Shown here: positions 1 through 64,000 of the stretch, in pieces
Layout of the letters: every line of letters starts with the position of its first letter
Position numbering within the stretch: position 1 is the first letter of the stretch
From: Sistotremastrum niveocremeum HHB9708
Taxonomy: Eukaryota; Basidiomycota; Agaricomycetes; Sistotremastrales; Sistotremastraceae
Reading direction: 5' to 3'
Assembly (NCBI GenBank): GCA_001630475.1
Contig: KV419398.1
Location: forward strand, 223,825-287,824
DNA length: 64,000 bases
Made by a program: the position numbers and the translations under genes
Notes under the pieces: generated by a model
Told to the model about the DNA's origin: nothing
What the model saw: only the letters and a program-made list of their open reading frames with translations
Databases searched by the model: none

Positions 1-546
1 CACGTTGAGATTACGTAATGGCTAACCGGGGATTTTCCGAGCGATGGCAATGACTATATTCGCATGACTAATACACGATGCTACGCTACTCTACACCAAT
101 ACATGTTTGCAGTTGACACTTCTTTGATCACTTGCTTCGCGTACGTGTCCTTACCATCATCCCGGGCCATTACGACTTATCTCACCTCCATCACTATCAT
201 CGGCCTCCCTGCCGATCCGCTTCCTACGACTTTCGACATCTGGTCCACTTTCTCCCACCTTCCGAATCTCGAGAAGATATCTTTGCTGAAGTGTAGAGTC
301 ACCATCATGATCAACAATTTCTTCCTCGCGTTCAAGTACGAGCCTGCAACCGTACTGTGCCCTCGGCTCAAGGGTCTTGACCTCCAGGATTCTTACTACG
401 ATCGTCAAGTCCTGCGCGACTTTTTGAGAGAACGACGAGAGGAGGATGGGGTGGCGAATATAGAGTGGATACGTGTCGTCGAGGGGTTCTTTTCTGAAGA
501 AATGCTCGAGGAGCTCAGAGGTTATGTGAAAGTTTTCGTAGACTGA
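1..546 (+). pseudogene. F-box/LRR-type protein, 3' fragment at window edge
   Basis: An open frame from an ATG at 64 to a stop at 544-546 matches the C-terminal end of the F-box/LRR protein at 3546-5245. Shared elements are a leucine-rich stretch, a VCPRLKGLDLQDSYY-like block (VCPRLRRFDLQDSHY in the other copy), then a FL.ER segment and a terminal helix. No F-box is present: the frame is closed by a stop at 16-18, and the N-terminal part must lie before the window or be lost. It may be the last exon of an intact gene starting upstream, or a dead duplicate. It sits tail to tail with the P450 at 943-3096. F-box proteins recruit substrates to SCF ubiquitin ligases; that role is family knowledge and is not shown by this fragment. 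Confidence 0.5.
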
Positions 547-942
547 AGGCCTCTGGCTGATTCGGGACGAGCACATTGATGGCGTTCACTGAGTCTGCTA
601 TCAGCGCTAAGCTGAGGTGTAAACGCTAATTGACGATTGACGATGTATATTGCTGGAAATGAGTTCGCTTTCGTGTCTACAGTCGAGTCGAGTGTCCACT
701 CGATCATGGGACAGGCATACTCGGTTCGGACACCTCGAAACCTTTTTGTAGACAGCGAGACTCAGGCTCATAATCGACACATCAATAAGTGCTTCCAGTT
801 TCGATCCCTGTATATCCCGCTAAGAGACAATAATATAATGTACAATTTACTAATTCAGTCCCAAGTCCTCTTCCCCAGGCGCCGCTCACCCACGCCCACC
901 TGCAAAAGCATATCCGACGCTTCTCCCCTCGTGACAACAAAT
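547..942. other. Intergenic, 396 bp
   Basis: Convergent 3' flanks of the F-box fragment and the P450. I see no coding segment or repeat. Confidence 0.5.
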
Positions 943-3096
943 CTAAATGCCTCCAACTAAGCTGACCTTGAGAGGCATCTGATTCCCCTGCTCCTCTTGT
1001 CCTCTAACAAGAGGCCTCGTCACAACACTCGACTTCCCATATATCTCCACGCTAGGATCGGATAGCTCGAATGTGAACGCTCGGATGAGTGTGAATATCA
1101 GAGCTTTCATCCTATCACAACAAATTAATTTTCGATCAGGTGAGGGAAATGCGAGGACGTACTCGATGACGGAGAATTTATATCCGATACATGATCGAGG
1201 ACCACCGATGAATGTCATCAGATCACCCCATACACCTGGTACTTCATGTGCGATCTCAGGGACTTTCTCCCATCTCTCCGGTCTGAATCACATCATCCGA
1301 TCAATCATCGACCGAGAGTAAGGGAAAGAATGGAGACTGACCGGTATTCAGCGGCATCTTTGCCCCATATCTCTTTTGATTTGTTAAGAGCGATGATAGG
1401 CACATTGACTCCTTCGCCTTTCTTCAATCTACCACAGAATCAGCCGCTGCCGATACCCGCCAAAAGATGAAGAAGGGACATACCGAACTTCAGTTAACGT
1501 CCTCCCATGCCGATCCACGACGGGATTCTTCAACGGAATCGCACAGTCCTCCGCAGCAATCCTAAGCGTACTCGGAACAATCGAGAAATACCTCAACGTC
1601 TCCCTGACAACTCCATCGAGATACGGCAAAGCATTCAATACATCCATAGAAGGAGTATCCGTATCCACCGTCCGAAGTTCCGCACGGAGCTTCGACTGGA
1701 CGGCGGGGTGTTGAGTCATTGCGTAGAGAAACCATGTTGTAGCTGTTGCTGTCGTTTCGTGGCCTGCGACTATGAATGTAGGTACCTCTGTACATTCCAT
1801 CAGTATCATCTCAGGAGGATAAAGCGAATGGATGTACGTGCTAAGACGTCTTCTTCGCTTAATCGAGCGGATTCAGGAAGATCGGTAGCCATGTTTGCTC
1901 GGATGAGTATTGAGAGGATATCTTTCCCTTCGACGGATTTTTCCTCGACTTTGCCATCTTTTCCGATTGATTCCAGGATAGCTTTCTTTTTGTCTGCAAT
2001 CAACTTCTTTCCGATCCTGCGCATCGTAGCTTGCGCCTGCCTGATGTCCCTCTCTCGCTTCGTAGGCTACAGGAAATGAGCTAAATAATCAACGAGATGG
2101 AGGATCCAACGACTCACAATTTTTCGTAAGGCAGGGAACCAAGCTACCAACAAACCCCACGCATCAAATCTCGCCACACCCCCAAAAGCAGTCTTAAAAG
2201 CCTTCTGCAACCCATCATCCATACCCTCCGGATTCGTAGCATTAAACGCATAATCAAAGCCTGCTAATCCGATTATATCGAGTGTAACGCGCGAAAGCCA
2301 CGGAACGGCGTTAATGTTGATGGACGCTGGTCCAGTGGGGGATGAAGACAATGTTGATGAGTCGGTGGATTCGGCGGATTCGAGGACTTGAGTGTGCCAG
2401 GTGTCGCGGAGTTCGAGGGCTTTGGTGAAGAAGACTTCGGTGAGTTCGCGTATGTGTTGATTGCTGAAAGCTGGGTTCTATCAATGGAGGTCAGAGAGCG
2501 CATAGCGGGGAACTGAAGGAACATACGAGCATTCGACGCTGAGTTATATTGTAAGTTTGATTTCCGGGAGGTAAGGTTGAGGAATGGAACGAACCTGATG
2601 CTTATGATCTTCGCCTTCTGCGAAAAGAACACCTTATGAACACCCGATTAGTGCCAGCGTGACACGGCACAGGGCCTTCATACCTTTTCCCAAAATCCGA
2701 CCCAGGACGAACTGGATTTGTTCTGGTTTACGGAAGATATCGGTGTGGCTCAGAACATAGGATACAGCACGCGTATCATGGGTGTAAAATCGTCCACTAT
2801 TAAGAACGCCCTGGAAGCACGATAAAGCCGTCAGTCACCAAATCATTCCTTCGAGAAGATGAGCTCACCTTGTAACTCATAGTAGGCCCATATTCTTCCA
2901 CCCATTTCGCATGCAACTCTCCCGGACCAGCATCGTTGATCTCCTTGAAACTACCCCAAATCAAGCTCTTAGGTTTGGGACCCGGTAAATCTCTCAAATG
3001 AGATGAAAGGGGTGCGATGAAAAGTCGATGGATGAGCTTCGAGAGATGGTAGCCTAGAAAGAGCGCGACGACGACCAAAGCTCCTTTGAAAATCAT
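943..3096 (-). CDS. Cytochrome P450 monooxygenase (microsomal, multi-exon)
   Basis: The ATG at 3096 opens a hydrophobic anchor ([20 protein letters not shown]), followed by the proline-rich hinge RDLPGPK; exon 1 ends at 2869 on GTGAGC. Later exons give [13 protein letters not shown]; the I-helix oxygen-binding motif AGHETT (near 1750); the K-helix EXXR as ETLR; and the heme loop [10 protein letters not shown] (near 1210), whose cysteine is the iron ligand. The stop is at 943-945. All canonical motifs are intact, so an active class II enzyme in the ER membrane, fed by P450 reductase, is expected. The substrate cannot be read from sequence. Its nearest relative here is the P450 at 62320-64000, on the other strand. 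The CYP family was not assigned. The span includes about eight short introns. Confidence 0.9.
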
Positions 3097-3545
3097 GGCC
3101 CCGTCGTTGGTGTCGTCTTGCTTGGATCGAGGGAGTTGTAAAGCAGGGGAAATAGATTGGAATACATTGGCATGGCTGCGGGATAATTATAAGGCACTGA
3201 TTGGCACACGCGTACCGGCTGCTGTCGTCGGCACCCCACATGCCCGAGGCCGAGCCGACGTACTGCTGGACGCGTTGACTGCGCTCATTGAAGCTGAGGC
3301 GTAACACAGAGTAAAGTATGTATGCTTCAGTATGAAATGAATGCACTGAGGGACCGTAGGCTGATTATTGCATGTTAGTTCACGTTAGCACCTAGCCAGA
3401 CTGTTCGAGGACGCGTCGACGACTGAACCAGGTCTTCAAGTCTCATCAAGTCCAAGCAGCATCTTGCATCCCTCGTCTGACCGGAATACTTGAGCTTCAC
3501 GTGGCTGTTGACAACCACATAATCGCTTGGACCATCGTGCTTCCG
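3097..3545. other. Divergent intergenic promoter region
   Basis: 449 bp between the P450 start (minus) and the F-box start (plus). It must hold both promoters. I see no clear TATA box or repeat. Confidence 0.4.
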
Positions 3546-5245
3546 ATGAGTGAATTGGACGTTGATGAATCGAGGCTGCACCAAGGAGCGGCATCTCAAG
3601 CTCCCGCGCTCTATAGCCTACAAAGCCACAATGTTACACCGCGACACCTGATCATAGAAACCGATACCAGTTGCTCCCCTGCCGTTATCGAATCAATCCC
3701 AATGATGCCCAAGTTTAGAACAGACATCGCATCTCTTCCCATCGAAATGCTGCTGCATATACTCAAGCTCTACTATCTCTATTTTTGGGATGACCCTCCC
3801 AACGGAACGGTGAAAGATCTACAATGGTGGCTTATTCTCAATGTGTATGTGGCGAAACTATCAAAGTGATCTCAATAGCTCCTAACAACGACTTTCAGAT
3901 GCTCGACGTGGCGTCAACTAGTACTGGACACTCCATTTTTCTGGCAAAAGATATGGTCTCACTGGCATCCTGAGATCGTAAACTTATTGGAGATGCGGAG
4001 TAAACCCTATTCGTTGACAATTCGACGGTCGCCTCTCGGCGGTCCCGGTTTCGGTGACCAGAACTATGACGTGGAAGGGAACGCTACCGCCAGGCTGCTA
4101 ACAACCCACATGGACAGAATCCGATCTCTCGATATTGAATGGCTGGAGACACTTTGGCTGGCTGATGTTAACACTCATGAGAAGATGTATAATCTCATCA
4201 GTCGATGCGTCGCAGATGCCGCATTCCCCAAGTTGACCGAAGTCTTTCTCGGCTCATGCACCTACTATAGAGCGAAGCGGTCGATGAAATTGAACGCACC
4301 AAAATTGAAATTTCTCATACTCCAAGAACTCGTATTGGATTCGACATCTTACCCTTACCTCGCGAACCTCACCTCTCTTCGACTGCGAACCGCTAACCTA
4401 ACAGCCGAAGATATTATTCCTCTTGTCGAGGCATGTCCACGACTGGAATACTGTAACATTCGAACTGAGCAAAAAACGACACATCACGTTCTCCCCGAAC
4501 CACAACCTCTTCCAACACATCGAGTGCCTTTGCGCGCATTGGAGTATTTGAATATCTCTGGTCTTCAATGGCTATCTCTGGCCAGAACGCTGGACCACCT
4601 CGAGATTTGCCCCACAGCAAATATCAATCTGAAATTACCGCCTGCTGAAAGACACGGTGATCATCCTCAGGATGTCTTCCGCGAGACCATTACCCCCTTT
4701 ATTCCATCATACGACAGCCTTGAAATATCAGGCCATGCAATCATGCTCAGAAATTCAGCTCGGCCTGGTTCCTTGGCTTTCAACTCAGATGATAGCGATC
4801 ATTCGGTACTCGCTTCGTTGTCAGAAAAGCTCACCTACTTCTCCTTCCTAATGTTGGCATCCATATCTCGTCTATCAGTATTGCAAAGATAGGGGCGGAC
4901 CAGGTGCCTGAGATTGATGACATTCGGTCCGCATTCTCAGGCTTCCCAAGTCTCGAGGTTCTATCTTTGCGCGAGTGCAAAGATATCAACAACTTCTTGT
5001 CGGCGTTCCAGCACAATGCCACGATGGTGGTGTGCCCTCGGCTCAGACGATTCGACCTACAAGATTCCCATTACAAACCTGAGATCCTTCTCGGATTCTT
5101 GAAAGAGCGGAATGCCAATGATGCACTCTTAAGCATCAAATGGCTAAGATTAGTTCAGGGCCTCTTCACCGAAAAGATACTCTCAGATCTTAGAGCTTAT
5201 GTCGGGGTCTTGGTCGAGGAACCGCCGAAGGAAATGGACCGATGA
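3546..5245 (+). CDS. F-box/LRR-type protein
   Basis: The first ATG in frame is at 3546; a second in-frame ATG near 3703 (MMPKFRTDIASLP) lies directly before the F-box-like segment and is an alternative. Exon 1 contains LPIEMLLHILKLYYLYF. A 54-bp intron (GTATGT at 3845 to AG at 3898) splits a valine codon, and exon 2 resumes with VCSTWRQLVLDTPFFWQKIW, the usual second half of a fungal F-box. Leucine-rich repeats follow. Near 4830-4860 the reading frame changes without a splice pair I trust, so this is either a cryptic intron or a host-gene frameshift; the C-terminal part then runs to 5245. The end matches the fragment at 64-546. Probable substrate receptor of an SCF ubiquitin ligase; the target is unknown. 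Confidence 0.7.
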
Positions 5246-5916
5246 TGCGTAATACTCTTTGCTTCGACAGATTACTAAGCTGTTCATGTTTTTCTTTTCC
5301 AATACTTGCAACAAAATATCTCCCATTACGATCCACAATTTTTTGAAAAGAGAGAAAGACAAGAATACGAGTTGCGACGCGCCAGGTCGAGGGGGAGCTG
5401 AAAAATGATGTCTGAGAGAAGCCGAAAAGCCGAAAAGCCGAAGTTCGCCTGTTGTTCAGACGCCCAAATTTCCGACTCCGCGCGCGCCTACTAGTACATC
5501 TCGTCAATTCGAGCGCGACCGGACATTTCTAGTGTTTCATGTTCAGGATCACCTCATAATGGATTTCATCGTCAAGAGGAAGTGCTGCATCATTCAGATC
5601 AGAGACGTCGGCGTGGACTGGCTCCGGGTTACAAAGGATTGTACCTGACGTTGCGCATCACTCTCATACTCGAGTATCCTACAGTATTCACTGGCGCCAT
5701 AACAGTCCAATCACCAACTACGACCTCGAGCTCATAACGACCACTGGCAGAGCGCTTGATCCTAGTATCCCGAATCATGCCAAGCCAGACCTAAGGCTGC
5801 TGAATATCAAAAGTTGATGTTAACTTGATCCCGTAGATCTCGGTCAGAAGTCTCCAGAAAGATGTACACTCAGGGCCATCTGCTTCCGTCGAAATTAATC
5901 CATAGCCAACAATGAC
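5246..5916. other. Intergenic, 671 bp
   Basis: 3' flank of the F-box gene and upstream region of the secreted-protein gene. No gene seen. Confidence 0.4.
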
Positions 5917-5965
5917 TATAAAATAAGTGTGCGAGAATCCTGTCGAGCAGAACCTGGCTGGCTAG
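5917..5965 (+). promoter_or_regulatory. Core promoter, secreted-family copy 1
   Basis: TATAAAATAAG begins at 5917 and CTGGCTGGCTAG begins at 5954, 37 bp later. The other three family members have the same two elements at exactly the same distance. This copy of the second box is the most diverged (CTGGC instead of CTAGC), as might be expected above a broken gene. The translation start follows at 6030. Confidence 0.65.
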
Positions 5966-6110
5966 TTTCCATCGTCTTTCTTTTCGATTCTATTTCTCTC
6001 TCTATCTTCGAACTCTCTTTCATTTCACTATGCGCTGGTCGCCTATCCTCGTTGCCTCAGTCTTTTCCCTCCTTCCCTTGACCGCATGGTCGCATCCTGC
6101 TCCTACTTCC

Positions 6111-6347
6111 TGTTGGAATTCGAGCTAGTAGATAGAATAGTATTAGATAATCTCGGACATATCGGACATACGCGACGAAAAGTCGCGCCACGCAAGCCCT
6201 CCATCCTCAGTTGCTTTCCATCAACTGAGGAGTGAGTTTTACATTCGTTCGCATCATTAGACATTCACTGATCGTTACTAGCATAATCTATTAGGTATAT
6301 AACACAATCATTAGTTGCTTTCCATCAACTGAGGACATAATCTATTA
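6111..6347. mobile_element. Short LTR-like insertion (solo LTR or small non-autonomous element)
   Basis: 237 bp starting TGTTGGAATTCGAGC and ending CTATTA, with CTTCC repeated on each side (6106-6110 and 6348-6352; the match extends to TACTTCC). The TG start and 5-bp duplication suggest a solo LTR, but the end is TA rather than CA. It contains a perfect 9-bp hairpin, CCTCAGTTG/CAACTGAGG, at 6205-6230, and a degenerate second copy of it near 6312-6335. No coding capacity. Confidence 0.6.
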
Positions 6348-6653
6348 CTTCCAACTCCACCTTACTGGGTCGAGGAATCCAGAAGCGAAGTATCGTTTGT
6401 GGCTAGTGTTCCAAGGTCCAGTTGCCGTGACCGGTGGCAACCGGCAGTCGCGACCGGACCGTGACCGGACCGCAGTTGCCGGTTGCCTAGGTTCTTGGAA
6501 AATCAGGCAACCGGCAACCGCAGTCATGACCGGTCGTGACCGTGGTCGCAACCGAGGACCCTTAAGGGTCCCCAACTAGGGTACCCAGTAAGGCCTCCAA
6601 CGAATATATACTTGCCTTACCTGGGTACCTGCATGCAGGTACCTGCCTGTTTT

Positions 6654-6954
6654 TGTTGGACGATGAGTCCAACCGAGCCGTGTCTCGGATATCTCGGCTA
6701 CGATCTCCTTATAAGGTATCAGCCGTGTATCGGGTACGGTCTCATATATTGTCTCAGACACTTAGTATTACAGACTGTCTCGGACTATAGGGAGTTACTA
6801 CTTAGAGTACTACCCGCTTTTGTATATATAGATAGGCCGGATACCGGTATAGCTCAGAGGTTCTTACCCTGACTATATTCCGGTATCTCAGGCAAGTGTT
6901 CATTACCTAATAGAGGTTCTTACCCTGACTATATTCCGGTATCTCAGTTTAACA
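6654..6954 (+). repeat. Copia 5' LTR
   Basis: 301 bp, TGTTGG...AACA, nearly identical to 15120-15420. It contains an internal duplicated motif (GAGGTTCTTACCCTGAC twice near the right end). The probable primer-binding region follows at 6955. Confidence 0.92.
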
Positions 6955-7095
6955 GGTTATGAGCCCTGCGCTCTCGCTGTGAAACCCGAATAAACCAAAA
7001 CCTCAATTTATTATCGTGCCTACCACTACCTAAAAGCCTTCTTGTCGAATTCACTCCACTTCCCCAACACACTTCGAAATACACCCGTCTCCGAA

Positions 7096-8106
7096 ATGAA
7101 TATCGACACCAACGAAAAGAGCTCCGGAACCCCAGGTTCCAAATTCCCGACTTTGATCCGAGGATCCGGTCACACGCCGTCCAACTTCCACACTTGGAAG
7201 GTACAAGCAAAAGCCGTCTTCGAAGATTTAAAGATTTGGGACGTCGTTTCGGGAATCGAAACCGCCTCCATCCCTAAACTCGTTGCCGACAAAACTATCA
7301 AAGCCAAAGTCAACGGTGTCCTCCAAGATGTCGTCATACCCGGAAATGAAGAAGCCCACGCTAAGGCCCTTGCCGATAATGCCGGGTGGATCGAAAAGGA
7401 CAAAAAGGCGCTCCGGTACCTATTAACCGGAGTCGACTCCGACACAGTCTCGATGATCGCCGAATGCGGAACCTCCGCAGTCGCGTGGACTACCCTCTCC
7501 GATTATTTTGCTCCCGCAAATCTTCAGGAAGTCACCACCACTCATCAGCAACTCGTCTCCTATAGATGCGCTGAAGATATGAACGTTGACCTTTGGCTCA
7601 ACGATATGCGCACCATATACTCCCGCCTTAAGGCACAAGGAGGGAAGTTTATGACCGACGAGGCTTACGCGACACTTCTTCTCACGCTCCTTCCGGGTTC
7701 TTGGCGCGGCTTCATCGGGTCGCTCAAGATGAGCTACCGAGGTGTACGACTGACCTCGAAATCCGTCATTTCTGACATCCGCAGCGAATGGATAGATCAC
7801 TGCCGGGACTCTCCAGACGCTCTCAGTAGCATATTCTCTGCCCGTGACGAAGCAAACCGAAAAAGGAAGGCAACGTCTTACCCCGGCAACTCCCAGGCCG
7901 CCACTAACCGACGAAAGACTTCTAATACGTCCTCAAGGGACCTTACATGTACCAACTGCGGTCTCACGCGCCACGACTTCGCAAATTGCTACAGGAAAGG
8001 CGGGGGATCCGAAGGGAAGTACCCCGACAACTACAAAGGCCGTCGAGACCTCCACCTCCTCCCAGTCAACCCAAGTCAGCAACACGCGCGTACTCGCCGA
8101 AAATGA
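7096..8106 (+). other. Copia fossil: gag region
   Basis: Gag-like polyprotein region typical of copia elements, with a CCHC zinc knuckle (CTNCGLTRHDFANC) near 7950-7990. Part of the retroelement at 6654-15420. Confidence 0.8.
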
Positions 8107-9693
8107 GTCTCTCGGGGAGGGTACTACACTCGGTCGGCATCTTGTCATGCACATGTCGTTCCCGGAGATGAACGAACAAGACCCCCACTTCGTCCTTCCC
8201 ATCATCAACTCCTCCCTCGTCAAATCCAACAGCTTCTATCATGACAGCGGCGCCAACAGGCATGTCGCTCATGACCGCTCAATTTTTACCACCTACTCCT
8301 CCATCCAACCCATCCCTGTCTCGGCTTTTGGAGATAACCTTGTCGTTGAGGCTATCGGGCGCGGCGACATCAAACTCATACTCGAAAACAACGGCGCCAT
8401 TACACACGCTACGCTATCCAACGTCCTCCATATTCCCTCTGCTCGCCAAAATCTCGTCTCCGAATCCCAACTCAACGCCTACGACATTTTCTCAACATTC
8501 TACAAGGGTGGAGTCCACGTTAAGCATGCGGGCGAGATTATAGCCGATGGCAAACTGGAGAGAGGGGGGATGTTTAGATTGGATTTCTCCGCTATCCCTC
8601 GCTCGTCATTACTCGACCGCATGTCCACCGCCACCACCAACGACGAAGCGCCGGAGTCATCGACCAAACACTCACGAACCGTCGAAGAGGATTTTTACAC
8701 CGCCTAACGGGTCACTCGAGTGTGAAAGGCGTTAAACGACTCCTATCCTCCATTCTAGGCATCACCATAGCTCCTTCCTCTTCCTCCGCCGGCACATGCG
8801 ATGCCTGCGCCAGGGGAAGGATACACAGACTCCCGTTCCCACAATTTACAGACCGACGGGCCACTTCCGTGCTCGAAAGAATACACTCAGACATCGGGGG
8901 ACCTCTCCCGCTCGGGTACGCCGGCGCAAGATACTTCATCCTTTTCATCGACGACTTCTCCCGCTACGTCTACATCTACCTCATGAAATCCAAGGACGAA
9001 GCGCTCACCAAATTTCTCGAATTCAAGGCTCTCGTCGAAAACCAACACACGCGCAAGATCAAGATCTTTCGAAGTGACAACGGCTCCGAATATATCGCAA
9101 ACAACTTCAAGAAAGTCCTCGCCGACGCCGGTGTATGGCACGAGCTCACCACCCCCGACTCTCCTCAGCAGAACGGGGTATGCGAACGATATAACCGTAC
9201 CATCCAAGACATGGCGCGTTGCATGCTCATTGGACGACGTGTCCCCGTCTGGTTTTGGCCGTTCGCCCTCAGCACAGCCTCTCACATCAAAAATCGACTC
9301 CCTTCATCATCTCTCCCCGATTTCACCACCCCTCACGAGCTCTGGGTCGGCACCAAACCTAACCTCTCCTACTTTCAAGAGTTCGGCGTCAAGTGCTACG
9401 CAAGAATAATCTCACCGTCGCTCAAGAAACTTGACCCGCGGGGGGAGTTCGGTATGTTCCTCGGCTATGCCAAAGGTGCCAAAGGATACCTCTTCTGGCA
9501 CACCGACAGTCACACGGTTAAAGTTCGGCGGGACCTTCTGTTCAACAACGCACCCGACTCCGGATCGCCCGACTCCGTCGATTACGATCAATACGCCCCA
9601 CTCTTCGATCAAGATCTGAGTCGATCGGAGATTCGCAGGCAGATCCAAGACCTGGACTCTACGGAGAATCACAGGCATTTCGCACCCCTCGAC
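8107..9693 (+). other. Copia fossil: protease and integrase region
   Basis: Protease-type DSGAN motif near 8245; integrase core with HSDIGGPL, FIDDFSRY, FRSDNGSEY and SPQQNGVCERYNRT between about 8885 and 9210. The region ends where MITE A copy 2 is inserted. Confidence 0.82.
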
Positions 9694-10202
9694 TAGTGTT
9701 CCAAGGTCCAGTTGCCGTGACCGGTGGCAACCGGCAGTCGCGACCGGACCGTGACCGGACCGCAGTTGCCGGTTGCCTAGGTTCTTGGAAAAACAGGCAA
9801 CCGGCAACTGCAGTCATGGCCGGTCGTGACCGTGGTCGCAACCGAGGACCCTTAAGGGTCCCCAACCAGGGTACCCAGAGGGTATTTTGGGGGTCAAATG
9901 GGTGTTTATGGTGACATATACAGTATATATTGGTCTCTATATGCATGTACTACATCATATGAGGTATATATACAGCATATCTAATATAATAATGATTAAA
10001 ATACTGATAAAAGACCAGTTGTGACTGGAAAAAATGGGCATGACCGGTTGCGCAACTGGTCGCAGCCGTGACCGGTCGCCGGACCGCAACCGCAGTCGCA
10101 GTTGCCAGTCACGCCAAATTTTGGACGGCAACCGGACCGGCAGTTGCCAGTCGCACCCTCCGGGGGTCAAAAGTCCAGTCGTGACTGGACCTCAGAACAC
10201 TA
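9694..10202. mobile_element. hAT-like MITE family A, copy 2 (intact, 509 bp)
   Basis: Complete copy with ends TAGTGTTCCAAGGTCCAG and, reversed, TAGTGTTCTGAGGTCCAG. CCCTCGAC is duplicated at 9686-9693 and 10203-10210. It lies inside the copia element and is therefore younger than that copia insertion, and younger than MITE A copy 1. Same orientation and interior as copy 1. No coding capacity. Confidence 0.92.
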
Positions 10203-10617
10203 CCCTCGACTCTTCGGAGAATCAGAGGTACGTCGCGTCTACATAATCAATACGATCTCATTACTTATGCACCGTTCTCAGGGTTGAGTTTAATGCACCA
10301 ACCACGGCTCAGGATCAGGACTCGCTGCCCGATCCTAGAGAACCGGCTGAGAACAGGTACGCAAACATATCATACGATGACTCTGGAGAACAAGCTAATG
10401 CGAACCCTCAGTAATACACTCAGACGGTCAGAACGCACGCGATTCCCTCCTGCGAGATTCAGGGCTCTGAAAGCCCATTGTAATCTCGCCTCCGACTTGA
10501 TCATCAGCCTCGAGGCCTTCGACTCCATCGCTCCTGACGACGAACACCCATTCATCTTCTCTCACAACACACCATACGACCCCGACGAGCCTCGTACCTC
10601 CCAAGAAGCCCTCAGCG

Positions 10618-13543
10618 CAATGCTAAAGCCTATATATGTATACAAGTTTGTGGCCACGAGGTGTAGAACATGTAGACAAGTTCATGGCCGCATATTTTAT
10701 TCATTTATTTAATAATATTGGTTTCATGTAGATATTGTTAAGTACATGAAAATTCGGAAAAATATTGAATATAATGGGGAATTTCTTGGGATTGACGTAG
10801 CTCAGTAACGGCTGCTCCGTTTGGGCTGATTCTTGTCACGTTGTGATCAGGGAAAGAAGCAGACCCTGACCAGACCCTGCCAAGAGACCCTGAGCCAAAC
10901 AAGTGCAAACATCAGGGTCCCAGGAGACCCCAGGCACCATTTTTCGATGCCGTTTCAACCGTGACAGTCACAGGGAGTGCTTCTGAACAAACAAATACAA
11001 ACAAAGCAGGAAAAAGACCCACCGGGGGTTATTTTGCGCTGGGAACGCAATGGTGAGGGTCTCAGGGTCCAGAACCAAACAAAACCAAACATTTGGACCC
11101 CAGGACCCACCAGGCACCAAATTTTGCGCTCTTTTCAATGGTGCTGCCCATTTTAGGTAATTCTCAGGCTCTAGGTTCATTGGGCCCCCAAATAGGATAA
11201 AAGGGGTCAATTCTGGAAGCTCTCAGTGAGGGCTATCCAATGGTGACCATATCAGGCCAAATTAGGTAATATGCTACCTGGTCACCCCAGCTGCCCAATT
11301 CTGGCCCATCCCTGCTATTCCCTGCACTTCAGGGATGTCCCAGAGCTGTTGGGGTATGTTTGGTCCATTTGACCCACTATACCCCTGTTTTGCCTTCCCA
11401 GACCCTGGGCAGCAGCCTGTCCCTCAAATTGCTGCTGTAGCCATATTCAGAGGGTTTGGGGCATGCAGGGCAGCCATAATAGGGTCTGGCCTTGTCAAAT
11501 GACTGTACCACTAGTATATACCCTGACAATCACTGAAACTAGACCCTCTCTGGTGCTGATGCTAATATAGCCATTATAAGCTCATTCTTACAGCAGCCAG
11601 GTGCATATTGGACCTCCTGACCTCCTGGTAGAGCTCATTATACTTGTATTGTCATATACTCAAAGCTGGAGGTCCCCTAACCTGGGCTATGGTCTCCTGG
11701 AATAGAAATACTGCTGGTTGTAACCAGTATTACAGCTCTGCAGCCCCAGGAACTGATGCATAATTCATGGTATCTAGCATGTGAATACTAGACATGCTTT
11801 CATGATTTTACAAATCAAAATCATCTCAATAGCTTCTCTGGCTGCTCTTGTATTTGAGAATTACTTTTGAATTTCAATACCTTAATACGGACATGAGATA
11901 ACATGTAAATGACTTCACTGTCTGTCAGTGGGTCAGAATATATGTACAGAACACACTGACAGAATATGAACACATTTGGCCCACTGCTTGGCTCTCTATA
12001 GGGCAAACAATATTGGATATCCTGGCAAAGAACAGCCTATATCTCAGGAACCAGAGCAGCTATTCAAATTCTGTAACTAGATTTGAACTCAGCTCAAAAA
12101 ATGGCACATTTCATATTCTGGGGTATTTTGGAACTTTGGAAATCTTTCACGTTGTGCTTCAAAATGACCAGATCCCAACAGAGAGTTGTACTTGGTTCTT
12201 GCTAGGTATCTGCCTCAGACTTGAATCTTGGGCCAACATATATTCAAGTATAGGTCATATATGTGTGAAATATATGTTTTCTGACTTTATATTCATGTGC
12301 AATCAGTGGTACAAGCCCATAAATTCAGTAAATCACTGAGTGTTCAGCCAGAGATTCTGAGCATATTGTGAGGTATTTTGGGCATTGCCTGCTGAGTAAG
12401 AGTAATACTGGACTATATTAAGACCTTGTGACCACACTCTGACTCAATAAAGACCATTACAACAGTGTATATAGCCGTTAAAATAGTGTAGCCTGTTCAG
12501 TGCAGTAGGTACTGGCCCATAGCTTTCAGAGCATTACAAAATGAGTGTATTGCTTCCAAATGATTACAAATTGTGTACAATAAATGTATTGGTCCATTTA
12601 ATATAGCCCTGTACTGGCAGGCAGTAGCAGCCCAGTAGTATTAGCAAAACAGAAGTATTGAGTGTGCTATATGGGATTGTAGAGCTTTTCAAGGAGATTC
12701 TGAATATACAACAACCATTCTGTAATGTTGTGTCTGTGGCCCACAAATTGCAAAATACTGCCCCAGAGCCAGCGATAAAAAAAGGAAAAGTGGCTAGAAG
12801 GCATATAGGAGGCGTCCAGTACCTGTCTGGATACATTAGGTAACCCTGGCATGCCTGGTTCCTGCCAAAATGGCCATTATATACCCAGGGTGCCCCATTT
12901 GAGCCCATATATCCAGCCCTGGAAAGCCCTGATCAGGGGCTACCAGAATTGACCCCTTTTACCCCATTTTGGGGACAGGTGGACCCAGACCCTGAGAATT
13001 GCCCAAAATGGACCCCACCATTGAAAAGAGGGCAAAAAATTGTGCCTGGTGGGCCCCAGGGTCCAAATGTTTGTACATGTTTGTCACTGGACCCTGAGAC
13101 CCTCACCATTGCGATGGCAGGGCAAAATAACCCCCGGTAGGTCTTTTTCCATTTTTGGAATGTTTGTGTTTGTTTGTTTGTTTGTTCAGAAGCAGACCCT
13201 GTCACTGTCACGGCTGCGACGGCATTGAAAAATGGTGCCTGGGGTCTCCCAGGACCCTGATGTTTGTATTTGTTTGGCTCAGGGTCTCTTGGCAGGGTCT
13301 CATCAGGGTCTGCTTCTTTCCCTGATCAGAACGTGCCAAGAACCAGCCCAAACGGGCCAGCCGTTCATGAGCTACATAAATCGCAAATATATTCAATATT
13401 TTTCCGAATTTCATGTAGATAAGTTTATCTACATGTCCGCAATAATAATAAATATATTCATTTTATGTCCATGTAGATAAAGTACCTACATGTTCTCAAC
13501 CCCTCGGCCATGAACTTGTATACATATTTAGCTATATGCTCTG
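10618..13543. mobile_element. 2.9-kb element with about 600-bp terminal inverted repeats
   Basis: Inserted in the copia element; CTCAGCG occurs at both borders (10611-10617 and 13544-13550). The ends read CAATGC and, reversed, CAGAGC, fitting the CAnnG termini of many hAT elements. About 600 bp at each end (10618-11225 and 12940-13543) are imperfect inverted copies, roughly 80% alike by eye, sharing ATGTATACAAGTT, AGGGAAAGAAGCAGACCCTG and GGAGACCCCAGGCACCATTT. The 1.7-kb core has no long open frame and no transposase that I can recognise. A foldback-like non-autonomous DNA transposon is the best reading; the superfamily is uncertain. Confidence 0.8.
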
Positions 13544-13550
13544 CTCAGCG

Positions 13551-15097
13551 GGCCCAACAAAGCTGAATGGTTAACCGCTATTCATGAGGAACTCGCCTCT
13601 CTTCAGGCTATGGATGTGTACGAAGACGCTCCACTTCCCCCGGGTCGGAAAGCCGTCAAATTCAAGTGGGTATTTCGAGTAAAGCGGAACGAACACGGCC
13701 ACATCGCACGCTACAAAGCCCGCCTCGTCGCGAAGGGATACACTCAAATTCCTGGCCAAGATTTCTTTGACACCTTCTCCCCCGTCGCCCGATGGGATTC
13801 CATCCGCCTCATACTCGCACTCGCTGCCATCTTCGATTGGGAACTGAAACACCTCGACGTCAAAACCGCCTATCTCAACGGGCTACTACACGAGGAAGTA
13901 TATATGGAACGTCCGGCGGAATTCTTCGGCGGAAAAGGAACTTGGCGGTTGAAGAAGGCCCTCTATGGGTTGAAACAGTCCGGCCGAATGTGGTATCTGA
14001 CCATCCACGAAGTCTACACCAAACTCGGATTCGTTCGACTCGAATCTGACTGGTGTGTTTACGTCCGTCAGACCTCCGATGGCGTCATCATTGTGGCCAT
14101 GTCTGTGGACGACCTGCTCGTCGCAGCTTCTTCGCTCGAGCTCTACAATTGGTTCGAGACCGAAATTGCCAAATTCTTCATCATTTCCGTCCTCGGCGAT
14201 GCTCACTGGATACTCGGCGCTAGAATCACTCGCAACCGCTCTGCAAAAACCCTCACCATCGACCAAGAGACTTACGCCATTGCCGTCCTTGAAGGCTTCG
14301 GAATGCAGAACTGCAATCCCGTGTCGACGCCACTCGATCCCAAAACCCGCCTCACATCCGACATGTCGCCGAAGACTGACAACGAGCGTAAAACAATGGC
14401 AACTTCTGATTACCGCAGCATCGTTGGTCGTCTAATGTATCTCGCCACCACTTCCCGCCCCGACCTCGCCAATCCCGTCCGCGAATTATCCCGCTTCATG
14501 GCCGACCCCGGACCCGGTCACCTCGCCGCCGCAAAGCGAGTACTGAGATATTTAAACGGGTCACGAAACGTGCCCATCACGTACTGCGGGAATAACGCCA
14601 CCCCCTCCTTCACCATTTATTCCGACGCCGACTGGGCTCAATCCGACAATCGACGATCTGTCTCCGGTTACATTGCAGAGATGGGGGGGGCACCGATATG
14701 TTGGTCATCCAAGCAACAAGCAGTCGTCGCACTGTCCTCATGTGAAGCCGAATTCATGGCCACTACTCACGCCGCCAAACAAACCCTTTGGCTCAGATCA
14801 CTCATGCAGGAACTCGGATTCGGAATCACACATCCTACCACCATCTTCTGCGACAACCAAGGCACCGTCGCTTGCACACATAATCCTCAGAATCACTCCG
14901 CCATGAAACACATCGACATTCGCGCAAATTTCATCCGACACTGTGTCAGTACCGGTCTCGTCGACGTAATCCACATTCCCGGAACCGAGATGATCGCCAA
15001 TCTCCTCACCAAGCCACTCGCCGCCCCTATGCACGAGAAATGGATGAAGATGCTCAAACTCAAGAACACTCCCCCTTCCTCTGATACCGCCGCTTAA
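13551..15097 (+). other. Copia fossil: reverse transcriptase and RNase H region
   Basis: Copia-type RT (KFKWVFRVKRNEHG, YKARLVAKGYTQ, LDVKTAYLNG, catalytic VDDLLV) followed by RNase H (YSDADWAQSDNRRSVSGY, ALSSCEAEFMA). The domain order is typical of Ty1/copia. Part of the fossil element at 6654-15420. Confidence 0.88.
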
Positions 15098-15119
15098 CTC
15101 GTATGGACTCATGGGGGGG

Positions 15120-15420
15120 TGTTGGACGATGAGTCCAACCGAGCCGTGTCTCGGATATCTCGGCTACGATCTCCTTATAAGGTATCAGCCGTGTATCGGG
15201 TACGGTCTCATATATTGTCTCGGACACTTAGTATTACAGACTGTCTCGGACTATAGGGAGTTACTACTTAGAGTACTACCCGCTTTTGTATATATAGATA
15301 GGCCGGATACCGGTATAGCTCAGAGGTTCTTACCCTGACTATATTCCGGTATCTCAGGCAAGTGTTCATTACCTAATAGAGGTTCTTACCCTGACTATAT
15401 TCCGGTATCTCAGTTTAACA
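15120..15420 (+). repeat. Copia 3' LTR
   Basis: 301 bp, near-identical to the 5' LTR at 6654-6954, directly after a run of G. Followed by GTTTT, the right copy of the 5-bp target duplication. Confidence 0.92.
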
Positions 15421-15937
15421 GTTTTTTTCAGCCAAAATCCCATACTTGTACTTGGCAAGTACAGGTACTTACTTGCCTATACTTGCCTAAATAACCCCTA
15501 TTTACTAGTAGAAATAGCAGGCAGGTACCTGCCTAAATGTCCAGCCAATAATCTCATACCTGCCTACAGTGTATTAGGCAGGTACCCTTGGCAAGTATAC
15601 TTGCGGATATCCTTAAATGGGGTATATTCGTTGGAAGCCTTAGTACCCAGGGGGTATTTTGGGTCTCAAATAGGTGTTTACAGTGACATATCTGGTATAT
15701 ATTGGTCTCTATATGCATGTACCACATCATATGAGGTGTATATACAGTATATATAATATAATAATGGTTAAAATATTGATAAAAGACCAGTTGTGACTGG
15801 AAAAAGTGGCCATGACCGGTTGCGCAACTGGTCGCAGCCGTGACCGGTTGCCGGACCGCAACCGCAGTCGCAGTTGCCAGTCACGCAAAATTTTGGACGG
15901 CAACCGGACCAGCAGTTGCCAGTCGCACCCTCTGGGG

Positions 15938-16755
15938 TAAGGGTGAGCAGCAGATCCAGGTCACCCGCGGTTATACCCGCGGAAATCCTTATCCAGAGCC
16001 GTTTTGACCCGGATCCGTGGGAGCCGTGATCCGAGGGTCCGGATAGGGTCCGGCTCTGGGTTTGGATTTCGCCGAAATCGGCTTTAACCGCGGATATCCG
16101 GGATCCGAGATAATTAATATATTTATTATTTATTATTTAATTTATTGAATATATTTATTATTTCTCGACTATTTGCTCGTGCTTTGTTTGTATTCGTTTG
16201 CGGTCGCGATCAGTTTGCGATCAAACAATGATCGTTCAACAACGCGCGACCACATTTCGAACTCAGCTCTTCACTCTCTCCCTCTCGTTCAGCAACATCT
16301 GGCCGTTCCACCCCCTTCCTCATCAACATCCGCGCTCAACAACATCTCAACAGCAACCAATCAAGTCAAGAATACATGCACAGCAAGAATTATGGAGGTT
16401 GGATGTGGATTAGGGGATGGATGGATGGAAATAGAGTTGGGTGTAGGCTGAAGTGCAAGGAGAGGCTGGCTGGCGAAATGCTGGTCGAAAATAATATAAA
16501 TAATAATATAAATAATGTATATATATATTCGAATAAATAAAACGTTTTTAAAATAATTTATATATTCAATCCGCAGGTCAACCGCGGGCCGCGGATCTTC
16601 CGTTCCGGATACGGCTCTATCCTCGGGTTCGGATCGTCCGGATCCGGATAAAAAGGGTCCGGATAGGGTCCGGATCCAGGTTGGGCTTTCGAGAGAGGCT
16701 TGACCTGCGGGTCCGGCTCGCGGATAAGCCGCGGGTAGACCCGTGCTCACCCTTA
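15938..16755. mobile_element. hAT-like MITE family C, 818 bp
   Basis: TAAGGGTGAGCA at the left end and the same word reversed at the right; CTCTGGGG is duplicated at 15930-15937 and 16756-16763. Inserted in MITE A copy 1. The arms are rich in GGGTCCGGATAGGG and GGATCCGG words, probable subterminal repeats. The middle (about 16160-16440) has ordinary base composition unlike the arms and could be captured host DNA. Short AT-rich ATTTATTATT tracts lie on both sides of it. Confidence 0.85.
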
Positions 16756-17939
16756 CTCTGGGGGTCAAAAGTCCAGTTGTGACTGGACCTCAGAACACTA
16801 TTTGTGGCATCGACCTCCGCACAGCTATCAGAGATGATTGCTTTGATAACCCTGCGATTGTCAATTTCAAACTAGGCGGAACAGCTACCAGAGCGACCGT
16901 CTCTCAGGAAGCCGTCACTCATGGAGTAGTGCCACCAGGATCCGCTTGTGGTAATAGCTCTTTTCCTTTGAAGAATAGTTGTCTCACTAACGTTTCTTGA
17001 ATTATCACAGACCACGTTGTGGAGCTCCAGATCTTAGAGATAGCTATGCAACAGCTCAAGATGTGCGATCTCTTGACTGCACTTAATGCTCTTGATCCGT
17101 TTGGGCCGTTCAATGTTGGCAGGGTTGCGATAAAGACAAAGAGGAATCAAGTTCTTCAGCCACTCGCGGACGTCATCAACGATCCCGAAAACCTTTTCTT
17201 CCTGGCTTCCCAAGTTAACCAAGCCGTGAGAAACATCTGACCTTCTCGCCGTTCGTTCCTCCATTAACACATCTATTGTTCAGAAAGCAACTTATGTGGT
17301 AGCCGCCATCAAGAGCGAAGTCATTAAAAGCAGCGAGAATCAATTTTTTGCTGCCATGGAGTCTTATCTCAGAACTACAAAAGTCACAACAGCTTCACGA
17401 GCCGTGGCAGTAAAACTTAACGCTGCCATTCAAACGATCGCGAAAAATGCAGCCGCTCTGGAAGAAGCTCTACCTAACCCTCCCCCTGCAGATGCCAGAG
17501 CGAAGGGGATCGAGCAGCCACAAAACCTTCTTATAGCTGCTGTGGTACGTAGTTTCCAATGCTTAGCACTTCACGTTTGAAGCTGACTGGGGATCAGGCT
17601 GCTCAAAAAGCCGAAGCTGCGAAAAAGGTCACTTTCATCGATATCTGGAACAGAGTTCTCCTCGGAAAAGTTGTCAATGAGTAGGAAGTTGGGTTATTCT
17701 GTCGTACGATCGCGACCCAACTATATTTCTTGACTCTCGACCGATAAAAGGACGATAGGGGACTTCTAGCGAATGACAGCTTCGGTAGTAGTACACATGC
17801 ACTGCGATAGTTAATGATATCTTTAAGCGCTTCAGACAGAACACTGAGGGATCGGTCTCACAAATGTTCGCCATGCTTATCATGACTTATTAATGATCAT
17901 TATATGAAGGTACGGCTATTGTTCTCTTGAAATATCTGA

Positions 17940-18299
17940 TCAAGCCCAATAAAGGCTAACGAGAATTCCAAAGGTAGCGATGCTTCCAACGAAACTGCTG
18001 CTTCGTTCACTCGAAGCATTGGACTTTGAAGTAGTGGGGCTCGGTGAACTCGTAGATTCCGTGGATACCGGAGTGGTAGATTCTGCTGTCGAAGAAGCAG
18101 AAGACGTGGTAGCTACAGACGCGGAACTCGTGGAGCTGCCAGAGATGGAACTGCTAGAAGAAGTAGCAATGGTTCCGCCGGAAATAGTCAAAGGTTCATC
18201 AGGCACTTGGATTCCGGCTCGTCGGCAATCATCGATGAAAGCTGGTGCATACATTAGAAACTCGAGTAAAAAAATGAAGGTGTATATCGTACTGTCCAT
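17940..18299 (-). CDS. Small Ser/Thr-rich, possibly GPI-anchored protein
   Basis: 119 codons from an ATG at 18299. A hydrophobic N-terminal stretch (YTFIFLLEFLMYAPAF) is followed by DDCRRAGIQVP, a 60-residue Ser/Thr/Ala-rich low-complexity tract, and a hydrophobic tail FVGSIATFGILVSLYWA. Such a tail after a Ser-rich stalk fits a GPI-anchor signal on a cell-wall protein. It could equally be the last exon of a longer gene whose start lies further right, since CTCGAG before the CRRAG segment could be a splice acceptor. No family recognised. Confidence 0.45.
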   Translation of the reverse strand: MDSTIYTFIFLLEFLMYAPAFIDDCRRAGIQVPDEPLTISGGTIATSSSSSISGSSTSSASVATTSSASSTAESTTPVSTESTSSPSPTTSKSNASSERSSSFVGSIATFGILVSLYWA

Positions 18300-19758
18300 G
18301 GCACTCTGAAGCGAGGCTTGATTGCTCGGTCCTTCTTGATCAAGGGTGCATTGTAAACATGTTCTCTCTGCCTCTAGATACGGTGTGGTACAGAAGCATG
18401 ACAGTACTTTGCAAGTCGCCAGTGCACCGTCAGGGCCAGACAGGGTCGTGCATTTGTCGCACTAATCGTTCGTGATTAGCATTCGGATAAAATTTACATC
18501 AACATTAATCAACGTACGTCACCCGAAGTATCCTGACGGCGTAGAGATGCAGCGAGAGTGCCACCTCCGTGAGATGTACTGAGACCTGTCCCAACGTCAG
18601 CATCGTCGTGTTTGATTCGGTCGATGAGTTCATACCGAGAGCAAACAGAATCACAAAGACAGTCAATGCGTGCATCGTTATTCCCGAGTGGAAGGATCTG
18701 GTAACTCAACCACCAAATATATATACGAGGCGGAGGATACGAATGTTGCCTGCCAAGCGCACACCGTTTGCCGCAGTCATCGCTGTGCTGACAACGGGCT
18801 CTGCTTTCGGGTACCTTGAATGCGAGACACGGACTGGATTTGAGGCACACAATTTCGATGTGCTGTATCGTTTCATTTCATGTAGACCTGGAATATGCCA
18901 GTTTCCGTTGTTGTCGCAAAGATGACATGGCTTTGAGCGCTGGCATGTTAGCAGTCGCGGTAATGAAAAGGGCGAGGTGATGTAGACCGAGAATGAAGCT
19001 TCATCTCTGCTATTATAAGTGGAGCTATTGGCTCTCGTGAGGTGCTCTAGAGTCATTGAATAATACGAGACTGGCATGACTATGAGCAGCCCTTGTACAG
19101 TACAGCTGTCGTGACGCGTGATGGGTAGCAGAGGAGTCTGCCGATATTCTGCCGAAAGTTTTCGAGTCGACGACGGCGATACCGTCTCCGAGGCCCGAAC
19201 CGCGAGCCTGGCGGCTCTGCAATCGCCGACCTCAAGGACTTGCATCACCTTGGCATACTGACTAACGCTGAGCCTGTCCAGCAAAGTTCTGCGTGAATCT
19301 TACTTGGGCATTCATCAACAAAAGTGATGTGTTTTGAAAAATATCATAATGCGATATTGACGTTGATTTATCTCATTAGACTTGCATGCTTGCATGAACA
19401 CCGACACAGTCAGTCATATTAGCCCAAAGCTCTGTTGCATTGCATTTATGCTAACCAGCACGACATATGCATCTCTAGGGCCTATTCCGAAGGTTAGACA
19501 CCAGTTCGAATGAAGACCTTGACCATGCCGAACGACTTGAGCTCGCGGGAGCATTTGGTGGAAGAACTCAGGCTTCCATTTCCTGAGCCTGAGCAGTCCT
19601 ACCCCTTCCGACCACTACGTCCTGCTACTCCTTGGAGAGACACCCTAAACCCTTCGCCGTTCATGCTGTAAAGAGGCTCCAGACCAAGATGTCGTCTCCA
19701 GTCGTTCGACCCTCCACATCACAGTCGACAGCCTCGACAAGTGACTCACCCACGAGAT
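18300..19758. other. Intergenic, 1.5 kb
   Basis: Holds a 193-codon minus-strand open frame (19284-18706) with no recognisable motif. A short plus-strand stretch from the ATG at 19690 (MSSPVVRPSTSQSTAS) may be the true N-terminus of the following glutamine synthetase, but I cannot connect the frames. Confidence 0.35.
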
Positions 19759-21741
19759 ATGTCGATTGGACTGAGGTCTATGAATGATCCAAATATGCAA
19801 GAGGATCTGGCCTCCTCCAGCCAGGAAGCCAAGACGGAGCCGACAGTGCCACACTCCAATCAAATTCTGAAGGAATGGCAGTCATTGTCGGCGATCGACA
19901 TTCTGAGGATATTGAATAGGTATGTTTCTTTCCGTCAAATCTTTCGCGCTTCGTCTGACTTTCGCAAGCTCAATCGCCAATCCTCCTGCCAAACTCGACG
20001 AAGAAGTTAGCCCAGCTTCCGACATCGCCGGGCTGCATCACAACTTCGATAAGCAACTGGAAAAGCTCGACATAAAACATATAGTACGCGCTGCATCTTC
20101 GCTCCCTACGCCTGCGATATCTCCGTCGATATCGTCCTCCATTACACTCCCCGATGGCCGTGCTATCAATATCCCCGATAGTGTTCAATACGTTCGTCTC
20201 ACCTGGGTAGACTACACCAACAATCACAGCAATTGTGTAGTTCCCATCAACCGCTTCTTATCCACGATAGAAACACCGTCAAAAGGAAGTCTCACAATGC
20301 CATCTGCGCTCTTCCACCTTATCCCGAATGGGGCGACCCCTGGATATTCAGCAGCTGGGGAGTGGCGCTTCTTTCCTGATCTGAGCTCTCTGAGAGTTTG
20401 TGGCGTTGATGGAGGGAAATATGCGACAGTCATGGGTCATTTCGAAAACGAAGCCGGGACAGACCCTTGCCCTTACTGTCCGAGAGGGATTCTGAAGAGA
20501 ATCGTGGGGTGAGTAAATCGTGATCTCTTCGCGCCACGCACGAGCTTATATGGCTGTAGAATGGCTGAAGCTCAGCACGACGCTGAATTCTTGGTGGGCT
20601 TCGAGTCCGAGTTCATTCTTCTCTCGGCCATCGATCCACCTACTCCTATCAATAACGCGAAATGGTGCTATTCATCTGCAGCACGTCCAGGCTCGCTGGA
20701 ATTGAAAGTAATGGAAGAGATCGTACAAGCTTTGGATGTGTCTGGGATTGTGGTCGAATATTGGCACTCGGAGGGTACACCTGGTCAGGTACGACTCTCC
20801 TTTCATTAACTAAGCGATATACTGTCTCCTAATTAGTTGCACTGTAGTTCGAAGTTATTACTGGTCCTCTTCCCCCAGTGCAAGCCGTCGATACTCTGGT
20901 GCTCACCCGTGAGACGATATATAATGTTGCCGCGAAGCACGGTCTCCGTGCCACTTTCGCTCCACGGATATTTGACAACGCACGTACGTTGAACCTCTCC
21001 GCTTCATTGTCTTGTATCTGATCCTCATGTTTGATGATAGTCGGTACAGCGTCACATACCCACATTTCCGTTCGTCGTCGGTCCGACACAGTCTCAGTCA
21101 CTGTTCCTTCCAATTCCAAGTCCTCAGTCCCAAATCCACCCACCATACCGACTCCCTTCACCAGCGTCGAATCATCCTTCCTCCAAGGTCTCTTGAATCA
21201 TTTGCCTTCAACATGTATCTTCACCCTCCCCACCCCATCATCCTACGATCGCATGAAAGACGGAATCTGGAGCGGAGGAACCTGGGTTTCATGGGGCCGC
21301 AACAACCGCGAATGTCCAATCCGCATCTGCAAGAAGCATAGCGGATACAATTTTGAAGTGAGATGCGTCGACGCGACTGCGAATCCTTATCTCGCCGTGG
21401 CAGCCTCGCTGAGCGCCGGAATGACGGGTGTGAAAGCGGGAGTGGGGTTGGATGTTAAGGAGTGTAGCGTGAAAGCTGCTTGTGAGCTGAGCGATGCTGA
21501 GCGGAAGGAGAAGAATATCACTAAGCGCTTGCCGATGAATCTTGAGGAGGCGCGGGATATCTTCATCAAAGAAAATCGCGAATTATCCGTGATGCTCGGA
21601 GAAGATGCGGTTTCTCTGTATCTCGACGTGAACAAGGTAAGTTTGACTTCTCAATGTCCTCTCCTTACTGACAGTCTCTTCCAGGCTTTGGCAGTAAAGC
21701 TAGAAGAAATGACCCTCCCGCAACTAATCATGAAATATTGA
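19759..21741 (+). CDS. Glutamine synthetase-like protein (type I/FluG C-terminal class)
   Basis: Exons spell the GS fold in order: VQYVRLTWVDYTNN (beta-grasp), FESEFIL, RPGSLELKVMEEIV, then YWHSEGTPGQFEVITGPLPP, LGTASHTHISV (catalytic His region; codon split by the intron at about 21000), SYDRMKDGIWSGGTWVSWG and NFEVRCVDATANPYLA. It ends ALAVKLEEMTLPQLIMKY at 21741 after a final intron with GTAAGT. These motifs match prokaryote-like GS and the FluG C-terminal domain rather than eukaryotic GSII; no amidohydrolase half is present. It may use gamma-glutamylation chemistry on ammonia or an amine; the real substrate is unknown. The start is uncertain: the first ATG of this frame is taken, and an N-terminal intron begins at 19920. 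Four to six introns. Confidence 0.82.
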
Positions 21742-22978
21742 AGGAGCAATCTCACTCCTCGATGAATTCATTTGTGCGGAGACATGAAATTGGGTGTGCA
21801 AATGAGTACAAAGTCACCCTTACTCATCCACGTCCATCTCGTCTGATCTGACGAATCCGAGTCAGTCAATCTTTCTTTGGTTTTCACGGCCATCTTCATA
21901 TTTCGGGGCTGCTTTCCATGGGTGCTTTACAACCATAATGTCGATACCAAAAATGAAGACTAATTGACAAACATTCGGCGACTGTACTACACACACCTGC
22001 AGCTTATATACTATGTAAAATACGGCAGACGACGGTGGCGGAGTTATCGGCACTACCCTCTTCCTTCTCAGTCTGGCATGCCAGCCTGTTCGAGCATCGA
22101 ACCAGCTTACCAGGCACCTTGTACCGCACAAGTATGGTGGCAGCGACAGTCTCGACACGGATGACGTGTTTCGGTGTCCGAATGACCCAAACTAGATCTC
22201 GACTTAGGCTTGTAAGACCAACGATTCAGATATCCCTACCACGACCTCAGCCTCCAAGACATTGCTCCATCGTCTCACTTGTCGTCTCATGTCCTCCTCG
22301 TTGGAGTCGTCAATCCTGATTCCATCCCCTCTGAGCGGATCACATTCGCCTTTCGATGCATGCTACCAAGGACCTCATCCCAGCTGTCTAAATCGCATTG
22401 GTTGGCCCACCCACCATGACTGTCTCCAGAAGACGTCATCTCTCTTTCATCACAGCAGCTTTGTCTCTAAGACCGAATATCAAGCTTGGCTGATAGTTAT
22501 CACTGGCTGTTGCATCCACCGGAGTTTGATCGCCGTCATCCGTCATCAAGAGTCGTCGATGCGCTTGGCAAACAGCAAAGACCTTTGCGATGGATCTTGT
22601 AACCCTCGTGAAACTAGATGCTATCATGACACCGACAGTCTCCATCTTGGACACGGGGGAGTCACTTGCACTTTCAATTCCCAAATTCACAAAGGCACCC
22701 ACTATCTGGTCCTCTTCTTAATATGCACACCGGTGACCGCACCTCGTCAACCCTAGAGAGAACATTGAGTTTGTGGTCCAGCTCTTACCTGCAACTTCGC
22801 GTGCCTGCAAACGATCAAAGCAATCATAATTTGAAAGTATGTGATGCATCAATATACCAAACTTCCCAAAACGCGAACTCGGCACCTCAATCTCAATCCC
22901 GAAGAGAGCTCAACTTCCTTCATCTAGATTCGGGCTCCCTGTTCCCGGGTCTGTTGTCGCTCGACGAGCCACAACGAC
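21742..22978. other. Intergenic, 1.2 kb
   Basis: No gene or repeat recognised between the GS gene and the next secreted-family promoter. Confidence 0.4.
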
Positions 22979-23027
22979 TATAAGTTGAACGCCACGAGCG
23001 GGTTGGCCCCAACATCTAGCTGGCTAG
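22979..23027 (+). promoter_or_regulatory. Core promoter, secreted-family copy 2
   Basis: TATAAG at 22979 and CTAGCTGGCTAG at 23016, 37 bp apart, as in all family members. The second box falls where a transcription start would be expected for a TATA promoter. Confidence 0.7.
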
Positions 23028-23069
23028 TCTGTCGTCCATACGTTCAGCCCTTTCTCATCTTCGTTCGCT

Positions 23070-24069
23070 ATGCGCTGGACGCCCATCATCATCGTTTCTG
23101 TGGCCTCTACCTACCTATCGGGAGCGCTAGGCCATCCTGCTCCTTTTACGAACTCAACTCTTCATGCTCTCAACAAACGAACCGATGTTTGCGGCATTGA
23201 TATTCGCTTTGCAACCAAGAATGACTGCCTTGATAGGCACTCGGTCATCAACTTCAAACGAGATACGACTGCTACTAGAGAACTTCTTACCCAGGAAACG
23301 GTTCCCGCAAATGCGCAGACGGGGCCTATTGACTCATCGTGCGGTCAGATGCGTCTAGCAATACTACAGGAGTCATCGTGCTGACCAAGTGCTTTTTCAG
23401 ACCATGTCTTGGAACTCCAGGTGGTCGGGAAAGCGATGCAGCAGTCCACACTTTGTGGGATTGTTTCGGCACTCAACTCCCTACAGGAGTTAGAAGGAGC
23501 AGCTGTCAAAAGGACCAATGTTCTGCAACCCATTGCAGACATCGCGAACGGGATTGACAATTTATTCTTTTTGGATTCACGTGTAAACGGGGCTGTGAGT
23601 GGAACGTTTGGTATCTCTATCAAGTTCGCCTCTAAACTCATCATGCTCTGTTCGAAGAAAGCAAGCTTCGTCCAGCTTGCCGTCGGCAATCAGGTCATCA
23701 GTAGCACGCACAATGCTTTCTTCCCCGCGGTACAAGTTTACCTCAGGAAAGACACGATAGCCTCTTCATCTCGGAAGGTGGCTGCAGATCTGGATGCTGC
23801 GATCAAAGTCATCTTGAACCAAGCGACCACTTTGGCCGAAGGTTTCCCACCTCCACCTCCACCCCCACCTCCAGCAGGAACACCACCACGTGACGTAGTT
23901 TTACAAAAGAAACTTCGAGATGCTCTGGTATGACTTGAGGTTCTGGATCATTGATGACCTTACTTAGAACGAGATGCAGGCAGCTCATGCGGCTCAAAGA
24001 GTTGAAGAAAAGATTTCGGTGATCAACCTCTGGAATAGAGCCCTCCTGGCAGCCGTTGTCCATGTCTAA
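23070..24069 (+). CDS. Secreted Kex2-processed four-Cys protein, copy 2
   Basis: Four exons: 23070-23343, 23401-23594, 23658-23927 and 23980-24069, giving 275 residues. A signal peptide (MRWTPIIIVSVASTYLSGALG) is followed by a short propeptide HPAPFTNSTLHALN ending in the dibasic KR, a Kex2-type cleavage site. The mature part has four conserved cysteines (VCGI, DDCL-type NDCL, SSCG, TLCG), a conserved DHVLELQ block at the exon 1/2 junction (Asp codon split after its first base), a proline run (nine Pro) and a terminal NLWNRALL helix. I know no family with this layout. It is probably extracellular. Copy 3 lies 1.5 kb downstream in the same direction. Confidence 0.88.
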
Positions 24070-25467
24070 TCAATGATCCCACGCAGTGCTCACGTTCCTG
24101 TGTCCAAGTCCTCGTGGTGGAGACGATGTATATGAGTATTATATTGAGTAATCAAGTCTCTACAACACCGTAGTCGACGAATAAACGAAACCACGCGCTT
24201 TAAATTTATTGAAGTTACCGAAACTTGCGAGGATAAATCATTGTGTTCCTGCATCTGTATTTCGGGTTTGGTTTCATTGGAATTGTTCCGGTGCCCACAA
24301 ATTCAATTTGTGCTGAGTGATATAACGAGCGTGCACCAATTCTACTGTCTCGTATGGTCACTTGAGTGCCTTTGGATCCAGAAGACGATATGAGCAATAA
24401 GCGCTGAAAATCGCTCCAGTCGCGCCGGGGCGTTTAAATGACAACTCATCGCTAAGCCATTTTCAAGAAAATTGCTGATTATAGTTGAAAGCGAGAAGAA
24501 ACGTACGCGTGCAGTGTTCTCAATGACTTGCAGATTGTAGTGTGTGCAAAGCGAAGGATATCATGAATGCAAGTGCTTTTTTGCAAGCGAATTTCTTCTG
24601 ACTGACTTGCTTGAAGTGTGATGGCTGGCCTCATGAGCCGTTCTCGCCCCTCAAACACCTAGCCTTCAATGCATACATCCCAGTCGCCCATGTCAAGAAT
24701 GTTGATGTTTTCATTCTCGATCTATTTTTCGGGAATCGACGTGAAGGTTTTCACTATCCTTCTTCCCACCATATCTCAACATGCTGACTCCGTATGCTAC
24801 AGCCGTCCTACAGAAATCATGAATTCATGAAGGCTGTTGTGTGTCGAATGATGCTGCTTGCATACGCGTCTTGTCACCTCTTCGTCGGATGAAACCTGCA
24901 GAGAGACGAAATTTCATCGATGCTACCTGAGCCCTTGGGGTTTTGTTTCTCCAGTACCTGGCGACCGCAGGACCATTGAACCGTCACGTACAACAAGAGG
25001 TAACCAACGCGCTTCAGAGATCAATGCGTTCACCTCGGAGCAACGCTTATGGCAACGGACTGTCAGTGTGAATGTCACCCTACGACCAACTCTCCTGGGA
25101 CATGTGCTTGATTCCTCGAGCGCAGAGTCGCATGTATTCCGGTCATCTAGACCGTGATCCGATTAGTTCTACCTATGATGGATAGTTGGAACAGGAGATG
25201 ATGCTTTAGCTTGAGGAACCGTTGATCGGAATCGGAATTCGGACCTCACGCGGGAGCAGAATGTTGTCGTCGTCCCTGCAACAGCCTTTTAGCAGGGAAG
25301 AAGCTCGCCCAGATTGATCAGCTTCTCTTCGATGGCTAAGAATGGCTGAATTTTTGATGATCCCAACTTCGTCCCTCGAAGCCGAGCAAAGCTTTCGTGC
25401 ACCTTCATCAAAACGAGATCGGGCTGCTTGTTGCTGGATTCTGGCTCGGTCATCGGCCATGGATGAC
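24070..25467. other. Intergenic, 1.4 kb, between tandem copies
   Basis: No gene seen. It holds one copy of a short repeat (24391-24424) that also follows copy 3. Confidence 0.4.
24391..24424 (+). repeat. Shared 3'-flank repeat, unit 1
   Basis: TGAGCAATAAGCGCTGAAAA then TCG, matching 26863-26896 almost base for base. It lies about 320 bp beyond the stop of copy 2; the other unit lies about 300 bp beyond copy 3. It probably marks the tandem duplication unit. Confidence 0.65.
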
Positions 25468-25516
25468 TATAAGTTGTAGGTGTACAGATGGTCAACTTCA
25501 GCATCTAGCGGGCTAG
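25468..25516 (+). promoter_or_regulatory. Core promoter, secreted-family copy 3
   Basis: TATAAG at 25468 and CTAGCGGGCTAG at 25505, again exactly 37 bp apart. CAGCATCTAGC precedes and overlaps the box here and, on the other strand, in copy 4. Confidence 0.7.
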
Positions 25517-25571
25517 TCTTGCACTTCATCATCCCCATTCTCTCCTCTTTCTCTTCGTTTCTTCTTTCGCT

Positions 25572-26559
25572 ATGCGCTGGTCGCCCATCTTTGTCGCTTC
25601 CGTGTTCTCTTCTCTTTCGTGGAGCGTGGTTGCCCATCCTGCCCCTTTCACCAACTCGACTGTTCGGTCATTACACAAGCGGAGCATCGTCTGTGGTATC
25701 GACCTCCGCACCGCCACCGCCGACGACTGTCTTGACAGACATTCCGTTGTGAACTTCAAAGTAGTGACGACTGCCAGTCGACAAACTCTCACTCAAGAAG
25801 CTGTCCCACAAAATGCTCAAGAGCCGCCAGCAGGATCATCATGTGGTTAGACACCCTACCAAGTCCATCCGAAATATCATGCTGACGAAAGTGGTATCTA
25901 GATCATGTTGTCGAACTTCAAGTGGTTGCAGCGGCGATGCAGCAGTCTACACTGTGCGGGATCGTTGCTGCCCTCAATTCACTTCAAGAATCGGAAGGAG
26001 TGGATGTCAAAAGAAACAGTGTTCTCCAACCCCTGGCAAATATCGCTAACTCAGTCCAGAATCTTTTCTTCTTGGATTCAAATGTGAACGGCGCTGTGAG
26101 TGAAACGCTTTTTGCATCTTTCAAAGATCATGTTTAACCTCGCTCTTTGGCCACAGAAAGCAAATTACGTGCAGCTTGCGATCAGCGGCCAACCTATCGA
26201 GACCAGCCGAAATCAGTTCTTCGCCGCGGTACATTCTTATCTCGAAAGCACCACAGTAGCTTCCGAGTCACGCGAGGTGGCTGCGGACTTAGACAGTGCC
26301 ATCAGTGTTATCTTGAAGAACGCAAACACTTTAGTCGCAGGTTTCCCGCCTCCGCCTCCGGCAGGAACCAGAGCACAAGGAGTTCAAATCTTGCAAAATA
26401 ATCTTCGGGAGGCTCTGGTAAGTTTCCCGGTCTTGGGATTTCGAAGATATGGTTCTTATCGACATGCAGGCAGCCCATGCGGCTCAGAAAGCCGAACAGA
26501 AGATCACGGTTGTCAATCTCTGGAACAGAGTTCTCCTCAAAACGGTACGCAACGAATGA
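25572..26559 (+). CDS. Secreted Kex2-processed four-Cys protein, copy 3
   Basis: Four exons: 25572-25845, 25902-26095, 26157-26417 and 26470-26559, 272 residues. Signal peptide MRWSPIFVASVFSSLSWSVV, propeptide HPAPFTNSTVRSLH ending KR, then SIVCGIDLRTATADDCLDRH. Exon 2 opens with DHVVELQVV and contains STLCGIVAALNSLQ; exon 3 carries a Pro-rich FPPPPPAGT linker; exon 4 ends NLWNRVLLKTVRNE. Exons 1, 2 and 4 have the same lengths as in copy 2 (274, 194 and 90 bp), so the two are tandem duplicates. The function is unknown. The amphipathic, Ala/Leu-rich mature part is probably mostly helical. Confidence 0.9.
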
Positions 26560-27228
26560 GCGATCTCACGCAGTGCCTTAATTCCTGTATTGGGGGACGC
26601 GGAGCGGAGTGAATGATCATACGATTTTCTTGAGCGGTACTGTCTCTGTCACACGATACGATACAGATACCTGTGTAGTTTTTGACCCGTTTGCATCGAA
26701 GACTCGACGAAGAGGTTCTTGCGTTCCACACGTTTAGTGGGTTTCGCTTTTTCTCTGAGTTTGCTTTCACTGGGGCGACTCCGATATGGGGAACGTAGAC
26801 TGAGTCTACTATGTCGCATATTTACTCCAGCATGCGCAGTATATAGGCCTATAAGAGCGAGCTGAGCAATAAGCGCTGAAAATCGCGCCAGCCGCTTACA
26901 TGCTTACTAACCAAGTTACTAACCCTTCGAGCCTCATGAGCATAGAGATCTCTACAAAATTCAAACTCTCGAAGAGCTGACTGGAATAGAAGGAAGTTAT
27001 CAGGTCAGGCGGCAAGCCTTGCTCTCAACTGCTGAGTTTCCGCTCAAACCGGCCTCAGGCTTCGAGCTTCAACTGCAAAACCTACAGAAGTTTGTCGCCT
27101 TAGTTGTCTGCTCTGAAACCGTATGTTGAAATGCAGCGCAGATCCCATAATCTAGAGCTTGAGCTATCGCTACATCTGGTCGAATCCCCCATACTTCCAG
27201 CCTTCGCCTGGATTTGGAAATTGGCATC
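26560..27228. other. Intergenic, 669 bp
   Basis: 3' flank of copy 3 and promoter of the F-box gene; contains the second 3'-flank repeat unit. Confidence 0.4.
26863..26896 (+). repeat. Shared 3'-flank repeat, unit 2
   Basis: TGAGCAATAAGCGCTGAAAA then TCG, the same as unit 1 at 24391-24424; the matches fade on both sides. Confidence 0.65.
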
Positions 27229-29001
27229 ATGTCATCCCTACTCCCTGAGCTTTTCGTCGAAATCGCCACGTACTTAATTGAGGGTTACTTGTCGAGTTAT
27301 GCAACCCGAGAGAAAACATACTCGTCGTCTTGTGGCCTCCATTGGTCCGAGCAGAGACCTGGCTTTTGGATAGATGAAAGCCCCCCTCCTCATTTCCGAC
27401 CTTACGCCCAGGAAGGTTTCAAGGCCATGCGTCTTGTGTGCCGTCGATGGAATCAATATCTCATCAGCGACCCCCGCTTTTGGTCGAATCTTTCATTGAT
27501 AGACAGACACGACTTGCCTATCTTCCGTATGGCCATGGAACGCTCCTCACATCTCCCAATATCTCTAAGCTTGGGAGAACTATCAGGCGTCAAGGCGCGC
27601 CATCAGTGGAACACCCAAACTTCACAAGTTCTGTCAGGCATTCTGGCCACGCATCACGCGTTGAACAGATGTTATCGATTGTCGTTAGACATGCGTACAT
27701 CCGACGTCGCTCAACTGTGCGAGAGTACGAGATGGAGCCAAATCGAAATGCCGTCCCTCAGGACCCTAGCTCTGAACACCTTGTCATTCGAAAGGGATGC
27801 CCAAGCTGAACGTCAGTTCGAACTCGACGAAGATAACGCCGACATTTTCCCGGAACCTCTGGAAGCTCTGGAGGTGCAGGATATCATTGCAACTCAAAGT
27901 CGACCTGAACTACCCCCTTTGTTCAAATCCATGTCAGCTCTTGAAACACTGGTGTTATCTACACGCCAACCCCCAAACTGGGAGAACCTCATATTCTTTC
28001 CCCATGAACTAAAAAGTTTGAAAATCTTCATTGAAGACTGGCCTTCGGACCCAGAGTTTCTTCAGATGCTCTCGGGCCTTCATTCCCTTCAGGACTGCGA
28101 CATACGAGGGAATCTCCGAGGTATTGGCCCATGGAATCTTGCGTGGCAAGGTTTCGCTCTAGATGCCGACAAAATACTCGTGGGACTCTCTCACAATCGT
28201 CTACTGAAATTACATGTAGCCCTTCCAGCTTCCAACATACAATTTCCCCTTGCAAGTGCGCTTCCACCACTTCACATCACTCACCTTCACCTTCACTTTA
28301 ATCATCTCGAAAATTCTACGGATGAGTTTCTTTCTTTTTTGGAACTCTTGGTTGTAGTGGAAATACTTCACATATCATTCGTTGTCGCACTTCCCCATCT
28401 ACCTCTTCATCTGACAAAAAGAAGCTATGGCTTGTCCAAAGTCAGAATGATGACCCTGGAGTGCAGTGACCACCATGAGTCTTTTTTCTGCTTTCACCTC
28501 CTCGCATCTTTCAACTTCGAAAGCCTCGAACAACTTACTATTGGTCAATGGCAACGCTGGCCATCACATTTCGGAATTCATCAATCCCATTCCATCGAGC
28601 ATGCGAGGCTGATCGCCTTGAAAAACTTGATATCATCGATATTTATCTGTCCTATGTTAGAGACTCTCTATATTGCAGTTGGCACACCCTCGGAACTCAT
28701 AATCCAGCTCATTCAACGATTTCCAAACTTGAAGAAACTCACCTTTGCGCATGGCTGGCCATTCGAAGACGCGATCTCTTTGATGTCGGCAATGTCGAAT
28801 CCGTGCTTCTCCGATGGTCGGTTTTTGGCTCCGTATCTGGAAAATTTCGACCCTGGTGTTGAAGGTCCAAGTACCTATCGTCAACCTGTGAATATCGATC
28901 GGTTTCGATCCGTTGCTGACGCTCTCATCCTCGCGCGAAATATTCACACGGATTCTTCAAATTCCACTCCATTTGCAATCCGAAGTCAGCTTCTAATGTA
29001 A
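27229..29001 (+). CDS. F-box protein (single exon, 590 residues)
   Basis: The first real ATG is at 27229 (MSSLLPELFVEIATYLIEGY), giving 590 codons without introns. The N-terminal half-box LPELFVEIATYL is followed, after an insert of about 45 residues, by FKAMRLVCRRWNQYLISDP and RFWSNLSL, the classical F-box second half. The remaining 480 residues are LRR-like with many short leucine-rich blocks (MSALETLVLS, LETLYIAVG, FPNLKKLTFAHG). Likely an SCF substrate receptor; target unknown. It is tail to tail with the GFA gene at 29253-29777. A diverged dead relative in the same arrangement lies at 49951-50922. Confidence 0.85.
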   Translation: MSSLLPELFVEIATYLIEGYLSSYATREKTYSSSCGLHWSEQRPGFWIDESPPPHFRPYAQEGFKAMRLVCRRWNQYLISDPRFWSNLSLIDRHDLPIFRMAMERSSHLPISLSLGELSGVKARHQWNTQTSQVLSGILATHHALNRCYRLSLDMRTSDVAQLCESTRWSQIEMPSLRTLALNTLSFERDAQAERQFELDEDNADIFPEPLEALEVQDIIATQSRPELPPLFKSMSALETLVLSTRQPPNWENLIFFPHELKSLKIFIEDWPSDPEFLQMLSGLHSLQDCDIRGNLRGIGPWNLAWQGFALDADKILVGLSHNRLLKLHVALPASNIQFPLASALPPLHITHLHLHFNHLENSTDEFLSFLELLVVVEILHISFVVALPHLPLHLTKRSYGLSKVRMMTLECSDHHESFFCFHLLASFNFESLEQLTIGQWQRWPSHFGIHQSHSIEHARLIALKNLISSIFICPMLETLYIAVGTPSELIIQLIQRFPNLKKLTFAHGWPFEDAISLMSAMSNPCFSDGRFLAPYLENFDPGVEGPSTYRQPVNIDRFRSVADALILARNIHTDSSNSTPFAIRSQLLM

Positions 29002-29252
29002 TCATCGGGAGGGCAAAGACGTGGGGCCGAGAGCTTCAATGGTGCAAGGGGAGCTCGTTGAGATCAGACTATTAATAGCTATAGACCCATAGTAACATGG
29101 ACAACTTTCGAATTTAATAATTGATACATGTGCTATGTAACACTTGCTGCTAATGATAACTGGAGTCCGAGCTCGAGCGTAAATCTGAAATTTGGAACGT
29201 CACAGCGATAACCGGAGGGCTAAACCGGCGGCCTCGGCTGACGTGTTCAAGC

Positions 29253-29777
29253 TCATAGATGAGCTACACTGGCGGAAGTACCGATATCATAGTGGACCCA
29301 GGGCTCCTTTCTGTGCTCAAAATCTATTTTGGTAGGTTGCGGGATAGGATGGTCGAAGAAAGCAGCTTTCAAGTAATAATGATTGGGGTCGAGTGGCGTG
29401 CGGCTTAGAACGGGACTGAAGGTAAACTTAATCAGTATACGCTCTCCGAATCACAACTCATAGTTGCAACAAAAGATATTTACCTGCCGCAATTTCCACA
29501 AAACAGTCTGTCCATAATAACTCCAGAAGTGGTAGTAATATCAGGATAAACGTTGGGTTTGCCGTCAATGGTGACCTTTTCTCGAGGCGTTCGCATCACG
29601 ACACTCATTGCTGAGGAACGTCATTCAGCTTTCGCCTGATGGGCAGTCGCAAAAGAGCTCACGCGTGCTGCCAGCCTTTTTACAGTTGGAACAAAAGCAT
29701 GCCGATGTCTCTGGCAGTTGGTCTAGATCGACCGTCAGGCGAATTTGCTCGCAAAGACATGTTCCAGTAATTGGCAT
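29253..29777 (-). CDS. GFA/CENP-V-family zinc protein, copy 1
   Basis: Three exons on the minus strand: 29777-29663, 29610-29484 and 29415-29253 (115, 127 and 163 bp, 134 residues). MPITGTCLCEQIRLTVD carries the first CXC zinc ligands, SACFCSNCKKAG the second site and DRLFCGNCG the third CXXC; the C-terminal part has NPNHYY-like DPNHYYLKAAFF and PQPTKI. These are the hallmarks of glutathione-dependent formaldehyde-activating-like (Mss4-fold) proteins. Most members are uncharacterised, so the reaction is unknown. All eight-odd cysteine ligands are present. The copy at 49232-49746 has identical exon lengths. Confidence 0.85.
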
Positions 29778-30573
29778 GTTTATAGCCTCGGGGAGTCGAA
29801 AGTCAGGTGACGAGTTGGCAGACGACGATGCGATTATATCTGTCGTTGGTGGGGGTAAAGCGACAAGGAGTGGAATGACGCGTAAGAAAAAACCCGTTCT
29901 CTTATATTGCTACCAGTCCTTGATGGTTCGCACAATTGTCATCCCATAAGCATCTCTTGAAAAACTGATTAAGCCCGACTCGGCGACCGTTGACGGCCTG
30001 TCACTTCCATTTCGGGGTTTGCATATTCCCTGAAAGGCAATTTTATCTTTGCTTCCGGTAACGATCGGCGAAGCTCGGCAGTAGAGACACGACTCGCCTG
30101 CGGATCATTTTTCTCGTGCCTTTGTCAATTTACATTATAATGCGACCCTGAATATCGTATAGAGATGGTCCTGCGCATGTATTCGACTGTTGCATGTGAG
30201 AAGATGAGTACACTGCCATGGAAATCCGGATTCCGCGGAACGGTTGCTTTCACTTCGTCCCGCTTGCAATACAATAACGGAATAGTGGACAAGCGTCAAG
30301 CGATAACGCAAGCTATCTCTCAATTGTGAGAACATCGAGACTGAGGTCGCAAGGCGCCGTACATCAGGGTATAGTACTATGTCAAGGGTATATGGGCTTT
30401 ATGTGGCGTGGATAAGCTTTTCGGTCTCATCTCACGTTCCATCTGAAGGCAAAGTAAGTCCGAGCGTTCAGCCTGAACTTCGCTCAGGTCTTGAAGATCT
30501 TACCCGAGGTGGCAGCACTAGCGCACCAGCGGGAAAGGTGACGCGTCCGTTTGATTACCCTGTGAGTGGTCGG
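29778..30573. other. Intergenic, 796 bp
   Basis: No convincing gene or repeat. Confidence 0.4.
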
Positions 30574-31513
30574 TTACTTCGAGAGCGGAAAAAAATGTTC
30601 AACCGACTTACAGTCTCGGTTTCTAGTAACTTTTGCGTATGAAGCACGAGGAGGCTCTCTCAATGCCCGAGCGTCCTCGAATCCTATCTCGGACCAATCG
30701 TCATCGAAGTCCAGCTCTGTTGAGATATCCGAAAGCGAGGAGTCAACATCGAAGTCATCCAAGACCAAAACATCCTTGATGAAAGGGATGATCTCAAAGT
30801 CTTTTGCTGCACCTATACGTGCTATTCGAATAGGACATTAGCGGATGAAAGACGGATCAACAGCAAAGCATCGATAAGGACGTACATTGTCGTCTTGATG
30901 GTACGATCAGATCATCAAGTCTGACTTCCCGTGACATCGAATGCAGGCAGGATTCTGGTGATCCTTGAAGGCATGCGCACTCTTCCCATACGTCCCACAC
31001 ATCCACCCAGACATCCCACGCTGCGTCTGCTTCAGGATCCCCATACAATCGCTTCCATGATGAAGCTTTATTATTGACATCCCAAAGAGCGTCTTCCATG
31101 ACGGTCTTCGCGGCGATTCGCGATTTCATGTTGATCCGCTCGCAGAGAGGACAACAGGTCGTCTTGTGCTTCCTCTGAGACCGCTTCGTCCGCCTCTTTT
31201 GCAAGGCCCTTCCTCGTGCGAAGGGACGGCCCATCTTTCGCCGGATATATTCTTCGTCCCATGAAGGCTCGCATTCGTCGTCTGGGAGGTCGTAGAACAT
31301 TGGTGGACGGGGATCAAAGCAGCTACAACAGCACCATGCCGATTCGGTTGAGTCGCCTTCGCTGGTCAGGTCGTTTTCCGAGGGTGTCATGATCGCCGAA
31401 ATAGCAGATGATGTATCGGGATAAGCAGCAGATAAATGATCCCAAGTGGAAGGGGTGGACGACATGGTAGAGCTGCCTCTGGGAGCGGACAGTTGATAAT
31501 CCAGTTCTTGCAT
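30574..31513 (-). CDS. Unrecognised acidic cysteine-containing protein
   Basis: Exon 1 runs from the ATG at 31513 to 30886 and ends on GTACGT; exon 2 runs 30821-30574. The joined frame of about 290 residues is open. The N-terminal part is Ser/Thr-rich, followed by a cysteine cluster (WCCCSCFDPRP), a strongly basic segment (RRTKRSQRKHK) leading into a CCPLCERIN CXXC-type motif, a Trp-rich acidic stretch (WDVWVDVWDVWEECACLQG) and an acidic C-terminal part (DFDVDSSLSDISTELDFDDD). The basic tract may be a nuclear localisation signal and the cysteines may bind zinc. No family recognised. Confidence 0.6.
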
Positions 31514-31975
31514 CCAAGTGTTTTACTTATAGTCGTCCTCGAGAGTCATGGCGGTACCGGACGATCTTCAATTCTGAGTCAATGCTGGAGTCAATGACAA
31601 TAGCTGTGTGGAATAGCCATTGCAAAAGTCCCTCAAAGTCGCCCTGAACGTGGTCGAGCCGAATGCTGTGGCTCGTGGCTGACTCGAAAACGCGTGACCT
31701 ATAAAAGGAAATCGGGATAAGGTACTTGTCCTTACCGGTTCCTTTTTTGGCTTATCCGGGCCCTGAAGCCGGCTGCGGCTTAGCTTTCGGCTTTGAATTT
31801 CATGCTCGATATTCAGAGAAATATCTCAGGATCATGCGCGTTTTCAACTGTAGTCGCTTTTATTCCTTTTTGCAACTCTACTTGGATGGGCCTTCCGCCC
31901 AACGATGATAATGAACAAGAGGATGTGATGCTATCTAATGAAGTGATGATGATGTTGATGGAACATGTCCACTAT
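31514..31975. other. Intergenic, 462 bp
   Basis: Promoter of the unrecognised gene and 3' flank of the desaturase; nothing further seen. Confidence 0.4.
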
Positions 31976-33461
31976 TTACGACGACGAGTCGACGGAGCCG
32001 GCTTTGGGGCGCTCAGCGCCGACCTTGTAAGCATCAGCAGCGAGCTCACGGCCGAGCTCACCCTTCCTGTTCTTGTAGAACACGATATCACCCTCCTCCT
32101 CGATGAAGCAGCACTCAGTGAATGAACGGTAGAGAGCGCGGAAGGTGTTGGTGTTATCGTAGTTGTAGTCCTCGCCGAGAACTTTCTTGACGTGTTCGGT
32201 GACGATGGGCTGGTTGTAGAAGGGGATCATGGAGAGGAAGTGGTGGGCAACGTGGTCGTGAGAGACGTTGTGGAGGAAGAAGCGGCCGATCCAGCCGAGG
32301 AGAGGGCGATCGATGGTACCGACGGCGCCACGGAGGAAAGACCATTCGTTCTTGCGGTAGTGGGGCATGGTGGGGTCGGTGTGATGGAGGAAGGTCAGCA
32401 TGACAATCCAGTGGTTGGCAAGCTAAGCGGAAACGAATAAGACAAGGCATCGAAAAGCGAACCGATAAACGTACGAGGTAGGGAACAAAGTACTTGCAGA
32501 AGAAGTTGAGGAGACCGAATTGGTAAGTGTAGTACGCGAGAACACCGGACATAGCAGAGAGACCAATGTTGGAGATGATGATAGAGAAGCGTTGCTCGGG
32601 CTTGAAGAGGGCGGATGAGGGCTCGAAGTGCTAAATGAACTCGATCAGAGGGTGTCTGTCATCGGATATTTCCATGAGATACTTACGTTGGTGCCTTCAG
32701 GGTACATGGGGCTGCCGAGAGCGTTGTACAGAAGGTACGCCTGCCATCCGAGGAGTTGCATGAAGACCATGCGTCCGAGAGTGAAGATGGGAGTCTCTTC
32801 GAACATCTCTTTGTAGTCGGCATGGGTGGCAGAATCCTCTGCGGGGAGATGGTAGTCAACGCGAGTGCGAGGGACGAAGTTCTCATCGCGCTCGATGGAA
32901 CCGGTGGCTTTGTGGTGGGCGTGATGGGTTGAACGCCAAGCGTAGTAGGGAACCAAGATCACGGTGTGGAGCATGAAGCCAGAGATGTGGTTGAACCAGC
33001 TGCTGGATGAGAGGGTTCCGTGTCCGGCTTCGTGAGCTGAGAAGAGACAGGGTCAGACGCCGTAATTGATGGATGGTCGAGAGAGGAACGTACCAAGGCA
33101 CCAGAAGCCACCCCAGGCAACGCTCTGCCAGAACCAATAGTTGGCCCAGAGACCCCATCTCACGGTCTGTTGGATGAGGGCGCCCTGACCAGCAAGAGCA
33201 TCGGAGATGGGCTCGATGTAGTTGGCGAGGTGCCAGAAGAGAGCCGAGAAGAAGACGTCTCTTGCGATGTATCCCAAAGACAGAAGAGTGTTCTTCTTGT
33301 AGAGATCTTTGGGAATGGCGTCGTGGATGTCCTTGAGGGTCAGGTTGGGGGGACGGAAAGGCTTCTGCTTTCTGGCGAGGTATTCTAATGAACTGATAAG
33401 AATAAAATCGCGCAGGTGATAGCATCCAACACGTACCAGGACTATCTTTGAAGAGAGACAT
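31976..33461 (-). CDS. Delta-12-type fatty acid desaturase, copy 1
   Basis: The ATG at 33461 starts a 25-bp first exon (MSLFKDSP, ends 33437); exon 2 resumes with EYLARKQKPFRPP. The three histidine boxes of membrane desaturases are present: HEAGH (near 33025), HHAHH (near 32915) and HVAHH (near 32250), separated by hydrophobic segments. The protein ends at 31976 after a polar tail. FAD2-type enzymes introduce a second double bond in oleoyl chains in the ER membrane, using cytochrome b5. The third box HVAHH is the usual delta-12/omega-3 form, so regioselectivity cannot be fixed by sequence alone. It is oriented away from copy 2 (40488-41884). About four introns. Confidence 0.88.
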
Positions 33462-33814
33462 TGTCTAGCTGCGATAAAGCTCGAGTCAGTACCGGTGCTA
33501 TTCGGTTTATATATGACTGCATACCTGCGGAAGGCGGTGGGGTGTTGAGGGAGGTGGGCGGAGAGCAGTTGAGAAACTGTCGGGGAAACCAAAGCTGTAA
33601 GGCGTCGTAGTTAAGTATCAGCACAGTGCTCCTCTTTCTGTTTAGGTCCTGAAACCCCATGGCGAGAAGTCTGTTCGATGGCCTTGGGCGCACTAGGAGC
33701 AAGTTCCCAAACGAGAGATGTATGACCGTGCCGCGTAGGATCAGGTTATTTAATTATTTAATTATTTAATTTTCACCAGTCTAATTTCAAATATCGTTTC
33801 AAATTCGGATTCTT
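33462..33814. other. Upstream region with simple repeat
   Basis: Promoter side of desaturase copy 1. Contains a short tandem repeat of TTATTTAA units at about 33746-33773. Confidence 0.5.
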
Positions 33815-34605
33815 TTACTTCCCCCAGCCGGCTTTATTTCTCCAGCATCCTCCATTTACATGAAAGCTACTCGAACGTAGCGCTTCCACCCGGCCATAGA
33901 CGCCTTCGTCTTCAATATCTCCAACAAACCTGCCACCTCCGTCTCGATTCAGTCGTCGCGATTGCCTTTCGGAGACCAGGAAATATTTGAGAATAGCCGC
34001 CAGTGCTGTAGAACAATCAAATTCTGGTCGCAGATGGAGCACGATAAGCAGGAGGAGCCTCCAATACGTTGAGGGTGGTAGCGTCTTAATCCAAGGCACA
34101 GAATTTGGCTTCTTCGTAAACTTAGACCACTCCGAAACTGATCTGCATCGGCAAGTAACGCTCCAGAGGACGCTCAGCCTGTTGCAGCTCCCTGATCTCT
34201 GTTCCATATGATACAAAGTGGCATCTTCATCTTATCTCTCCTCCGATGACGCATTGGAAAGTCAGTATTCAGGGTCGCAAAGATGCGAAGCGTTCAGTCA
34301 GGCCTTGCATGTGAATAGCACCAGAGAGTAGATCCCCATAGCGCAAAAGCTTGGTCACTATCCAGCGCTTCGAACTGTGGAGAAGCATAGATCTGGAGAT
34401 CGACAAACTTCCGCGGGGCGTCTATTGATTCCTCGGCTCGAAAATGAATCAGATGTCTAGAGCCATTCGCCAGTCGATTATCCCCGTGTCTATCGTCCTT
34501 GGCTTTCCGTGATCCCCCTTGGAACTGGAATACAGGGATTGAACTCGGCAAGATAGTACTCTCAGGCGACATTCGGGATATGCAGGACAGCAGAGTCAAC
34601 GTCAT
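33815..34605 (-). CDS. Doubtful hypothetical protein
   Basis: Two minus-strand open stretches, 34605-34294 (from an ATG, MTLTLLSCISRMSPES) and 34216-33815, lie in different frames and could be exons of one gene, but I find no secure splice pair between them. No domain is recognisable. The composition is not clearly coding. Listed only so that it is not lost; it may be noise. Confidence 0.2.
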
Positions 34606-35984
34606 CAGGGTAGAGAACGGGAACAGATAGTTCGGGATCGCAGAGGCGGCTGGATCGGATAGTCGGCCCTATTCTCTAAGCGTTCTACGCGCAAATACTC
34701 CAAGATGTCCTCTAGTCTTTGTCTTATCGCCCTTCAAAATTGCACCATAGCTGCCAGAACCCAAGAAAGAGGGTTGGTTCGCCAGAATAATAATAAAGTT
34801 CACGTGGAGCTATCAGATTGCGACTGTGCATTGGTAAGACAAGCGACTATAGAGGAAGTACTTCGCTGGCAGCGCTCCTCTTGTCAGATAATCGCTTGTG
34901 GGACTAGCGAAAAATTGAGGGGCGCGGGGTGAGATGAGGGCTGACAGTGCGGATTTGCGCTCGAGAACGTGATTTTTGCCTTGCAAAGTGAGTAAACACG
35001 TTGCGAAAGAAGTCGAAGCACAGATGTGCACGCCTATCGGAGTGGGAGCAATTTTAACTTCACCATGGTCAGGCTCGCGCACGCCACACTCACCTCAGAA
35101 TGCAAAAGATCCTAAGACTATAGCCAATGTGCCTGGAAAAACAGTGGTGCTGTCAGTATGCCTAGATAAACCTTGCTCAACCTCGAAATTTTCGGCTTCT
35201 AGAGCCTATTTTTGAGTATTCATCATTAAATTCAGCATTTCAAAAGTCCACGAAAATTGGCAAATCTCTTCTTGATGAGCATCATCGAACAGCAGACCCT
35301 TAACGACGTAGTACAATCCGAGGTTTGACTTCATTCCCGCTCGCCAGGCATACACTCAGGAGACAACGCGGAGTTCTGATGGCGTAGCATTAGCAAGCAA
35401 AGTGGAGGCGTACCTCCATCCGGGGCAAGGTCGCATCAAAACAGGAAGTTCGTCCTAAGGCCTTGAATGTGCTACATCTGCAAGCGACTTCGATCAATGG
35501 CATGCCATCACAATCATACCTTCTCACCAGAACGTTCCAGCGGGGCCCGGACGACCCGTGCGCTCAGCGCAAGAAATTTGTTATATTTCACCATCTATTG
35601 CACTAAGAAACGGGGGGAAGAAGCAGCTGAGTGTAAATCTTGATTTAGATATACGGCGTGAAGTTACCTTTTGTCTTTAGCGTCTACAATACATGCATTC
35701 GAGGCACTGATAGCGCGGTGGCATGTGAGTTTGCCATGGGCTGGAGCCAAAGAGTCGTGGCTATTGCCCCCTTTTGGATCGATTAGACTTGGAGTCGGCG
35801 GTGTCGACCACTGTGCGGACGATCCAGGGGCCGAAAGCAACCGAAACCGGGGCTTCGGGGATAGAAGCCCCACCGGCCGGTGCTTCGATGTCACTGCCAT
35901 TTCCGGAACGATTTCGGCGGGGCATCGACATTCCACTGGCGGGGGTTTTTGGCTACGTCGATCGCGAGCCTGAGGACTCAATTG

Positions 35985-36022
35985 AAAAGCCCCAGTAGAT
36001 CTCCACTCCAGCTGGGGTTTTC
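35985..36022. repeat. Inverted repeat AAAGCCCCAG/CTGGGGTTTT
   Basis: Arms of 10 bp with one mismatch around a 17-bp loop. The same words recur at 37281-37500. Confidence 0.5.
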
Positions 36023-37280
36023 TGTCCTAGTGTCAATTATGCGAGTATAAACAAGGTGTACCACAATGCTACCACTGTATTAACTTCCTACATGTATTTT
36101 GTGTACGAAAATCATGGCTTTGAACCACCAATTGTCTTGTCTCCAATGGATTTTCCAATCCAATACACGCACCTTTGAAATACACACTATTGACATAAGT
36201 TGAAGCCTAGTCTACACTCCGATCAAGCTCGATCGATCGGAGCGCCAAAGTCCTTTCGGCGCTTATTCCCTGCGCTCCTTGCCCTCAACGACGACGCCCT
36301 TCCGCAGCCCACTCATGCTCTCTCTAGCTCATATCGCGTTGACATCACCAGAACGGCGTAGAAGTCTCATATGAACAGAAGGGATGCCCAGTGACGGATC
36401 CCAGACAAGAAACGACCGAAGATACGACACCTGATCACCCCCGGATACAGCGCGACCGCCTACTGCCCATTCGAACGCGCCCATTCCGGCAATTGAAGGA
36501 CTCGAATGACTCAGAGGTGAGTACAATTTTTATTCTAAGGACTTGGCTCACTTTAGCTCCAGCATCAATCCATATACCGAGGAGGGGCGACGCCAGTAGT
36601 CGTAAGACTGCTGCCCCCGAACGCCCCGAAAGATGAGGCCAAGATCAAGATTGACGGACTTGGATGATTAGAGCGCCTCAGTGTATCTGGTATAGGGAGA
36701 TGGCGAGCCGAAACATCAGGCTAATGAGGCGAGTTTCTTCTTTTCTTCTATGCAAGACAATAATTCATTCGAATTATAGTTCACAGATTCGCGGAGAGAC
36801 CCCGTTCAACTTGGGGGCCGGAGATGTGGAGTTTTGCAGGAAAGAATGGACTGATGGTGTGTTCCATTACGTTCGTGCGCTCAGTGAGTACCATATATGC
36901 GCCTCAATACGCTCTCGTCTTACTATGAGCTTTGAACAGAGACCAGAGCATCCCATCCCTCACGACATTCGTCGGCAGCGAGATCACCGCGCCCCTTGCT
37001 TCAACAGCTTCAAGCCATGACATCGATGCAACGATGCGGAGGGGAGCGATGAGGCGCTTTTGGAGTTTGGATGGATTCGAATGCGGAGGGCGAAGAGAAA
37101 GCAAAGAGGACCGATAAGCGAAATCTGAGAGCGCGGAAGTAGGCCTGATTGCCAACCAAGTGTAGCTATAATACAACCATAATATTATTTGCGATGCCCT
37201 TTAGTACATGTTCAAAAAGCCCAGTGGGAGAATATTCAAGTCATTCTGTAATGTATCTAAAGCTATCGCTAGCATGACAC

Positions 37281-37500
37281 AAAACCCCACTGGCTGGGGT
37301 TTCTGCTATGGCGGCACCCTCATCCTATAATATATCCCTGGGGCTTTCCGGACATTTTCGGTTGCCTAAAGCCCCAGGTTCTGGCCCCTGTGGCTGGGGT
37401 TTTTGGGCACTGCGCCGTGTACGAAAACCCCAGGGGGCGTGACTTTGTGCCATGCCTGGTGGGGCTTCCCCTGGGGCTTTTGGCCCCTGGTTCGTCTGCA
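37281..37500. repeat. Cluster of CCCCAG/CTGGGG hairpins
   Basis: Successive inverted repeats: AACCCCACTGGCTGGGGTT, CCTGGGGCTTT with AAAGCCCCAGG (11 bp perfect, about 20 bp loop), CTGGGGTTTT with AAAACCCCAG, and further GGGGCTT words. It can fold into several alternative stems. Possibly a terminal part of a decayed DNA element whose other end is at 35985. Confidence 0.5.
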
Positions 37501-38106
37501 CAGAGGACTAGACGACTAAAAGAGCCCGCGCGCTGCGTCATCACAATCTAAACGAACGTCCGCGCCGGAGGTCGTTGCGGACGAAGAGTACGAAAGTAGG
37601 CGATCGCGAACTTTTAGGCGCGCGTCACTCGCCACGCGCATGATCATGATCAGCGTCATTATCATGTGAAAATGTTTCATTGGTCGAGAGGGATGATCTG
37701 GATCAAGGATGAATATCATGCTTAAGTTTCATGATCGCGCTTGATTAGCTTCCCACTGATGCGAGAAGGGAATTTGTGAAAAGGGACGCTCAGGGTGGTC
37801 TGACCGGATTGTCCGAGAGAGCGTCTTCCCTGTATGATGAGAAACCCTGTAAGATCGAAGGCCACGAAAGGGTTATCTAAGATAATCTCACTAGACCAAT
37901 CTCTCAAGGGACGAAATCCTGAAGTCATAGGGACGAAATTACAAGAAAATGCTACAAAGTTCACATTGAGATTCACATGCATGTGCCCAGGAAAGATCTC
38001 ATCTATACGATACAAGTTCAATTTCTCTTTACACGTACACTGACAGCACAGCACATCACATCGCTTCAAAAAACCCTGCCGCGCGCAATTCGCGAGTCGC
38101 AAATAT

Positions 38107-39930
38107 CTACCATCCGGAGAACAACTTCGACTTTCCATCGCCGCTGACGACCGTGAAGTCGTTAGGGCCGATCTCCAAATATCCGACTTCAGGCTTTCCC
38201 TCCTGGAAGACCATTCCCTTAGAATCTGGAGCAGTAGCCTTAGGGATTGGACGAGTTGCGATATCAGCCTAAATAACACATGAAATTAGCACTGGTGTGA
38301 TACGAAGATAGGGAAAATAATCACCTGAATCATCGCATCCAAGAATTGGTGCACGGGTCTGACATACCAACGAGTCCAACCACGTTCGAACCATCCCATA
38401 TGACCGCCACCACCAGTAGTAGCAAGGATGACATAAGGATTGGAGCGGATCTGTACATCCGGATGATTCGCTTCGCTCACGATAGGATCATTACGAGCGT
38501 TCAGACCAAGCAAAGGAATCTTGACACGCTCGACCCATCTCGTACTAGAGATCTGCGTATAATAATCGAGAGCGGATTTGAATCCAAAGACGGGGGCAGT
38601 AACACGGTCGTCGAAGTATCGGAGAGTGACACCTTTGGCTTTGAGGAGTGATTCGGTGGGGATGTAGGGAAGTCCGGGGGCGTTTTCGGGGAAGGCGTGT
38701 TTGTGGAGACCTAGGAGTGATTGGAGAGCACCGCCGAGGACACCGTCGTAGACATAGTGGTTCAACAACGTGCCCCCTTCGATGTGATAATTTCCACGCA
38801 GGAAATCCCAAACGTTCGCGACCGAGACAGCGGCGGAGAAGGGACAATCGTCACCCTCTTCTCCACAATATTTTGTGATCGCATTACCTCCCAGTGAGAA
38901 TCCTAAGAAAATAATGGAAATCACGAGACATGAGTATGATGATACAACGTTCGATAATCCGGATGTTGACTTACCCACTCCAAAATACTGCGCATCCTTG
39001 AAAACCTTGTGCGTGAGATAAAGCATCGTCGCTTTGAGATCTCCAGTATCTCCGGCCTAAGAGAATGAAAGAAGACAAGGTGATCAGGTACGCGTCAGAG
39101 GATCGTCAGTTGAGAAAGGGACGAACATGATAGAGTCGGCGTGTTACAATTGGGCTGTCAGCGCATCCCCTGAAGTTCATGACAACCCCACGCATTCCCA
39201 AGCCACCCTCAGACTTGGGCTTGGTGAGATCGGTCAATGCAGCGCGGACATAGGACTCGTGCGATCCTCCTGTGAGACCGTGCATGACAACGACGACCTT
39301 CTCGCCAGGAACAGGAGGCTGATCGATGAGAGATGGATAGAAGTCAAGCGCTGCTATTCCTCCATCGGAGAGTCTCAGAAGTTGTCTGAGCACGTTTCGA
39401 AATGGAAGAGAAGATGGCATGGCATATTAGTGTGCGCCGTTGACGGATTAATTACGAGAGCTGCTTACCTTTGATATTCGATCTTGTCGACTTTGGTAAA
39501 GTCACCAATTGAACAGTACATCGTTTGCATGTGACCTCTGCGGGACTTTAGCGGAAGTTCATAGAGTAGATCGTAGACATGAAACTCACCCTCGAAGCCA
39601 TGGGATGGGGTCGAAATGGGCGTTCGGGCCGAACAAGCTAGGCACTTTGCTAGCAACGTACTCGAGCAGCACGTATTTCGATTTTTTCTCGTCCTTGGAG
39701 GGGAGATTGACAGGCCAGTCGGACACGATGATTTTGATGCTTGACGTGAAGAAAAATGCCCAGTTAATTGCACGATATGTGGCGTAGACAGTGACGGCTG
39801 CTAGTAAGACCGTATAGGCCGACATGGGTGGCAGTAAAGTCGTGAACAGAGGTGATTGAAGGTTTTCGCTAGTGTTCGAGGTCGACGAAGACCATTGCGG
39901 TACGAAAATGTCGCCGGTGGGTGCTGCCAT
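38107..39930 (-). CDS. Alpha/beta hydrolase, YheT/EHT1-like
   Basis: The ATG at 39930 begins MAAPTGDIFVPQW; an early hydrophobic segment (YTVLLAAVTVYATYRAINW) suggests a membrane anchor. Then come RGHMQT, the strand and oxyanion motif VVVMHGLTGGSHESY, the nucleophile elbow GFSLGGN, the acid region NARNDPIV, and the catalytic His in GGGGHMGWFE. The order Ser, Asp, His and the RGHMQT motif match the YheT family, which includes yeast Eht1/Eeb1 (medium-chain acyl ester synthase/esterase). The stop is at 38107, after an exon beginning ADIATRPIPK. Likely an acyl ester hydrolase or acyltransferase. It lies between two desaturase genes and shares a 557-bp divergent promoter region with one. About six introns. 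Confidence 0.87.
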
Positions 39931-40487
39931 TTTTTGTAGTGTTGTTTCAGTGCGGTGGTTACGACTGCGGCGGCGGGAAACGAGTCAGCTAGACGTCAAG
40001 GCTGTCGAGGAGGGTGGTTGTCGCACTGGATAGCCTCAAGGCGAGATATCGCAAAGACCGAGACAAGCAGACTATAGCACCGATAGCAGGAGTTCGTGAT
40101 GTCGAGCAGACTGAGCTACACCCATTGGTCTATCGGGCGCTCGGTTTGAGAACCGGACAAAGTGCTTTACTGGTCATGACGCAGAAGAAACCGGCGAGCA
40201 GAGAAGGAGACTTAAGTTAAGTTACATCCGGGGAATAAGACATGATAAGCGAGATAAGAGGTTATCCTTCAAACTCCGACCGCTCAGCCTCGATTGCGAA
40301 ACTTCGGCTTTCACAACGGATTCGACCTCCAGATCCAACTCTGTGCGCCAATGGGCTTTCGGATTTGGCATCCACTTGCAACCAACAAGATACTTAAGTC
40401 CCACCATGTTCTGCTATCTGACCCCCAGAGCACCTCGCCTCCCTCCCCATTTCCCCTTCCTCCTCCACCAACACCGACAACAACGCA
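39931..40487. promoter_or_regulatory. Divergent intergenic region, hydrolase/desaturase copy 2
   Basis: 557 bp between two start codons pointing away from each other. A pyrimidine-rich tract (CCTCCCCATTTCCCCTTCC) lies just before the desaturase ATG, a common fungal leader feature. No clear TATA box. Confidence 0.45.
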
Positions 40488-41884
40488 ATGGCAACCAAAA
40501 CTGCCAAATACAATGAGGAAGAACTTCCTGCCTACACCCCCATGCCATGGTCAGTCCAAGTCGTCGCTGCTATCGTCCACAATGCTCACCCTTAGCCAGG
40601 TCTTTGAGCGAGATTCGCGCTGCCATCCCAGCCCGCTTCTTCGTTCGTGACACCAAGCGTGGTCTTGCCTTCCTCGCTCGTGATCTCGTCCTTGCTGCCG
40701 TGTTCTGGTATGCTGCCACCTTCATCGACCCCTTCTTCCAAAGCGCCGAGGTCAGGGAGTCCGCCACCTTCGTCGGTGCCGAGCTCCTTCGCTGGGCCGC
40801 CTGGGGAACCTAGTGAGTCAACTTGCTTCTTCATTTGTTCGAGCGATGATACTGATGGCGCATCAGCTGGTGGTTCCAGGGTCTCAACTTCACTGGTATC
40901 TGGGTTATCGGCCACGAGGCTGGTCATGGTGCCTTCTCTGATAGCCGTCTTGTCTGCGACATCGTCGGTTTCATCACCCACACCGCGATGTGGACTCCCT
41001 TCTTCTCCTGGAGAATCTCCCACCATCGCCACCACTCCAACCATGCCTCCATGGAAAAGGACGAGGTCTACGTCCCCAAAACCCGCTCCGACCTCAACCT
41101 CCCTCACGAGGAGCCCGGCAAGGAGATCGACTACGAGCACTACCTCGGAGACACCCCTCTTTACACTCTCTACATGCTCGTCCGCCAACAAGTTCTCGCT
41201 TTCCCTGCCTACCTCCTCTTCAACGTCTCTGGCCAAAAGAACTACCCCAAGTGGACTAACCACTTCGATCGTAAGCATCTTTTTTTCTTCGACACGCTTC
41301 GATAACAATCTAATCTATCTCATGCAGCCAACTCTGTGATCTTCAACCCTTCTCAACGCAACGCAGTCCTCGCTTCCAACGCCGGTATCTTCGCCATGAT
41401 CTGGGGTGTCACCTACGCCTCCTCCGTCTACGGAACGAGCGAAGTCATCAAATACTATGGTCTCCCCTGGCTCTGCGTCAGCCACTGGTTCATCATGATC
41501 ACCTACCTCCACCACACCGACCCCATGCTCCCCCACTACCGCAAGAAGGAATGGTCCTTCCAACGTGGTGCCGCCGCTACCGTCGACCGTAACTTCCTCG
41601 GCTGGCAGGGACGTTTCTTCCTCCACGACGTCGCCCACTACCACGTCATCCACCACTTCTTCCCCCAGATGCCCTTCTACCACGGACCTGAGGCTACTCA
41701 GTACCTCAAGGAGTTCATCGGCGAGCACTACGCTTACTCTGATGCTCCCGTGTTCAAGACCCTCTGGGATACCTACAACTTCTGCCAGTTCGTCGAGGAC
41801 GAGGGTGATGTTCTCTTCTACCGCAACAAGCAAGGACAGGCTCTTCGCCGCCCTGCTGACCAGTACCGTCTCAAGGCCCAGTAG
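40488..41884 (+). CDS. Delta-12-type fatty acid desaturase, copy 2
   Basis: Exons 40488-40549, 40600-40812, 40867-41270 and 41328-41884 join in frame. The protein begins MATKTAKYNEEELPAYTPMP and continues WSLSEIRAAIPARFF, the usual FAD2 N-terminal block. Histidine boxes: HEAGH (near 40915), HHRHH (near 41025) and HVIHH (near 41645). Several hydrophobic segments lie between boxes 1 and 3. Expected reaction: oleate to linoleate on phospholipids in the ER membrane. Intron number and third box (HVIHH versus HVAHH) differ from copy 1, so the two are old paralogs rather than a fresh duplicate. A long antisense open frame here is a codon-bias shadow. Confidence 0.92.
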
Positions 41885-44113
41885 ATACTTGACGTATCTG
41901 GTTACGAGTAGTTCACACTCGATGCATAAATTTTTAGACTTGGCGAGCTCCATCGTATATAAACAAGCATCGTCTCTTGCATAGTTGTCCTGTTGCATCC
42001 CTCATAAGAATTCAAACGTTGTGTCATATCCTTGTATTCCTTTGCCTTGCGCGCGATTGAACACTTCAAGTTTGACTTAGCGAAAGTGAACGAAAAAAAT
42101 CGTCCTTGAACAAATTGGTACTTTGGTATAAACCTTGGCACTTGCAGTCGGGCGCGGACGCTGCCGGTATCGCCACTCTAAAAGAGTGTGTTGCTGCAAT
42201 AAATTGAGTGCACGTGGCCGCTTTAGCTATAGCCTACAGAGAGGTAACATCACATCAGCGGTCAATACCAGACTCGACCGCATTGTATTCCTCAGGGCTA
42301 CTGCTCCATCGCGCATCTCTCACGACACTCGGTCACCGACTCAGCGCCGTCGTTATCTAGGGACCGAGGAATAGCAAGTTGTACAACTCAGTAAACCCTA
42401 TCACAGACGCCGCCACTCTCTTCGATGTATGCCATCTTCGAACCCTACCAAGAAATATACCTCCGGAGGTACTCATTTGTGATGTTGACTCCGAGGAGTC
42501 GAGGACTTCGGGAAGTCAACACTACGAAGTCAACAAAGCAAAGAGACAATGCCGAACGTCGACGTCGGGCACTCCGGGTCCGGGTACACAACTAAATTAT
42601 ATTCCCTACTGTAATCTACCTCAATTCGAACTGAAGTTAACCGCTTCAAAGACGTCGCCAGCTCAATCACGCTCCCAGCGACCACTTATCCTTCACTTAT
42701 CCTATGTTCAAGTGTGGAAATTGGTTATGTTCTCGTTGATCTTCTCGTTTGCGGCTCATCCCCAAAAAATGCAGGAGAACGCTTCGAGATTGAGATGTCT
42801 GTCATGATCAAAGGCCCCCAGTGCCGAATAGCTGCGATCAGCTATTGACTCGTTCCTACCCATGAGAAGTGTTCGCTCACAGTGATAGGGCGGGTTGAGT
42901 AGACAGCTCACTTGATAGGGGTTCGATCGTATACGATCAGGTGACGAACAATAGCTCATCTGCGTCATGAGTGAGAATATTGTGTACGTGTTGTACGACA
43001 TCCAACAATTCATAGTTCCCGATATGAGCATGCATTCAGGAACATTTCAATTCAGAACAAGTCGGTGACGAACACGACTGTCCCCTCGTTATTATTTTGG
43101 CTTTTTTTCCACTCCAAACTTGATCGGTGTGCGCTTCTTCTCCTTGTTGGCTTGTTGACTTCTATATCTTGACGGGGCGCTCAGCGCCTTTTCGCATGGT
43201 GTCCGATCATGCGAATGAAATCACATGCTCAGACGCATGTAGGGAACAGCAAGTCGCTCTGATATAGACGGAACCGGGGTGTGCGGCATGGTCGTTGATC
43301 ACTTCTCAAGGAGAAAGCTTGGAATAGATCATCACAAAAAAAGGGAATATATCGGTAGTTTTCCTCACGCGGAAGGCATTCAGGGCCCAACATTTGCTTC
43401 CGCTCCGTTCCTATCAACTCTCGTAACTATCTGCTATAGATCATAATAGATGCCACCCCACTGATCGAAGACATCGCTTTAGGTTTGAGGTGCTACAAGC
43501 TAGACTCAACGTCGCTCAGGAACTGGTCCTCCGCCGCTCTGACGTGTTTATCGTCCACATGCCAAAGGATTATTATTCCTTAATGAATATAAGCATACGT
43601 TGCTCTGAAGATTGTCCCTGAATCAGTGCTTTAGTTTCCACGGTCGGCTCTCTCCCGGGGTTGATCGTGTTGTTGCGCATCGATATCACCGCGGCTCGAA
43701 CACTGATCGGCCTTCCGTCACTATCTAGGCGAGCTCATGAAAGCGACTAATAATAATTGTCCCTGGCTCGTGCACTTGCTCAATGTGCCTACCTCGTAGA
43801 GGGAAGTCGTAGTTCCGTTTCAATCGGCCTTCTTGGACTCTCGCCAAGCTGTCTATGCGGAGGCCGTTGCTACCGAGCCTTCGCGTTCTGTGAGCTATTA
43901 CATGGACGAGTGCTGGTCCTTGCTGGTCATTCCCATGCAAAACTTCTGGTAGTCTTCTACAATGTGGCCGGTGGAGCGTTTATTGCGCATCAGGGTCTGA
44001 GAATCACGAGAGGCCAGGTCTGCGAGTCCTAGAACTTCTCTGGACTGAGTCGAGAGGCCCGCGTCAGGATCATTCGGCCGTCGAAGACGCGGGTTTCGGA
44101 TTAAGAATCAGCT
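41885..44113. other. Intergenic, 2.2 kb
   Basis: 3' flanks of two convergent genes. Open frames of 60-140 codons occur but none has a motif. No repeat recognised. Confidence 0.45.
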
Positions 44114-45958
44114 TTACATAGGTACAATGGGTGCGCTACCCTTTTCTAATGCCGTCCGCAAACTATCAGGCAAAAGTGTTGTCAGAGACGTGGAGCATGT
44201 GCATCATTAAAGAAAATACTGACCTGTAATCATCACCATGCTGCGTGATGTACCTAGATAACAGCTCAGTATATCATTGTTCTTGGGCTTAATTTGGAAA
44301 TATCGACCCACCTAACCCAAGGTAGTGCCTGATAGCCGCTCTTTTCCACAATCTTGAGATATCGAACTTGGATACCTGAAACAGTGAAGTACGGAATCTC
44401 GAATTTAACCGTGATGGGCGGCCGTCGTTCACTGTCTTCCGCTTTGAACAAATAAAGATGGTAAGTTCTCAAATAAGCGCTATTGTTTGAGAAATTCGCA
44501 CCGTTCTTGACGCTCGGCAATCCAAAGTGTGCGCGCATTAAGAACTCTCTACCTCCACCAAGTTGTTTTATCTTCCAGACGAATGCAGACTTGTCCGGAG
44601 CATATTGGACGCTACCCGTTGATGCCTGTAAAATACGAAGAAAAACCCATATATGAACATAAGTCAGGGTGCTAGGTAGCCGACGACGCACTCTGAATTT
44701 GGGGGTGTCGGCGTCGTCGGAGACCGGAACGTAAATTTCCACATTGTTGGCCGTACTCCTTCGTTTAAATTGAGCTTTCACCTTGACCATGTATTCAACA
44801 CGAGAACCCTTGTGGCTCTCAACCGCCGCCTCCACCCATATAAGCGGTTTCACAGGTGTTGACAGGCGATAAGACATAAGTTCGAATTCGCCATCAGGAG
44901 GGATGAACGAAATTGTACGATCGCTTTCGAATCGGGAGAGGCGAACGCATTGATGGAACTTGACATCTTCCATTTCAACAGCCTTGCCATGAGGAGCTGT
45001 GAACGATCGAAAGGTGGTGGTGAGCATAACACGTAATAAAGCAAGCGAATTAAGAAGCAGTGACACGCACTTCGTCCAGTACTCTCAAACATCGCCTTGT
45101 CATTCAATCCAAGTCGCAACTCCGGCATTCCCGACAGGTAACATTTCATTTTGACGGACCCTAGGATTTCGGACCGCACCACCGCACCGTTGGAGTTGAC
45201 CTATCGCAGCAAGGGAATATGAATGAACAGATGACTTGGCACCTCCGAATATCGCGTCACGTACCAGGAGGTTGACACTTTCAATGACGTCCAGGAAAAC
45301 TTCATTCTTTCGGTATCGAATGCCCTCTGAACGCCACGACACGGCGTTCGTCACGGTGATCGGAGCAGTTGGGGCAACAGTCAGCTTATAGGCATCTTGT
45401 GTGATATATCTGGAGCGGGAATACGTCAGGAGGAATTGAGAGAGACGTCAAGACGTCAGGTGTTCAAACTGCGCACTCTTGTAGGATTTTGCTCTCTGTC
45501 GTCTGCGGATATCCAAAGTCCATCATCTCATCCAGCAGCTCATAGATAATAACAAAGTTGTCGCGAATCGATTCTTCTTCGAGCTCCTTGAAGTACTCGA
45601 CGAGTACTTGCACTAATCGGTGTAGGAAGACGATGACTTCGGCTGCGTTGGTGTTTCGTTTTGACATCGCGACGACTGTACCGATAATACAAAAGGGGTT
45701 AAGAGACAAGGGTCAATGGCTGGAAGCTATGATAAGGATGACAAGAGCTAATAACATACGATATACATTATTGTGTCTGATGTGCATGAAGTTGATGCCC
45801 TGGCTTGAGAAACATGGTGTGACCTGATTGCCCTCTTCTTCCAGCTCGAGCACGAGCGGTAAAAAGCGCTCTAAATTTGACGGCGACACATCGTCGCGGT
45901 ATGAACGTTGGATTAAAGGCTTTCCCTTCAAGTCTAGGATGGCTACGACTGATGCCAT
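44114..45958 (-). CDS. apm1: AP-1 clathrin adaptor complex, medium (mu) subunit
   Basis: The ATG at 45958 begins [20 protein letters not shown], the mu longin domain, with [12 protein letters not shown] at its core. [15 protein letters not shown] and the [14 protein letters not shown] linker follow, then the mu homology domain: [71 protein letters not shown] and [18 protein letters not shown]. It ends at 44114. AP-1 mu binds YXXPhi cargo signals at the trans-Golgi and endosomes. This is a conserved housekeeping gene and the least ordinary thing about it is its position among duplicated genes. About eight short introns, including a tiny exon encoding YITQHGDDY. Confidence 0.94.
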
Positions 45959-46479
45959 AAAGCCGAGGTGATGGGCAAGGATGAGTTACGCGTGACGGTC
46001 ACAGGCTTCCAACCTCTGGAGTCGAGTTCAGCGCATCTGGCGTCGTTTGCAACGTTTCTTGTCGTAATATGGCTTTCTCATTATTCATGTCTGAATATGC
46101 TGAGAACTTTGATACTGTTGGCGCATTTCACTAAGTGCAGCTTGCCCCTAGAACCGCCTTTCGCTACAACTGGACGCGAACAGACGAACGATTGTCAGCT
46201 CTCCTGGCCAGTGTTGGAGTTACGGTGTTAACGGGTCCAACATCTTGATTTCGAACTCCGCTACTGTACATACAAATATTTGTAGTAGGAAAATTTCACC
46301 TCGTCTTGCCATCCACTCGCGCTCGCAGCTCTTCATATTCTAATAGCCAGCTCAGACCAGGGTTGAAGCTTACAATTGTCAGACATTACTAAACGATTAT
46401 GAGAATGTCGCAGACTCAGCCGCCTTTATTTGGTTGACAATACAGGCGAGTAATCTACTACATGAGCCTTGCATTCCCC
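45959..46479. other. Intergenic, 521 bp
   Basis: Upstream of AP-1 mu and downstream of secreted-family copy 4. Nothing recognised. Confidence 0.45.
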
Positions 46480-47439
46480 TTACTCGTTGACGACCTTTCC
46501 GAGAAGGGCTCTGTTCCAGAGGTTCACTACCGTGATCTTTTCATCTGCTTTCTGATCAGCGTGGGCTTTCTATAATCCTGCGTTAGATCTGAAACTCGAA
46601 CTCGGAACGTAGGACGAACCAAAGCGGCCCTGAGATTGTTCTGCAGGATTTGTTCTCCTTGTGCTCTCGTTCCTGCCGGAGGCGGGGCAGGGAAGGTTGC
46701 AGCCAAAGCTGTAGCGTGGTTGACGATAGTTGCAATTTCGGCATCACACTGTCCGGCGACCTTGCGCGAAGCCGAAGCAACTTCAGCGGTTCTGAGATAA
46801 GACTCCATCGCGATGAAGAACTGGTTCTCGCTACTCTTGATGACCTGGTTGCCAATCGCAAGCTGAACATAGCTTGCTTTCTATTCAAGATGTTAGGCTC
46901 TGGGGCTCAGGATTCCTACTGGATGGCTTACAGCTCTGTTAACATCCGAAGCCAAGAAGAACAGGTTTTCCGAATCGTTGATGATATCTGCCAGAGGCTG
47001 AAGAACGACGTTGCGATGCTGGTCGAGCGCGTTGAGGGCAGATATGATACCGCAGACCTCGGATTGCTGCATGGCCTTTGCGAGCACTTGCAACTCGACA
47101 ACATGATCTTCAAGCTCACGTTTAGTATCACTGCCACCTGCGTCTCATAGGATTCTCACCGCATGCAGATCCTGCTGGCGCCGCTACTGCATTCGCTGCG
47201 ACTGCTTCTTTCGTAACTTGGATTCTGGTACCCGTTCCACTCAGTTTGAAATTGACGACCGAATGTTTGGTGAGACAATCATCCGCGGTGGCTGTGCGGA
47301 GATTGATACCGCAAACGATGCTCCTCTTATGGAGAGATCGTGCAGTCGAGTTGGAATACGAGACCGGGGCGGGATGAGCCTCAGCGGTCCAAGAAACCAA
47401 AGAGAAAAGAGAAGCAACGACAATGGGCGACCAGCGCAT
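46480..47439 (-). CDS. Secreted Kex2-processed four-Cys protein, copy 4
   Basis: Exons 47439-47160, 47107-46932, 46880-46620 and 46569-46480, 268 residues. Signal peptide MRWSPIVVASLFSLVSWTAE, propeptide HPAPVSYSNSTARSLH ending KR, then SIVCGINLRTATADDCLTKH. Exon 2 begins DHVVELQVLAKAMQQ, the Asp codon again split after its first base; the four cysteines are VCGI, DDCL, ACG and VCG. A Pro-containing FPAPPPAGT linker and the NLWNRALL end are kept. It lies about 20 kb from the other copies on the opposite strand. Unknown function; predicted to be exported and trimmed by a Kex2-type protease. Confidence 0.9.
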
Positions 47440-47493
47440 GATGAAAGCAGAAGTAAAGATGAGAAGTGAAGTGAAAGAGAGGGTGTGTTGAGA

Positions 47494-47542
47494 CTAGCCG
47501 GCTAGATGCTGAAGTTCGGTGTGTACTCTTGACAGTTTTATA
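47494..47542 (-). promoter_or_regulatory. Core promoter, secreted-family copy 4
   Basis: On the minus strand TATAAAA starts at 47542 and the perfect palindrome CTAGCCGGCTAG starts at 47505, again 37 bp apart. CATCTAGC overlaps the left half, as in copies 2 and 3. Confidence 0.7.
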
Positions 47543-49231
47543 CTCCTCATCACAGACCATGCTGACGGAAGCAAATTCCGTGCAGACCGTCGGAGCGCTT
47601 GTCTTTGATGAGGGTCGTCGTAATTTGTGACCTTGCAAGCCATCAGCGCCTGTTACCTGGCAGCTTCGTAAGTCCCAGTTGAACACTCAACTGCGGGCCA
47701 TGGCAGATCCGCGAATTGGAATTCTTCTAATCAATTCTTGATCCAGGCACGCGCTTAGAAATTCCTAAACAGGAACTTTCTCACGAATTCGTTCCGACGT
47801 CTCATCACTAAAACCGTGTTTCGCCTTGGCAATCGAGGAGGCTGTGATCGTTCAACCAACGAAACCGGCCATGAACAACCGTGGGCATCATTTATCTCTG
47901 ATTCATTGTCACCTAGCATGCTGTGGCACGGAACCAGACGCAGAACCAGTATTTCCGGATCAGTTACCCTGCGCACCGATCGCTTGCCAGGCCCTCAAGT
48001 CCTCAACGCCCGTCTCTATGTATTCCATAACACTCGGACGCACCGACCATCCCAGCCAGTTTCGTCTCGCAAGTCGAACGAGTTGCAACCGCCCAACATA
48101 TCTCGGCGATGATCTCGGGCTTTAGATTCGCTTATGTAATCCTAGTTCTGATCAGCCATCGGTAATCATGAAGGTCGTGAATTCGAAGGACAGTGGGTAC
48201 ATCTCAATGCGATTCTTCTTTGATCGGTCCATCGACACAACTACCAATCGCAGCCCGTCGCAAGCCACGATCATTCGAGACTGACGGGCTGGTTCGGAGT
48301 CCAATTGGCTGACTATTCTTTCTCACCAAAGCAATAATCCTGGGGCCCGAAGTCTATACTCATGCGGGGATTTTGCCAATATATTATTCGGTATTGCTTT
48401 CACTGATTGTTGACGATTGCCAGTTTCCAGGTTTAGCGGGTGGAACTCTTTCTACCCCTCGCATCGCGAAGCTCTCATACTGAGTTGGAGATCTTTCGAG
48501 ATGCAGGACACTCGTACTCTGTGTCTTATTTTGTATTGAGACTCGTCTGTTAACTTACGCTGCAAGGTGACTCGGGATGAAGGAGCAACTTTTCTCCTTC
48601 AAGTCTCTTCCTGATTTCCGTATTCGGTGACGCGATTGTTCGGATTTGGAAGCTCAGCCGACAGCAAACCCGACTCACTCCACTTGCCTAGAGCAACTGA
48701 ATGATAGGGAGATCAGGGCTCCTCAGGAAACAGAACCCGTCGCTGTCGGTGGCCACAGGCAAAAGGGGTGGTAGAGTGGTTCTGAAGCCTTGGGGAAACT
48801 CAGCACGAGAAAACCAGACCGCACCAGTCTTAATTTTGAACAAACCGCGGGCAAAAATTAATATCGAAAAAAGACACCATTGATACTTCTCTGGGAAGTC
48901 TTGAAATTTCTCAAAACAAACGACGAAAAAATTCCGGAATTTCGAAGTGAGCCCGAGCTAATATTCCAGCCAATAATAAATCAGAGCTCAGGCTGACCTA
49001 GTGAGGAAGTTTTGAAGATCATACTTGGGAAATGTCGTTGACAATGTGACCCTTACTCCCGAGAAGGGAGTTGAGATTCCGACGTCGCTCGAGGTCCCGA
49101 TACCCTCTAGGCCAGCCGGCGGAGGTAACTTCTGCGCATTCACACGTTGAGCTCCTGCATATATAGACACACGAGCGCAAAGCCTTGACGTTTCCATACA
49201 CTTTTCCCCTCCGACTCATATTGTCGAGAAA
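47543..49231. other. Intergenic, 1.7 kb
   Basis: Divergent upstream regions of secreted-family copy 4 and GFA copy 2. Open frames of up to 100 codons show no motif. Confidence 0.4.
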
Positions 49232-49746
49232 ATGCCGATAGAAGGAACCTGTCTTTGTGAACAGATCCGCGTCACATTAGACGTTGAAAAGCTCCCTGAT
49301 TCCTTTTCGTGTTTTTGTGTCAACTGTAAGAAAGCGGGAAGTGGAAGTACGTCGCAGATTTGCTTCCCTCACCGAAGCCAGACCCTGACTGCCAGTATCC
49401 TAGCCATGAGTATTGTCGTGCCAACACCTAGGGAAAGGGTCAAAGTAGAAGGCAAACCCAGTGTCTATAAAGACAAAGAGACTATGTCTGGCATCCCGAT
49501 GGATCGACTGTTCTGTGGAAATTGTGGAAGGTGGGCAACTCTTAATTGACAGAACGACGATGACTTATGTTTATCCTTTCTAGTCCTATATTAACTAGCA
49601 GCACGATTGATCCCGCGAATCATTATGTTAAAGCTACGCTCTTCGGGAATCCTATTCCTCAGCCAACCAAGATCACATTCCAACATACCAAGGAGCCATG
49701 GCTTCAACACGAGTTGTACAGCACTCCGGTGCATACACGTCTCTGA
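49232..49746 (+). CDS. GFA/CENP-V-family zinc protein, copy 2
   Basis: Exons 49232-49346, 49404-49530 and 49584-49746 (115, 127 and 163 bp; 134 residues). It begins MPIEGTCLCEQIRVTLDVEK, with CFCVNCKKAGSG and MDRLFCGNCGSP as the further zinc-ligand motifs, then DPANHYVKATLFGNPIPQPT and a polar tail ending VHTRL. Exon lengths and intron phases are identical to the copy at 29253-29777, proof of common descent. The fold is Mss4-like with structural or catalytic zinc. The named activity (glutathione adducts of formaldehyde) is shown only for a few bacterial members; here the substrate is unknown. Tail to tail with an F-box pseudogene. Confidence 0.87.
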
Positions 49747-49950
49747 TACCGTAGGAATACTGTCGCTGTAGATCACGGCGGATGAGCTTAGCCCGAAGAA
49801 ATTGAAGTGATACTCTGCTTCCGATTTATATGTAGCGATATGTGTTGTGCTTTGTCGTGCACTGTTGAACCTCACCAAACCCCTGCCGCGTAGCCCACCG
49901 AGGCGAAGTTCAACAGGATCACAATAAATCAAACCGGCCGGCCAAAGGCT

Positions 49951-50922
49951 CTATTCGAAGCTATAAACAAGAATGATTAGTGTCGGCATAACATTGTGTT
50001 TGCTCCGGAGAAACGCACTCGGACTTACTTTGTATTTGTTGATCCCGAGGTGGTCATCTCTGCTGGCTTTTATGGAACTACTAGGTTCAGAAACAGACAT
50101 GAGGTCCATACAATAAAGCGTGAGCGTTCTCAGGCGAGGGAGCCGAAATCCCCCGTCTGCGCGTGGAGTCTTCAGAAACTGAAGTAGCTCTTGATTCTCA
50201 CCGATTATGGCATCTGATCCCACCGCTATGGATAATGTCAAAAGATAAGTCCATTGAGCCAATAAAGTCGCTGTGACAGAAAGCAGCGAAAGAACGAAGT
50301 GGAATATTGCATGTCTGACTGAAGGGCGTTCGCCCGATATAGGAGCTGACGATCGAATTCGTAGCTGCTGCTGTGTATGTTCTGTCGAAAAAACACCGTA
50401 ATATCCCGCGCGTTCAACCTGAAGCCGAGATAGCACAGGAAGCTCAAATCGATCCCAGAACTGGAATGCAAAGTTCCCATCCACACGAAAGAGAGCCGTT
50501 CGAAGCAAGGAAAGGGACTGTTTTCCCTGTGTGTGATCATCGGCCTGTCCAGGCCTGTCCGTCTCTTATATTCCAACGTTGATGGATATAACGCTGTTCT
50601 TCGATTTCCGCAGAGCAATCTTAAACATCGGAAGATATTCCATATAGCTGATGGACAGATTGGTCCAGAACCTGCTATCAGCCTCCAATCATGCGTTTTA
50701 CTGTCTGCATACCAAACGCATCATTTTGAAAGTATAGTGTGCGTATGGCATGAATTCCGCAGGCACACGTTCAGAATCAATGTTTATCGTGGATTTCGGG
50801 TTGTATGCCCAACCTACATCTGAAGAAAATCTGCCAGTCGTCGAAATCGCAAGCTCGTTTATCGCTTCATCAATGGCTTCTTGGGCTATGCCACAGATGA
50901 GCTCGGGAGGAGGGTATTTCAT
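49951..50922 (-). pseudogene. F-box protein pseudogene
   Basis: The ATG at 50922 opens MKYPPPELICGIAQEAID, and PYAHYTFKMMRLVCR aligns to PYAQEGFKAMRLVCR of the F-box gene at 27229. The same frame then continues to DSRFWTNLSISYMEYLPMFK (compare DPRFWSNLSLIDRHDLPIFR), but two stop codons lie between the MRLVCR and DSRFW blocks, near 50690-50700, with no room for an intron. Downstream open pieces to about 49951 keep some leucine-rich character (RLPRLRTLTLYCMDL). A dead or dying paralog, in the same convergent arrangement with a GFA gene. Confidence 0.65.
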
Positions 50923-51733
50923 CTGGAACGCTCCTATTTATTCAGTATACTCATTTCAGGGAAACGAGAAGTGCGATCTACTTAACAGGAAGTGATCAGC
51001 GAATGCTTTGCTCTAAGATGTGTTCGCTGCGCATAGGCCGGAGGGCAGTAGGATTCAAACTCCGCTCACTAACGCGCCAACTGCCTGCTACCAACCGCGG
51101 CATGCAGTCATTTGAATTTTCCTTCGTGTTTCTCGCGTCAACATCGTCTTTCATATATCCCATACTACATGCCCCCAAGATGCTGCGCAACTCCATCTCA
51201 AACTTGTGAATCTCCCCGAGATCTTTCACGATTTTTTTTCTTCGACTCGCCGAGGACTTGTTGAGAACACAATCATTGGCCATGCACGTTACAGCTGTAT
51301 ATTGGCAGCTAAATCTGGTTTCGTGGCCTTCAAAAGCTAGAACTATATCTTAATTTCTGATAACTGGATATCGGAAAGGATATATATTCAGAACGCGCGC
51401 TCGCTTGATAGACAGGGGTGCTGGAGAGTAGCCTCCTGATCACGACTAAGCGACCCGTAAGGCGTTCCACACCCGTAAGTTCGATCTATTATTGCCTCTT
51501 TTCAAACAACAAAACCCTGATGCAAGACTAGACTATTGCCTGGACTGCGTTCATCTAGCGGAAAGTCGGCTCGATGCTTCCGAGGTACTCCATTCCTCCT
51601 GCTATCCATAGGTCACTCCTGACCTCATTCATAGGCATATTCTCACTCGGCTAGTATTCCAACTGCTATAAACCTATGGTTATCATCTCGCGGATCTCAT
51701 TCGCCCTTGTCTACCCACTCGCCCTCTGCTAGG
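50923..51733. other. Intergenic, 811 bp
   Basis: No clear gene. A stretch at 51030-51075 looked slightly tRNA-like but was not accepted. Confidence 0.4.
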
Positions 51734-53365
51734 ATGATCACTTGGCTGACAGGAAGCACCGCCGACAGTAACAAAGATGGACGACAACAAGCATCTCTAC
51801 GTCTATTCGGAGGCTTGAGCAAATGGACCGAAGCATTCAGCAAGGATTCTAAGCCTGCCGCGACGCTCTCTTCGTTTTGGAATCGTTCGGACGAAGTCTA
51901 TGAGTTAGAGCGAAGAGCCATCTTCAGCAAAGTTTGGCTCCTCGTTTGTCATAGAATCAGGCTGCCAAATACTGGGGATTATGTCAGCTTCGAGATCGCT
52001 GGCTTCCCATTTTTCTTGGTCAAAGATCGCGAGGGCAAGATTGTAAGTCACTCATGTTAGAAATCGCATTGCGTTCTGTTGCTGAACGACTCATCTACAG
52101 AATGCTTTTCACAACGTCTGTCGTCATCGCGCCTTCCCCATAGTCACAAAAGAGTCGGGAAATGTGCCTATTTTAGGTTCCCGCATACCTATTCCGCTGT
52201 CGACAGCCAGACTGACAAGATTACGTAACAGGCTGTCGCTACCATGGGTGGAGCTACTCCCACAAGGGCAACCTTATCAAAGCCCCAAAATTCGACGAGG
52301 TCCCTAATTTCGACAAAAAGACCCAGTCCCTGTTTCCTATACATGTACACGTAAACGAACACGGTTTTGTCTTTGTCAACTTCGATTCAAGCCCGGATCC
52401 TGTTTCGTATGAGGAACATTTCAAGGGGATCGAAACGGTGGGCTGTCTGTTGTAGTTTTGATGGTCGGATCATTGATTGGGGATTACTAGCAATGGGTGT
52501 CATTCGATGAAACACAATTCAGGTATTTGTGGTCCTGGACTTTGGATGGGGACTTCCATTGGGTCAGAACACTCCATTTTCTGTTTTGTTCTCAAGCTCA
52601 ACGTTTGATCTTACAGTCGACATTTATGGACGGATATCAAGAATGTTATCAGTCAGTGTACCACGCTGTTGTCGAAGTGCTCCGTCCGTTAATGCCTTGT
52701 GCAGCTGTCGCGTTGCTCATCCGGGGTTTGCCGAAACCCTCGAATTAGAGACGTACACCGTATCGCCCGGCTCGAACTTCGCAGCCCATCAGGTAAAATC
52801 AAAAGAAGGCGTCAACCTAAGTACACAATCCACATCCGAAGATTTCAGTGCGGGGAAGCCGGGAAAAGATATCACGCCTAGTTTCACCTTCGTATTCCCG
52901 ATAGGTGGTATCACTGTGGGTCCACACATTTATTCATTATAGAACTTGACTGAAAGGAGACTTATGTAGATCACTTCCGGGATATTCTATAATATCCGTT
53001 GTGTACCTGTTGGCGCTCATAAGACTCGTCTTGAATTCGATATCTATGGGCATAAGGATGTGCCCGAAGCTGATATTCGAGAGGCTTACAAGTTGTTTGA
53101 GCAGGTGCAGCGCGAAGATTGGGACTTGTGAGTGAACATCCCGCCTTGTTTATCGCGCTTATCGATCTTGTGATTGATATGCTTTGACAGATGTACAAAA
53201 ACTCAGAAAAACTTGAATGTTGGTATCTACGATCGCGGTTTCTTGCATCCTCAACGCGAGAGCGGCGTGCTCTTTTATCAAGCCTTGATCCGTGATATGG
53301 CCACGCGTCATTTCGAACAGGAGGCTGAACAAGGCGAGAAGATCTTCCCTGCACATCCTCGGTAA
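51734..53365 (+). CDS. Rieske-type ring-hydroxylating/choline monooxygenase-like oxygenase
   Basis: The first ATG in frame is at 51734 (MITWLTGSTADSNKDG). The Rieske [2Fe-2S] site is CRHRAFPI followed, across a 3' intron with a split glycine codon, by CRYHGWSYSHKGNL (two Cys, two His). The catalytic domain has GDFHW, then STFMDGYQECYHCRVAHPGFAETLE after splicing, with the two His ligands of the mononuclear iron in the YHCRVAHPG block. The C-terminal part has FNIRC-like ITSGIFYNIRCVPVGAHKTR and ends EKIFPAHPR at 53365; a further short exon is possible since GGTAAG follows. Likely a soluble monooxygenase or demethylase needing a reductase partner, not seen nearby. About six introns. Confidence 0.83.
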
Positions 53366-53903
53366 GCTGTGTCCCAACCCTACTACTTTAATTTTTATCT
53401 AAGCGATTTCTTTCCAAGCGGAACGCAAGGAGGGTGCACTAGGGATGCGGACCCTGTCTGTAAAGAACTGCATGCGAAGCTTGATTGGTGACGTGCTCGT
53501 GGGAAGGGAAGATTAACGCCTTTAGCACCCGAACGAGATAGCGATCTTTCGGCGATTGTGAGCTGATGAGCCAGACTTTTCACTTGCTGTAGCTAGAAAT
53601 AGTTAGAAATCAGATTCAAAGATATAAGTGGGCGTGTTTCCGTATCGCCGGGAGCAGAGCTGGCAAGAACAATGCACTGATTGCGCGGATCCGAAAAATC
53701 CGCGCGTCTGACTACAAAACATTGACTCGGGAGACACCGCAGGATCTTGCTTTGTCGCAGACCACGATGTCATGCGATCTCGCCTTTGACTGATGCTTGC
53801 ACTCTGAACATATCTACCTCGTCTTGCACATAGTCTCTGTATATTCTTGATTTCCCCTGATCTCCTGAACAAATTACTCCTTTCTATTATCTAGCCTTAC
53901 ATT
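53366..53903. other. Intergenic, 538 bp
   Basis: 3' flank of the Rieske gene and promoter of Argonaute; nothing further seen. Confidence 0.45.
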
Positions 53904-56900
53904 ATGGGCGGCAGAGGTGCTCCGCGAGGCGGAAGTGGTGAACGAGGTGGTGGTCGAGTAAGTCCATTCAATCTCTTCCACTATCTTCTGGATTATGTTT
54001 GCTTAATGATTAACAGGGCGGCGGACGTGGCGATGGAGGAGGGTACCGTGGTGGCGGTGATCGTGGCGGATATGCTCCTCGTGGACGTGGTGGCGATGGA
54101 CGCGGACGAGGAGGTGAATACCGTGGACGTGGTGGCGACGACCGTGGAAGAGGTGGTGGTCGTGGAGGAGATCGTGGAGGCTTTCGAGGTCGAGCGAGAG
54201 GAGGCATTTTCATGGAGAACGTCCCTGCTCGTGTCGATGCTCGACTCAAGGTCGACGAGATGAACGCACTCATCACTGGATTCAAGACCATGGTCGTCTC
54301 CGATACCAAGCTCCCCACTCGTCCTGACTGGGGCACTTCCGGTCGACCAGTCACTTTCCGTGCCAACTTCTTCCCTCTCCAAATCACTGCGAAGACCGAG
54401 TTCCATGAATACGATGTTCAGATCGAACCCAAAAGCGAAGTCAAGAGGGTTCGCAAACGTATCTTCCAGCTTCTCGAAGAAAACAGGGCTTTCGCCAATT
54501 ACGTGCCATACGTCGCCCATGACTATAGTGCCAAAATCATCGCTGCCCGAAGGCTTTTCAAGGAAGACTCAGTCTCTTTCAAGTTCCCGTATTACGATGA
54601 AGATGAAGATGGGCCAAGTCCGAAAGCCAAGGAGTTCAAAGTTACTTTAAATTATTTGCATGCCCTCGACCCGACCAGCTTGAAAGAGTTCGTCCACCAC
54701 TCGACACATTTTATTATATTTCATTATGCTCACTTTCTTCATTCAGATACCTCGAAGGAAATCCTCAATATCGCCACTTCGATTCAGCCCCGATCTTCGC
54801 TGCTTTGAACATCATCGTAGCCAAGGAGCCATCGCGCGGTGGTATTGTCGTTGGCAGACAACGCAATAAATTCTTCTTCGACTTCGACACACACCCTCTC
54901 GGACAGGGTCTCCGTGCGCTCAAAGGTTTCTATTCATCCGTCAGACCCACCTGGAAGCAACTCATGGTGAACGTCAACGTCGCCACGACTGCTTTCTATG
55001 AGCCCGGAAACCTGGCTGACGCCATGTTTGCCGCTGACTCATCGCTGAATGGTGCCCGTCTCACCGCGTTCTGTAAAGGCGTCCGTGTCTCCACTAGCCA
55101 TCTTGGATATACGGCTAAGAAGACCATCTACCGTATTGCCTCCAAACCGGCGAGATCGCAGAGATTTGACGTCGAGAACATGGGTAATGTCTCAGTTGAA
55201 GATTATTTCTATAAGAGTATACAAGTTCTTTTCCGCTACGATTTCGTGTGTTGACTTGTTTTCTATAGAGTACAGGATCAGGCTGGAGTACCCTACCGAG
55301 ATTCCCCTTGTGGATCTTGGTAACAAGGACCGTTCCAACTTCGTGCCAGCTGAACTGTGCACGATCTTGCCCGGACAGGTTTTCCGCGGCAAGCTTTCGG
55401 ATGGTAAGCAGGCTCCAGATCTGCATAATTTTCATTCTCATATCCGCTCAGATCAAACCTCGAATATGATCACCTTTGCTTGTCAATTCCCGAATGTCAA
55501 CGGCGAGACCATCATCAATCACGGCCTGCCCAATCTCGGTCTGCAGACCTCGCCTGTCCTGCAAGCCTTCGGAGTGTCCATCTCCTCCCAGATGACCGTC
55601 GTTCCCGGTCGTATCCTCAACGCCCCTGCAGTCAAGTACGCGAACAGCGTAGCGCGCGTCAACAATGCAAGTTGGAATCTTCGAGACACGAAGTTCGCCG
55701 TACCGGTATCTCTTTCAAGATGGGTAATGCTGTCTATTGTAGACGGGAGCAGGGTACGTCTCCTTACGCGATCTTTCCGGTGTTGATCCTGACTAATCTT
55801 TCTCGTCTACAGTTCGACTTCGAGAATCTGACTGACTTGAAACCAATCATCGATTCTTGGTCCGCCACTTGTACTGGTGCAGGCATCAAACTGACAGAAC
55901 CTGCCCACCCCGTTTTCGTTCGGATACCGGACAAGAGAGCCGACCCTACCCGCATGAAGGGGTTACAGACCATCACGGAGAGATTGAAAGTCTTTAACCC
56001 GCGGCCGACGATTATCATGGTGATCTTGCCGAGCACTGATAAGGATATCTATAATGGGATTAAGAAGCTGGGAGATACTATTGCGGATATTCCGACTGTT
56101 TGTGTACAAGCTCAGAAATTGAGGAAGGATAACGGTATTGTGCGTATTTGCTTCATCTACATGATATGATCATCCGCTGACCTTTGATGCAGTTGCAATA
56201 TTTCGCGAATGTGAGATATCGCTACGATATGAGGTTTATCTACTCATCGTTTCCGATATCTAGGTTGCTCTGAAGTTCAATATGAAGCTTGGCGGTATCA
56301 ATCATAGGATCGAGGGAGAATCTGTGAACTGGCTGAAACTCAAACCCACCATGTTCGTTGGTATGGATGTCACTCACCCGTCTCCGGGCAGTGTGAAGGG
56401 CACGCCATCTATCGCCGCCATCGTCGCTTCGGTTGATTCTCTGTATACCCACTATCCTGCGAGTTTGAGACTTCAAGAATCCAAGACCGAAGTGCGTCCA
56501 ATTCGTTCCCGGTTCGTTTCGCACCTAACTGGGTTTGCTTAGATGATCTCCGATCTGGCCGATATGATGGTGGAAAGGCTTACGGTCTTCGTGAATAAGA
56601 ACAAGGGTGTCTTGCCTCAGCGCATCGTTGTCTTCAGAGATGGTGTATCTGAAGTTCGTCTGTTTTCCCTTTCCAGCATCGCCAACTGCTCACGATCTTC
56701 CCTCATAGGGTCAATTCGCCCAAGTTGTCGATCTTGAATATCCCGCTCTCCGCGCCGCTGCTAAGAAGATATCGAAGGATGGCAAATACGACCCCAAGAT
56801 CACTATCATCATCTGTGGCAAACGGCATCACACTCGGTTTTATCCTACGGATTCTCAGAGCGGAGATGATAATGGTAACCCTCGACCTGGCGCTGTTGTG

Positions 56901-57379
56901 GATCGCGGTGTCACCGCTATCTATGAATGGGACTTCTATCTTCAAGCTCATTCTGGATTGCAAGGTATGTCTTCGTCGCGAATGGTTGCTCGCATCAGCT
57001 AATGTCGCCCTTAGGTACCGCTCGTCCTACGCATTACACTGTCGTACGTATACCCTTCCTTCTACACGACAATTAGCTAATCTTGCTATCTTTCCAGGTG
57101 GTCAACGAGAACGACATCAACTCTGATCTCCTCCAGAAGCTTACTCACGATCTCTCCTACAACTATGCGCGCGCTACCAAGGCCGTCTCTCTAGTCCCAC
57201 CCGCATACTACGCCGATCTTGCCTGCGAACGCGCTCGTTGCTACCTGTCCGAGCTGTTGAACAGTAACGAAAACATCACTACGTCCAGCAACGAAGCGGA
57301 AGTTTATTCAAAGGCAAAGATATTGTGGGGCAAGGGTCCGACGGGCGGTGCTATTGGAGGCTCAATGTTCTACATTTGA
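53904..57379 (+). CDS. Argonaute (RNA-silencing effector)
   Basis: The ATG at 53904 opens an RGG-rich tail (MGGRGAPRGGSGERGGGR, intron, then many GGRG repeats). Later blocks are FRANFFPLQITAKTEFHEYD (N domain), RHFDSAPIFAALNI and SVRPTWKQLMVNVNV (linker 1), VSTSHLGYTAKKTIYRI and VEDYFYK before EYRIRLEYP (PAZ), a MID region (NPRPTIIMVILP-like) and PIWI. The PIWI domain shows MFVGMDVTHPSPGS (first Asp), the glutamate finger near RLQESKTE, FRDGVSE (second Asp) and GTARPTHYTVVNENDI (His), so slicing activity is plausible. It ends GGSMFYI at 57379. It would load small RNAs in the cytoplasm or nucleus and could act against transposons such as those at 6-17 kb. About ten introns. Confidence 0.93.
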
Positions 57380-57809
57380 TTCGACCATTTCTATTTCTGT
57401 ACTTTACTGATCTGTTCTGATCTGTTCGATCTCGCCTTGTTGTACATACTCACACTGTATTGATATTTCTTGTACGCGAGACTCACGGTATCTAGTTCTC
57501 ATTTGACTGTGTTCCTGCTACTGTTACGAATGCACTAGGGCTTGTCGAACATTGGCGTGCCCAGAAACTCATGGATACAGATTGCAGTTTATTACCGTCG
57601 GTGTCACGGTGTCAACGTACGGACAAACGAAGAGCCCCGACGCGCAAGCTGATGGACAGACAAATGATATAAATGATAAGCCGAGCCATGGATGATGGAT
57701 GTTATACAGTGCTGAAGATACAACCGTGATCAATAACAAAGTGACATGCGAAGATAGCTCGAAAAATGCGGTATAAATATTAAATATCCATAAGCAAAGC
57801 TGAGGTGCA
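57380..57809. other. Intergenic, 430 bp
   Basis: Convergent 3' flanks of Argonaute and the kinase. Confidence 0.5.
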
Positions 57810-60420
57810 TCAGCGCTTCTTGGTCCTGGTCTTTGTCGTCTTCGATTCACTACCACCCTGAACAGTTGTCGGTATCTGCGCAGCCTGTCTGGCGGCCAAA
57901 GTGTCACTGCGCAACGTCCGGCGATTCGGGGCAGTTGGTTGATGCGCCTCGGCTTCAGTATCGGCTTCAAGGTCTTCACGGGCGAATGGATTCCCGCTGC
58001 GCAATCTTCGGCCTTGAAATATTGTTCGCGTCGGCGTAGCTGGCCGACTTTCGCTGTCAAATCCAGCGTCGGACCTAGATTTCTCGTGAACACGACGACC
58101 GTCGACCATGGAAGTAAACTCACGCGAAAGAACCCACACTCCGTTGCGATGGTGTATGCAAGTCTTCTTCCTCAAGGTCCCTATGGAGGAGTCAGCCATG
58201 AAGCTTTGAAGACTGGAACCTAGAACTCACAGTTTCGCAAATGATTGGATCAGGGTCCCCAGTCGAGCATGCACTTCATCCTCATCCGGCAGTGTCTGGT
58301 ACAGCTCATCAAGGACCTCCAGGAACTTCTCATGTGTTCTTTCGTCGACTTCCCTCGTTTTCCTCTTGTTTCGTACACTTTGATCTACGCGTCTCCCGGT
58401 CGAAAGAATGTAGGCAAGATCCACTATCGCGGGTATCACACTCGCGAAATAAGGATCAAAAGCTTCCTCCAGGCGAGTGTCATCCTCGCAATCGGAGAGC
58501 ACGGAAGATTTATACGCTCCGCCATCGTCCAGGTTTTTGCACCTCGGCATCTTCTCCAAAACCCGGAAGCGGTACGAATCCACGGGTTCGGCTCTGAGAT
58601 TGACCGGGTTGTAATTGGGGCCTTGATACTTCAGGCACATCCACACGATGACCCAGAAGAAAGATTCCAAGTCGTGCACGTCACGATGATTTTCGTCTCC
58701 GCGGAGCACGTCGATAGCAATAAAAGGTAGCGTTCCCTATTGCCGATGAGTGCATGGCCAGAGATCTAGATGCGAACTCACAGTTACTCGAGCTTTCTTG
58801 CCTGTTGATGTGACATTGCTGGCGGTTGGGGGAGGAAGCCTCGTCTCGATAGCAGCTTTTGACGCCAAGTCCTTCGCAAAGTCAAGATCGATCAAATATC
58901 CTCTTCGTCTCCTGAGTTCGGGATCGACCTGCTCGGTCATGAGAATGTTGCCGAAGCTGACGTCACGGTGCAAGATATTCCTCTGTTTCAAGTTTCGATG
59001 CCCTATATCACAATGAGTTGACTTCGTGCTCTCGAATCGGAAGGGCGTAGTCACCTTTGATGGCGTCCATAATGACTCCAATGAGCTCTCTCAGAGATGA
59101 AAAGCCATCGAGAGTCACACCGACCTCCTCCATTAATAATCGAACGTGTCCTCGATGATCAAAGTCGGACCCGCGCGATCCCTGCACACCTTGTCTGACG
59201 GTCGTCGCAATCTCATCGGGGGCTTTCTGAAGCGTGGTGGGACCAATCTCGACTGCTGCAAATCTGAGGAATTTGACCACACCGTCCTTCGGACCTAAAC
59301 CTGCTATTCGTTCAAAGAAATATCCCTCATCATGTTCGCGGTTCAGATCTCTCCACGAGTCCTTGATCGCATAGTACTGCCGCTCAGACTCAGGTACGTC
59401 CTCGTCGGAGAGTTTGTATGCCCTCCAGACCACGGTCCCACGGCCGCGAAGGGATGGTCGAGGAACGATAGATTCCGTGATGACGTATTTTTCAGTCTTG
59501 AATTCATCGCCGTCGCGGTAAGTGAAGTCGAGAATGAGTTTCCCGTCTTCGGTTTCGGTAATGGTGGGATCGTATCCGAGGTCCTCGGACGATAGGGATG
59601 AAAGCGAGATGATCATTCGGATGAAGAGCAGAGGATCTTCGTGGTAGTTGAACGATTTGGATGCCAGTCCTCCTGAACGATCGAAGAGCCAAGCGCGAAC
59701 AATGTCACCGCACAACGTCCAAGCCAGAATGAAACGGCGTCTGCCTCGCTGGTACATCAAGACTTTGCGAGCATACTTAGCAAGCTGGAGATGGACATCG
59801 ACGTGATTGTCCATTTTGCTCGAAGTCTTGACTTCGCAGATATTGCCGATGGCTTGCCACGAAAGAACTTCTTCGACGACGGCCTGAAGGGCTGCATCGA
59901 AAGCCTCCTTAGCTACCCCACGGATCCGCTGAGCACCAGCGATGTCAGGGAAGATAGTTTGATGATTGGGGTCCTTTCCTTGGATTCCGCGGTGGACTGT
60001 CTTCCATATACCGTCATTGACGTTGGGTATCTTTGCATCGATAGCCGTTTTCGTGATGCTGTCTAGGATATCAATGAGAGGAGCGTACATCTGGGTCTCG
60101 TGGCCAGATGTCGGGACTTTGTGGAAGCGTTGCGTAGCTTCGTCGTATAGTTTTTCGCGTACCAGCGCTGCAAAACATTTTGCGATTTGGGAGTCTTTGT
60201 ACGTGTCAGTATGCAGTATCTTCTCAAAGAAGTCTTCTGCGTCGATGGAGATTCCATCAGCGAGTTCTGTCCTCAGAACGGGTTCGATGCTTTCATTCCT
60301 TTCAGTTGCGCTCGGTACTCCTCCAGTGGTGGGCGCAGATCTTGGAGTGTCTTCCAAGGTCTTGCCTAATCGGTCAACGCTGCCTTTTAGAGGAGTCGTC
60401 GTGTTCTTCGTCCCATCCAT
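57810..60420 (-). CDS. FunK1-type protein kinase
   Basis: The first ATG of the frame is at 60420 (MDGTKNTTTPLKGSVDRL). A long N-terminal region (about 330 residues) contains the FunK1 features ICEVKTSSKMD and RRRFILAWTLCGDIVRAWLFDRSG. The kinase core follows: VVWRAYKL and YYAIKDSW (Lys), ILHRDVSFGNIL (catalytic loop HRD with a serine before Phe-Gly-Asn) and GYLIDLDFAKDL, where the DFG Asp is kept as DLD. The C-lobe has GTLPFIAIDVL-like IAIDVLRGDENHRDVHDLESFFWV. It ends in a basic Ser/Arg-rich tail with RTRTKKR at 57810. FunK1 kinases are expanded in multicellular basidiomycetes; substrates are unknown. About three introns. Confidence 0.88.
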
Positions 60421-62319
60421 TGTGCAGGTGCACAGACGAGGTGCGAGGACGTCGAGGACGTCTGACTCGACGGCAACGAGCACACAAAAAAGACCTGAGC
60501 GATAGGCGCCCAAACAAAACGCGAATCAGGGAAGCAGGATCACGTGATAAATCTCGCGTTTGTTGGCTTTCCACTTTTGGCGGAGCACGCCGGCGATATC
60601 GGCTTTGAACGAGCTTACAGCAAGTTGCAGTTGTTCAAAGCTGTGCAAACAGCGGTTCAATAGCCAGAATGCCTCTGGGTGCCTTGGAAGACCACCGCAG
60701 CGCTTCTCCGCAAACCTTGAGAGGAAACTGTTATCAAGAACCCCGCAGAGTAAGTACCCGGAGCGCAGAACGAACTCAAGGATATGGCATCATCATTTAA
60801 AAATTGACCGATTGTCAATACCAGCCCCGACTTGATACAGCGTTGTTCAACTTGGCTGAACGGATCGGTCGTTGACTGAGATCGAATACATAGAACTTAA
60901 TGTGGAAATTCAATTACTTCCAGATCTGATGCTTGCCATGAGGACTCGAACATCTTCACACCTTCAGGTCAAGTTCTCGAAAAAGATCTTGTGAGTCGCT
61001 GTATATTTCTGATCTAAGACGACCGTCTGCTCATTATCCATGTTCTCGCGTTCAGGGACCCTATCCCGTCTATCGTGATTATATGACGGCAGGCAGATTC
61101 CATGTTTCCACTGCGACTCCGACTCACTTTACAATCCGTCTCCTCAGCGACCTGTTCAGAGAACACTACCCAAAGTAATCTTTACAGCATGCGAAATGCC
61201 CACATGACAGAAACATTGTGCCACAATCTTCGAGAATGCCGCCATTCGACTGACTCAGATCTCTAGACGAGGCGATGAAAGTGATCTTGTCTTCGCGGGC
61301 TATTGTGAACTTTGCATTCTATGGACCTTCCGCTGATCAAAAGCTGAGAACTTTCCTGCTGTCCTGCTAAGCTTCGAAGAACTTTCACTCCTGTTCAACA
61401 AAGATGCTACACGACGCCCGTTCATCGTACCTTTCATGAACTTTCATGAGCTCGATCAAGGAACTAACGTGGTAAGAATCATCGAACGCGGACCCTTGAA
61501 GTTCTTGAACGTTCGTGAACACCCTGCTTTCGTTGTGCAGCACGTGTGCTACCGGCGACGCTCTCGAATGGGGGTGGCTGCTTCGATTTCAACATCTCAA
61601 ATACTGGATAAGCGCGAACGCTTGTATTTGGCAGGTCTATGGTGCTATTCTTCGCTCCGAGGATGAAAATTTTCACTGTTGTTGATCGACATGAGGTCCC
61701 GCAGAGAATTCTTTGACACGTCCTCATGGGTTTTCGCTCTATGGATGCCGAGGGGGCAAATCAGCCGGGCGATGACAAGTACGACCATATTCCTGGGGTG
61801 ATGGCTTCTTCATCAAGGGAATGAATCGTCGATGATCCAGGAAAAATCGCTCGTATAAGTCGTATTGCTGCAACGAGCATTTGCTGAAAACGCCTGATTT
61901 TAAATTGCCCTCATATGTCGCTTGTCCGAAGTTGCCGTATCGTATGTCGTAGTTGCATAGCTTGCAACTGTACGCAATCATTAGAGCTCAGTCTCTGAAA
62001 TTAAGTTTATGTCAGTCCGATGCAGCTTCTTTCTGCATTAGTATGTACTAAAGTATTCTCGATTCGGCCACCTACGAATAGTGTCTCGTCCGAAACTTCG
62101 ACAACGATTTCGGCCTATAGACGTCGCGTTCTTCGGTCGAGAACGCTAAATTTACTCAAAGGCTTGCGTGGCAGAAGAGCCTTGGTTCCTGGAGAAAAGT
62201 TCAAGTAGGCTCGGCCTCGGCCATCGGCCTAACCTCTGCCGGTGCCTCCATCTCATAAAGGCACACCATGGCAAGGCAAGTAACACGTCCTCCAGCCTCC
62301 ACATCTCGACTGAACTTAG
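60421..62319. other. Intergenic, 1.9 kb
   Basis: Upstream region of the kinase and of the second P450. Apart from a small coding-like remnant at 60921-61178, nothing is supported. Confidence 0.45.
60921..61178 (+). other. Possible two-exon coding remnant
   Basis: SDACHEDSNIFTPSGQVLEK followed by DL, a good intron (GTGAGT to TTCAG, about 70 bp), then GPYPVYRDYMTAGRFHVSTA and a continuation to HYPK and a stop at 61178. The splice signals and open frame look real, but no ATG or upstream exon is found. It could be the tail of a decayed gene. Not recognised. Confidence 0.3.
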
Positions 62320-64000
62320 ATGCAGACCATCACACAGAGCGCTCTGCTTGCCCTATTGTCCTACGTTGTCTACAAATTATGCCGGGTGCTCTATGTCGTT
62401 TTCGTCGCTCCCATGTTCTCCCCCCTGAGAGACCTTCCTGGTCCAAAGCGAACGAACTTTATCTATGGCAATATGGGAGATATTATTGCGGCCGACCCAG
62501 GAGAGTTGCATTCGCGATGGATAACAGAGCATGGCCATGCTATGAAATATAAAGTGAGTCTTGGTGATCAGGGACCAGGGTCACAGGCATAGCAGAGCCC
62601 TCAGGGGTTCAGGCAACGACGCTGCGTCGTATAGGATATCGAGGGACTGACTACATCGATCTGCTTGCAGGCCTTCTTCAACGCCGACCGATTCTTCACT
62701 CAAGACACCCGTGCCTTACAACATATCCTTTCCCATGCCGACGAATTCCAAAAACCGGACCAAGTCCGTAGCAATCTCGCTCATGTACTCGGAGAAGGTT
62801 AGAAGGACGACGTTGATGTTGGGACTGGTTTTGACACTTTGTTTTAGGGGTCTTGATTGCGGAAGGAGAGGCTCATCGACGCCAGGTGAGGGTCTCGCCC
62901 GCCCAGTTTACGACCGCATATGCTAATGGGGACTATAGCGTCGTGTTCTCGTAGGTCACATCCGTATATCTTCTTCCTCTTCCTTACCCCGATTCCAGAA
63001 TCCTGCGTTCAGCAATCAGCACATCAGAGAGCTTACCGACATCTTCCTCACCAAATCGCTTGAGCTCCGCGACGTCTGGTTGTCTCAAATCTCCGATGCA
63101 CCTTCTCAAGACGGAACTGTACATCTAAACGTGCTCAAATGGTTATCCAAGACAACGCTCGATATCATCGGTCTAGCTGGTTTCGACTACAACTTTAATG
63201 CCACGAATCCAGAGGCGAAGAGGGACGATATGTCAGCAGCCTTCCAGACGGCTTTCCAAAGTGGCCAAGCATTCACTTGGTTCACGATGTTATCCAATAG
63301 ATTTCCTATCCTTAGAATGATCGTGAGTGACTTCATACCTCCTATCTTCGTTCATCAGACTGAAGTATATTACAGCCTACCGCACGCGAAAAGAAGGTCA
63401 AGGAGGCGCGACAGACCATGAAGAGAATCGGCATGAAACTCATCAACGAAAAGAAACGGGCCATCTTAGAGGCGAATGAAGGACTTGGCGGCAAAGTAGA
63501 AGGGAAATCAGTCGAGGGCAAAGACCTTTTGAGTCTTCTGATTCGGGCGAATATGGCGACGGACCTTCCTGAGAGTGCGAGGTTGAATGATGATGACGTT
63601 TTGGCCCGTAAGTCGTTGTCGATCTCATTTTAAGTTCCCAGTCTCATCTGCCTCTAGAGGTCCCCACTTTCCTCGTCGCAGGTCATGAGACAACTGCCAC
63701 TGCTACGACGTGGTTCCTATACGGAATGACCCAGTATCCTGAAGTACAGAAGAAACTGCGCGAAGAGCTACAAGCTGTCGACACCGATACGCCCTCTATG
63801 GATGTCCTCAACTCGCTGCCCTACCTCGACGCAGTGGTCCGAGAAAGCTTAAGATTCTACGCCATCGTACCTTCTACTATACGTATTGCGATGCAAGATA
63901 CTGCAATTCCTTTAGGAACACCTGTCAAAGATAAGAAGGGAAGGATACTGCATGAAGTCAGGTATGTATCTTTCCTTCCTAGTGCGGTGCGTGTTCTGAT
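62320..64000 (+). CDS. Cytochrome P450, 5' part (continues beyond window)
   Basis: The ATG at 62320 begins MQTITQSALLALLSYVVYKL, a membrane anchor, then RDLPGPKRTNFIYGNMGDII; exon 1 ends at 62553. Later exons give ADRFFTQDTRALQHILSHAD, GEAHRRQRRVLNPAFS (C-helix), [39 protein letters not shown], the I-helix [14 protein letters not shown] and the K-helix EXXR as ESLR. The heme loop lies past position 64000. It shares long near-identical blocks with the P450 at 943-3096, including the KSVEGKD and [12 protein letters not shown] words. All motifs up to the cut are intact. About eight introns would be expected. Confidence 0.9.

Follow-up and report, generated by a model that had tools for sequence, protein, structure and literature searches.

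Nested transposable elements have already been described in fungi. For Mycosphaerella graminicola, 78 putative nested clusters are reported (PMC4522978) and, in the portion of that report drawn on here, elements lie inside elements, a target-site duplication (TSD) defines the base element, and genes occur in or near the clusters. The locus analysed here resembles them in all of these respects. The cluster figured in that report spans 47 kb, has an LTR element as its base and contains class I members only, whereas the present nest is built on a 509-bp MITE within an exon and alternates class I with class II elements. It is therefore no new kind of system; it adds a clean case to a known one. 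Its value lies in an unusually clean record of the relative order of transposition, in which every joint is exact, and about 10 kb holds three MITE families, a retrotransposon and a long-TIR element.

The window is a 64,000-nucleotide stretch of Sistotremastrum niveocremeum HHB9708 (C5:223825-287824), and the genome searched consists of 111 contigs that total 34.7 Mb. One gene in the window carries seven insertions in its exon 1, each with an exact TSD adjoining the element ends. MITE A1 lies in the gene and contains MITEs B and C; B contains a Ty1/copia element, which in turn contains a second family A member, MITE A2, and element E. A solo LTR is a separate insertion in the same exon, outside the nest. 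The features are as follows, in window coordinates, with strand where one is assigned and with both copies of each TSD.

6030-6110, plus strand: first piece of host exon 1, with start codon and hydrophobic leader; frame 0 open for 27 codons; the final 5 bases are the solo-LTR TSD.
6111-6347: solo LTR, 237 bp, TGTTGG...CTATTA; TSD CTTCC, 6106-6110/6348-6352, exact.
6348-6403, plus strand: second piece of host exon 1, with a CTTCC copy at its start and the A1 TSD as its final 8 bases; 6353-6403 open in frame 0 for 17 codons.
6404-16800: MITE A1 with its contents; own sequence 6404-6588, 15651-15937 and 16764-16800 (185 + 287 + 37 = 509 bp); TSD TTTGTGGC, 6396-6403/16801-16808, exact.
6589-15642: MITE B with the copia element; own sequence 6589-6653 and 15426-15642 (282 bp); TSD GTACCCAG, 6581-6588/15643-15650, exact.
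6654-15420, plus strand: Ty1/copia retrotransposon, LTRs 6654-6954 and 15120-15420; TSD GTTTT, 6649-6653/15421-15425, exact.
6955-6976, plus strand: primer-binding site of the copia element.
9694-10202: MITE A2, 509 bp, in the copia element 3' of the integrase region; TSD CCCTCGAC, 9686-9693/10203-10210, exact.
10618-13543: element E, 2926 bp, CA...TG ends; TSD CTCAGCG, 10611-10617/13544-13550, exact.
15938-16755: MITE C, 818 bp, TIR TAAGGGTGAGC; TSD CTCTGGGG, 15930-15937/16756-16763, exact.
16801-17684, plus strand: remainder of the host gene, with the end of exon 1, later exons, GT...AG introns and a stop codon at 17682-17684.

A preliminary description of this DNA had given each layer its own TSD, and all seven duplications that it named are present, exact and abutting the element ends; every boundary that it placed is correct. 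For a single TSD, an exact match at a fixed place has a chance of 4^-5 to 4^-8. It had also held that one sum confirmed all of the boundaries. Taking B and C away from A1, together with a single TSD copy for each, does return the length of A2 (10397 - 9062 - 826 = 509 bp), and this bears out the limits of A1, B and C. The sum says nothing of the copia element, A2 or E, however, because these lie inside B and cancel out. The copia ends are fixed by the two pieces of B, which add up to the length (65 + 217 = 282 bp) shared by all ten other B copies that were read, these being the ten best-scoring of 23 other places that matched the 217-bp query in full. A copia relative on C53, whose LTRs terminate identically beside 5-bp repeats, further supports these ends. 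The boundaries of A2 follow from its TSD and the 509-bp length of family A, and those of E from its TSD and from the copia codons, which on hand reading keep phase across E when CTCAGCG is counted once.

Outside the insertions, the host gene had been said to retain open frames and splice sites, as is indeed the case. The pieces 6030-6110 and 6353-6403 consist of whole numbers of codons and are open, the frame from 16803 is open as well, and the introns run GT...AG, the splice sites and the hydrophobic leader being judged by eye. The product is probably a secreted protein. This label rests on the leader seen by eye, since a DNA search with 16801-17684, which diverged relatives could escape, found no second place in the genome, and the gene pieces, searched separately, matched no Pfam family above the cut-off. 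The gene is presumably inactive. The stack was also considered as a single spliced intron, whose length of 10 kb would lie far beyond that of usual fungal introns. The gene was probably lost recently, so strains with an empty site may well exist. A match to the fungal protein kinase family PF17667 elsewhere in the window, together with introns that are short as judged by eye, points to a fungal genome.

The hallmarks of hAT elements are an 8-bp TSD and terminal inverted repeats of consensus T/C-A-purine-N-G. Judged by their 8-bp TSDs and their ends, the three MITE families appear to be non-autonomous hAT elements: the duplication is found in most of the A and B copies compared and in the present copy of C, and TAGTGTTC (A), TAAGGC and TAAGGG stand at both ends of the elements. 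They share with hAT MITEs the 8-bp TSD, inverted repeats starting TAGTG or TAAGG and short bodies, and families A and B are, like those MITEs, multicopy.

Family A has at least 43 full-length matches to A2 (A2 included; 40 of 247 candidates scored). A genome-wide search with terminal repeats, which the preliminary description had proposed as a check, was run for this family: the pattern of its left end was matched exactly 75 times, and as one match is a right end on C10, there are 74 left ends. These are clustered, with 12 adjacent pairs within 10 kb compared to 1.6 expected under random placement that ignores contig ends (maximum 8 pairs in 2000 trials). At the 30 loci nearest to A2, A2 included, 27 carry an exact 8-bp TSD, one has a TSD with one mismatch and two have none. 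The pieces of A1 align with A2 without gaps and with 26 differences; A1 shows 12 departures from the family majority, of which 3 are private, an unremarkable count for this family. The B copies read are more uniform in their left 65 bp, identical in 10 of 10, than in the right part, where 0 to 5 differences occur; the copy on C32 is identical over all 282 bp. Nine of the ten have an exact 8-bp TSD and one does not. C matched 16 places, 7 of them full-length including the present copy, and its nearest full-length relative is 89% identical, the five others 74-76%.

The hAT dimerisation domain occurs at 21 places in the genome, and no transposase lay between A-type ends at the 3 of these 21 neighbourhoods that were read, one of them all but 570 bases. 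Two places were weighed as candidate partners. Near a hAT gene on C25 stands a 20-base B-like end (3 mismatches), but on the domain's wrong side. A 4.7-kb interval between two A ends on C36, read in part, was a candidate autonomous A element, and no hAT domain match occurs on that contig. Ten open frames (five of the longer ones in E, two in or overlapping C, one overlapping A2 and two at locus L075) gave no Pfam match at an E-value of 0.1.

The copia element encodes gag (PF14223), Pol_BBD (PF22936), integrase (PF00665) and reverse transcriptase (PF07727), with PF00665 in 8578-9696 ahead of PF07727 in 13532-15094. Its LTRs are 301 bp long, end in TG...CA and differ from each other at 1 position; LTR matches were found in the element itself and in a relative on C53, read in part, where the LTR ends are the same and TTTTC repeats flank them. 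Gag, the order of integrase and reverse transcriptase, the 5-bp TSD and the LTR ends are all shared with Ty1/copia elements. Unlike a typical member, this one changes frame between the protease-like and integrase regions and is split by A2 and E. Over 17 bases in a row, its primer-binding site matches the interior of tRNA-Met genes, presumably of the initiator type. Three places match the site with one mismatch; the two of them that were read, on C13 and C14, proved to be tRNA-Met genes. The first exact match, L090, was set aside as the primer tRNA, as neither ARAGORN nor Rfam calls it a tRNA; from its context it looks like the primer site of another element. A match to the inside of a tRNA is comparable to the 'half-tRNA' named for Drosophila copia in the part of the literature drawn on here (PMC5371799).

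The solo LTR stands alone with a TSD of its own, and it runs TG...TA, not TG...CA. On contig C45 both of its ends are found again, separated by about 13.5 kb and set between GTCGT repeats (only the ends were compared).

Element E has terminal inverted repeats of about 620 bp that are 81% identical between the arms, and thus the inverted ends of several hundred base pairs seen in Mutator-like (MULE) and foldback long-TIR elements. The TSD of MULEs is 8-11 bp. E differs from the MULE/foldback type in its TSD, which is 7 bp in the present copy and absent from those on C9 and C16, the two other copies in which both ends could be read. Since these two copies have no TSD and five of the longer frames match no Pfam family, we keep its class at long-TIR element. 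The nearest relative of E, on C99, has 10 mismatches in 1533 bp (99.35%), and the longest matches at the six other loci compared are 87-98% identical.

Successive ordinary transpositions into exon 1, each with its own TSD, are the explanation of the stack that we favour, with a probability of roughly 0.93. The sequence shows a solo LTR at one site in the exon, which would be the product of recombination between two LTRs. At another site A1 came first; B and C then entered A1, the copia element B, and A2 and E the copia element. A, B and C may have moved by cut-and-paste with hAT transposases supplied in trans, and the copia element would have been inserted by integrase. Points that weigh against this explanation are the two other E copies without a TSD, the three A loci and one B copy that have no exact TSD, the lack of close relatives of A2 and C among the copies compared, and the failure to find a transposase between A-type ends. 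The layer order given earlier is correct as far as nesting gives one; nesting leaves unordered the solo LTR relative to A1, and C relative to B or the copia element. Family A was mobile both before and after the copia element arrived, as had been proposed; A1 lies outside that element and A2 inside it.

Fungal substitution rates are 1e-9 to 1e-8 per site per year. At these rates the LTRs give the copia insertion an age of roughly 0.2-2 million years, a very wide interval because it depends on one substitution, and one that LTR conversion would make misleading. As A2 sits inside the copia element, it is the younger insertion. Set against the majority sequence of 28 full-length copies (the 30 loci minus A2 and one 508-bp copy), it differs at 16 of its 509 sites; the nearest of the 28 is 18 differences away, and the mean pairwise difference among them is 23.4. 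Had all 16 accumulated at the present site, and as fast as the LTR substitutions, the 16:1 split would have a probability of 3.6e-5; the same test on the 9 differences absent from the other 28 copies gives 0.005, both tests assuming equal rates and no LTR conversion. The other 7 differences are shared with other family members, and 14 of the 16 fall in positions 199-352, a 154-bp middle that is the most variable part of the family (4.2 differences per 100 bp across the 28 copies, about twice the 1.9 and 2.2 of the other parts). The right 157 bp equal the family majority. The differences look inherited because so many lie in this variable part and 7 of 16 are shared. Judged by these patterns, A2 is probably an old copy that moved and carried most of its substitutions along, and the simplest account of its source is that the donor site is gone or unsampled. 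MITE divergence is thus no insertion clock here, A2 having probably brought its differences with it. The whole stack had been called datable; only the copia element carries a clock, of one substitution.

The main rival to relocation of an old copy is that A2 was an ordinary member of the family on arrival, and that later recombination with a diverged relative replaced its middle. The concentration of 14 of the 16 differences in the middle is what such an exchange would leave, but this part is about twice as variable across the 28 copies anyway, and of 99 candidate places, the 39 others that were scored gave at best 92% identity to the A2 middle. We regard this replacement as unlikely, and continue to prefer an old copy that moved.

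The preliminary description had called the whole stack young. That is likely, although not proved: the copia LTRs differ at 1 of 301 positions, the host pieces are still open, B and the copy on C32 agree at all 282 positions, and E is 99.35% identical over 1533 bp to its relative on C99. The events from the copia insertion onward are recent. An old stack, in which the LTRs are alike through gene conversion, would accord with the 16 differences in 509 bp of A2, by position the latest layer together with E, and with the 89% identity of C to its nearest relative, A2 and C being the two layers that have no close relative among the copies compared. Against it stand the open host pieces and the close relatives of B and E, and the differences in A2 are uneven, so many of them falling in the 154-bp middle; we therefore give great age very little credence, and hold to a young stack. 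An assembly artefact, in which A, B and copia repeats were wrongly joined, might be suspected because family A is high-copy and present twice in the stack, but it is less probable still given seven independent exact TSDs whose repeats differ from layer to layer, exact element lengths and a codon phase kept across the host pieces.

Dating MITE insertions by divergence is a common habit, and the direct check that this nest affords fails for A2. Whether the star-like family A still moves by relocation of individual old copies is, in our estimate, evenly balanced. If it does, the nest would serve as an internal calibration against reading a star-like MITE family as one old burst, and MITE divergence would measure the age of a lineage, not that of an insertion. 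Selection for mobility would then mainly preserve the ends of a MITE, and those of A2 are at or near the family majority.

The Ty1/copia retrotransposon of the nest (window 6654-15420) carries a primer-binding site at window 6955-6976, which is matched over 17 consecutive bases by tRNA-Met genes on two contigs of the same genome, C13 and C14. Because the matched stretch is an internal part of these genes, reaching to the anticodon loop, the sequence suggests that the copia primer is of the half-tRNA type. PMC5371799 states a primer of this type for Drosophila copia. The exact 19-base primer-site sequence was found at 13 places, the window copia included, and the one read of the 12 others (L090) looks like the primer site of another element. 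Within copia (window 7796-9696), the frame shifts between the protease-like region, which ends at 8707, and the integrase region, which starts at 8578. The copia pol is therefore not a single open frame.

The middle of E, the 2926-bp long-TIR element inside copia (window 10618-13543), was 75-77% alike to seven places elsewhere (E positions 1308-1675, window 11925-12292), none of which matched the E ends. At L075, the one of the seven that was read, the longest open frame was 151 aa, and Pfam searches of two frames there matched no family.

Besides the nest, the window holds an Argonaute gene (54014-55783; ArgoN, ArgoL2 and PAZ).

An open frame on the minus strand (17940-18461) is, by eye, rich in cysteine in one part and in serine/threonine in another, and its end is hydrophobic.

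By eye, its product looks like a putative GPI-anchored surface protein; a Pfam search of the frame returned no family.

Elsewhere in the genome, a hAT transposase end, two copies of A (the 509-bp hAT-like MITE family) and an A-related element lie within 3 kb at L007 (C66:67171-70679). The A-related element is about 74% alike to A2, the A copy inside copia (window 9694-10202), and has its own 8-bp TSD, TCTAATAT. At L089 (C36:75600-80360), two A ends are spaced 4.7 kb apart, and the interval between them, read in part, is mixed and contains a further A-like piece; L089 is possibly another nest.
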